Assembly (NCBI GenBank): GCA_009869945.1
Contig: WIXG01000019.1
Coordinates: forward strand, 62,001-126,000
Length of the DNA: 64,000 nucleotides
Source: Mesaphorura yosii
Taxonomy: Eukaryota; Arthropoda; Collembola; Poduromorpha; Tullbergiidae
Direction of reading: 5' to 3'
Part shown: positions 1 to 64,000 of the stretch, piece after piece
Layout of the letters: the number at the start of each line of letters is the position of its first letter
Position numbering within the stretch: the first letter of the stretch is position 1
Notes under the pieces: model-generated
Seen by the model: only the letters and a program-made list of their open reading frames with translations
Told to the model about the DNA's origin: nothing
The model's database searches: none
Program-made: the position numbers and the translations under genes

Positions 1-796
1 TTTCAAACTTCGGACAGACTCCTGAGCTTTCATGACGCCGTCGGCGCCTATTTTCCAGTTGTGAACTTTGTATTTGCCGAAAATACTTTAAAATGCGATT
101 TGAGTGTGAAGTGTGCACAAATCCCACTTTCATGAGATTGCATTCTCGCGTGTTTTGCATCTTCTCCATAAAATATCAAATTATGCCATGCCTTGGCGAT
201 GGCTTTTGGCGTAGCGTGGTTTGGCTCGTGCTCGTTTAGTTTGGCAGGCAGTTACGGCCCATCGACTGTATCGACGACTTTCCTTCACTCTTCACGCTCC
301 GGCTTAACCCACATGAAACGGAGCCTTTTGCCTTTTCAACTTAATCTCCGTGCTGCCCGAGAGCCTGTTGGGCTCGGTTTCTGGTCTGCCCTGCCGCCGC
401 CGCCCGTCCCGGCACTACGCAAAAGTGCTTCACATAAATAAAAGAAGTAAAATTGGCACGCTATCATATCATCATAGCCTCCGCATCCTATTTTTGTTAC
501 ATCCAAATTATTACATGAACGATGCAAAGTGTTTGAAGTGTACGTGGAAATATGCACAGAGCACAGTGAAATGTGTTGCATGATTTCACTCAGCCAAATT
601 TCCGTCGTCTCGTGCATCATGCAGCGAGCAGCGCAGGCAGAGGAGGATTAATTATGTAAGCAGAATACTGGGAAGCTAGGATACTATAATGTGAGGCGAT
701 AATGGGCTCATTATGTAATGCCTGTCACATAGCTGTTAATTTCGGTGGTTAGACAATTAAGACAGACCCACACAAGGCAAGGCTGATTCGTGGTAC
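1..796. other. Non-coding stretch, probably intron of the left-edge gene
   Basis: Only short overlapping ORFs without splice-consistent neighbours occur here. Given the donor at 796 on the minus strand, this is most likely the first intron of the partial gene at 797-1673. I see no conserved coding motif. Confidence 0.4.
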
Positions 797-1673
797 CTTT
801 GGGCGTGACGCTAAAGGATCGAAGACGGTAGGACTCCTCGTCGTCGTCGTCCAGCGGTCCGCCTGGGTCAGGCACGTCCAGAAGACTCGGCTGCGAAGGC
901 CTCGAGTCCCTTTCGCCACGATGCGAGTGCGAGTTGTGTGAGTGATTCGCGCTTGCGTTCGCACTCGAGCGTGCAGTGCTTGACCTGGTCACCTGAGGCG
1001 ATTTGGGAAGCCCCGACGGCTTGTTGGAGGATGGACGTCGATTGGCGAGGACGGGGGAGTCTTCCGGAGTCGCGATGATGGGAATTCCTCCCGGCCTCTT
1101 TTCTTTGTCCAATGTCGACTTATCTGACCCTCTCCGGTCTGCGAGTCTGCGGCTCATTTTAGGGGAGTTCCGCGGAGTGCCCTGTGCGGGCGGGGTCGCC
1201 TGATGCTGCTGTGCTTGAGGAGGCGGTGTTCCGTGCAGCGAGTGGTTGCTCATTTCGAGCGAGTTGCTGGTGATGAGTTTTCCTGAACTGGGCACTTTTC
1301 TGAGGAAGGGGTTATATGAGTCTTGGCAGTTTTCACTTTCACTCCCGAGGAGGACACCTTCACTGGAGGCCAAGTCGAGGTGCTTTTGCTGGTCGCACAG
1401 GCCGCGCTCTCGCTTCTTGACTCTTGGCTTGTTCGATCCGATCACACGAGCCGATTGAGAGCGATGCGCGGCTGCGTTGGTGCGCTGCCTGAGGTGCTTG
1501 TTGGGAGCAGCAGCAGAAGAAGCGGAGACGGCCCGAAATGATTCTCGGGAAGTTTGCCCAATTTCGTGAGGATGAAATCCGCTGGCTTCCGTGCCCATCG
1601 CCCCACACACAGAAGCTGAACGACCTTTCGACGCCATAATACTCTCGTAGTACGACTCGTGCTCAAGTGTCAT
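797..1673 (-). CDS. N-terminal coding exon of a Ser/Pro-rich protein, possibly RGK-type small GTPase (partial)
   Basis: One long exon begins at an ATG at 1673 and stays open for 292 codons to a donor (AAAG|GTACCA) at 797/796, ending in phase 1. The remaining exons are not visible and should lie further left or outside the window. The protein is low-complexity, rich in Ser, Pro, Arg and His, with acidic residues just before the end (LDDDDEESYRLRSFSVTPKG). It starts MTLEHES. Vertebrate Rad, Gem and Rem all begin MTL and have a disordered Ser/Arg-rich N-terminal arm before the GTPase core, which is why I suggest an RGK GTPase. No G1-G5 motif is in the window, so this is inference. The frame stays open past the donor to 711, but those extra residues are probably intron. 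It could equally be another phosphoprotein with a basic disordered arm. Confidence 0.5.
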
Positions 1674-2689
1674 AGCGGAGAACTGATGCGGCGGTGATCA
1701 ACCGGGATTCTCGATCAGATGACGCTCAGATGAAGATGATGCAACGGAAATAACGGAACGCGAACGGATAAAAAGATGATTTCACTCAAGCGGACGACAC
1801 GACGTCGGTTCGAATCATCGAGAAGGTAAGTCAAAGAAAAGACAACTTAAAATCTTACTTCAATTAAGTCTTTAAAGTAGTTCACAACTCCAGAAATGGC
1901 GCAAGTAGTCACTGGCGAGTTAATTAATTATATGGTTTATTTTATCAGCTTTCTTCGAGTTTCGACTTCGCTTTCCAGAAGTTTGTCCGATGAAGATGAA
2001 AGTCGCACTTTTGCCTTTTGCGGTCGAGGGTTAAGAGGTAACTAACTGCGGAAGTTCAGAAGTCGCAGCACCAGCACAGCGTCGTCGGTGAACAAACCAG
2101 AGCAGAGCAGGCAGGCTTCGGATCGCACCGGGAGAGTGAGTTATTATAAATACTTCCTGAAGTACGTCGAGTAAGTATAAACATCCACGGGAAGGCATTC
2201 CTCATAAACTTTTTATGCTCCGTGCTGCTGTATTTGCACGGGTTCGTTAGTTGGTTTAGTCTGTTTCTACGTGGTTCTAGTCTCTTGAAAAGAAAACTAA
2301 AATTACGTCTGCCTGTTTCACATTTCGCTTGGCCCTCTTTCACTGTCTTGGCTGGCAGGGCATTCAGGCTGCGTTGTAATAATATTGTGTTTATGCCAAT
2401 AGTTTGAATAGTGAATAATTCATTATCCGAGAATTCTTCTAATGAAATGAACATGACTGCATTACTGCGACTGTTCCGTGGAGTACCACTTCGTCAGGCG
2501 GCGGGCCACGTCACGCGCCGCGTACTCCAAAATAACCCGAATTGAATAAATACATCGATCGTCGTCTGCGTATTCTCACTTCGTACATCGTTTGGGACTT
2601 GCCTTAACGCAATGCATTGCATGAACATGAATTTGAATAAGGACAGCGAGCATGTAGAAATTAAAAAACTCTGACGACTATGCGTCCAT
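1674..2689. other. Intergenic and 5' UTR region
   Basis: This lies between the start of the Ser-rich gene and the stop of GPATCH1, both on the minus strand, so it should hold the former's promoter and 5' UTR. No ORF here joins across credible splice sites or resembles a protein I know. A GTAAGT-type donor-like site near 1825 on the plus strand has no coding partner. Confidence 0.4.
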
Positions 2690-2694
2690 TTATT
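2689..2694 (-). promoter_or_regulatory. Poly(A) signal AATAAA of GPATCH1
   Basis: The minus strand reads AATAAA overlapping the GPATCH1 stop codon, implying a very short 3' UTR if it is used. PIGK in this window has the same stop-overlapping arrangement. Confidence 0.35.
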
Positions 2695-5600
2695 TATCTT
2701 TCTCATTGACCAACGTCTTCAGTGTTCTTAGTAACTGCTTAGTCCGCTCGGAAGACTGGAGATACGCGTCCTCCACGCCGTCGGCATCCTCGTCCGATGA
2801 ATTATCTGAATCGCTTTCGTCGTCGCTTGGCCGCGTCGAAGATTTCCGCTTTTTCTTCTTCTTCCGACTTTTGCTGCTGGATTTGTCTTTGTGACGTGAA
2901 TGCGAACGCTTCTTTTCTTTATGTCTGCTTTTGCTCTTCTTGCTTTTATGGGCTTTGACATTACGAGAAACTGCGTCTTTCTCGACCCACAAACTTTCTT
3001 CTTTGACTGTAGTTTGGGCGGCTACCTCGTATTTTGCAGATCGACTGCTGGTTGTACTTTGCGGTAGCTGGGACGGAAGACGAGGGCCATACGCATCCTC
3101 CTCATCCTGCTGTTCGGGCACGGGTTCCTGTTTCCTGAAAACCTCTCGGTCTCGGTCTTTGTCTTTTTCAACTCGCTTGGGTTCAGGTTCCTTGGTACCA
3201 ACTTCTTCTTCGTCCTCGGACTCAGACTCCGACGTGTCGGCAAATATTTCCTTGAACAAATCTTTGCTGGGTTTGACTGGAATGGGCTCTTCTTGAACTT
3301 GGTCCTGCTCTTGGGATTGGCTTTGTATATCGTCTTTGGCTTCAGCTGCCGGCGGTGCCAGAGACATCAGGCCCGGAGGAGGTTTTGAAAAGTCAATGTT
3401 GTCAAATAAGGACTTCTTGGCCATAGGCGCAGGCGCTGCTGGATTTGATTGTTGAGTCTCCTCGTTGCTGGGCTGGCCAAGTTCTTCCGCCACTCGCGTA
3501 GACTCAACTGTAACCTGAATCTGATTTGAAGCTCGTACAATCCCAACGATTTTTGACCTACAAAAATTAGGTTAATTATGATAAGAAATAAGATTCAAGT
3601 GCCCACCACCACGCTACGCTATATGAGTGATTGATACTTACTCAGGATAAGGATGTGGAACATTGAACCTCTTGGAAAGAAGTCTGTCCGGATGCCACTC
3701 GTACACTTCGTGAGTCAATTTTCCAAACAAGTTCATTTTAGCGGCCACGTACGGATCTTCTGTCGCAAGCTTCTCCTTCTGCACCTCCTTTGATGGAGCT
3801 TGAAAAGAAGAAACGAATGAGTTTCTTCTCGATAAATGAAAAATAGTGCAAAATACCTTGGTTTGAGATATCATGACTTTTGGCGGACACAAAGCGGGAG
3901 GAGATGACACCAGCCAAAGGTTTGTATAAGGACGACGCTCTCTGGAACTCCTGCACCTCCCTTTCGCGCTCGAACTCAGTCATGTCCAGCGGCTGCAGAT
4001 CCTTCAAGCATTCTGGGTAAAACAAGGAAGTATTAATAAGCGTGTCCATTGAAATGTTCGATTACGCCAAAATACCTTGAAATCCAGCAGCGACAAGGAT
4101 CCTGTATTTCTCGTACCGGTCCTGTTTCTCGGGATTGTTGGCAAAGGGTTTGAAAGACGGCTCGGAGCTGGGAGCTTGATTGCGTTCGAGAATTGCAGTG
4201 AATTTTATCAGTCTTTCCGCTCTCTCCGCGGCCAACTTCCTCCGCCCTTCTTCAGAATCCTGCTCTTGCTCGATCACCTTCTTGTGGATTCTGCTTGTAG
4301 CATCGTTGAGCAGAATTTTCCTCTCCTCAGTCGTTAGCTTGTGTCGATCAAGCCCCAACTTTCTAGTCTCTTCGACCTTCAGGTCATCCGCTTGGAATCT
4401 GGACTGCTTCACGGAATGCATCGGCACAAAGTTTTTAGGAACAGGTGGACCCGGGTAGAATTTGAACCGCTGGGTGCTAGATTTCATTTTTGCCCGGACA
4501 AATCCAGACACGCAGGTATCTTTTTCGCTCGGTTTCTTCTTCGCAGCATCTTTTTCTAGTGTGCGCCGATTCTTCCTCTCGCCGGGCGTTTCTAAAGCAA
4601 AATCATAGTCGGAGACGTCCTCCCGTGAATACACTTCTTCGTCTTCGTCCTCGAAAGCACCGATGCCGAAAGCCTGCGAAAGTCAGTCTAAATGTTATTG
4701 TTTTTATGCTAATGCTATCAGTGAGCCAATTGAATTGGATTTTACCTCTCCTCGAATTGACAGGTTTTTGTTGTTGACACGAAACTTTAATTGTGGGTCG
4801 AACAAATTACTTCCACCGAAAGATAACGTATTTCGATTGAGGCCTGAGTAACCAATCCCAAACAAATTTTCTTTTGGGTTACACAGCACATTTTCATTAT
4901 CGTCTGGAAGCACCAGACAGCCTTCATCGGAAATGTCAGAGTCTGAATCACTCTCTTGGAAATCCCCACGTGAGCACGTGTACATTTTCTCATTTGTTGT
5001 TTCTGAGGTCGAGATGCTTTTATCATTTGCTTTTGTGTCTTTCCCAAATCTCTTAGATTTGCGTGACTTGAGAGGGCCCAGCCCTTTCCCGTGGCGCCAT
5101 CCCAATCGCAGCAGGATCTTCACTCCAACTGTGTCTCTGATATTGCGAAAGTTAAGTTATAACTACTCGCTCAAGATGTTCATCATTAAACCTTTTGCTA
5201 AATTCTTACTTCACGGGCTGGATCAGTTGGTCAAGAACCGGAGTTCCAGGGATTGGTCCGCTCTGCTCAGAAGGCCGAGCTCGTTTCCGTGACTGTGACG
5301 GAATCTCCTGCTCGAACTCGCTGGTAGGGCGTAATATTTGTGGGGCAATTCCAAAAGCACCCAAATCCTAATGGAAAAGTATAAGCAGTGAGTACACAGC
5401 CCGATTAAGTATACCAAATATCAAGGAACTTAATATGCTTCATGTTTGACCTCTTCGTCCATAAAATCTTGAACATTTTGACTCTTGACATTGGAACGGG
5501 TTGATCTCGTTGATTTAAACGTGGATGGAATCCACCCTTCCTTTGTGCCCACAGTGTTAAAGTAACCGGCGGAAAATCCTCCAGTGAACGCTCCATGGAA

Positions 5601-5814
5601 ACGTCTGCGACCTTTTTCGTCGGTGACGATCTGTTCAGAGATCGGTACTGGTTTTTTCTTCGGTACGTCATCTGGAAATTATATAAAACCATTAAATAGT
5701 AGATTAATTTCTAGTCAAGTGAGCCAAAGAGGTTGTCTAATTTCCTTATTCCTTACCTTCTTCAATTGGCTCCAAAGCAGTGCCAATGCTTACGAAATTG
5801 TCTACCGTCTCCAT
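2690..5814 (-). CDS. GPATCH1: G patch domain-containing protein 1 (GPATCH1), complete, 8 exons
   Basis: This is a nuclear RNA-binding, spliceosome-associated protein. Exons (5'->3' on the minus strand): 5814-5757, 5671-5451, 5367-5210, 5136-4746, 4673-4076, 4012-3857, 3798-3642 and 3557-2690, giving 868 aa with all phases consistent. The family N-terminal region is clear ([16 protein letters not shown], then [19 protein letters not shown] in exon 2). The G-patch starts around residue 147 with [20 protein letters not shown]. Downstream come the [20 protein letters not shown] block and the late FEIFAD-type motif ([20 protein letters not shown]). The C-terminus is a Lys/Arg/Ser/His-rich tail typical of splicing factors. 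The exon 2 donor (GAG|GTCAAA) is weak but phase-consistent. A minus-strand AATAAA overlaps the stop codon (2689-2694). Identity is firm; exon ends are hand-called. Confidence 0.92.
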
Positions 5815-8800
5815 TGCTTATCACAAGAGCCCTTTCAATAACAATTGATTAATAAAATAATAATTTATGACTAAATCTTGATTCATTTAGAATTCGAAGT
5901 CGAAAAATATCACCCATTTGTTTTGTACGACGAAACTGGAGTAGAGATCGACATTCGTGGTTCAAAGTTGGAGCGTATTTTTTGCAACGGAGAACATTGT
6001 AAATGGAACTGTAGCGGGCGCGAGCAGCGTAACTTTGAAAGCCACATCATCGTACCGGAAAATGTATGCCAAAGCCTTGCGTCGCGAATCACGAAATAAC
6101 TCTGCATTGTAATAACTGATAAATCACTGCGAATTAAACATGGGGATTGCTTTATCTACTAAAACAGTCGTGTGAAGTCGAAGTTCATTCATTGCCACAA
6201 ATTGTGGCGTGCTGAAATTCATCAAAAAAAGCGGACCAGCCTGCCTGGTGACAATACCTACAGCTTTTTAGGAGCAAACGTACAAATTAGATTTGATTTG
6301 GCTTCTAAATAAAGGGCAACTTGTTCTGCGATTTGCATTCGAAAGCCGCAACTCCTTGAATTGAATTCTGATTGTGTTTTGGTTCTTATTTTTTAAATCT
6401 AATAAATCCCAGAGAAGTTTTCCAGATAACCATATGCGACATTTCAGGAGTTAGAAGGATTCTAAACTTTTGGACGGGACGCCAGCTGAAGTTGGTGACA
6501 AATAATATGACAACTCCCGACTGCGGGCCAGCGGCGGCAGAAGGTTTTGGAACTTCAACCTGTGCCTGTGCTCCTCAATCGGTATCGGAGTAGTGGCTAT
6601 GACTCTGACGTGTTTGGAGCGGGGAGATTGATCGTAGTTCTAAGCAGGAGCAGATGGAGGGATTCATAGATAATACGAGGAGACAAATCACGAGTTTCTG
6701 GAGAAGATAAAATCACACTTATTTCGGTCTCTTGTATCTCCATCATTCCACACTCGCTTTCACCTCAGTTTCCTCTCCTCTTCCTGCCTTTCCAACTAAA
6801 CTTGACTTTTTTTACACTTGTTTGAGATTTCTGTTTTTGCACTCCACTTCTCTTTTTGATTTCTTTCTCTCGTCCCTCATCTTGATAATCTCATTCTTCA
6901 TCTCGCATTGTATCATTGCATTGAATTTTAGCCCATTCAAAACTTTGAGGAATCTTCTCAGAAATCTCCTGCATCAATTCAGCTCAGATCAACTTGGCTC
7001 GCTGTCGCTGATGAGAAACGAAAAATGCTGCCTTTGTGCGTAAACTTGGCCTATTGTCCCATTGACGTCAACTGCGGGCACTCAGGCACTGGACGGACAC
7101 GTGCAAAAATGCAATTTTGCACGAGTGCGAGGTGAAACTGCTTTGTTTTAGACTCACTCCTCACTGAGATTCGATTTAATGAGAATATTTATTGATTGAC
7201 TCGCTTAAAAGGCGCTTCGAGCCGTCATTTGCATAAGTCAACACTGCGGCAAGTTTCACCGGCAAAAAATTCCCAGCGTTGTCGCTTTCTCCGTGTTTAA
7301 TATGGTCTGTGTGAAGATGTGCGCAAAGTCAACAGAGAAGAATAACAAAAATTGTCAAGAATAAAAGTAATAGACTGGAACATCTACGTGAAAATCTGTC
7401 AAAGTGAGTCAATCTCCTCAAAGCAAGCTGGAGAAAAGAGGTATTTCTTTCAGTTCTCGAGGGGGCGCTCGGCCATGCAAATTGTGCTCTTGCAACATGA
7501 AACTTTGATCGTTTAATATTTAGCACAGTGATCAAAAGGTAAATTCATTAATCTCTTACAGCCTGACGATTTTAGCAACAAAGTTTCAAGTCTCTACCCA
7601 CTTTTGGCTGAATCCGGCAGCAAAATTGGGCAGGGTAGGCATTTGTCTTGTGCAAAATGGCAACATTTCGCAATTATACTTTCTACTGCTGTTACTTCTC
7701 CATTTCATAAATCAGTATCAGAATAATGGCAATAATTAAAATGGCAATGGGCATCGGCACGCGTTTAATTATAAGCGAAAGCGCTTCTTAATTCCAATTT
7801 ATTGCACGGCCGTATTTACATTTGCAATTAATGAGTCTCGAGCCACAAATCAAAAACATCTTGCCATGCAGATTGCAGAATTCTGAATTCGGTCGCCTCG
7901 CACTTTGCACTGCTCTGCACAGAAAATTCTCTTTCAGACGACCATTAGAATAATATTGGAAGTGAGGAAGAAAATAATGAGGCAGCACAAAATTAGTTTT
8001 CTTCGTTTCAGAGGATGAAATTATTCAAAATTCAATTTATTGTCTGTACGGAAAATTTGGGTCAAAAACTGCTAAACTTAGTTGAGAATTTTGGAATCAT
8101 CCTAAAATAACTTTAAAAATCAGTTCATGTTATCGGATTTGGGTTTAAGCACTCGTACTTCATTTTGCGCATAAATTCTGATTTGAGATTAACCTCGCAC
8201 TCACCTTCACTTCAGCTGTGGCTTACGTGTGGAGGGAAAGCCAGACACTACCCAGGAAAGGCGTGCCAAGTGAAAGCTCTCGACTTCCTGTGCCGGTGCT
8301 CGAAAGTACCTGTTGGCACTTTTTGGAAATTGAAGAATAATCCAATAAATTCCCCACTCAGGCAGCTCACGTTATGACGTGCAAAAAGAACTCCGGGCAC
8401 TTCGCATTTGGCATTTGCTAACATGCATCTGTTTCTTGTCATGCAAGTCAGCCGCAAATTAACGGCTTCTGCTCGCCTGCTCTTAACTTGGCCGACTGGT
8501 TGGTGAAAGTTTGTGCCTCTCGCCTGCCTTGTCTGTCATCATCCACTTATCACTTGGGGCAGCAAAAGAATTACAAATGTGATGCGAGAAGCTAACAGTA
8601 GCATGCAGCAGCATCTTTTTGCTCGAGTACATAGAAATCTCCACCATGAAGCATGGCCATGGCGTGAGCGTAAAAATGTGAGGGCCGACGTACGCAGGAA
8701 ATTCGGCATGTTATGCAAATAGCGAGGAAATTCTTTTCAGTGCGCCCAATCTGAAGAATCCGAAGAGACTCCTACGCGATGTCGTAGCATAAAGTATAAT

Positions 8801-11800
8801 TTCCAGGCTGGCTCGTCGGAGTGCAGACATCAAATGCGAAGCAGCAGTAGACAGAATTCGAATTTGAATTAAGAATGAACTGATATCATGCGTGAGGGTG
8901 TAAATGTGTGATCAATACTTCCAATACTCGGCGGACAGACGGATCCAAAGTCATAATAAACTCGAGAGCACGACGTACGAAGATGTACGAAGAGGACGAA
9001 GACGCGCAGCCGGTGGAGGGGGACATGTGTTGTTTCCCAGATCCTTCTTCAAGTAAGAACAATCTGATCACTTTGTAACTCGCCCGCTGTCGCTCACGCC
9101 CGCTGAAACTTTCTTTCGTCGCGGCGGCCCGGTGCCATGCCGCATGGAGCAAAGCGAATGTGAAAGCTTGTCACTCATTTGAGACACGAGAGCTGTGCTA
9201 TAAAAGTAAAACTTGCACTGAATAAAAGCGAACAAACTTATTCACCAGCGACTGAAGCAAATAGCAAATTTTGGATTGATGTGTTTATTATTTGACGACG
9301 CGGCGCGCCGCGCGCTGCATTGAAATGAAAAAGAGATTTGGAGTGACGCGCCGCATGCATCATCAAAGAAGTCGGCTTGAGACATTTTCGAATTTATGGC
9401 CACGATTTTAAAAATGAGATCAGAGCAGAGCAAGAATCAAGTTCGTAATTTACTGCGTGGCAGCGGCACGAAGCTTCGCGACTCCCGAGTCTTTTGCCAA
9501 ATGAAGGCTGAAATGAGAAAATCAGTGAGCGTGTGTGCAGGGCGGGCGGGCCTCCCCGCTTTCTGCTTTCTGCTTTTTGGCCACTGCTTTTGCTTTCTCT
9601 GCAGCATCGCTTATGTGATACGTGTTTGGTGATTTCTCTTTTAATTGAGTCGAATTGATGGCGAGAGCATTGCAGTACTCACACTCACATCGCGAGAAAG
9701 AAAACCGAAATTGAAAGTCTTATCAGATAAAGCATTGCTAAAAGCAGTGCAGTGCAGAATTATGGCGAAGCAAAGCAAAGCGCATTCCGCTTCTTCTCTT
9801 CGCAAAGACACAAAGTCAGAGTTCGACTCGCCGTTGCCTGCAATGCATTGTGGCTTGGCGTGGCGTGGCTGAGTGTGGAGGAAATGAAGGTACTTTGGAA
9901 TTCACACGTAAGCAGTGCACGGGATCGAAAGAGTAATAAGTTGGTCTGGTCGGTACTTGGAGAGTAAATTACTGATGAGTCACTGAGATCATCGTTATTC
10001 ATCAGACGATCGAGACTCGCATGGGCTCACGTCGCTGCAGGTATCCAGCCAACGCAACGCAACTAACACAGCGGCCCGCCGGCTGGCCAACGCGCCGACA
10101 GTCAACTCTTCTTTCGGCACGACCACGGACAAATTAAGGCACTTCGTTCTCGTTCTCGCTTCATCTCGTCGTTTCGTTGGCAGACAATAGGAAGAACAAG
10201 GAGGGAGTTTAGTGAGTTGGAAATGCTAAGTGGAAATCTTATTTAGTGTTAAGAACAGGCTTTGGGGACCTATAAAATCTTCTACATGAGAAAATTAAGA
10301 ACTCTGCGATGTGAGTGTGAATGCGTGTGGAGGTGCAAAGAGCGCAGGCAAATTGTTTTATCGTTCTGAACTGTTCATCTGCTGCGCTGAAGCGAGACGA
10401 GGTTGGGCTGGCTGACAAAGTGCATGGCAGCGGCAGTGGAATGAATTGAACTACTTCAAATTAAGTGTTATTACTTCCGACCCGACAGAGTTCTGATGAG
10501 CTCCCGTTTCCAGCTCAGCTAGTCCACAGTCAGGTGAAGGAGAGAAAGACGAAAGGTGCTAAAGAGTCAAGTCAAAGGGGCGGCCGATCTTTCCCACGTA
10601 ATTACAACGTGTTTTACTGCTTCACTTTGTCTCCAGCGCCACGCCGAGATTAATTGTGACAGCTGGAGCCCTGTCAATTGAAATTGGATGAAGGGCAAGC
10701 CAAGCCAAGAAACCTGCCGTGGCTTGAATGGCTCTCCGTAAGATACCTGTCGAAGCAGCCGTACTTCGTATTTCAAGGGCGAATTGGCGTATTGTTTCAT
10801 TCTCCGTTCCTCCTCTTTAATGTTTCTGGTTTGAAATAGAATTTTAATGCCCTTTAGTCTCCGAAGGCCAGGGAACCTCGTATTCAATGTTTTGAAGTGA
10901 GCAGCTTTCGAAATGACCGACGGACTTTGGCGACCGGGATTAAATTTCCATTAAAACACGCCAAGAACTGGAACTCCTCGGTCGTGGATAAACGATAACT
11001 CCATTTCTTGTAATTGGTGCAAAGGACGGGGATTCGCGCCAGGAGTCCTGTGGAAGTCCTGTGGGACTCGGACTCGAGTTACTTAAACAATAATGGCTTT
11101 AATATCATGTGCAGTTATCCCCGTTATGACTTCCAGCCGGATTTCACCTTGCCGATGTGATTTCGAAAGTGGTTCATTTTTACCTGCGCTCTGAACTGCT
11201 TCGCATTCGCAGTCGAGTAGTCGAGTTCCACTCCCTACCAGCGTGCTCCGCTCCTTCGCAGAGAAGGCGGCAGCGGCAGAAGAGAAGAGAAAACAGAAGC
11301 CGTGTCGTGCCGTTTCAATTTCTGGCTGTGCTCTGACTCTGACTTGGCTTGGTTTTCTCCGGAGTTGTGATTCAAACATCATCAAGCCGTGCGGCAGGAA
11401 ACAAGACAAGACAGATTGCACTCGGCACTCGGGCAAATTTCCTCTCTCGACCCTCCAACTCGACAAGTTGTGCTTACCCTGCCTGTGTGAGTGATGTGAT
11501 TTGACATTTGACACTTCGAGCGAAGAGTGCAATATTTCTGTGATTTGCGGCTGTGCTGTGAACATGCGCGAGTGAGAAGGCGTTCGCGTCGTCGTCGGGT
11601 GATCGGTGCCCATTTTCTTCATTTTCCTAATTTGCATTTGTGAGACTTCGGTTTTTCATTCAGCCATTCGCATAACTTGTGATTCGATTTGACCCGCACC
11701 ATTTGCAATGTGAAAAGCCATCAACTTCAAACTCATCGTTTGTCCGTCTCTTCTCTTCATTTGAGGTAAATTAAATTGTGCCCTTAAAAATAATGATTAG

Positions 11801-14800
11801 CTAACGGTACCAACTGCAATTTCGCAAGTCCATTTTTCAAATGTATTTCGACTGGTTTCTCGAGAACGTCTTTAAGTGAAACCAGGATAAGAATTCTCGT
11901 CTCGTGCATCGTACGAGATACGAGGAGAGATGAAGTGAAAGGAGAAAGCACAAGCACGCGTTTATTCGATGTTCGGTGCTTCGGTTCTCGGGTTGCCCCA
12001 CCTGCCATGTTCCGAAAATAGATTTTATTTTATGAAGACAGTCTGTCTCTGTGATGCGTTCCGATATGAAAGTGTGAATCTCGTCGATCGCGTGGCGCAG
12101 CGCAGAGAGCGCAGGGATAAGCCGAATCAAGTCAACCAGAGAAATCAAAATCATCTTTCTCATCGCGTCCCTGCTCTTTCTCTCAATTTAAAGCGAACTC
12201 TGCCGCTGCTGTATACAAATAATCTCGGCCAGATATAAAATAATGGAACTCTTAGCTTTCTGACTTTTGCAACTCGCGTTACAGCACGCGAACGCGAAGC
12301 GTGGCATGTTGGAATTGAGAGCAGAGAAAAGAAACCGAGGCAGACAGACGAGTTGCTGCAGAGTTGAGTTGCTCGCAAAATCTGTTTTCTCATATTTCAT
12401 TTCTACGCTCGAGTGTCCAATATTATTTTTGACTTACTGCTCGTGCCTCCGTGCAGCGCAGTCCGCAGTTTGTCTCTCGTAATGCATTTTGCTTTATTGT
12501 ATTGTATTTATAACTTCAAAATGTAGAATAATCATTTCTGACAACGGGAGCAGCAGCACGCAGCACGCCGCACAGCCGCCATGCGAGGGCAGACCCACTC
12601 GGGGTTGTGTTTCGTGTTTCCTGCTGTTGCGCCAACAAAGATTGTGAAAGCTGCTCGTTACTTAATTCGAGTCGAGTGTGCTCAGAGGAAGGAGAAGGGC
12701 AGAGGGTTTGGCGGAGCAGCAGACCAAAGCCACAGACAATTCATCACACCAAACGTACACTCGTACGTATCAGACACGAGCACGAAAGTCGAGAATCAGA
12801 AAACGCGTGTACGTCCTGTACGTGTCCGTATTCATGTTTTATCCACGCAGAGATTTACTCTCCTCACAAAGTGACACAAATCTCTCAATTATTCCGAGTC
12901 CACAAACACGCTCCGGCCCATTTACCGCACTTCCTACACAAAGAGTATAAACAAGGTGAGCTCTCGCTGCATTCCATCAACACTCCACTCGCATACCACT
13001 GCAACAACAGCAGTCCGCCAAACAAACACGGAAACAAAACAGAAGATTGTTTGCCCTTTCGGAATTCTGAAATTAGAAGTCTCGAGTGAAAGCCGGGCCA
13101 TGGAGAAAGTTGGAGAAAGTTGAAATACAAAAAGCCGAGTTGTTTCTTTGTTTTTATCTTCTAACATTACTTTTACTTTCTTGGAAATACGTACCCTTAT
13201 CGCATTAAAGAATTCGGTCTAATCAGTAACTGCAGAGCAGAATACATTGTTGCCGATAAGACGTAATCAAAATCATAGGCGATAGGCATAATCATAAAAA
13301 TTGGGGAAAGCACATTGAAATATGCATTTGGCTGTGGTAATTGAAAATTACCTGCTTTGCCTGCCCGCCTGCCTGATTTGTATCGAAACAAGAGTGATTG
13401 ATACGCTGCCATTCCACTGCTGCTACACTGGCATTGATGACGTGGGAAAGTAATGGAATATTTAAATGAAGTACACCTGACACGACACAAGTCTCTCTTG
13501 CTGCCTGCCGAAGCGCTTTGCAAATGCATACACAGTGTAAAAGTTGTTGCTGCTTTCGCTTTCCGATTCCCATGCGTCCTTACTTACCCAAGCATGGCAT
13601 AAATACGTATAAGGTTGTGAATTATCAATTGATACCCCAAATTGACTTCCAACTCCCAACGCTCGAATAACGAATGTATAGAAATCCGGGCCTACCTCTG
13701 CCTAATAGCAGGGTGCCAACTCCATCACTCGAACGACACGACGTGGCTTGACAATTGAGTGCGAAGGTGAATGTGAATCGCGTTTCGTGCCTAAGTTCTC
13801 ATTTCTCAGAAGAGCACGATTCAAAATGTTTATCATTTGCGCCGACTACCGATAAGTGCTTGTATCGTGTGAAATTCGCATCTTTTAGCAATTAAGCAGC
13901 AGCAGACAGAAAATACAAAGAATGAACGCGAAGCAACGCTGACAAAAACGAAAGTTTCTACAGTCGATAGCGTCAGTTGCAGTAGCGAGTAATCTGGCCA
14001 GACCGCCAAAATGCACGCCAAAGTTCAGTATGCCGGAATCTGCTATCTGTCCTTTTCTTCTTTGGAATGGAAAGTCTGTACTAATCTTCTGTGAGTTGTA
14101 GTTGTAAAGTTTCAGCATTGTGTAACTCGCAGCTCATCATTTCATTTCATCAATCCAGCAACCACAGCAAAGCGCAGCCAAGATTTCAAACCAGAAGAGC
14201 AAAGCCAAGTCGAGAAAGTTGTGGCTCTGCTGTCAGAGAAAGTCTTAACCGATTGCTTCGCTAATTGTGCGCATCTTTTCTGACGTTCGCTTCGCCGTAC
14301 AGCCACTCTCAATTTCCTGCAGTCATTCAGTCATTCATTCTGAGCGGCCGATGCTTTCGGCTTTCGCTTTGCTTTTCGGTGCAATCGAAAGTCGTGTTAT
14401 CTCGTCGGTCCAGTTTAGTGAAGATGGATTAAGTGACGGGCATTTTGAAGCGAGCGAAGGAGAGGCAGCAGCGTAAGGTTGCGTAAGCGTAGCGTGGTTC
14501 GCTGGTGTGTGCTGAAGTTTTAAGGACAAAAAACGGAGGCTCATAAATCACTGGCGACCTTTCCCTCCTCCGCCTTTCAGCGGCTGGTAGTTAGCGTTTA
14601 GCGGGATGGAAGAAAGGAGCCAGCCAGGAGGAAAGTCAACTCCGCTAATGTTATTTTTTGATATTTTCAGATGAAGCGCAGACGGAAATCATTTCCATAG
14701 CGGAAATGGATCTCACTCCTCGACGAGTTCAGCGCCGAGCACGCGAGGCCAACTCGCGCCTCCGAAAAAGCCTCCTGCCAAACATCGTTATCCTCGGAGC

Positions 14801-14860
14801 ATCTTCTTGTTCTTAGAAAGACAGCAAACTTAATTACGTTTTTAAATCACAGCACATGTT
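5815..14860. other. Large gene-poor region with probable 5' regulatory and UTR sequence of mAChR-B
   Basis: About 9 kb contain no ORF that splices into a recognisable protein. The stretch next to 5814 should hold the GPATCH1 promoter. The right part probably holds upstream exons and control elements of the muscarinic receptor. A good acceptor (TATTTTCAG) ends at 14671, and a possible donor (AGC|GTAAGG) lies at 14472/14473, suggesting an untranslated exon that ends there. A TATAAAAG sequence at 9199-9206 could be a core promoter, but nothing else supports that. Simple-sequence runs based on GGCGTGGC and CCTGCCTG are scattered through the region. Confidence 0.45.
14706..14816 (+). other. Upstream ORF in the presumed mAChR-B leader
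   Basis: An ATG at 14706 opens a 36-codon ORF that stops at 14814-14816, 44 bp before the receptor ATG at 14861. A shorter uORF begins directly at the putative exon start (ATG at 14672, 9 codons). A third ATG at 14855 is out of frame with the receptor and reads past its start. If the exon begins at 14672 as inferred, a scanning ribosome would meet all three first, which suggests translational control. Transcription through this segment is inferred, not shown. Confidence 0.35.
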
Positions 14861-17800
14861 ATGGATTTGGATCTCGAGACTCGGAATGTCTCCAGCAACT
14901 TTACGCCGATTTACACCATTTCCAAGGACTTTATCAACAACTGGTACGTGAACAGCCGTCAAGTCAATGGCATGCCCTGATTAACTCTCACACCTCCGCA
15001 CTCACGCGTAATCGAGTGAATTCACAATCCACCTGTGCTGCAGAGAAAGTTTTTTGGCGCCGCGTTCTGGTTTCAGTCAGTTTGGGAGTTTCTGGCTGGC
15101 TGGCCAAGATAATCCGTGTTTAACGTGTTGAATGGGCGATTTCACAGGTCGGACATCATTACGACGACGCGAGAATGTCCAACTTTTTCGACTGTCGCCG
15201 TACTCGGCCGTGGTTGTTGAAGTTTCTGGGAGCGTATCGCTCTCGACCGTTTATTTGCACAGGCAAGACGGGAACGGCCGTGCTGTGCCGTCCTTCTCCG
15301 TGTCCCAGTTTAATACACTTAAATACTTTTTATTTGAGTATTTCAAACTAATCTTTTTTGTCAGTCAATTTAGTCACACCTATTTCGGGTTTAACTTTTT
15401 CTTTCTGCTCGGCCTGGCCCGTCGTCGTGGAGTGCGGAGATTTACCGCCGCGCCCCACCGCCTGCCTGCCTGCATTACAGTCATTCTTCCAGATTTTATG
15501 GGGCATTTGTTCACGCGCTATGCTTCCCATCTTGCAGAGCGAATGAAAAGTGAATTCGAGAAAAGTCATTTCGTATTATTACCGCCAGAGCTTGAACGAA
15601 CGAACGAAAAGTTTTGCACATGCAATTTAATTGGAAAAAGGATGAGGGAAAGTTTCTGTCGTCTTGCACAGGCAGAAAGCAGAAGGCAGAAGGAGAGGGC
15701 AAATAATAATATTATTACAAGTGATTCTTATTGTAATATTATAGAAAAATAAAATAAAAAATGACACGGGCGGTGGGAAGAGAATGATATTAAGAGTCAG
15801 TCTTTAGCACTTTATGCGAGAACTATGAAAATAACATTTGTGACCTATTACCGTAATAATGGCGGGAGACACGCCGAGAACGGAGCAGTCAGCCGATTTA
15901 TCTCGGCGGATAAGAACGAGAAGATGCTCTCTCGCTCCTTGAGCCGGGCATAAAAAGACGTTGCGTGGCGTGGATGAGAGTTTCCTCGTCCTTTCGTTGT
16001 CTATCACTTTTGCTCATGCAAAATGCTCAAAGTTTTTTGAAAAGTGGAGAATGAGATCTCTGCTCGGAACGATCCTCTGAATTCTGAAGCTACTTGAAAA
16101 TCGTTTTTTCTTTAGGTTTTATTCTTTTCTAACTTCTATTCAAATCCTCGGCTCGGCTTGCTGACAAGCGGCCGTAATTTGCAGACGGAGTTCATGCCAT
16201 CATGCGCCAAGCCAAGCCAGGCGTTTGCGTTTGCTTTGGCTTTTTGCGTTTGCTTTTTTATTCCCGTCAAAGTGAGTAATTCTCAAACTGGATGAAGGCG
16301 AGGCGGCCAAGCCAAGCCAAGCCAGAAGACTGTAATTTCCCTGCGGAAATTACAAGCATAAGCGAGCGTCTGTTCCCCGTGCCCAAACCGAGGCGGGCGG
16401 GTAGAGCGCCGAGCGCAAAGCCGGGTTAGCCGCAACAGTAAACAGGCACCGACCGAGCCGAGAAACGAGTAACGAGTCGGTTTATATCATGTAAGTAACC
16501 ATAAAATTGCATAATTCTTGGGCGAAGGAGTCTCAAACACGTGCAATTCGGCCATTACGAGCAATACGCGAATTTCGATGGCCAGGCAACAGGCAAATGA
16601 CGAAATGGCAGCAATGGCACGGCGGGCAAGGGCGTAACGTTAACAGTTGACTGACTATCTTGAATGTAAGTGAAAGTTATCCGTTGGAAATGTGAAAAGG
16701 TCACTCCGCGTAGTTACTTTAAACAAATGGACTGCTGCTGCGCTTCGATTTTTCACTGCTCCGATCAAGACGGCGCGGCAGAAGGAGGCCAGCGGCAGTG
16801 CTCTCTGAGGAATAGTAAATATCTCATTTGCATGCCAAAAATAACCAAACGAGTTCAAATCGATCTAATGCACTATTTATCTGCCTCTGCCTGCCTGCCG
16901 ACTATGCCGACTTTGACTCGCACTTGGATGGACTTTCTCCTTATCACGACCGCAAGACGAGCCACACACGCAAGAAGCACGGTGTTTGGCGTTTGGCGTC
17001 TCGGCAGTTTGGAGCTCTTTGTTAGGCAAATGCCGACAAGAATGAGAACAATGCTGGGAATTCTGGCGTGGAGGCACTCGAGATCAGATGGCGGCGATGA
17101 ATGCTTATCGAACCCTGACAAAAGTTGCGAAGTATTGCATTATGCGTGCTTATTACATTAGCGATATCTTTTCAGAGGCGCAGGCTCTCGGCGTCTGATG
17201 CATAATATTTTGATATTTTGATGATGCGAGTCGGGTACGAGTCGAATAAAAGGAAAACGGTGCTTCGGCTGGCGGGTTTACCTGCTCGCCTTGTAAATAT
17301 CCAGGCATTTCACAAGAGAGGCGGCAGGAAGACGCAGAGAAAGTTTAAGTCTTTCTTTGGTGACGTGCCAAAGACAGGCAGACAAAGAACGACGGAGAAT
17401 CAGGCAAAATGGATTGAGAATGAGGGCCAGCACGCGTGCTGAATGAGAAATGGTGGAGACTGGCAGGAGCAGAGATCTCCGGCTCCCATCCACCGATCCA
17501 CCGCCACCGCTTCTCTCTGCACATGTGAAGTGAAAGCCCTCGCCTGATTCGAGCCCATCAATCTTTTCCGCTTTCCTCCAAAACATTTTGATAAAGTCAA
17601 TCTCGGGCCGCGGCTGAAAAATCTTCTCCTCTTCACGCAAATCCATTAAGGGATAATCACCATTGACATCTTTATGCTCATCCGTAATTTATGGACGAGG
17701 CCCATCTAATGAGCCCTCGCTTCATAATTGTAATTGCCCGAATTATTAAAACGCAGGAACGAGAGGAGAAGACTTCTCAAACTCTGCCAGCAGTCTGCGT

Positions 17801-20800
17801 TCAGCTTCGACTGCGCTATCCTCCTCAACGAGACCCTCCCGCGAGACTTCGACCCGACCTCGAACGGAACTGCCTTCGGGATTGGCGGAGGCGACGAAGG
17901 GCTCCCCGGCCCGCCGTTCTCGCCCTGGCAGTCTGTCTTCATCGCAATTTGTCTCGCCATTTGTATGATTCTCACTGTCGGCGGAAACATTCTCGGTGAG
18001 TCGCTTTCTTCTGCTCTCTGCGGCTTCCGGACGATGAGCGGATGAGCACGTATACAGAATCTCTGACTACGTGTTTATTCGTCTTTCTGCTTGTGCAGTG
18101 CTCATGGCATTCATTGTGGACCGAGGAATCCGACAGGTTTGTCAGACAACATTCCGATTCTAGCACAACAATTCAAATCAAAGTAGTAATCTTATCAATG
18201 TTTACATCGCCTTTGCTTTGCCTTGCTTGCTGGTGTTTGTAGCCTTCGAACTACTTCATCGCGTCTCTCGCCGTGACGGACATGCTGATCGGAACCGTGT
18301 CGATGCCGTTCTACACTGTCTACATTCTCGTTGGCTCCTGGAATCTCGGTAAGCAATAAGGAAATGCGCGGCAACCCGTTTAAATCTTAATGCAGCGCGC
18401 GCAGCATTACAGGTTTTTGTGATTTCTCTTATTTAGGCAGCATTTTGTGTGATCTTTGGTTGTCGGTGGACTACACCGTCTGCCTGGTGTCTCAGTACAC
18501 GGTGCTCCTGATCACCATCGACCGGTTCTGCAGCGTCAAGATAGCAGCCAAGTACCGCAACTGGCGGACGAAGAATCGCGTCATTTTCATGGTGGTCATC
18601 ACGTGGATCATTCCCGCCATCCTCTTCTTCACGAGCATCTTCGGCTGGGAGGTGAAATATGATTTAATCCATATGTAGTCTTATGACTTAATTGATACAG
18701 TGTTAATCTAATCATTTTTGATGTATTGTGTTTATGTTAGCACTACAAGGGCTACCGAGACCTTGCCCCAGGCGAGTGCGCGGTGCAGTTCACGAAGGAC
18801 CCCGTCTTCAACACGGCGCTGATTGTGGGCTACTTCTGGAGCACGATGGTGGTCCTGTTTGTCCTGTACGGGGGCATCTACTCGACGGCGTGGAACATGC
18901 AGAAGAAGGCGGAGGACAAACGGCGGCGGATGCAGGACATGGTGAAGCTCACTGCTGGAGGACTGGCCGGGGTGGCGGGCAAGACGGCCAACATCAGTAT
19001 CACGAACACTAATCAGTGCAGTTCGATGCCCAAGCAGACGGAGAAGATGGGGCGAGGGAACAAGAGCACACTCCACGTGAATAACAATAAGGTACGTATC
19101 GATTTCATTAAGACTCCTCGAGCAGGCGCTCCTTTCATTATTTCCCGACTTTCCACACTGCCGCACACGGAGAATGAGAGCGGGCTCGTCCGCCGCCGAT
19201 ACCCAGCCAGCAAACGCTAAAAATTCCTGAAACGAAAAAAGAGAAAATGAGAAAGCGGAGAAGGCCATTATGATGACGAGGCTATTTTCACTATTTTGCG
19301 TGCATCACAAACACTGTTAATATATGAAAGCCATAACTCCCCGAATAACTGGCTACAAAGGCTGAAAAATGTCATTAGGATCTTCTTTCATGTGCGGACC
19401 AGCGAATCGATGTGACGAGAATACCAAATCTGCCTGGCAGGGTAATGAGTGGAGGGCCAGGTTACGGGAAACCTAATTAATTTCTGGGCGGTGCGCTGAT
19501 GAGCCTGTAAATAACAACTAGAATCCATAAAGTCAAACAGCAACAGCGGGTACGCGAATTTTCACCAAAGCTCGTATGGTTTTCACGTGCTCGCCTGCTT
19601 TCGCCAAACTTCCATTTCAGATTTTATATTTTATGCTCATCTCATCTCTTTAAACTCGGCACCGCATGCATGAACCTTGCTCATAAATTTTCAATATTGT
19701 AGCTTTTTACTGCTGCCTTCAATCAAAAAGGCACTTTTCTTTGTGCGCCGAGTCCCAATTGTCAGTTGTTTGCACTCGCAATTCGCATTGACAGAAACTT
19801 GCTTTCGCTCTTCGCCGCGTCAGCCAGAAAGCAATTTTTGAGACTTGAGAATTGTGGCGTGTCACGACCGCCAATTCAATCACGGATTTGTCAACAGTCA
19901 ACAGCAAAGAAAAAGCGCGTTTGCGTTTCGAATTTTAGTGAGCAAGTTGCTACTCTGCTATGTTAAATGCTACTGTGAAATGAGACTGGGGACTCGAGAA
20001 TATACTGGGAATGAGAAAATTAGTCAAAATATGCGAATTCGGGAAGGGCGAATGGCGAACTGCAATTTGTAGTGAAGTAACCGGCTCGGGCACGAGCACG
20101 AAGAAAAAGCGGGACGAGCGGATGATGGAAGATGTTCCTGGGAGTAGTAAACTAGTAAACAAGCAAAAAAATTAAACGAGTACATTTTTACACGCGCACA
20201 TCCACCTAACTTTGTTTAGGCCTGGAAGCCTGGAACGGAGTGTCGAGGATGCAGTGGAGTTTGCACTTTACACAAAGCTAAATTCTTGCATTCCAAAAAG
20301 TTCATTCAGCAGCACGCCATGGAAGGGCATACAAAGTATAACAGCACGAAAAGAAAGTTTTTCATGCAGATTCCATTTGCCACATCACACAATAGAATAC
20401 ACAATAGTACCCAAAACTCGAACGAGGGCATCTCAGCCAGACCACTCACGCATAAAATTCCTGACGTGTCGTGCTTTCCTTTCTTTCTCTGTGGCTGCAG
20501 TCGAAACCGGATCCCTCCTTATCGGATCGCAAGGTTGATACAGACAGGTCTTCCAGCCCGGCATTCGACTCGGACGAAGATTCGACGTCCCAAATCATCA
20601 AGAAGAAGGGCCCTCAAGCAGCAGCAGCGGCCAAGGGTGGGCACGGAAACCCACCCTTGACTGCCAAACCGACTCCTCCTGCGCCACCGCCCGTGATCGC
20701 CAAAGTCCCACCACCAATGAAGGCGCCAGTAACAAAAACGACAGCCAACGCTGCGCCTGCACCCGTGCCCGTACCCAATCGCCCAGTGGGCAAGGTGCCC

Positions 20801-22754
20801 CCAACACCCCCACCGAGAGCGAACCCACCTCCGAAGCTCCCCGCCCTGATTCCTGACCGAGGATCTCCTCTGTCGAAGGAGGAAGACGAGGGAGAGGAAG
20901 ACTACTTCAACTTCCCTCCGCCGCCGCCCGAGTTCCTGGAACGACACGAGCCCGCCACGCGCCGTTCAGTTCAGCCGCCGCAGTCCCTTCCGCTCAAAGA
21001 GTTCCAGACTCTTTCGCGTAGCACTCCACAGGCACAGCCACTCGTCGAGCAGTCCGACAGCATCGACAGTCGACCTCACCAGCAGCAGCAGGAAGACGTG
21101 TTTGCTGGTCCAAGGCAGAGTTCTGTAAGTTCTGTTCCGGAGAGAGAAAATCGTGCCTCGCTACCTGAAGCCGGTGCGGGTTATCAGTTGAAACAATCCG
21201 AGATGGGAGAAGATGCTGTCATGACCTTTAAGGATGAGAGGAAGAGTAATGGGAGCAGTCGGGCCAGCAGCCGCAGCGAAGCCGGGCCGGTTGCCGATAA
21301 GCTTAATTCGCTGCATTCATCTACGAGGACTCTGCTGCTGGACCAGGAACCATTAATGAATGTGGTCGCGTCTCTACTCGATAACAATCACAATGATTCC
21401 TCAGACATGGACAAAAGGCAGTCCATTTTATCATCGCTGAGTTTCCTCGACACGGCCGATCTGAGGTACATGGACGATTCCTCCATAACAATTGAGAGCC
21501 CAACGCCGCCTCCGTCCGGCTTCTACGAGCGAGCAGATCTCAGCTGGACGGCACAACTGCAGAGTCTCATCAGACAGCTCCTCATCGCACAGCAGCAGAA
21601 CCTCAGCCCCGAGTCCCAGCACACCGTCCCGCTCATTCAGCAACTCCAGCAGCAGCTTCTCATTCAGCAACAGCAAATTCTACTCCAGCAGGCGATGCTG
21701 ACTCAGCTCCAGATGCCGGCCACCACAACAGCAGACGTAGTGGTCGTGGCGCCAACCCCTCAAAAGTGCCCGTGCATGTCCCTTAGCAACTCCTCGCACT
21801 CGGTCACGTCGCCACAGACTGTCCGAGCCCCACGAAGCACTCCGACGTGCAAGAACGAGACGCACGTCAACTTTGTGAACGCAGTGGCCCCGCTGGCGGA
21901 TCCCGACACAAGCCTATGCAGTGAACCCGTTGTGTTCCACACAGAAAAAGATGACAATAGAACGGAAAGACATGAAGGTGCTTGTCCAGCTTCCACGGGT
22001 AAAGAAAGTTTCTTCCGTTATTCATCGTCATTATGGTGTTTACTCATCGTTTTCGTAATTTAGAATTCCTGGCGACATTCATTATGAATTCACTGGGCTG
22101 TGCTGTGTTTTTTGTTTCAGCATCAAATGGAGTAGTGATGTCGAGGGCTGAGGTGTCCAAGCCTAGTAACAATAATGACATTAACATAGAAATTCCCTGC
22201 GATCGTCCAAAGTCCCCAGCAGAGACGCAACAGCCGTCGTCTTCCAAGGACAGCCGGTCCGCCACGGAGGCCCAGATCGAGGTCGTCTTTCAGGACGAAG
22301 ATGAGCTTAAATCTCTGCAGCAGAACGAACTGTCCAGTTCCAAGTCCAGGAGCATCGTCAAGTCGCTGGGGAAGCGGATGCGGGTGCGAAAACGGGTGAA
22401 GGAAGGGCGCCAAAAGTCCAAGTCGGAGAATAGAGCGAGAAAGGCGCTCAGGACAATCTCCTTCATTCTCGGTGAGCATCGCTAAAGATTCGCTTTTACT
22501 CGTACAAGAAGAAAGTTGGCAAACTTATCGTCTAAAACTGTTTTGCAGGTGCTTTCGTTGTGTGCTGGACTCCGTTTCACATTCTGTCGATGATCGAAGG
22601 CTTCTGCCAGTGCATAAACCCTCATCTGTACATGTTTACTTATTTTTTATGTTACTCAAATTCACCAATTAATCCAGTCATGTACGCGCTCGCTAATCAA
22701 CAGTTCAAGAAGACGTTTACGAGGATTATGAAGGGAGATTTGCACATGACCTGA
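14861..22754 (+). CDS. mAChR-B: B-type muscarinic acetylcholine receptor (class A GPCR), complete, 9 exons
   Basis: This is a plasma-membrane receptor for acetylcholine that signals through G proteins. Exons: 14861-14943, 17757-17995, 18099-18136, 18243-18348, 18437-18651, 18741-19091, 20501-21998, 22121-22471 and 22549-22754, giving 1028 aa with matching phases. The N-terminus has N-glycosylation sites (NVS, NFT, NET). TM1 carries GGNILVLMAF. TM3 has the amine-binding Asp ([17 protein letters not shown] about 167) and a DRF variant of DRY. TM6 is [15 protein letters not shown], and TM7 is [12 protein letters not shown]. The third intracellular loop is about 650 residues, mostly exon 7, rich in Pro, Ser and Gln. 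The TM2-TM4 sequence matches Drosophila mAChR-B (CG7918) as I know it, better than A-type receptors. I chose ATG 14861 over 14855 because only that frame joins exon 2 and gives glycosylation sites. Confidence 0.92.
14944..17756 (+). other. Long first coding intron of mAChR-B
   Basis: A 2.8 kb intron lies between the short N-terminal exon and the TM1 exon. It contains a 206-codon chance ORF (15132-15752) and a short tandem repeat of GCCAA units near 16305-16322. Long 5' introns often carry enhancers; nothing specific is recognisable here. Confidence 0.6.
19092..20500 (+). other. Intron splitting the third intracellular loop of mAChR-B
   Basis: This 1.4 kb phase-0 intron runs from donor AAG|GTACGT to acceptor GGCTGCAG. 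Both flanking coding ends lie inside the cytoplasmic loop. The 20471-20500 end is open in the exon 7 frame and adds a few apparent residues, but the family resemblance resumes at 20501. Confidence 0.6.
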
Positions 22755-25479
22755 GCAGGTAATCATTAAGAGACAGTTGCAGGAAGTGGAGTAGAATTTT
22801 TAATTAAGCACAGACAATAAAGATTTTTATTAACGCGCGGGGTCAAACATTATGCAAATGGTGGATTGACACGGCGAGGAAGAGACATCCGAGTCCCATG
22901 TCTCTTCTTCATTGTGTAAACTGCCTCCAGCCCAAAACAAACAGGAAAGACCCCAAACAGTCAAGCATGGGAGTTATTGAATTTAAGATAACGTAAGAGT
23001 ACGCTACGTATTTTTGTGTCTGCTTTTCTACCAAAGCTCGATCTTGCTTGCGATGCAGTCAGGCCCAGGCTAAATTCCCAAGCCATCATCAAATTCATCA
23101 TCATACGTGAGTTTACGTAACTTCTTAGGCCACTATGTGTATCATTCAATCAGAAAACTCTGTACAACCTTCAAATACCAAAAACCGACAATAAATCAGT
23201 TACAAATAATAACTCAACGCGCGACCGACCGACGTGACCCACATTCGGGCTTGGGCTGACTAATTAATTCAGAAATCCACGGCATAGCCATACTTTAATT
23301 ACTGGATTACAACGGACACGGACGTGATTCGCAGCAGGGTAAAGACATCAAAACAGATAACTTCGTATTGCAACTCCGTCCAAAGTCCAAATGAGTGACG
23401 GAAAACTTAAACTCGGACGAAACAAACTTTTGTTTCTCTTCTTTAATGAGTTGATGCCTGCATCGAGCACAAAGTGAAAACAAATCCAGAGTAGAAATCT
23501 GCTTAGTACGCTGTTCCTGTCCTTCCTGCTCCTGTTCTTGCCTCTCAGCCTGTAATGTTATTGCCTTGCCTGTTATTGTTGGTCCCCATTTTATGAAGTG
23601 TGAGACCGAACAGCGAAAATCCGACCGAAGAGTCGGAGTACGTCGTCTCTTGAGTTTCATCAAAGATAATCTTCATCTTCATGAGTCGATGAGTCAGACA
23701 TTCGATTACTGGATCAGCTGAATAAACTCACCAGTTCACGGGCAGAGTTGCAGAGTCGCCGTGTTTTGGTTCCACTTTCTCGAGTCTTTGATCGCGCGGT
23801 GGAGGAGGACGAGATGAGATTGCAATTTCTCATCTCAATTTGCAGCCGTCGTGGTAAGTGCAAACAAATTTTCTCCTCATCGTCAGCGTCTCTCATCTTT
23901 CTCTCGCGGCCCAATTTTGGAAATCTTTGCGGTTGTGGCGGTCGTGGTCACTGCCTTCTGCCTGTCCGCCTTGCCACCGTGCGTTGTTTGTGAAGACTGG
24001 AAATTCTTATTATCTCGTGATTCAGCCGAGTCGAAGAATATGTTTTCGCCAATGCCACTCCGTCCACTGTGAAACGCAAAGACGAAATGCGAAAGTGGGT
24101 GAGGAGTGAGCGAAGAAAGTCTGCAGCTGCTGAAAGTGCATGTGTGTAATCCGGCCTTGTCAATTTCAGAATTTGTCTCTCACTTCTGCTCAGCCAGGCA
24201 CAAAAAACGATTTAAAAATAACATAAAAATCAGAGAAAGAAGAAGAAGCCAGGCGGGGAGCCGGAGTGCTGTGCTGAAGTGACTGATTTCAATCGAGCAC
24301 TGCGTTTGGTACGTGGAACTACAACGTGAATTACTCGCGGTGGGAAAATTAATAATTTCCCCGAGCAAGCCGAAGGACCAGGACCGTGATTTTGGAGGAC
24401 GCTTGAGCACAGCCTCGCACTCGTCCACCAGATCAAGTGTGATTAAAATTTCGATAAGCGGACGATGAGTTTTAATGTGTGACTGGGCGTGGTGCATGAC
24501 GCGTAATTTGAAAGGAATTCGATTAAGCAAGTATTGGCATTTCGAATTGGCGAATTTCTTGCAATGGGTCCTGTTTTTTCTGTTCCAGTTCGCGTGGGCT
24601 CGCCGGGTTCGGGTTTGGATGAAGTTTGCGTTGCGTGCACGGCACAGAACTGTCATTGCATTGTGGTTTGCGAGAAGTGCAGTCTTCTTCACATTTTATG
24701 ATAGCGTGAGATTAGAATCAGAAAATCTATTCTGCTTGGCATAAGATCCATAAAAGGAAGACACTTAAGCCCCGCGTGCTCGTGCTGTGCTGTGCCACCT
24801 TGCACGAGAACTCCATTCGATTAAAGAATATGAAATTTCAGCTATTTGGATATTTCTTTCTTGGCATACAAAATAAATACCACAAAGCCCAGCGTCGACG
24901 TGGACGTGGAATGGGAAATTTGCTAATGATCGTGGCAGCGTTGTTGGGAAAGAAGAAGAGGGCTCGTGGCTCGTGCCGCACCATCGTATTTTTTCCATTG
25001 TCATCGGGGTGTTGGTGCCCGAGACAAAACACGGGCAGGGCGTCATATTTTGCTAAATCCCTGCTCATATTTCACTCTCACCGGCCGTGGCCGTTGAAAT
25101 AATTTATTAGCACGTGCTCTGTATGCGTTCTACGTCTACGCTTTATTATGATTTGGGAATAAATAAACAAGCAGCCAAGACAGACGTTCAAGTATTTTGT
25201 ATTTCCAATTTTAGACGCACTTACAAAAGAGAGAAACATCAAACGAAAATGTCAAAGACAAGATTGTGGAAGTGGAAACAGGCTTCATGTACAAAAACAA
25301 ACCGAGTCAAAGGCAGATTTACTTTACATTGCACTGGAACAATCGGTCGGTGTACGACGACCGTCGCCGTATTTGTGTCGTGTATCAACAGCGCACTCGG
25401 TCGTGAAATATGAAACAGTCGGATTGCATTACTCGATCGTCTATCGACTCCATCTCAGACCGGGCCGTGTCCGCAATAT
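22755..25479. other. Intergenic region between mAChR-B and a convergent orphan gene
   Basis: An AATAAA at 22816-22821 is a good 3' end signal for mAChR-B. The rest has no supported coding exon. The right end should hold the 3' UTR of the minus-strand gene ending at 25480. Confidence 0.45.
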
Positions 25480-26673
25480 TTACTCTGACGAGTCAACAAA
25501 ACCGCCACAGCGGATTTTGTCACAGTGAGCCTTGCCACGGAGGGCGCTCTGCAGCGTCGTAAAGTAAACGCTCTCCTGAGCACTGGCCGGTAACATTTTC
25601 TCAAGTACCGTCGCCGCCAACATGCTTTTGCTTGACCCGGCTCCCAGCTGAGTGCCCAGGAGACAGACGCTTCTCTGCATGCACTGACCGCTCTCGATCG
25701 CCGATAAGACCATGTCCGCCAGACGAGTCAAGTGCGCGTCGCTCTGCAATAATGAAACCATTGCAATTTCGCACTCATTAGACGGACACTTCAATGCGTC
25801 TCGAGAAAGTGTCTCACCTCAATCGCGCGTCGTTTCCTGCTCTTCTTCACGTCTTTGCTGCCATTCATGCCCGCGTCCTCGCCATCGTGCAGATCAGCCA
25901 GACTCTTTGTGCCACTCACCAGCCAGATGCAGCCGTGCCACAGAATAAGCGCGACCAACACGCCCCCCACGACGGTGCCGCCGAGGCCGGCACCCCAGCG
26001 GTTCTCGCTGACCGCGAGCGGCTGCGCAGCAGCAGCAGAAGCAGCCGCATCCTGAAACCAAACAAATGGGCAAATGAGCACAGGGTATTATGGGTCAAAT
26101 TGAGACAATGGACAACGGAATGCAAACAGGCCCGTGTCCGCATTCGTGCTAGTGCTCACCGCAGCGTCCTTGTAGAAGTACGTAGCTCCCGGTCCCAGTC
26201 TGCCCCCGCCGTAGACTTTCACGTTTGCATTTGGCGACCCGTTGTGATCCAGCAACGCGGAAAGACCGTAGCCGTTGTTGATTGAGAATCCTCCCGTTTC
26301 CCTGCAATGCAGTGCAGAGCAGAGCAATGTAAATATTTGAGAACAATGACGGACTGGGCAGCGATAAAGTTTTGAACATAAATTACTGCATATTAGTCGT
26401 CGTATTCAAAAGCTCTGCATTCAGCAATCAGCAGAGCAATGGAAAGTGCACAATAAAAGCAATGGGAATGGGCAATGGCAAAGAACGCGTAGGCATAGGC
26501 AATCGAAATTATTCGTACAAGAGAGTCCCGGGAGGCTTTGTCTGGCTCGGCTGCTGCGGCCCGGACGCTGCTGCTGGCGAAGTTTCGTCATCGGCCCGTA
26601 CCCGCACGGTGGTGCCGGAGCAGAAGCCAAGAGCAAGAAAAACAAATAACAATGGTGAAATGTGTGGACTCAT
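25480..26673 (-). CDS. Small single-pass membrane protein with a four-cysteine tail, unknown function
   Basis: Exons 26673-26519, 26301-26160, 26051-25818 and 25743-25480 give 264 aa with consistent phases. Residues 1-24 look like a cleavable signal peptide (MSPHISPLLFVFLALGFCSG). A Pro/Gln-rich then Gly/Asn-rich segment follows (VKVYGGGRLGPGATYFY). An Ala-rich linker leads to one hydrophobic segment (GGTVVGGVLVALILWHGCIWLV) around residue 125, then a basic stretch (KKSRKRRAIE). The C-terminal exon is predicted helical and has four cysteines in two pairs (GQCMQRSVC and AHCDKIRC), suggesting disulfides or a small fold. Cysteine-paired C-termini like this occur in several uncharacterised insect membrane proteins, but I do not recognise the family. 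Topology is uncertain: type I if the signal is cleaved. It stands alone on its strand, convergent with mAChR-B. Confidence 0.72.
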
Positions 26674-29409
26674 AATTTATCGTATTATTTCACCACAATA
26701 AGAAAACCAATCTATAAACTCCGCACAGCGGCAGGCAAGGCAAAGCACGTGCGGGATTGTTATGATATTATGTAATGATCCACAAAGATTATTAGTTCGC
26801 TATTCAAAACCCACTCGACTTGGAAGAAAATCTTTACACTTTACTCTTGCCTCGAAGAAGTCTCGGTCCAAACTGCCAACGCCTGCCAATGCTGATGGCC
26901 GTAATGGCTTGAGAACCCTTTGCCTTTGCTGTATGTGCTGCTTTGCTTAATGGGTAAAAAATTCCATGCGAGCCAGGAAAAATTCCTTCAAAGGGACGCG
27001 TAGCCATAAAAAATGAGACATTAGCCAGAACACCTGCAAATTATTTCTTCAACGGCTCTGAGTGGAAGTTTTTCTTAAAAATAGCCAAAATACGGCCGTC
27101 GCGCCGTCGTGTTGGTCAAGTTCGTTTTGGCTTTGTGGTGCCTTTTCTGTCTTTTATCAAAGGAAGGGTCGAGCTCGTTTTTATTTGTCACTCGTCGATC
27201 GTCTTTTTTATTTGTCTTTGTTCTGTGACTACTCAACCAGAAATATTCCAAGAATTCTATTAAAAACACTCAAACACTCGCCTTTCTATTTCCACTTTCC
27301 ACTCGCACTCGAACTTGCCAACAAACGTGCGACCAAGCGAACTAGCGATTAAGAGCGTCGTTGCCCATTCCAGACGAATAATTCCCATTTATGCAAACTG
27401 GAATTCTTTGCTTCATGTTCATGCTTCCATTTGCGTTTAGAATTTCGAAAATCATTCGGGATGCAATGCATGCGGCGAAGGCACTAGCCGGGCCTATTCA
27501 ATTAGAGTTATTAGAGCAAATTGCAAAAATATTCAATCAGCAGCTGAAGGCTTTCATCTTTCATGAATTCACCTTGACCGAGGCCCGTGTCTAATACGAA
27601 GCAGGCGAAATAGGCGAAATAGTTTTCTTGGAACGCACGCATCAGATTGTGGCTCATGGTTTCTAATCTAATCTCTTTTCTCTGCGTGCGATGTGCGCTG
27701 GGCCGGCTGGGCTTGGCGCTGACCGCAGGTGAATATGCTTCAATGACCAGCCACGCAAGCGGGTCGTCTCGTTGAATGGACTGAATGGCAGATAATTCGA
27801 TGTAGTGAAATATCATTTCTATTTTAAGACGAAATACTACAAGCAAGAACAAGCCCACGGCGAGTTGGCGTTAACGAAGGTAATCTCATGCTGGCAAAAG
27901 TCATTTGCTCTTTGCCGGCTGAGAAAGTGGAATAACGAATAGGAGATGATTCAATCAGAGATGATGAGGTGGAGGCAAAAGTAAAAGTGCTACAAGACGA
28001 GTGTCCGTAATAAAATATCAGACTTGGTCGGTCCGTCAGGGCTGGTCATTTTCATGGAAAATGGAAATCGATTATTGTCACTTTACCGGCGCGGCGTGGC
28101 GTGGCGTGGCTGAGGAGCTCAGGCACATCAACCATGAAGCACGAATCATGATGTGCAAGAAGCGTGTAGCGTGTATGCGGAATTCGAGCTATCCGACGAC
28201 ACAAATGGACGAACTCCGCTGACAATTCAATTTGATCCCACGGAGGGACTTATTTGGAAAGCTTTTAGGAGGTCAATCTATTACTTACACAATGACACCT
28301 CAGCTCTCTAGCCTCCTCCTCGTCGTCGTCGCTGTGGCTCACACTTGCCGAGTCGGAACAAAATTCATGGCGTGAGCTTGGCGTCTTCCCTTCGACCTAC
28401 GCAGTTGGAACAAAAGGAGCAGTTGAGCACTAGCGCCGTGGTGGTTTGTTGATTAATAATCACAATTTCAATTTTTCCGGTTCATCTTTCATTTTAATTG
28501 ATAGTTTAATTTCATGCGGACCCAGTGAGAGAATTTTACCCGCTCTTTTTTGAAAAAATGGCCTGGGACATGTGAAATAATGCAAATGCAAGTGTTTTCC
28601 GGTTTTACTGACGACTGCAATTTTCCGTGATGATCATCTTTTATTTCCAGCAGCGTACAGCGTGCAAGGAGAGAGGAAAGTATAATTTTTCATTACGAGC
28701 TGCCCCCAAAATTGAAACGTATACATTTTATGAAGACTGATTAATTTTGTGGAGCCTACAGTAGGCCGAGACCGGGCACAGTGTGGAATGCTGGAAACAT
28801 TACGAAGGGATTTGGAGCAGTCTGTAAGAGGCTCAAGATTAGCTAGGCGAAAACAGAGGACATCTCGTGCTTCATAATTCATCTCGCTGGGGTGTTGTCC
28901 CAATTTTATGTGCCTCGTCTCCGTCGCCTGACGACCCCACTCCTTACTGGAAAATATGCACCCAAAAATGACAAATGCCGAACTGCCATGCAAAGTTCAA
29001 GCCTGACAAATCGCTTAAACTCAATCTGCAATTTGCAATGCTTAAATTAGAAATGCACTCCAATATTTCAAGTGATTTACACTCAGCAGTATTAACAAAG
29101 GAGGCGAGAAGAGCGGGACTTGCAGAAATGTGGAGTGCGTGAAGTGGAGATTGGGGATCCGTCTATGAGAGAAGAAAAGATGCATTTGAGATGGGTAAAC
29201 AATGCAATGCAAGGGCTTTGAGTCATTGTAACAAGATCCAGTGAAAGCATTCACTCATCCTCATTCAGAGGACTCGGAATTTTGAAATTCAAACCAAAAT
29301 ACAGGTCCAAATGTGTGTTGGCACCAGCTATCTCGTTAGTTTTATTAATTCTGCACTGTGATAGGTCAATACTAGTGCGAATTGGTAACAACAAATTGTC
29401 GATTATTGC
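26674..29409. other. Divergent intergenic region between the four-cysteine gene and E(z)
   Basis: The genes either side point away from each other, so 2.7 kb hold both promoters. No protein-coding exon is supported. A GGCGTGGC-type short repeat occurs near 28090-28110, similar to one near 9855. Confidence 0.45.
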
Positions 29410-32836
<3,427 letters not shown>

Positions 32837-33387
32837 GAAGACCAAAAAGTAATCTGACCGGAGCCGTTGAAAAATGTTAACACGTTTTTTAGACTTTTTA
32901 GATTGAATCTTTTTTATGCCTTGCTTATTTGCGACACTGCCACGTGCCTTGTAATTTCGAGAACTATCCGAATAAAGACATTTCCTCTATTTAATCCCAG
33001 AAAGCAATCATACGGATTTGTTCATACATTTATTCAGATAACTGAGACCTTTTACAACATCTTATAAGGTAGAATTTCAGACTTTCCCACTCTTGAATTG
33101 CCCAATTCGCTCAGAATTCAAGACAACCTAAAGGCCACATCTCATTAATTATGTAGAGTTTGTAAAAGGCATCGTGTAAAAGTAAAATAGTTTAGCACTA
33201 CAACAATGACTACGATTATCCTATGCACATTCCTTATATAAATATAGGTACATTTATAAATTGTCTTTTCATCCCTTTGGACAAGCACGGAATTCCACAG
33301 CGGAATTAACACCAATTCTCTCTGGAATAAAGTAAACGCATCCAATCACTCAATCACAATTCCCCATTCTTTCCTCATTTCAATTGA
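32837..33387. other. Convergent 3' region between E(z) and an orphan gene
   Basis: The two 3' ends face each other across about 550 bp. AATAAA at 32971-32976 is a likely E(z) poly(A) signal. No coding sequence is seen. Confidence 0.5.
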
Positions 33388-34089
33388 CTAATTAGTGGCA
33401 ATAGTAGGCTGGATATCAGTGACTTCAGTGACCGAAGTGGAATCACGGCCACGAGATTTGCGTCTCTTTATAAAGAAACGAATGAGGAAGAAGAGGGGAA
33501 TGAGGCCAATGGCAGTTGCTAAAATGAAAAGGAAGACGTTAACTTCGCTGATAAGGTCGATGAGTTTCTCAACTATCTTGGCGGTAGCGCGAGGGACAGT
33601 TTCTTCGACGGTTTTCCACTTCAGACCCTTTCTTTCTTCTGGATTTCCAGTGGAAGTTTCTTCTTCCTTTGGCAGCGGAGTGTCTGTCTGCAAGTGGGAG
33701 GAAAAACAATTTATTGCACTGAAAGCCGTAAAAAGGTACTTTAGCCATTTTAACGAAGAAAATGACAACAGAGAATGCAGAATCCATTCGATTACCTTTG
33801 CGTCTGTTTCTTCGATGTTTTTCTTCTTCTGACCCTGGACTCCAATGGAAGTTTCATCCGCCTTTGTTGGAACAGTGTTTGGAGTCTCGACCTGCAAGAA
33901 GAAGGAGATTGCAGATTTGAAGCCAGTCGATAAAAAATTAAGGACCAAGGTGGCTGACACGTGGGAGGATTGTAAGAAACTTCGTTCACTTACTTTTGTA
34001 TCTGTTTTAGCTCCAGCCTTGGCCTTCCTCAGTGCTGCTCCGTCGCTAGGACCTGGCGAGAGCCCGATGACCAGCAAAGCGACCAACAT
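33388..34089 (-). CDS. Orphan signal-peptide/TM protein with a duplicated exon, unknown function
   Basis: The preferred model has exons 34089-33994, 33891-33796 and 33687-33388, all phase 0, giving 163 aa. Both introns have GT-AG ends (GTAAGT...TTCTTGCAG; GTAATC...CACTTGCAG). The first residues look like a signal peptide (MLVALLVIGLSPGPSDGAAL). Two similar charged repeats follow (exon 2 and the start of exon 3, sharing ETP/DTP, ETSxG and EET). Then comes a transmembrane helix around residues 113-136 and a basic tail (KRRKSRGRDS). Both introns are multiples of three and free of stops, so the whole locus is also one 233-codon ORF, and retention of either intron would yield a protein. No recognised domain. 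It is convergent with E(z). Confidence 0.6.
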   Translation of the reverse strand: MLVALLVIGLSPGPSDGAALRKAKAGAKTDTKVSERSFLQSSHVSATLVLNFLSTGFKSAISFFLQVETPNTVPTKADETSIGVQGQKKKNIEETDAKVIEWILHSLLSFSSLKWLKYLFTAFSAINCFSSHLQTDTPLPKEEETSTGNPEERKGLKWKTVEETVPRATAKIVEKLIDLISEVNVFLFILATAIGLIPLFFLIRFFIKRRKSRGRDSTSVTEVTDIQPTIATN

Positions 34090-35543
34090 GATTGAAATCG
34101 TAGAACGACGACTGAACTGTAATTCAGAAGGGCAAGGCCGTAAATTGCTTCCAAAGTGTCGGACATGTTAGTCATTAAAACAAAAAATACGTAACAATGA
34201 AGGCAGCCTACCATCTTGACGGCCATTTCAAAGACAAACACGACACACGAAAAAATTCAACCACGAAAGGTGAAATTATGGATTTTAATGTTTTTAAGGC
34301 TAGAAGTCTTCTGAGAAAATAGTCAATTTTTGCCACACTTCGCACTCAACAGAAATGCTTTCGGGATGAATTTAACGTCCGTCCGGTTGGACTGGGAAAT
34401 GGAATAGAGATCAGCAAAATTGTAATAATAAAGATTACATTTTTATGAAATACCGAGAAATCTAGTTTTCTAGTATGGAACAGCGTTATCAAACAGAATC
34501 TAATGCTTTTATGACTGTCAAACCTGATGACACGCAAAATCGTGTTTAAGTGACAAATCAATGACACTCCATGAAACGGTTAAAGCTAAAAACGGACCAG
34601 TTGTAGCCAGCAAATTAGTGATTAAGAGATTAATGATTACAGGGCTCGCACGATTAAAACTTTTGATCGTTTGGCAGCTTCACCCGAAAAGCAATGGCAA
34701 AAATTACTATTTGCAACACGAAGACGGCAGTGGTGCATGCATGGATTAGAAACTCAAGTTTAAACGTCCTTTCTCGACACTCCGAAGTTCTTGAATGAGT
34801 TGAATCGGTTAGAAGTCTGATCTACTGCCGCACCACACAACCCCACCCAACGAGGCTCCAAAGGACGTGGCAGAATCGAGTGACGTTGCGTCTTCAAGTA
34901 CGACGTGGCAGAATCGTTCGCAGCGGAGGCGAGAGCTGTCGTTGGCGGAGATTTGTTGAATGAAAAAAGACCAACCTGAGTCTGGGACAAAACTTGGGTG
35001 GCTGTTCTCCCCGTCCCCGAGCCGGCTACAGTAGCGCCTTGCACTTCATTATTACAACTCTACCTTTACTATTATTAGAGCTTAGAGTAATAGAGCTCTA
35101 ATAATAATTGCAGTCCTCGACCAATAGTATCGAATTGTTCCCCTAACCCACCCCTTGTTTATAACACTCACGGGTACCGGTGCATTCGCGAAAACCACTG
35201 CACGGAAATTGGCATTGAATGCACGTCACGTCCTTTAAATGTATGCATACGGAGCATGAAGTCGACGCCCAAATTCTTGATTATGGCTATAAATTACCTT
35301 GGTAGTCATTTAGTGACACTTTTTGGCAGATACCCCAATCGCAAATTCGCATCGCATCGCATCGTGAAATGATCACTAGAATAATCTACCAAGAAATCGT
35401 ACGATATATACTGAAATCTAGGACGATGCAACGCAATGAAAACTTTGGCAAGTAAACATCGTCATTTATTACCATTTCCAAAACACGGTTATAAAACTGA
35501 GGTAGAAAACTAAAGTGCGAATGCGATTCTCACTTGCAAGCCC
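34090..35543. other. Intergenic region with a perfect inverted repeat
   Basis: This lies between the orphan membrane gene and ABT1. A 94-codon minus-strand ORF at 34760-35044 has no supporting features. A perfect hairpin lies at 35071-35105. The minus-strand AATAAA at 35465-35470, about 75 bp past the ABT1 stop, is a likely poly(A) signal. Confidence 0.45.
35071..35105. repeat. Perfect 12-bp inverted repeat (hairpin)
   Basis: ATTATTAGAGCT at 35071-35082 is the exact reverse complement of AGCTCTAATAAT at 35094-35105, with an 11-base loop. It is AT-rich and intergenic. It may be a mobile-element remnant, a small structured RNA, or chance. Confidence 0.6.
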
Positions 35544-36324
35544 TCAGCTGTTTGTCGATTCTGCGCGGCTTGTTTCTGATTTCTTCTTCAACTTTTGTTT
35601 AAGACTGACTGATTTGGCGAAATAGTTGGTTTCGCGCTTCGCCGCCGACACTTCAGCCCTCAGCTTCTGTTGCTTCGATATCCGCTCATAAGCCAAGCGC
35701 TCGTTCAAGTGAACCCATTGAAATCTGAAATTTGCGAAAGAAAGCACTCACCGTTCATTCTTTGGAACTGATAATAGCTGGGTTGTTGTATTATATTTAT
35801 GTTTACCCTTTTAGGTACTTGATGTTCCAGAGAAAGTCATGGTAGACCTTACTTTTCTTTCCTCCAACTGGATGATTATTTAGAGTTATAGCAACTTTCT
35901 TAGCATGCCGACGCTTCCTGAATTCGATCCAGCCCTCAACGAATGTTTGGTTCTTGATTTTCGCTCTCTTTAACTTACTTTTCCAACCTTTCTCTGCACA
36001 AATTAAAATCTGTCGTCAAAACTTTCAAACTTAAGACCATCGACAAGTTTGTTATGTAGTGTTGAGTGTTTCCGTACCTTCAGGTTGTAGAAAAGATCTG
36101 TTAATTTCGCCAAACTGTGAGAAATATTCCCGAATGGCTTTAACATTCATTCCAGGAGGAATTGTAGACAAGTAAATGATGCCTGCCACGTTCTTTTTGT
36201 CTGTGTTTGGATTGCGGGAAGGTTTTGCACTGGCGGTGGTGGCCGTTGGCTCTACAGTCTCGGTCTCGCAATCAGAGGCTCCTGAAGTACTTGCGTGGTC
36301 AATGCTTTCAATAATGTCATCCAT
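35544..36324 (-). CDS. ABT1: ABT1/Esf2-type nucleolar RRM protein, complete, 3 exons
   Basis: Members of this family (yeast Esf2, human ABT1) act in the nucleolus in 18S rRNA processing and small-subunit assembly. Exons 36324-36078, 35993-35807 and 35724-35544 give 204 aa. The RRM core is visible: GIIYLSTIPPGMNVKAIREY (beta1-alpha1), FSQFGEINRSFLQPE, then FVEGWIEFRKRRHAKKVA and LNNHPVGGKKSK. The diagnostic C-terminal block follows, LWNIKYLKGFQWVHLNERLA then YERISKQQKLRAEVSAAKRE, ending in a basic tail. I chose the ATG at 36324 (MDDIIESI). An in-frame ATG at 36375 would add 17 residues with no family support. The RRM lacks strong aromatic RNP motifs, as is usual here. Confidence 0.92.
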
Positions 36325-37269
36325 CCTGTTGGCAAGATTTGAGCAATTCTGCTGAATCAGGTTGACCACTATCACAAAACAGTGTAGCGACTGATTAGGA
36401 CATTAAGTGCAAAGAAAAATTGCGAACCAATTCCTGACTCCTGATTCACCTGACACTGGAAGCTGATTGACTCTGGTGCTGAAAGTCCCGCTGGTGAACT
36501 GATTCCTGATGCCCCGAACTGAACTTATGTTTGTAAGGTCTAGCAAGTGAATGAGCCGAGCTTATCATTTATCACGATGAACACAACAATAATTATTCTA
36601 ACTTCATTCCAATAATTGGAATGAATTGTACTAGCTGCTTGCACGAGGATTATTTAAACTACGCTCTCGGCGAATAATTCGCATTATTCTTTGTTCATGA
36701 GTCTCGCACTTTTCGGAAGTTGACTTGTGCTATTTATTGACGGTAACCATACAAAAAGGCAACACATTTTATTAGATTCGTCAACGTCTTTGAGTTTATT
36801 CATGGTCGATCGTACATGGTACATTGTTAAGAATTAAAACTTATTCAATAATGATAAACAGAGTAAGTATTTAACTTTAGCGAGACGGCATAAGGCATAC
36901 TCGTTTCGTTACACAGTGATAGGCATTTGTCTGAGTATTCATTGTGAAAATACAGGCGGACAATGGAATTTATGCGATTCTTCCTCCGAAAGCACTTCGC
37001 ATTTGATTTGACTACAAATTAACACAGTATGGAATGTAACTTGCATTGCGTCTGGATACTTTTTAGTGAGCAATGCAATGGTTTGGAGTCTTTTATGAGA
37101 TGAATTTAGAATATGTACAAACTTCAAAGTAATTTTCCCTGAGGGACTTGTCTTTACAAGTAAAACATTTAAAATATAGAAAAATAAATTAATTTGAGTG
37201 TGAGCAACAGTAGCGTTTGGGAGGCCGAATTGGAATGCTGCTGAACGGAAGTCGGTCTGGGCTGACTGG
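36325..37269. other. Intergenic region, ABT1 promoter and 3' flank of the PPP1R16-like gene
   Basis: Both flanking genes are on the minus strand. No spliced or long ORF is supported. It is AT-rich with short palindromic AATT motifs. Confidence 0.4.
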
Positions 37270-40075
<2,806 letters not shown>

Positions 40076-42188
40076 GGTCGATGGTTCCAGCAGAACGATG
40101 ATTCAAAGTATTCGAAAGAGCTGAGTATTACAAGTTGAGGCTGGAGTTGGTTTCAAAGTTGCGATTGCAAAATGGAAGATTATTGCAGACTAGGCACACA
40201 TTTCTATTGCATCAATTGCATGGTTCACTCGGTTGAGCAAGGCACAAGTTACGAGGCCAGGCACCTGACAATGCTCACTAAAACACCTTCGAACTGGAAC
40301 CCATTTATCAGAAGACCGTGTAGATTTACTGCACTGTGTCTAGGCACCAGGCGACGCGACAGAGTCCTCTGGATGTCTGGATCTGGGGAAAATGAGACCA
40401 AAATGATAGTGAATATCAACAGCAACCGTTTTAAACTTAAAACTATTCGTTTTCTAACCTTTTTTGATACTGATTCAAAAACACCAATCGCAACGTGAGT
40501 GAAATCACATTGCGAATAAATTAAAACAGCTGCGTAGCTGATGCGAGTTTCTTGCTCATTTGATTGTGTTTCCTCAGCGCGTGTGGTGTGATGTGCTGCG
40601 TGCATCAATGCTCCAGTTCCAGTAGTCTGAGTCTCGCGTCAGATAACATTGTACTGCCACCAATGAATGTCACTTTACGATTTTTTGACATTGAACGTCC
40701 ACAAACCACGAACAACTGGACTCACCACAAGGAAACGCCACAATTATTACTAGTAGATAATCAAATCAAGTTCATACGTCGAAGGATTCCCCAGTTCTCA
40801 AATTCGATTAACAAGTTGATGTTGAATTAAGCTGCAATGATTATGCATCATGACTCGAGTCACGAATCACGATGCGATCGATCGGCCAAAGGCTAATATA
40901 TACATAACAAGTTAACAAGGCACACGAACGAGTAATCGGAGGTTATTACTGTTGTCGGATTGACAGGCGATCACGGCGCGCCAGGGCACTTTATTTGTTC
41001 GTGGTGTAGGTTGTTCAAGGCGGATGAATGACGGAGAAGTTCCTATCTATTGTAGTCTATCAGATCCACTTAACTTAACATGACGATTACCTATTGCCTT
41101 TCATTCGCCGAAAACGTGAATGAAGTTTGGGTGATAAAGTCCGCTAGGCGCTGAAATGTTTGATGAACAGCTGAACTTGAATTATTTCACATTTGCTCGT
41201 AAATTGACGTAATATTTGCTTGCATGGAGCCGGAACACTCGCCACATTCAGCAGACTTTACACAAACCAACTCATAGTCACACCGCATCAATTAACACTG
41301 CTACACCACAGCACAACTTTAATTATGTGCCAATTGCCGACATTTAAACCGCAAGGTGAAGACAAAACACAAGTTTTATGATCCAGTTTATCGTTCCCGT
41401 TTTGACTGCTCCTCGTTGGTTTGGCTGGCTGCAGTTGAGCATTAGTTTACATTTGTACTGTCCCGAAATTAAATGCTGGTCGTATCCCTCACCGCATAAC
41501 GCAAAGGCCAAATTGTGGCAGTGGCAGGCAACATTACCGTGCTGCAATGCATCAATCCATTGATTGCACAGGTGGGAGAGAGAAGTTGGAGTACCTGAAC
41601 GATTTATTAACACACCTGAGACTGAGACCGAGCGTAGTAACAACATCGCTGAAATTCTCAGGAGAAAATGTGAAACATTATTGCCTTACAAGTTCACATC
41701 GAATCGAATGGGAGTTCCTTCATTGTGCGTGGATAATCAACATAAAACATCGTCATGTTTACGTGTGTAGGAAATTCACAAGCCACGTTTTTACATTCAT
41801 GTAATGCAATAGGCGAACGACCAGGCCAGGCTGCTGTTTTGCTAAAAATAAACTCGTAATTAAAAATTAGCAAGACAAAGGGACAATTTAAATGCTAATT
41901 TAGTTTAGTCTGGTCATGGAGCGTAGTCATTCTCATTTGCGATGGAATTCTGAAACAGCGTTTCAAGCACGGAGTTTCTTCAACGAAAAGAGTTATTACG
42001 ATGCCAAAATGCAAGGTTTTCTGACAGTTTATTCAAGATTCTTAACGAGAACGATCTGTTGGCTCATAATCAACAATAAGAATATAAAACTGCATAACAG
42101 ATATTGCTTAAATTAGCAATCGACATGGACTTGAGCTTGGAATGTGATTAACTACTTATTTGTAGTAATTAGTGGAATTCCTCATGAC
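40076..42188. other. Intergenic region upstream of the PPP1R16-like gene
   Basis: The left part should be promoter and 5' UTR of the minus-strand PPP1R16 gene, and the right end the 3' flank of the TMEM42-like gene. The short ORFs present do not splice or resemble known proteins. Confidence 0.4.
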
Positions 42189-42909
42189 TCATTTGGACTT
42201 GTGCTTTTTTCGTTTGCTTCCAAAAATGGGCGCGCTTCCTCCCTTCTTGCCGTAATTCATTAACGCGAGTCCGAAGAGAATGAGCAGAGTTCCCAACCAC
42301 CACATTAAGCTGGCAGATTCACCAAATAAAAGGCGACCCAGCAGAGCCTACATGCAAGAACTTTCAATTAATGGTTTTCCTAACTTTACGATGTTGATTT
42401 TTCAAGAAATCCTACCGATGAGATGAAGTTCGCTGCTGTATTTGTCACGGTGGCTTCTAAACTGGTACGGCAATAGTGAAGAGCTTTGACGAACACCGTC
42501 CACATTAAAATGTTGACCAAAATCATCACGCCAAATGAAAGCACTTGCAAGTAAAATACGACCTGAAATTTCATGCACAAAATTCTTCAAGTTGGAAAGG
42601 TACGCCTCATATTCGTCTTCTTCTCAATTTTCTCACCTGACCGCAAATTGAATAAGCGTTCTCCATGCTAAAATTAAGGATCGGTGAGAAAGTACAGACC
42701 GATTCGCAGAGCCATAACGTTTCATTTGAGTTGAAGGCAAACTTTCCAAAAGTCCCAGCAATGCAAGCAAGAACACCTACGAATCATTTCATTTTAGCTG
42801 TTAGCCAGTGAGATTGGAAGGAAGCAAAGGAGGTGTTACCTGATGTTAAGGAGAGCATCAACCCTTTGGTGGGATTGCGACTTCTTGTGTCATTGTCTAC
42901 TTCCTTCAT
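42189..42909 (-). CDS. TMEM42: TMEM42-like multi-pass membrane protein (EamA/DMT type), complete, 4 exons
   Basis: Exons 42909-42840, 42776-42637, 42562-42416 and 42347-42189 give 171 aa. Hydrophobic segments appear around GLMLSLTSGVLACIAGTFGK, VVFYLQVLSFGVMILVNIL, TNTAANFISSALLGRLLFGE and LMWWLGTLLILFGLALM. The pattern NxLMWTxFxxAL, TVTxTxxNFxSSAxLGxLLFGE, WWxGxxLxLxGL matches human TMEM42 as I know it. It resembles half of a drug/metabolite transporter. Substrate and location are unknown. The C-terminus is basic (SKRKKHKSK). The start follows the only in-frame ATG before exon 2 (MKEVDNDT). The next gene on the same strand begins 1.1 kb upstream. Confidence 0.82.
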
Positions 42910-43141
42910 GTTGAGAGTAGTTTAAAGCAGCTGAAGCAAGCTGGCAGTTTACCTGAAATTCAAAGAAAGGAATTAAGTGTGTTGATGTAGGGGACACGTC
43001 AGAATCTTCGAAGAATGAGTGGAAAATGTTGAAAGGAAATCGCAAGAAATTGAGAAGGTCCAATTTATTTCATAAAATTTGTAAATGACAATTCGAACTT
43101 ACACTAGGAAATAATATTGCAATTTCAGTTTATCTCGTAGA

Positions 43142-44020
43142 CTAATTCTTTGGCTCGTTTTCCTTATTCAGGTCGATAACATTCAGTCCTTGATCAATAT
43201 CTTGCACTGTCTGCCGAACATGTCGCCCACTTTCGTCGCTATCTTTTCGTTTCCAGCTCTGGGCTTCAGCGACTGGCTTCTCAAGGACCAAAAATAGCTC
43301 AGTTTCTGCCAGACCCAATTGATGGCGAAGATGGGCATACAACTCGTGTTCCTTGAAATTAAAATTAAATGAATTACCTGTCTTTTCTAACGTTAAAATG
43401 TCCCGATGTGTGTACCTTTCCGAGCAGCTCAGGGCTGTCTCTCTTGGAATCTATTTCGTAATATTCACCATTGAAATCTTTCACTGCGACCCAATGTTTC
43501 TTCGTGAGATTAAACCACGAGTTGTATCTGAGGTCTGAACGAACATTTAGCACAAACCCAAAGATATTTTGTGGATTCAAGACGTCTTCAGGATCTCTGC
43601 AATAAAACTCGACTTATAAAACATTGCCAACGGAGTCACAGCCTACTCTGAGAAGTTGGGAAAGTCTGGGAATTACTTTCTCTTGTCAAACCACACAAAT
43701 TCCTTTCCACACTTCTCTAAGGCAGACATGATTACATTGACATCATAATTTCCAATCCCTAAAATGGATTTGTGCGAATTCCACCACGAATCTGGTGCCA
43801 ACTGAGTGCAAATGCCGTCCAATTCCTCCTTGGAGAATTTTTTCTCTTGTAAGACGTTGTTTATGGCGTGCAGGGCGCAAAGTGCTTTCACCTTGATTTT
43901 TAAAGTACACATTATCATTATGCGTTTCCATTTACATAGGAATAAATGTATAAGTTAAAATCTAACCTGTTTCTCGTGATATATCACAGGCTTGGAAGGG
44001 CTTCCATCATTACTACTCAT
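43142..44020 (-). CDS. JOSD: Josephin-domain deubiquitinase (JOSD1/2 type), complete, 4 exons
   Basis: This is a cysteine protease that removes ubiquitin, related to human JOSD1/JOSD2 and the ataxin-3 catalytic domain. Exons 44020-43967, 43891-43677, 43596-43416 and 43351-43142 give 219 aa. After YHEKQ, the catalytic Cys23 lies in LCALHAINNV. The GIGNYDVNVIMSAL block is typical. The catalytic His124 is in KKHWVAVKD and the third residue is Asp139 in YYEIDSK. The protein ends with a charged extension after the family's QSW motif: roughly 35 residues (KRKDSDESGRHVRQ and on) where human JOSD1 stops almost at once. The BLCAP gene diverges from its 5' end. Confidence 0.93.
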
Positions 44021-44881
44021 TTTGATTTAACTTTAACAGCACAAAGTCTCAAAGAGTTGTGAAACTGAAATGGAAGATACTGACAGATCACACCTATTCA
44101 ACTCTAATAGTAATTTTACTATCTAATAAATTGTTTTGATTTAATTGGGCGAGTGCATGCCATGATTTTGACCAGTTTTATGAATGAATGCTACCTGAAT
44201 GAACCTTTTGAACGTTTAGAACTTGAACTAAACCTGATTTCACTTACTTTTACTAAGTCGCTTCGCGTGCTGGTTCCAAAGTTATTGCCACGGTCATTTC
44301 ACCATATGCCCTGCGTTCAAGCTCCAGAATATGTCACTGGCTTGACTGTAACACGGCAAGCGGATCCAAACTAAAATTGAAGTCTGACTTTATATACATG
44401 GAACATTTATCAACCAATCAATTATTGCTGAGAAACTGGAATGTTTTGAAACACTCGTGTTTGCATAAGCCAACATTTGACAATAAGAGTAATTGGCGCC
44501 TGTGTACGAAGAAACAATTCTCGAATCCATGAAACTGAAACGTGTGTGGTGAAACTACGAAATTATTTTATGTTTGAGTTTGACTGATTTAATTTTAATT
44601 GGGTTCACCTTTCTCGAATTAAAAAGTGTCGTACTCGGGCATTACTAATTAAACACGGCTAGAAAGGAACAGTAATCAATTCAACGAGTTGACGAGCAAT
44701 TAGCAATTTGTTATAAAGTGGCAAATAATTTCATTATCAATCAAACACAACTTCCTGCCCTGTCCAACTCCGTAATTGATCCCGATCTTCGAGCATCTGC
44801 ATCCGCATTAGACTAGACATCATTGTTATTGGCCATCATCATTCATCATTAGAAAACATTGAAGGAGTGCAGCTTCGACGG
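44021..44881. other. Divergent promoter region between JOSD and BLCAP
   Basis: About 860 bp separate the Josephin start from the first plus-strand exon proposed for BLCAP. No coding exon is seen. It probably holds both promoters. Confidence 0.45.
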
Positions 44882-45293
44882 ATGAGCCTCGACGAATTCC
44901 GAGAAAGGTACGGTACAGTATTTCAATTAATGAATTAACTTTCGTAAAATTCATTACGCTAAAGATTCTTGAACTGGTCCATACTTATATTTATTGATGC
45001 AGGTGTCAGAATGTATTGTCTTCAATGGCTGATTCCAGTGTTACTGCTTCCGAAACCAGTCAATCCAGCACTCTTGCACAATCACGTCATGTTTATGGTG
45101 GTTTATTTGACGGTACGTACAAGTCACTTTGTATCGGCGAATATTAAGTCAAACTAATGTTAACATGTTTTGAACAGGGTTTCTTCCTGGAGCGAAAACC
45201 ATGCACAATTTGCTCACTGATATTTCTTGTGGCGGTAATCCTGCTGTGTTATTCTGGCACCGGAAATTGCATTTTCTGGAGTTCAAACTGTGA
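44882..45293 (+). other. Overlapping alternative-frame ORF on the BLCAP transcript
   Basis: If the exon ending at 44907 is spliced to 45003, the ATG at 44882 opens an 83-codon frame over 44882-44907, 45003-45112 and 45178-45293. It overlaps most of BLCAP in another frame and crosses the same intron without a stop (starts [20 protein letters not shown]). It could be a translated uORF that represses BLCAP, a second small protein, or chance. No homology is recognised. Confidence 0.3.
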
Positions 45294-45318
45294 TTCAGTT
45301 CGATGTGACAATTTATAG
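45011..45318 (+). CDS. BLCAP: Bladder cancer-associated protein homologue (BLCAP/BC10), complete, 2 coding exons
   Basis: This is a tiny, very conserved two-pass membrane protein whose molecular role is unclear; human BLCAP affects proliferation and apoptosis. Exons 45011-45112 and 45178-45318 give 80 aa. The N-terminus [20 protein letters not shown] and the block [20 protein letters not shown] match human BLCAP closely, as does CYSGTGNC. The C-terminus is shorter and different (ending CDSVRCDNL). An upstream untranslated exon probably ends at 44907 (AAAG|GTACGG) and joins at 45003. In mammals the coding sequence lies in one exon and its first codons undergo A-to-I editing; here an intron splits it after codon 34. 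Convergent with UBA2. Confidence 0.94.
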
Positions 45319-45873
45319 TATTCAACGCAACGCAATGGAAGTCTACAAACTAAGATAAGCAATTCCGCATACCGCAAGCAAGACTAAACTTATAATTATT
45401 TTAAGATCCACCTGATTGAATAGTCACAGCTGTGAGTGAGCATTATGAAATTGTAAATTCATTTTGATAACTGATTCAGTAAACTAAATAAGCGATTAAT
45501 GCAAAACTTGTAATTTAGCTTCGATGAGATGTATACCTTAATGGACGTAATACGAAATTACGCCCATGTCCACTACACAGGAAAGACAGAATTGACGAAA
45601 TTATAAAGTTTACGCGAAGGCCGGCAGGGATGAAATCAAGGCGAGTTGTGAGAGTAAATGATTGTAAATGTATGCATATGAATTAAACGAAGTAAAACAA
45701 AATCTTTTGCACTGAGACGCCACTAATTGTGTGTTGTGTCTTGTTTCAGTTGTTAATATAAGGTGATACAGATCATGGTATTAATCTCTTGTTAAGAATG
45801 CTTTTTATTAAACGTATGATTACATTTAAGTATATTATACACACATATAGAGGAACCCAATCTCAATCTTAAA
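45319..45873. other. Convergent 3' region between BLCAP and UBA2
   Basis: This holds both 3' UTRs. The minus-strand AATAAA at 45804-45809, about 65 bp past the UBA2 stop, is a likely poly(A) signal. No coding sequence. Confidence 0.5.
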
Positions 45874-48710
45874 TTACTCTAAATCTACAACTGGAATTGG
45901 TGGAACTTGAACAGGCTCCTCTTGCTGATGGTTGTACTGAACTTTACGTTTCTTCGCCGGGAGGGCGATTGGTTGGGACGTGGAGGGTCGCTTTGAAGCA
46001 GCGGCATTTTGTTGCGCCTCTTCATGTACACTCATTGCTTCCATTATTTGAAGATCGTCATCATCTACCACGAACAAAGTTTCATCTGAACATGAAGGTT
46101 GACACTAAATTATTGTCAATTCCCTAGAGATTTAATGACAGATTCAACTTACGTGTATCTGCAGCTGCTTTTGATGGACCGGGCTGCTCCGAACTGCCAT
46201 TACCATTGGACGCGTCGCCAATTTTCTTCGGGACCAACTTTGACCTGTCCCCAACGATCTCAAATACCTCGCCAGCTTTCTCCCGGTCGTTCTCTTCTAC
46301 TCTCATTTCATAAATTGTGATGTTCAGGTTGTAATTTTGCAGAAAATCATCACATTTCAGACGAGTTCCTTCCCTAATTTTGAACTCCTACCATTGTATA
46401 ATGCAAGGGACATTAAAATCACAAGTATCAGGCATATCATAGTCAGAACACAGAAATGAGAATACCTCAAGCAACTTGTCAGCTATGTCGTCGGTTTCAC
46501 CTTCCTCACTAAAGGACGTGTAGACAAATTTAGAATCAAAGAACTAAAAGCACGGTTATCTTATTTAAAACTGACTGGGTCCTACCTTGAGATCAGTATT
46601 GTTCCCTGTCCATCGTCAATTTCGACGTCAGGCGCAACCATGTTCAGTTCTTTCTTTAAGACCCTTTCGCCAAGAGTGCGGACTGTCATTTTTGAAACAT
46701 CAACTCTCAAGGCAATCTAAACATATGAAACGTGATTTGAACAGCTGTTTACTTCAGCTCGAGGCTCAAGCTCAAACCTACCTCAGGCTTTTCCGTACAA
46801 ACGTAGCATTTTGGATTTGGACCAACAATTCTGTCAATTGCGAAAAGCTCCTTCCTCGCATTTACTCGGTTACCCACGTATATCTGCAACAAAGCAAAAT
46901 TTGAGAATTTTCATAAGTGATGCGTGCAATCGTGCAATAATTGGCACTTACGGTGTGACATTTGTGATATTCTTGCAGCAGGACATGAAAGGCAGTTGTG
47001 ACAAGGAGACCTGCCACAATGGCGTTTGTCGAAGCAATTGCAGGGATAATGTTGCCCGCCATGGCTGCAAAGCAAAATATAGAAATCATGAAACCAAGAT
47101 AAGGGTTAGCACGCTCAAGATTTCAGACTCATATAATCTTACATTTTGTGTCGAAGCGACTCTTTTGTTCTAAGCCAAAAATGTGGCACCGAATGTTGGA
47201 GCAGGCCGTCACAAAATCCATCGCAATGTCATCGTCCTTGTCCCAGATAAGAGGCTCAGTGGTGCCCTGTGAATACGAAAGACGAGATGAAGACTTCTAT
47301 GAACCCGTCATAGTGTGGTGCAATTTGCTTCAATCTTGCTTACATCAACTTGCTGAAGCAGAGAAGCGCAACATTTTTGAAATACACGAAAGCATTCTTT
47401 AATACTCCAAATTCGTTGGTCCTGTAGTCCTTGGTCCAGATTGCTGGTGCACGATACTGCAATTATTCGTCAAAAAGTTAAGCCAATTATGTTCCTCACA
47501 AGCCATAAGAATGATGGAAGAAACGAGCTCACGTGTATCGGGCAAACTGTTTACATCGAGCGGCACTGGCGGCCGTCTTTTTGCCCAAAGGTTTTCCATT
47601 GACAATAAATACTTGATGTCTTCATTGAAAAACTTGCAGAACAATTTTACTGCGTCGTAGTTGACATCTTGTGCCCACTGGCGTGTAGAAACATTCTTGC
47701 TAGAAGAGCTTCCGTTTGATTCCGCCGACTGCAGTGCCTTTTCTCCAGCAGCACCGGCAGCCTCAGGGTCTGCTGTGTCAGGCGACACGTCTTCGTCTGG
47801 ATCGATGACTCCAAAGAGCTGACTATAATACAAATTTAAGAGCAATTAGGAATCGGATCAGTATCATAAAAACTACAGAACTTACTTAAATAGGTGCTTT
47901 GCCCAGACGATGCAGTGAATTGGTTCACTCGGAGTATTTCTGATAGTACAACCCGGGAACGTTTTCTGATGAGGTCGCTCAGTACAGTCGAAGCATTCAC
48001 TAACGCCTTTTTTGTGCAGCTAACGAATGTAATGAACAAGAGTAAACTAAAATTCAAAATTAAGGGCGCTGATCATCTGATTACAACGGAGATCTTCAAC
48101 TTACTGCAACTTGACCATTGTACCCGGCAGATCCGGACTCAACGAGGGGAATGTTGGCTGCCAAGCACATCCGGTTCACATGACTTCGAGCAGCACGATT
48201 ATCCAAGGCATTCATCACGAGAGAAAATTGCTTGAAAAACGCGACATCATACTTTGATCTGAAATAACAAAAAAGAAGACCTTATCCGCGTGATCTATCG
48301 ATAGAAAATTATGTCCGTTAGATGTCCGAAAACGCAATCTTACTCAGTAATACTATCGTGATATGCAGTGATTTGCATATTCTTGTTGAAATTCAGAGCT
48401 GATTCTTTAGCTACCAGAGCTTTGGGTTGGCCAACATGCTCTCGGCGAAATAAGAATTGACGGTTGAGGTTGCTAACATCAATTGTGTCCAAGTCGATCT
48501 ACAGTATAAAAATGGCAACTAGTAAGATTTAAAGATTTCGGAAATAAAGTTCTTCGGGCCGCGTACAATGTGAACATCGTTGAATCCTGTGAGGGCTAAA
48601 TTTTTAAGCAGCTCGCAGCCAATGCCTCCAGCTCCAACCACAAGGACTTTAGCGGACGCAATGCGACGCCCCAATTCCGTTGGTAGCACTCCTTCAATTG
48701 ATGTGGCCAT
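45874..48710 (-). CDS. UBA2: SUMO-activating enzyme subunit 2 (UBA2/SAE2), complete, 13 exons
   Basis: This is the catalytic subunit of the SUMO E1 with AOS1/SAE1; it adenylates SUMO and forms the E1~SUMO thioester. Exons: 48710-48567, 48498-48344, 48258-48105, 48019-47886, 47822-47533, 47456-47344, 47266-47143, 47064-46952, 46883-46782, 46716-46586, 46508-46466, 46387-46153 and 46085-45874, giving 649 aa (human about 640). It shows the ATP loop [36 protein letters not shown], zinc cysteines C160/C163 and C435/C438, and the active Cys175 in [19 protein letters not shown]. The C-terminus has a ubiquitin-like fold, an acidic VVDDDDLQ stretch, a basic nuclear signal (PAKKRKVQ) and a final VVDLE. 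The exon 5 frame runs on past its donor at 47533, but exon 6 restores the family sequence ([14 protein letters not shown]). Confidence 0.97.
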
Positions 48711-49282
48711 CACTTCAGTTTCTTCGGATTCGGATAGGAAGTAATTAATGCTGCACCAGTTGACCTAAGCTGTGCTGTAAGAATCAAAACCCGGATTTAC
48801 GGCAGACGTTTTTTGCAGGTAGTCAATTCGTCAATTAATTGTCCCTGTCTTACCCGACTCGGAAGTGAAGGTTATGGAGGACACAAGGGTTTTCCCTTGT
48901 TCAACAGTTTAATTAGCTTAGCGCTAATTAATTGTCTTTAGTCCGTGTCACCAGTTGACTTGCCGACTGCCCGATGTTGGTTATTTTGATTCGAGCTTCC
49001 TGTTGTTTTATGCTTTGCCGCAGTGTGTTCAACTCCGTCTAAAAACTCGAGCGCACTTCGTCCTATTCCTTGTCGCGGCAATCCCAGACCGAGACTGACT
49101 TTTGGCCTGTGTCAACGCAGCTTTCGTGAAATGCCGATTCATAAATTAGATTTATGACTTGAAAGGCACCCAAGTTATTTAGTTTCGTGTTGCCAGCAGC
49201 AAATAATAGCCTCAATATTTCATGGCTTGCTAACTGCTAGCTTTCGTTAGTTTAATTGAAAGTAATTTACTTTCCGAGCCGA
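48711..49282. promoter_or_regulatory. Bidirectional promoter region between UBA2 and PIGK
   Basis: The two ATGs are 572 bp apart on opposite strands, so both promoters and 5' UTRs must fit here or overlap. No TATA box is obvious. A palindrome-like TTAATTAGCTTAGCGCTAATTAA stretch is visible near 48909-48931. Confidence 0.5.
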
Positions 49283-50604
49283 ATGAATCTAGTCTTCGCC
49301 ATGAATTTGGTACCCTCGCTCCTTCTTCTACTCGGAATTCTTCACCCCGCCTTATCACTGCAGGAGTTTATTCAGGTAAAGTTACAATTCCATTGATCTT
49401 TGACCTGATCCAATAGGTACTACTATTGTCCTTGGATTCTGCTCTTTTGTAGTCAAATCACACGAACAACTGGGCTGTACTCGTCGACACGTCGAGATTT
49501 TGGTTCAACTATCGGCATGTGTCGAATGTGCTCTCAATTTATCGAAGTGTGAAGCGACTGGGAATCCCTGACAGTCAGATCATACTGATGATTGCCGACG
49601 ACATGGCGTGCAATCCTCGAAATCCAAGACCGGCTACAGTATTTAATAACGCAAATCAAAATATCGATGTCTACGGAGACGATGTCGAAGTTGATTACAG
49701 GTAATCGAATTGCTCAGTTCAGCAAATAAGACGGACATGAACATAGAACATGGTCTCCTGATGACTGGGCTACATTTCAGGGGCTATGAAGTGACCGTCG
49801 AGAATTTTGTTCGCCTTCTGACCGGGCGAGTGGCTCCAGAGACACCCAGGTCGAAGCGTCTCCTGTCAGATGACAAAAGCAATATCTTAATCTACATGAC
49901 GGGGCACGGCGGAGAAGGATTCCTGAAATTTCAAGACTCGGAAGAAATTACAAACGTGGAATTAGCAGACGCATTCGAGCAAATGTGGCAAAAGAAGAAG
50001 TAAGCCAATAAAGTTCAAACGGTTAGAAGATTCCATGCAATTGCGAGTTAAGCATTTGAAATTTTGTTGCAGGTACAACGAAATATTCTTCATGGTAGAT
50101 ACTTGCCAAGCTGCGTCGATGTACGAGAAGTTTTACTCCCCGAATATTTTGGCTGTTGCAAGTAGCTTGGTTGGAGAGGACTCACTTTCGGTAACAAGAC
50201 TGACTGGTTGTTATTTGAATTATATCACCTAATCACAGCAGTAACTTCTGATTTTAGCACCACGTGGATTCAAGTATTGGAGTCTACATAATCGATCGAT
50301 ACACGTACTACGCGCTGGAATTTCTGGAAAATGTGAAACCTGACAGTGATAAAAACCTTGGCCAGTTTGTGAGTGTAAATTGGGAGAAAGCCGGAAGTCG
50401 TTTCTAGTGAATTGTTCATACTTTTCCTTCTGATTCTAGCTGCAAGTTTGTCCGAAATGGGCATGTATTTCCACGGTTGGCGTCCGCAAAGACTTGTTTC
50501 CTAGAAATCCGGATTTAGTCAAAATTACCGACTTCTTTGGCTCAGTACGGAAAGTCAGACCCACGAAAGAAGTGTTCGATATCAGCAAATTGTCCCTCAG
50601 ATAA
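49283..50604 (+). CDS. PIGK: GPI-anchor transamidase catalytic subunit (PIGK/Gpi8), complete, 6 exons
   Basis: This is an ER-luminal C13-family cysteine protease that cleaves the C-terminal signal of precursor proteins and attaches the GPI anchor. Exons: 49283-49375, 49453-49700, 49781-49999, 50073-50190, 50258-50368 and 50440-50604, giving 317 aa. The signal peptide is [17 protein letters not shown]. Then come [20 protein letters not shown], the catalytic His156 ([10 protein letters not shown]) and Cys198 ([13 protein letters not shown]), followed by [20 protein letters not shown]. Human PIGK is about 395 aa with a C-terminal membrane helix. This protein ends soon after the catalytic domain (FDISKLSLR) and shows no such helix. 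A second in-frame ATG at 49301 would also give a signal peptide. AATAAA overlaps the stop (50604-50609). Confidence 0.97.
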
Positions 50605-50609
50605 ATAAA
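50604..50609 (+). promoter_or_regulatory. Poly(A) signal of PIGK overlapping the stop codon
   Basis: AATAAA begins on the last base of the TAA stop. A second AATAAA follows at 50672-50677 and may be the one used. Confidence 0.4.
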
Positions 50610-52348
50610 ATATCTGCCAAAATATTTTATGTTACGAATTGTAAGCCGCTTGTTGATTTTGGTAAATTCTTAATAAACGCATATGACAAGAAGATAAGTT
50701 GTGCAAGCTATGGAGCACGATTTAATGAGGAAGCATGGTACGGCTCACTGACTGCAGGAACTAAAACATTTAAAGGGCAGTTATGAAACAATTCTGTCGT
50801 CGCAAGCAGCAATCTTGTAATGCGCCTATTCCTTTACGGATCGGTGAACGCTGTTCATCTGTGGCAAAAATAGCAACAGCTCTGTGAATGTGAGTAAGAA
50901 AGGGATGTTGCACCGAAAAATTGAGATCTCAAGCATTGCGTTGCATGGCATGCAGAGATGGAGATGAAGAAAACGGGTAGAATTGGTGTTCAAGACGGAT
51001 TTGAGGCGTGAGATTATTTGTTCGGAGGAGGAGAGAACTTTCATCAAGGAATGCCCGAGTCACTTGCCTCTTAAGCAACCTTCTTGCGGAGAAAGACGAG
51101 AAGGGTTCATGTCTATGCTTTGAATAGTCTCACAAATCCATATCTTATCCACGTCTCAATCTGCTCTCATGATAATTGAACACTTTCTACAAATTGGGCA
51201 CTCAATTGGACAAAGACTGTGTAGGAAGTAGTTGGATCTTAGAACATTGCTCGTGAATCGTGAGTTCTAACACTCATCGAGTCGTGAGTTGTGATTTAAT
51301 TGGAAAAGTGGCTGTGGAATAGTGGAAATCAACTTTATATTTCAAATTCAACATCATCGGTTCCGAAAACTTGATAAGGCAGTTAGAAGTTCATCATTAT
51401 TGTGTTGGTAAGTTTTAAGCTCAGTTGATTTTAATTGCAAGTCCGAATTGATTTTGATGTTGACAATTGGCCACTGCAACCTGACAAATTCGAAAAAGGG
51501 GGCACCGTGAGACAAATCCGATAATTTATTTCATCACAAAAAAAATGGATTCGATACATTGGGAATTCTGGAATTCTCAAGCAGATCAAAAATAGTCAAA
51601 GATTGCAGGCCGATTGCAAGTGCGAATGCGAGTCCAAATTCATATTCATGCACATTTCTCCAATTTCAGTTGAGAAATCTTGCGAATAACTGTAACTTTG
51701 TAACGCAATAACGCTAATCTCGAATTTCATTAGCACAGATTCGAGATTTTATAAATTCACATTCCACGAGGCTCGAGCTTGAATTACGTTCTCCACAATG
51801 CATTGTTCGATTAGGCTTAGGCTTGGTTGTCATTCGTAAAATTTTTTGCCAAACTCGATACCTTTAATTCGCTTGAAAACTTTTCGATTTGGATTACATT
51901 TCACCTCGCACACAATTGTATAATTCAGAAGAATGCCAAAGCAGCAGTAGTTCAACGCGTTTCTGAAATTCAGACATGAAATTGATTTCTCATTTAAAGA
52001 TAAACGTTAGCCGAATAAACACGATAATTTATAAGAAGCATTGTACGTGGTTAAAATTCCCACGGATCTTCCTGTCCGTCGAATTCGGTACTTTATTCTC
52101 TAACAGCTGCGTGAGAATTGTTATCATGATCGAATAAAATCAGATCTTTTAATATTCATCAGATTACTGCTCTATTGTTTAGTTCGACAGACGGGAAATT
52201 ATAAACACAAAACACAAGTGTTAAGTCGTCTGGCGTCTTGAAGTCATAAACCAATTCACCGACTATCTGTATCGTTCTCATCAGCAGACTTCGAATCCGA
52301 AATCCGAATTCGAGACAAGACGGGGAGGAAACGTAAATAAACAGAGAA
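50605..52348. other. Intergenic region upstream of the bHLH gene
   Basis: About 1.7 kb of AT-rich sequence carries no supported exon. Given the developmental gene to the right, it is a likely place for tissue-specific control elements. Confidence 0.4.
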
Positions 52349-54058
52349 ATGCCTAGAAAGAGGAAGGCCCTCGCTCGTCAGGAGGGTTTCAAGACTGCTG
52401 TGTCTTGCGGACTGTCGGGCAACATTAAGGAGAAGCCACAACAGAGAAACGCTGCCAACGCGAGAGAAAGAGCGCGGATGCGAGTTCTCAGCAGGTGACC
52501 TTTCTCGCCTTACTAAATCAATAGACTAATTTAATGGTCATTAGCAAACTGACAGCAGAGTGACGCAAAATGCCCATCTTGTAATTGAATTGCTTGCTTG
52601 TGACTTGATCAGGGCTTTCTGCCGTCTGAAAACTACTTTGCCGTGGGTGCCTGCTGACACGAAATTGAGTAAACTGGACACTCTCCGGCTCGCCTCGTCG
52701 TACATCGCACACCTCAAAGGAATCCTCCGAGAAGACCCCTTCTCCCCTCAGGAGCCCCTGCATCCAGCAATTAATCTGGTAAGCCCATTTTTCTCTCCGT
52801 GCAGTGCAGTATTTTTATTGTCCCGTCGCGTCATTTCAGTACAAAAACTGAATTGCGAAGGAAGGAAGCAATAAACGGAACTAAAAACTTCACTCAGACT
52901 CCAACTTTACAGCATAGCTGAGCCGAAACTGAAACTTAATCTCCTCCAAAGCGCGTAGGAAAACTCCCGTCACCGTCACCCATCATTGCCTTTGAACGGC
53001 CAATTTTAGCTCGGCTGTGACTCGTGGAAGTGTTTGTTTAGCTCTCCGTCTCTTCAGTGCGCGTACGCAGACATTTGACACCACGCCATAGCGTAGGCTT
53101 CAGCGGCAACAAATGAGACGTAAACTGTAAAGCAATCATCGCCTCCTTAAAATCGTCTTCGTCTTCGAATGGCTTGCGTTGCGCTCTCATTCATTTTGAG
53201 ATGAGGGGATGAGATAAAAAGTGCACCCGAGACCCGATCCAACCGAACACTTGAAGTTTATTCAGCCAAAGTCACATTAGGGCCCGATTTTTACTCACCC
53301 TTTGAACACTGCCGAGTTTTGAGTCATAAAATTACAAGACTCATAAAGTACACAAGTGCCGAAAAGATCTTTTGATAAAATGTGTCGAATCAGAAATGAC
53401 TGGTAAGATAGTAAACTCGGCTTTGTTGCACGCGATTGCTTATGGCGATTGTCGGCGTTCGTGTTGTCAACTTTCGGGCACTGATTTCATTCACTCATTT
53501 GTCTTGTCTGAAAGATAAAGGATTGAGTATGCCGCCGAAAGATGATTAGAAAAAAGCAGGAATGAATGAGTCTTAAAACAAACGACGACTTATCTTGGAG
53601 ACTCTTAACAACACGTATTATCCTTCATAACGTTAACACGGTGCTTTTTTGTATCGTAGACGTGGCCGTTTGGTTTCAATCGCGGTGGCGTTGGAGGAGG
53701 AGGGACCGGAAGCAACGGCAGCGGCCGGGGTGGAGGCAGTGCGAGTGTGAGCGACGACGGCGATGGCGAAGGCGAAGAGAGCGACTCGAACAGCGACTAC
53801 TGGCGAGAAGTAGCCGTAGCAGGGCTCGCATCCAACTCAAACTCCAAAGATTGCATCCATCTGGATCCGTCAACGAGATACGACGACGAGGATGCAACGG
53901 GCGCGAGATTAGTGCCTGCTGTTGCTGTTCCGATGTACAGACATTTCTCCGTCTCCGTTGCTGCCATGCATTTGCACAGCCACAGCCACGACCATCAACA
54001 AATCAACACATCCGATGTCAGTTCGGGGCTAGAAAGTAATGGCTTGGAGTTTCAATGA
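52349..54058 (+). CDS. HLH54F: bHLH transcription factor of the Tcf21/musculin (HLH54F) group, complete, 3 exons
   Basis: This is a nuclear DNA-binding factor that dimerises with E-proteins. Drosophila HLH54F specifies caudal visceral mesoderm. Exons 52349-52494, 52613-52778 and 53660-54058 give 236 aa. The bHLH domain is near residues 32-90: basic region [20 protein letters not shown], then [20 protein letters not shown] and [13 protein letters not shown]. These are diagnostic of the Tcf21/MSC/HLH54F group. The family TWPF motif opens exon 3 after an 881-bp intron. The remaining tail is Gly-rich, then acidic ([15 protein letters not shown]), with a His-rich run (HLHSHSHDH) near the end. AATAAA at 54329-54334 is a likely poly(A) signal. 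Confidence 0.92.
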
Positions 54059-55046
54059 AGCGTTAAGCGTGCGAGGTACCGTTTTACTCGAATCTCTGCT
54101 GTCTCTCGAACTTGAATGTATTCTATTCCACTGTATACGGATCTACTTTTCTAGTCCACCCGACTCAAGCACTAAGACTAAGCACAAAACTTGCCTTCGA
54201 AGGAGTATCTGTCTCGTGCCAGAGCTAGAGCCATAAGTTTGCTGCTTAATTAACTTAACGGCCATTGGACATTTGTAACATTAATTACAATTGCGTTGCC
54301 TTTCCTTTACACATTTAACAATTAAATGAATAAATCATGTTCATATTCATAGAAAAAAGAATACTTCGGATTTGTGGGTGTTCTGTCTTCTGACCCTTTC
54401 ACTCCAATTTTTGTAACGTCTCCGTCGATGAGTAATTAAAGCGAGGGATCGCGTCGCGTCTCGTCGCACTTTCAGAACGCAGCAGGAGGGTATAGGCGAA
54501 GTGATTATTTTTAGAAAAGCATTCCAGCAGTATCAAGTGGGCCCTTTTTGGCTTCATTCGAGTGTTGGTTGAGTTAATTGTTATTGACAGTCAATCCCAC
54601 ATTTTAGTATATCGTACGCAACTTGAGCCGAGCAAAGTGGGCGGCGGAACGCGGTTATTGTTTTCTTAATCCACATTACATAACCTCATAATTACTTTCC
54701 TCGTGTTGAAAAGGGCTGTGCTAATGGATTCACGCCAGGGGTGCCAGGCAGTGCAGTCGTATTTCAGTCACAGCGATCAACTTGTCAGGATTGTCACGCT
54801 CATTTTCCTCTGCGCCTCATTAAGCGTAATGTACACTTGTTAATTTGTGCTCAGCGAGGCGTATGCGGTTTCCATTCTCTTCAGTGCATGTAGAAATACA
54901 GATACTAAAGACATGTAAATATCCCACCCAATAATGACAAGTCAAGAAGAAATTCAAGGAGCAAGAATCTTGGAACAACTAATGCATTAATGCAATTTAT
55001 TTGGAAAGAAAACAGCCTCACAACTTACAACTTCAGGCATCAAGCA
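54059..55046. other. Convergent 3' region between HLH54F and the left hexosaminidase
   Basis: It contains the HLH54F poly(A) signal at 54329-54334 and, on the minus strand, AATAAA at 54996-55001 for the hexosaminidase. No coding sequence is seen. Confidence 0.5.
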
Positions 55047-58000
55047 TTATAGCGAAGGATCCAGATAGCAGTGGCCTTCGTTCTGGTAGCACCACTGCGG
55101 CTGCAGTCGATCGGCTCCGATTCCTCTCTCTACGAGGAACTTGCGAATTTCAATCATGCGGTACTCCAGCTTTTCCCAGTCATACGCGGGATTCGTCCAC
55201 AGTCTTTCGGCTAGCGCAGCAGCTCTGGGAAAGATTCTGCTATCTGCAGAGTGCTCGTCCGCCTGAAATCCACGAATTTGCGAATCTGCCAATTAGTCTT
55301 TAGAAATGCACGTCACGGTCGCGACATTTCCAAGCTGCTTTACGACTTACCTGCTCCGACCAGAGTTCCGCCGAGCCGCCCAAAATCAGTCCATCATTGA
55401 AGGCCTTCTCTGCTTCTGCCTTTGTACTCAGACTGGCGTAGATTTTGATTGGGTCGTTTGCATAAACTTGCTAAATTCAAATTAACATCGGCTTTCATTT
55501 CGCCAAACTAGAGGTGCATTTAAAATTACAACCTGCCATCCTTTGTAGGGCGAACACCTGCGCAAGAAAATATGCCAATGCCAATAGCTTATTTGTTCGC
55601 CTGCAAAGAAATACGAGTTTGGACTCTCACCAATTATTTGGCCCAACTCCAACCCAGCCTCCGAAACCTACAAAAGTAATAAGAATACGAGCCAAGCCAC
55701 TGAATAACGGGCAAGAAGAATTATGAATATTGCACTTATTTTACCGCAATCCAGGTACCAAGCGTCGTAGTTTGAGAAAATGACTCGATATTTCTTGTCA
55801 ATCAGCTTTGCAATTGATGAATCATCCGCTAGAAACACAAACCAGTCATAATCAGACAAGACGAATGTTATTGAGACGTGGGACCGCCTGCTTTTGCCGT
55901 ACTCACATTTGCTCCAAATCTGAATAACGTAGCGTAATTTGTCCAAGTATTTCTCGATGTATTTATCGTCAGTGATATCCGACGTCCAAAGAATTGCCGT
56001 CAAATCGTTGCCGTGATTCGCCTCCTTCAATAATTCGTAAGCTGCAAAATAAAATACGTGTAAAATGCGTGCTTCATTCAAGAACATATCCAAAGTTCAT
56101 TACGACTTACCTCGATGCTGAAACCGTCCCCACAAATCAATGAAACTCTCCTGACTGAGATCTTTCCCTTCCTTCCGGAGCCAGTCTCTGATCTCCGAAG
56201 AAGAGTTCCAGCAGTTGTAATTAATTTCATCTCCACCCATGTGAAAAATGTCTGAAATACCGCCACAAGTTAATTTTGAATATTTTGTGTAGGATGTCCC
56301 GAAATACTTAAGCACGAAATGAAGAACTACCTTTGTCAAATATGTCCAGAAAATCAGCATACAATTTCCCTAAAGTAAAAATCCTCGCTGAGCAAATTGA
56401 GCGCAGATACATTGAAAATATATTTACCCTTTGAAAATCTTACCCAAAATAGGGAACAAATGCTCATTGACCACGTTCAATTGTCCACACGGAGGCTCGA
56501 CGCAGTACTTTTGCCTATAAACGCAAGTTCTTTGAAATTGAGAAAAAACTTTGCTCTATTACATCAGGAAGCAAACAATTGTTGACTTGCTGACCATGGT
56601 TCCTTATTAATGCAGATGGCCAGATCTCCAAGTTCATTCGAGGAGCCCCACTGCCAGCCATTCCCTGAAGCAAAAAACGATCAAGAAATTAGGCAATTTT
56701 ATTCGGTCTGTGAGCCTCTAAATTCTGACCTGTGTGAGCGGGCTGATCGAATTCTGGAACGACCTTCACTCCTCGAACTCTGGCGTAGACAACGATATCC
56801 TCCATGTCTGCGACGCTGTAAACTTCTCGCCGCGAGTACGCTCCGAACTGTGTCAGCTAAAAGCAATGCGATGCAATACGCAATTAATTTTTAGCAGGAT
56901 ATGGCAGGGTTGAAATGGCTGAAAGGGGCGCGCGTAGCTTTACCCGCGGCTCCCGTTTCGAGTAGAACGGAAACGAGTGCGTGTCGGTGATGTGCCAGTG
57001 AAACATGTTGAGCTTGACGTACGACATGCCGTCGATGATTCTTTTGATGCTGTCGACAGAGTAAAAGTTCCTTGCCGTGTCAAGCATAATTCCTCTGTAC
57101 GGGTACGTCGGCTTGTCGTGCACGCTCGCCCTGGCCACGGTCGCCAAGCTCCCTGTGTCATCGTCGTACGCTATCAGTTGGATGAGTGTCTCCAGCCCAT
57201 GCCTGGCTCCAAAATACGTGCTCGCCGTGATGGCCACTTGAAGAATGTTCTGAAAGGTGAAAGGTGCTCCGAATTAAATTTTGATATTTTCGGAATGCTG
57301 TCGCATTAAATCTACCTTTCCAGGGTCATGGTGCACTGACAGCACGTATGCTTCGTCCGTCTCGAGCGTAAGTGTTTTATCTTTGTCGTCTTGGGGCCAG
57401 AGGCCTTTGACGGTTATGAACACTTTGTTTTTAGACACCGACTCGGTTCGTTCCACACTCTTGCCACTAGCTTGCTTCTGTAAAAATTTTGCGCTTGAAA
57501 GAATTCTCTTCCCTCATGCGGTTCGGTAGCCTGTCTTTTCTGTTTACCTTGTCCAGGTACTCCCTGAATATTCTCGTTCCTTCCTGGAATAGCCCAACAT
57601 TTCGCTCAACGTTCTCCGCATCCAGTTGGGTAAATCCAACGTTTTCGGGGTAAAACCGGAAGTACTCCCTGCTAATCTCAACTTGCCCGGTCGGTCGAGG
57701 TAAAATCGTTCCGTGCGGGTCGCAGTTCAGCTTGCCTGCAGTACAAACATGGCGAAACAGAAGAATAAAGCGAGTTAAAAAAAATTAAGGGCTCAACTGA
57801 CAAACTGCGACTGGCACGCCATGTTCTCCTGGCCCCAACTCCTTCTTCTCGAGTTTTACGCAGAGTTTGTTTCTGCAGACCCACGTCCAGGGCGAGGCGA
57901 ATTCAGCACCGTGACTAAAAGAAACAGGAACCATCGGATTCAATTCAATTCAGATTTCCTAATCACTTGATTCGATTCTTGCTTCAATTCTTACTCTACT

Positions 58001-58074
58001 GGGGATACTGATTCCAGCCCCATGCACAAGACCCAGACCACAATTGCCAGAATTTGAATCCATTGGAACTCCAT
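55047..58074 (-). CDS. GH20 beta-N-acetylhexosaminidase (chitooligosaccharide type), complete, 16 exons
   Basis: This is a secreted or lysosomal enzyme removing terminal GlcNAc from chitin oligomers or N-glycans. Exons: 58074-57995, 57914-57802, 57735-57548, 57477-57316, 57249-56944, 56856-56730, 56664-56595, 56514-56444, 56369-56331, 56251-56111, 56041-55907, 55828-55745, 55667-55631, 55557-55533, 55470-55351 and 55262-55047, giving 637 aa. A hydrophobic N-terminus (IQILAIVVWVLCMGLESVS) acts as signal. The domain shows YPYRGIMLDTARNFYSVDSI, LNMFHWHITDTHSFPFYS, VVPEFDQPAHTGNGWQWG and the catalytic Asp393-Glu394 in HMGGDEINYNCW. Late motifs are LWSEQADE and RAAALAERLW. GGSAELW replaces the usual GGEAxLW. 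Exon 14 is only 25 bp (CSPYKGWQ). A head-to-head paralogue begins 2.1 kb away. Confidence 0.95.
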
Positions 58075-60163
58075 TTTTAATTTTTCGCCTGGCACGGCAG
58101 CAGGCGACGCGAGTGATTATCGAATGCTTCGACAATTCGACTACACTGTTTCGCTTCGCGTTTACTCGCTGAGACAGAGAAATCAGCCGTGGGACAGCTA
58201 ATGATCATGTTGACATCACCAGCGTGTTGTTTTTATTTGTATTCATAGCTGTCATTCGAAATTTTTCCACGTCGCGTGTCCATTACGGCTGTGTCGTCGT
58301 TTAGGATGCGCGATCGCCATCCCTAAAAAGGAGATTTTAAAAGTAGCATCAGCATCATTACCATTAGCATGAAACATTAGCATTGCTAGGCGGCATTGCC
58401 ACTCAGTAGTGCCACTGCCAGTCGTGTGCAACACGTAAAGTCCCAAACTCAAAACCGGCTACCACCAGTTAAGTACAGAAAGTAAAAATTACAGAACCAC
58501 GGACCAATTTTCGGACTTGTCTTTTCTCGCGTTGCTCCGAAACAGACGACAAATTCGTATAAAGGTGGCACAGGGCGTAAGCGAATGAGTAAAAATGCTA
58601 TAAGAAGCAGGCAAGGGAAATCAATTAAACTTCAACTAGCATGCATTTCTTCATGGAGTACTTAATTTTGCGTTGAAGTAATTAACTTGGTGAAAGGTGG
58701 CAATCGTGCCATCAATCGAGCCTAATCAATTGATAATTAACACCAATTGCTTAATTACAGTCATTTCTCGGATTCGGATTAATTCGTTCATTTGATGAAC
58801 TTTTCTGTCGCTTGCGCGCATACGCGTGCGGTGGCACGGTTGTTGGTGGAATACAGTTGATTGCCTTGAGTGTTTGTTGGGGGTCAGTGGCCGCGCAATT
58901 TCTCAGGTGCGGTGGAATCTCAGGGTGAACAACTATTCGCTTTATTGTTTATGGCAGTGGACGCAGAATGCTGAAACAGCAGCAGTCAGGCAGTCGGGTC
59001 GTTGGCCAAACAGCACAGCAATGCAGAAACAAATTGTAACCGAGAGTAAAACTTAAATGAGCAGAGAGCAGAGACAATTCTGCTGCGACCAGGCTCGAGC
59101 TTCATCAAAATCGCATTTATCATCCTGCCTGCATGAAAGCAAGTTTAAAGAACCAGACATGAATACCAAAACCGAGTGCACGATTGTGCTTGAATGGGAA
59201 ACTTCATCACATCGTTAAGCGATTTAAATCTTTCACATGCGTGTGAATTTACTGCTTTTGGGGTATTTAAAACCGTTTCAAGAAAAGATGAGTCGAGTAA
59301 AAACTGCCACTTTATACAGTATGCCATTATTTTTAAATTTAATTTTGCCTGATGCCTCACAATTAATGCGAAGGAATGTCAACTCAGTTGCTCGCGGAGG
59401 AAAAGACAAAAGATTCCATGATCCGAGTTTGCGTGGCCGTTCGTCGGTGGTTTGTCATTGACTGGATCGGTGATTTATGATAACAATGACTTCAACTTGA
59501 AACCTGCCTGCCGAGACATTCTCTCCGTGTTTACAAACGCGTGACGCTGATCTTCTGATCCGAGTATGAATTTCATTCTGCGAAAGAGTACCTGTTTGAG
59601 GTGCTTAACTTCATTCAGGCGTGTCGCCATCACGTAAGTTGCACGGCCACGACGTGGCGGTGCGGAGTTCATGGATATTAAGCAGTTTATTAAATTAAGA
59701 GCCTGGGGACTCATCGCGGCTGGCTGTGGCCAGGGCAGAAAGAAAAGAAAAGTCGAGTGTGCAGGCAGCGAAGGGAAAACAGGATTTTTTGGGCGATTAA
59801 AGTTGTCTTGTGCGCTGAGGTCATTTAGGCGATGAATCTTGTTTCTTGTTTTTAGCAAAAAACTAAAGCGAGTCGGGTCCGTTGGCATCGGGGCCCAAGC
59901 AAACCAGTGCCTGCAGGAAAGTCCAAGAGAAATCAACGCGTCGACGCAAGATTTCTCAGTCCAACCCAACCAAGAAAGAAGAAGCTCCCATATTTTAATT
60001 ACACTTACGTCGGCTCAGACATTCGCCAGGGTGGACAACTGCCGCATTTCGGTTTCTGGGGCCTACCACCACCGTCGACAGCAGCGACTGAGCTGACACT
60101 GACGGCGTCCGTCAGTTAGTTAACTGTATTTACTCTACCTCTCGTTAGTTAGTGTAATTAAGT
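58075..60163. promoter_or_regulatory. Shared upstream region of the divergent hexosaminidase pair
   Basis: About 2.1 kb lie between the two start codons, with no supported exon inside. A TATAAA occurs at 58558-58563 on the plus strand, too far from the right gene's ATG to be its promoter unless a 5' intron exists. Shared control of the two paralogues is plausible but not shown. Confidence 0.4.
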
Positions 60164-62782
60164 ATGGATAAGATTAAGTTGTTAATGATCGTTGCGGCCG
60201 TCGCAACCTTTGCCATCATCTACCTCCCGACTGAATCTCAAGCCCAGTCGTACTTTCGGTAAGCCGCTCGCCCTCTTTGCCCAACTTCTTTTCACGATTC
60301 TCGCACGTATGAGCCCACCCGGTGTGGCGTGCCGTTGCCCGACCCCGTCTCAAAGTACCCCTCTCGAAATTCAACAGAATGCCCTCGCCCTGGACTTACG
60401 TCTGCAAAAATGGAACCTGTGCTAAAAAGCTGAGGTCAGACTCGACAGTCATTCAGTCGCTGGACACCTGCCGTCTTCGATGCGGACGCTTCCGTGCTAT
60501 CTGGCCACGACCAACAGGTGAAAAGCAACTTTCAACCTCAGGACCGCATGGCAAATTATTAATTGCATCTTGCAATATGGTTATCACGTCTCTCGCCTCG
60601 TCTTTCAGGGGACGTTGAACTGAGTCGAGTGGTCGTCCCGTTCAAGCCGCAGAATCTGCGAGTGCTTCCAGTCACCGCTCCAACTGACCGCATCAGGGAA
60701 CTCTTGAACCGAGTTGTCACCGACTTCCAATCCAATGTGCTCAAGACTCACCCCAACTACGTCGAAGGAGGGCCCAATCCCTTTGACAAGCAGTACGACA
60801 ACGTGATTGAAGGAACCATCGTCCAAGTTCAGGTGAGTGGCGGCTCCAAGTTCGCCCAATTCAGTTGTGATCTTGTACTTCCAGTAACAAGTAACTGATT
60901 TCAAAACACAGGTCACTGTCGACGATCCAGAGGAACGGCTTACGCTTGAGACGTCTGAAGGTTATCGAATTGACATCGAAACTCAAGGAAACACTGTGAC
61001 AGCCGAAATTCGTGGAGACACATTCTTCGGAGCTCGACATGGTCTGGAGACACTCAGCCAGCTCATCGCCTACGACGAGCAGAGAGACACAACTCAAATC
61101 ATTTCGGCTGGAGCAGTCATTGACAGACCGCTCTTCGCATATCGTGGTCTCATGCTGGACACATCAAGAAACTTTGTGTCCATCAAGGGAATGAAGAAAC
61201 TCGTCGATGGAATGTCGTACAACAAATTGAATACTCTTCACTGGCACATCACAGACTCGCATTCATTCCCATTCTACTCTCAGCGAGTTCCCCAACTGAC
61301 ACTTTATGGAGCTTACACCCCGGAGAAAATTTACTTCCCGGAAGAAATCAAAGACTTTGTGGAATACGCCCGCATCAAGTAAGCAACCCCAACGATTGTT
61401 GATCATTTTGACACTCGACACTTTGAACAAGGGACGAATAATTCCAACTAATTCTTAGGGGAGTCCGAGTTATTCCCGAGTTGGATGCTCCTTCTCACAT
61501 CAGCAGTGGATGGCAAGGACTGGAACGCAGTAACACCGTTGAACCAGGTACTAATACTTGCTGTAAGCGTTGACCTTAAATCCAGGATCCCGTGACGGAA
61601 TGGAGCAGGGTCTCATTCCTCATTCTCCTTTAAGGTCCAAACACAATTCAACCAGCTGCTGTCAGTGTGACGAGCGGAGGACCAATGGCCGTGTGTGTAA
61701 ACGCGGAGCCCTGGAACCAATTCTGCAGTGAACCTCCTTGTGGTCAATTGAATCCAGTCAACGAGCAGACATACCTCGTCTTGGGTAAGCCGGATTTATT
61801 TTTGTTTCTAAGTTGGATTTTTTTGAATGGAAGCCTGGCAGTTAATGTGATTATCATCTTTAGGCAAACTGTACCGTGACTTGTTGAGCGTGTTTGACAC
61901 TGACGCCTTTCACATGGGAGGAGACGATGTGAACTTCAACTGCTGGAACTCGAGTAAAGAAATCACCGACTTCTTAACCGCCCAACGACGCAACCGAACG
62001 GAGCGAGAATTCTTGCAGCTATGGGCCACCTTCCAGCGCAGGTAAGCTGAAGAATTACTTGCAATTATCTGATCACGGTGCAACTTTAATGTGCGATTGG
62101 TTTAGAGCGTACGTTGAACTCGTGCGTGCCGCCCGAGGCACTGAACTCACTCCAATTGTCTGGGCTTCCAACTTGCTCGTCCAAGAAAATATTGAGAACA
62201 TTTTGGACCCGGAGAGATACATAGTTCACTTCCGAAACAGCGGTCGCGATCGTTCGCTCGCCGCTATTCTTGACAAAGGCTACCGAGTCGTCTTTTCCAA
62301 TCGCGATGCGTGGCAGTTTGACTGTGGGTTCGGAGATTGGGTAAGAAAAGGAGGAGACTTGGGTTGTACTTGTCTGGTACTCGGGACTCGGAGCTATACG
62401 CTTGATTTATTTGCAGATGGGTGAGGGTCGTGGATCTTGCGGTGGCTACAAAACTTGGCAGCGAGTATACGATAACAATCCACTCCGTGTGATTGCTCAA
62501 CTGAATACAACCGAGGAAATTGACTTGCAACCGGGACAAATCATTGGCGGTGAAGCGGCGCTGTGGTCTGAGCAAGTCGACGAAATGGGATTGGAGGCGA
62601 AGGTCTGGCCACGAGGAGCTGCCCTTGCCGAGCGCCTGTGGGCGAATCCCTTCTCATCCTGGAGAGATGCTGCTGACCGGCTCATTCATCACAGAGAACG
62701 ACTCGTGAAACGTGGAATCTTTGCGGACCGCCTTCAACCAGAATGGTGCCTTCAGAATCAGGGACGCTGCTCATCAAACTAA
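60164..62782 (+). CDS. GH20 beta-N-acetylhexosaminidase paralogue with Asp-Asp in place of the catalytic Asp-Glu, complete, 9 exons
   Basis: Exons: 60164-60258, 60378-60517, 60609-60832, 60912-61378, 61459-61547, 61635-61784, 61864-62041, 62106-62340 and 62417-62782, giving 647 aa. The N-terminus is a signal peptide or anchor (LLMIVAAVATFAIIYLP). A cysteine-rich N-terminal segment (WTYVCKNGTCAKKL) precedes the GH20 barrel: FAYRGLMLDTSRNFVSIKG, LNTLHWHITDSHSFPFYS, VIPELDAPSHISSGWQG, HMGGDDVNFNCWNSS, IIGGEAALWSEQVDE and GAALAERLWANPF. In GH20 enzymes the last residue of HxGGDE is the general acid. Here codon 410 (61926-61928, GAT) is Asp. The reading frame is otherwise intact, so this is not a decayed gene. 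It may be slow, specialised, or a binding protein. AATAAA lies just after the stop near 62797. Confidence 0.95.
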
Positions 62783-63239
62783 ATTGCCAAACCATAAAAT
62801 AAATCATTTTTCGTTGCAGAAAGAAATATGACTAAAATATTAGGTTGCTGTTGAACGAGGAATTTCACCATAACGTATTCCACTGGGCAGATTTCTCACC
62901 AAGATTTCGTGCAATTAAATTATTTCACCCTTTTGTAATCCTGCAGCTTTATTCGTTCAAAACTTGCAAAACACCGACGGTTTTAGGAACTTTTCTTGTA
63001 TTTAAATCTAAGACATACATACCAAAGTGACTTAATCATTTTACATTTTCTTACTCAGTAGTAGAAATAGAAAATAAGCTTGTGATTTAAATTTGGGAAA
63101 CTCACCATTCGTCTTTGTATTCTAAACCTTAAACATACCTTACAAATAAATACAATGATTGTTAAGACCTAATCAAGTGTTGAAAACTAATTAAACTAAA
63201 TCATACAATGCCAGGCTGCTGACTGTTCAGCTTGATTGC
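62783..63239. other. Convergent 3' region between the right hexosaminidase and MAD1
   Basis: Both 3' UTRs lie here within 457 bp. It is AT-rich and has no coding sequence. Confidence 0.5.
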
Positions 63240-64000
63240 TTAATCAGAGTCAATCATAATGACGTCTTCCGGTTCGTCACTTTCTTCGTCCTCCTCGTCG
63301 ACGTCGCGGTCACCGCCTTCGTCGTGGTCGTCTTGTTCCTCTTCGCCGTAATCGTCTTCATCATTATCTTCATCTTCCTCCTGTTCTTCCTCACTGCTCT
63401 CGCTATCTCTCCCGCCTCGTTGCTGCAGCTCCTGCTTTCTTCTGCCTTGGCCTTGGCTTGGATATTGCTGCATTCGGGTGCCTCCCGTGGCCATTGAAAC
63501 TGATGCGGGAAGCTGACTTAACTGACCCTGGCCTTGGCTGCTAGAAGACTGGCTGAATCGTCCTCCATCTTGTGAGTAAGTGATTGTGACTGATGCGAGG
63601 AATGAAGGAATGGATCCTTCCCTCAGGAGGAATCTGTCAATGTCATCCCGAAAGTGCTCCAAAACAGGCGTCTCCAACAGCATCATGTCACTATTCTCGG
63701 CCTCCTGCGTTAATTGCACATAAATTAAATCAACGCAATGACAAGACTCAGAAATCTGTAACTATACGTATGCATTGATTTAGAATTCTGAACAAAAGCA
63801 AACGGAATTTAAGCAATGTACGCTTGGTAGCTGATTTAATTAACGTCACTTACTTGGAAAATGAACAAATCGTCGGGAGAGGTCGAACTGATGCTCTGGA
63901 GTCTGATTTGGGATTGAGGTTCACGGATAAGCGTCACGTAGAATCCGAAAAGCTTGGTGCAAGCTTGCTGCAGTTGAACGGTTTCATAATTGTATGCTTC
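63240..64000 (-). CDS. MAD1: Spindle checkpoint protein MAD1, C-terminal exons (partial, runs off the right edge)
   Basis: Mad1 is a coiled-coil protein at unattached kinetochores and nuclear pores that recruits and converts Mad2. Two exons are in the window: 64000-63854 (5' end outside) and 63704-63240. The first encodes ACTKLFGFYVTLIREPQSQI and DDLFIFQ, matching the RWD-like C-terminal domain (FGYxV...D..LxF). The second has MMLLETPVLEHFRDDID and LREGSIPSFLASVTI, matching the Mad1 end (LLETEF...QDSIPAFLSSLT). Human Mad1 stops a few residues later. This protein continues for about 125 residues of Ser/Gln-rich then strongly acidic sequence, ending DVIMIDSD. The Mad2-binding region lies outside. 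The identification rests on about 90 C-terminal residues. Confidence 0.82.

Follow-up and report, generated by a model that had tools for sequence, protein, structure and literature searches.

A GH20 gene of the collembolan Mesaphorura yosii, gene B, carries aspartate at the position of the catalytic glutamate, which raises the question of whether its product is still a hexosaminidase and, if not, what it does. The gene lies in a 64,000-nucleotide stretch of contig WIXG01000019.1 (the window), at 60164..62782 on the forward strand. We set its exon boundaries by hand, which gave nine exons at 60164-60258, 60378-60517, 60609-60832, 60912-61378, 61459-61547, 61635-61784, 61864-62041, 62106-62340 and 62417-62782 (stop included). 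A preliminary description of this DNA had called the splice junctions intact, and the model agrees: all eight introns are GT-AG and the spliced product is an uninterrupted frame of 647 residues, without internal stop. A spliced-alignment script with OfHex1 as the query differs from the hand model at three places. With this distant query, exons 5/6 were separated by a different GT-AG intron (61530-61679), likewise in frame, which, if used, shortens a loop of the protein and leaves unaffected the codons of the lost residues named below and those of His303 and Glu328. This loop precedes the +1 subsite and has an unusual insertion, which the intron would take out. The hydrophobic N-terminus, MDKIKLLMIVAAVATFAIIYLPTESQAQ (60164..60247, +), is a probable signal peptide, its cleavage point being a guess, and the protein would be secreted or anchored.

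Gene B contains the typical domains of a GH20 enzyme. The PF00728 (Glyco_hydro_20) profile matched with 279.4 bits against a curated cut-off of 22.3, over profile positions 1-347 of 348, which places the protein in the GH20 family, and PF14845 (Glycohydro_20b2) was also matched. The best match in the PDB was 3s6t (E 8.3e-148), from the insect-type chain group of OfHex1; we take 3s6t to be the V327G variant of OfHex1, in agreement with the Gly that our site table shows at 327. Within the group led by 3s6t, the entry 3nsn is OfHex1 of Ostrinia furnacalis, as given in passages of two reports (PMC3344231, PMC3531433). An N-terminal cysteine-containing stretch, together with OfHex1 as the closest solved match, puts gene B in the insect/crustacean NAG group. 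It resembles the OfHex1-type chitinolytic GH20 beta-N-acetylhexosaminidases of insects and crustaceans in having this stretch, a GH20b-like domain and the GH20 barrel, and is identical to OfHex1 at 240 of 560 aligned residues. Unlike OfHex1, it has replacements at Glu368, Trp448, Tyr475 and Trp490. A scan of viral contigs with gene B found no relative.

The catalytic motif of gene B is encoded by CACATGGGAGGAGACGATGTGAACTTCAACTGCTGG at 61911-61946 (+), codons CAC ATG GGA GGA GAC GAT GTG AAC TTC AAC TGC TGG, which translate to HMGGDDVNFNCW. A search of the window with a degenerate motif (up to three mismatches) gave two sites, this one and 56208-56243 (-), and no matches in 100 shuffles. Residues were numbered after OfHex1, with the Glu of HMGGDE set to 368, upon which Trp448, Tyr475, Asp477, Trp490 and Trp524 match the named letters. 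Asp409 (GAC, 61923..61925, +) is equivalent to Asp367 and is kept. Asp410 (GAT, 61926..61928, +) replaces Glu368, the general acid/base, as the preliminary description had stated, and gene B has Asp-Asp at 61923-61928 where active GH20 enzymes have the catalytic Asp-Glu pair. Arg491 (CGA, 62233..62235, +) stands at the position of Trp448, leaving two of the three tryptophans (Trp424 and Trp524) that wall the -1 pocket in active GH20 enzymes, and Gln518 (CAG, 62314..62316, +) stands at that of Tyr475, the tyrosine for the N-acetyl oxygen. Glu368, Trp448 and Tyr475 are each present in all of the best 80 bacterial relatives (80/80), out of at least 581 obtained with search patterns that left out the catalytic motif. 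Ser533 (TCT, 62435..62437, +) replaces Trp490 at the +1 subsite, a position that is variable in the wider family and among these 80 relatives, where the loop is loosely aligned. The residues kept in gene B are Arg220, Asp249, His303, Glu328, Asp367, Trp424, Asp477, Trp524 and Glu526. According to a passage of a GH20 survey, the corresponding Glu and Tyr are fully conserved among its aligned representatives (PMC2492878), where we infer that HEXB Tyr450 corresponds to OfHex1 Tyr475, and a passage of a crustacean review calls the motif Asp and Glu highly conserved (PMC8002005).

The aspartate had been presented initially as a lone conservative change, with the rest of the barrel intact. This is correct for the fold and incorrect for the active site, in which Trp448, Tyr475 and Trp490 are replaced as well. 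The single-residue account is ruled out by the changes at Trp448 and Tyr475, which are unchanged throughout the bacterial set and in all eight tabulated Glu-bearing paralogues from the same genome. With its catalytic residue gone and its family domains retained, gene B resembles a chitolectin-like pseudoenzyme in this respect.

The second motif in the window belongs to gene A, a divergent GH20 neighbor of 16 exons and 637 residues (55047..58074, -). Here the motif is normal, HMGGDEINYNCW (HMGGDE, 56208-56243, -), the tabulated pocket residues are all kept, and the PF00728 score is 316 bits, so that the head-to-head neighbor with an ordinary motif reported earlier was confirmed. The join near 57548/57477 was decided by hand, and the very short exons there are less sure. 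Between the start codons of the two genes lie 2089 bases (58075..60163). Just past the 3' end of gene B, an open frame at 63240-63761 (-) ends in a long acidic tail rich in Asp and Glu.

The window belongs to a 93-Mb assembly of 1127 contigs, in which no COX1 was found. Its arginine kinase has 4bg4 and other chains, which we take to be decapod crustacean kinases, as the best of the single-domain PDB matches, two double-domain proteins ranking above them only through the sum of two matches; this points roughly to a pancrustacean source. PF00728 matches fall on 13 contigs of the assembly, representing at least 15 candidate genes. The motif could be modelled or read in 12 of these, with Glu kept in ten and absent in two, namely gene B and a gene on contig C202. 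Ten genes, eight of them with Glu, were entered in the site table against OfHex1, and all eight keep Glu368, Trp448 and Tyr475. Two Glu-bearing genes, L013 (C120) and L017 (C186), stand outside the table. Glu368 and Tyr475 are kept in both of two trial models for each, whilst position 448 is Ile in one L013 model and Trp in the other, and Trp in one L017 model with no residue in the other; Trp424 also differs between the models. The non-Trp readings at 448 probably come from mis-splicing in the models, since an exon that fits and contains QIWK or QVWK is present. The motif in L013 and L017 is HLGMDE (Gly366 to Met). Three of the 15 candidates, on C378, C36 and C109, gave weaker PF00728 matches of 44, 33 and 24 bits and scored at most 58 with NAG-type queries. 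They are possibly a distant GH20 branch and do not enter any of the conserved-residue counts.

The C202 gene (locus L015, C202:128610-130952) encodes 647 residues in an uninterrupted frame with five GT-AG introns. Its motif is HMGADD, and Trp448 and Tyr475 are replaced by Lys and Ser. Further changes are Arg220 to His, His303 to Arg, Gly366 to Ala and Glu526 to Thr, so that the sugar-contact set, kept in part by gene B, is kept less by C202. Among four queries run on this locus, gene B scored highest (1438), followed by gene A (1073), and the gene B and C202 products are identical at 290 of 613 aligned residues (47%). A tree of 11 rows, calculated after the removal of eight pocket columns, grouped them with 87% bootstrap and 97% SH-aLRT support, which is below the tree tool's star. 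Two non-pocket columns that are otherwise invariant carry the same derived residue in both (R230K, L313M). Intron positions add little: gene B and C202 have none exactly in common, gene B keeps one ancestral intron (388/1), and both lack five introns that gene A has in common with L016 and L018. C202 shows the Asp too and is altered at the same positions, so the change looks old and shared. One catalytic loss before the two genes parted would be the simplest history, over independent loss, and gene B and C202 are likely to form a small subfamily of probable pseudo-hexosaminidases.

We then compared the conservation of the scaffold with that of the pocket. Seven Glu-bearing NAG-type rows have 96 invariant columns, 11 in the pocket and 85 outside it, the pocket list having been drawn up once the losses were already known. 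Gene B keeps 78/85 non-pocket and 8/11 pocket columns, a difference that is not significant (Fisher p 0.086), and C202 keeps 73/85 and 5/11 (Fisher p 0.005). When six Glu-bearing rows (OfHex1 not among them) were left out in turn, none of the 11 pocket columns changed in any of the six cases. End branches measure 0.43 for gene B, 0.47 for gene A and 0.79 for C202; adding the 0.21 stem that gene B has in common with C202 gives a path of 0.64 from the open fork, longer than that of gene A. The dS values are saturated, with the estimate missing for two of three pairs, and purifying selection after the loss therefore rests on the intact frame and the conserved scaffold, without dN/dS. Gene B and C202 differ at 0.39 of first, 0.32 of second and 0.66 of third codon positions. 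This is the pattern of sequences that have been under selection at some point after their divergence.

Within the GH20 family, the N-acetyl group of the substrate is oriented by the Asp and held at its oxygen by the Tyr, and protonation of the leaving group falls to the Glu. Since the general acid (Glu368), the gating and acetamide-wall Trp448 and the N-acetyl-holding Tyr475 are absent together from gene B, hydrolysis would be lost or negligible, and it very probably performs no substrate-assisted cleavage at a useful rate. Passages from work on homologues describe almost no activity in VhGlcNAcase when Glu438 is changed to Ala or Gln (E438A/Q), and a -1 GlcNAc held there by Arg, Tyr, Asp and Glu within a four-Trp wall (PMC8098473). 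In OfHex1, Glu368 and Trp448 are described in part of one report as an open-close pair (PMC6471479), and Asp249, His303 and Glu368 in part of another as a hydrogen-bond network (PMC3531433). One passage claims that mutation of OfHex1 Trp448 and Trp490 costs more than 2000-fold in activity (PMC3344231). We set this claim aside, since it conflicts with figures in passages of a second report, which gives efficiency losses of 1.3 to 14.7-fold for four OfHex1 mutants including W490A, and a 2277-fold increase in inhibitor Ki for W490A (PMC3531433).

The retained Arg220, Asp477, Glu526, Trp424 and Trp524 may form a partial GlcNAc-holding pocket in gene B. On this basis, GlcNAc binding is the most likely role, and gene B might, as GH18 chitolectins do, bind chitin fragments or glycans that end in GlcNAc. 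The suggestion in the preliminary description of a GlcNAc-binding or partner protein appears plausible. On balance, we consider gene B to be probably a secreted GH20 pseudo-hexosaminidase, catalytically dead and acting by the binding of GlcNAc-containing glycans. The lectin-like role taken by itself is a tentative assignment, and we lean slightly away from it: the losses of Tyr475, Trp448 and Trp490 should weaken sugar binding by gene B too, and in C202 the additional loss of Arg220, His303 and Glu526 speaks against a pocket lectin. Speculatively, Asp410 and Arg491 (Lys in C202) could form a salt bridge at the former mobile Glu368/Trp448 gate. A doubtful extension is a natural GH20 "hexolectin" subfamily, in which an old, duplicated dead pair would have exchanged the Glu/Trp gate for an Asp/basic pair that perhaps locks the pocket, so that a former exo-hydrolase would serve as a GlcNAc sensor or as a dimer partner completing the active enzyme next door.

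Alternatively, a dead gene B product may dimerize with an active hexosaminidase, for example that of gene A, and complete, tune or target its partner, in which case its own sugar binding would be beside the point. OfHex1 is described as dimeric in a passage of one report (PMC3531433), and an interaction of insect Hex3 with Hex1 in molting fluid is described in a passage of another (PMC3741120). A further report (PMC4449183) adds a little weight to this alternative, at the expense of the binding reading. The maintenance of the fold during erosion of the pocket, which is greatest in C202, and the divergent arrangement of genes A and B with their 2089-base spacing point the same way. However, the C202 gene is on a different contig from gene A, and we regard this putative role for gene B as a minority possibility. 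For the C202 gene, the loss of further sugar contacts favors the partner idea.

The remaining explanations are less likely than either binding or partnership. Gene B could still be an enzyme, with an altered pH optimum, specificity or transglycosylation activity, in keeping with the retention of Asp367, Arg220, Asp249, His303, Asp477 and Glu526 and with the capacity of Asp still to act as an acid, which also counts against a dead enzyme. An altered pH or substrate preference, one of the options raised initially, becomes much less likely given that Trp448 and Tyr475 are lost besides Glu368, both being unchanged across the set of 80 bacterial relatives described above. In the homologue, moreover, the passage cited above reports near-abolition of activity for Glu to Ala/Gln, not Asp (PMC8098473), and overall we find a surviving enzyme improbable. 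Early decay as a pseudogene, with the frame not yet broken, would account for active-site erosion through relaxed selection and for the longer C202 end branch (0.79). This is very improbable, as gene B and C202, at 47% identity, are both stop-free with canonical splice sites and retain most of the otherwise invariant non-pocket positions. Finally, an assembly or sequencing error at the Asp410 codon has a negligible probability, since three pocket sites differ together and Asp occurs in the independent C202 gene. The shared Asp, together with the grouping of C202 with gene B, indicates that the change is neither a sequencing error nor a lone substitution.

The preferred reading, a probably dead and possibly GlcNAc-binding GH20 protein, has parallels in known systems. 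The GH18 chitolectins and imaginal disc growth factors are likewise proteins of a chitin-degrading family in which the catalytic Glu is replaced, according to part of one report (PMC1945033). They differ from gene B in belonging to an unrelated family with a different pocket. For StrH, a passage of PMC8894350 describes GH20 domains that are inactive and bind glycans ending in GlcNAc; these are taken to be laboratory variants of domains of a bacterial enzyme, whereas gene B occurs naturally and is altered at several pocket positions. The PDB matches of gene B also include the Serratia chitobiase variants 1c7s and 1c7t, labelled beta-N-acetylhexosaminidase. We take 1c7t to be Glu540Asp, at the same catalytic position as Asp410 of gene B; it represents a single laboratory change, compared with several in gene B. 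Among the matches listed from the open-access literature searched, we found no natural inactive GH20 protein and no Glu-to-Asp kinetics on point for GH20, and the passages on Drosophila Hexo1/Hexo2 among these matches mention no inactive form. Pseudoenzymes are already known, with classic ones in GH18, and a natural GH20 case is apparently new within that literature.

Within GH18, a family of chitin-cutting proteins, lectins and growth factors without catalytic activity have arisen. GH20 completes the degradation of chitin and trims N-glycans, and a dead branch there that was both retained and duplicated would, if true, be a parallel to this. The residues lost together form a natural set that indicates which positions of the pocket are given up when catalysis ceases, and gene A offers a direct comparison as an apparently active paralogue adjoining gene B. 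Profile-based annotation labels both genes as GH20 hydrolases, which is a warning for such annotation.

The genome search gave several further observations on GH20 genes. L018 (C107) and L016 (C75) are sister genes that keep Glu368, Trp448 and Tyr475, with Trp490 replaced by Ser or His and the loop cysteine 478 by His; the motif in L018 is HMGNDE (Gly366 to Asn). L009 (C373:13603-15405, -) is a NAG-type gene consisting of a single open frame of 618 residues from the first Met, whose kin have several introns. It looks like a retrocopy or a case of complete intron loss, and its tabulated pocket residues are kept, save for Glu328 to Gln. L011 and L012 are close copies, each cut off at one end of the 13.6-kb contig C982, and a protein search with gene B found a similar 5' GH20 fragment of the C373 type at a contig end (C164:167004-167478). 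These copies are perhaps a recent duplication broken by the assembly.
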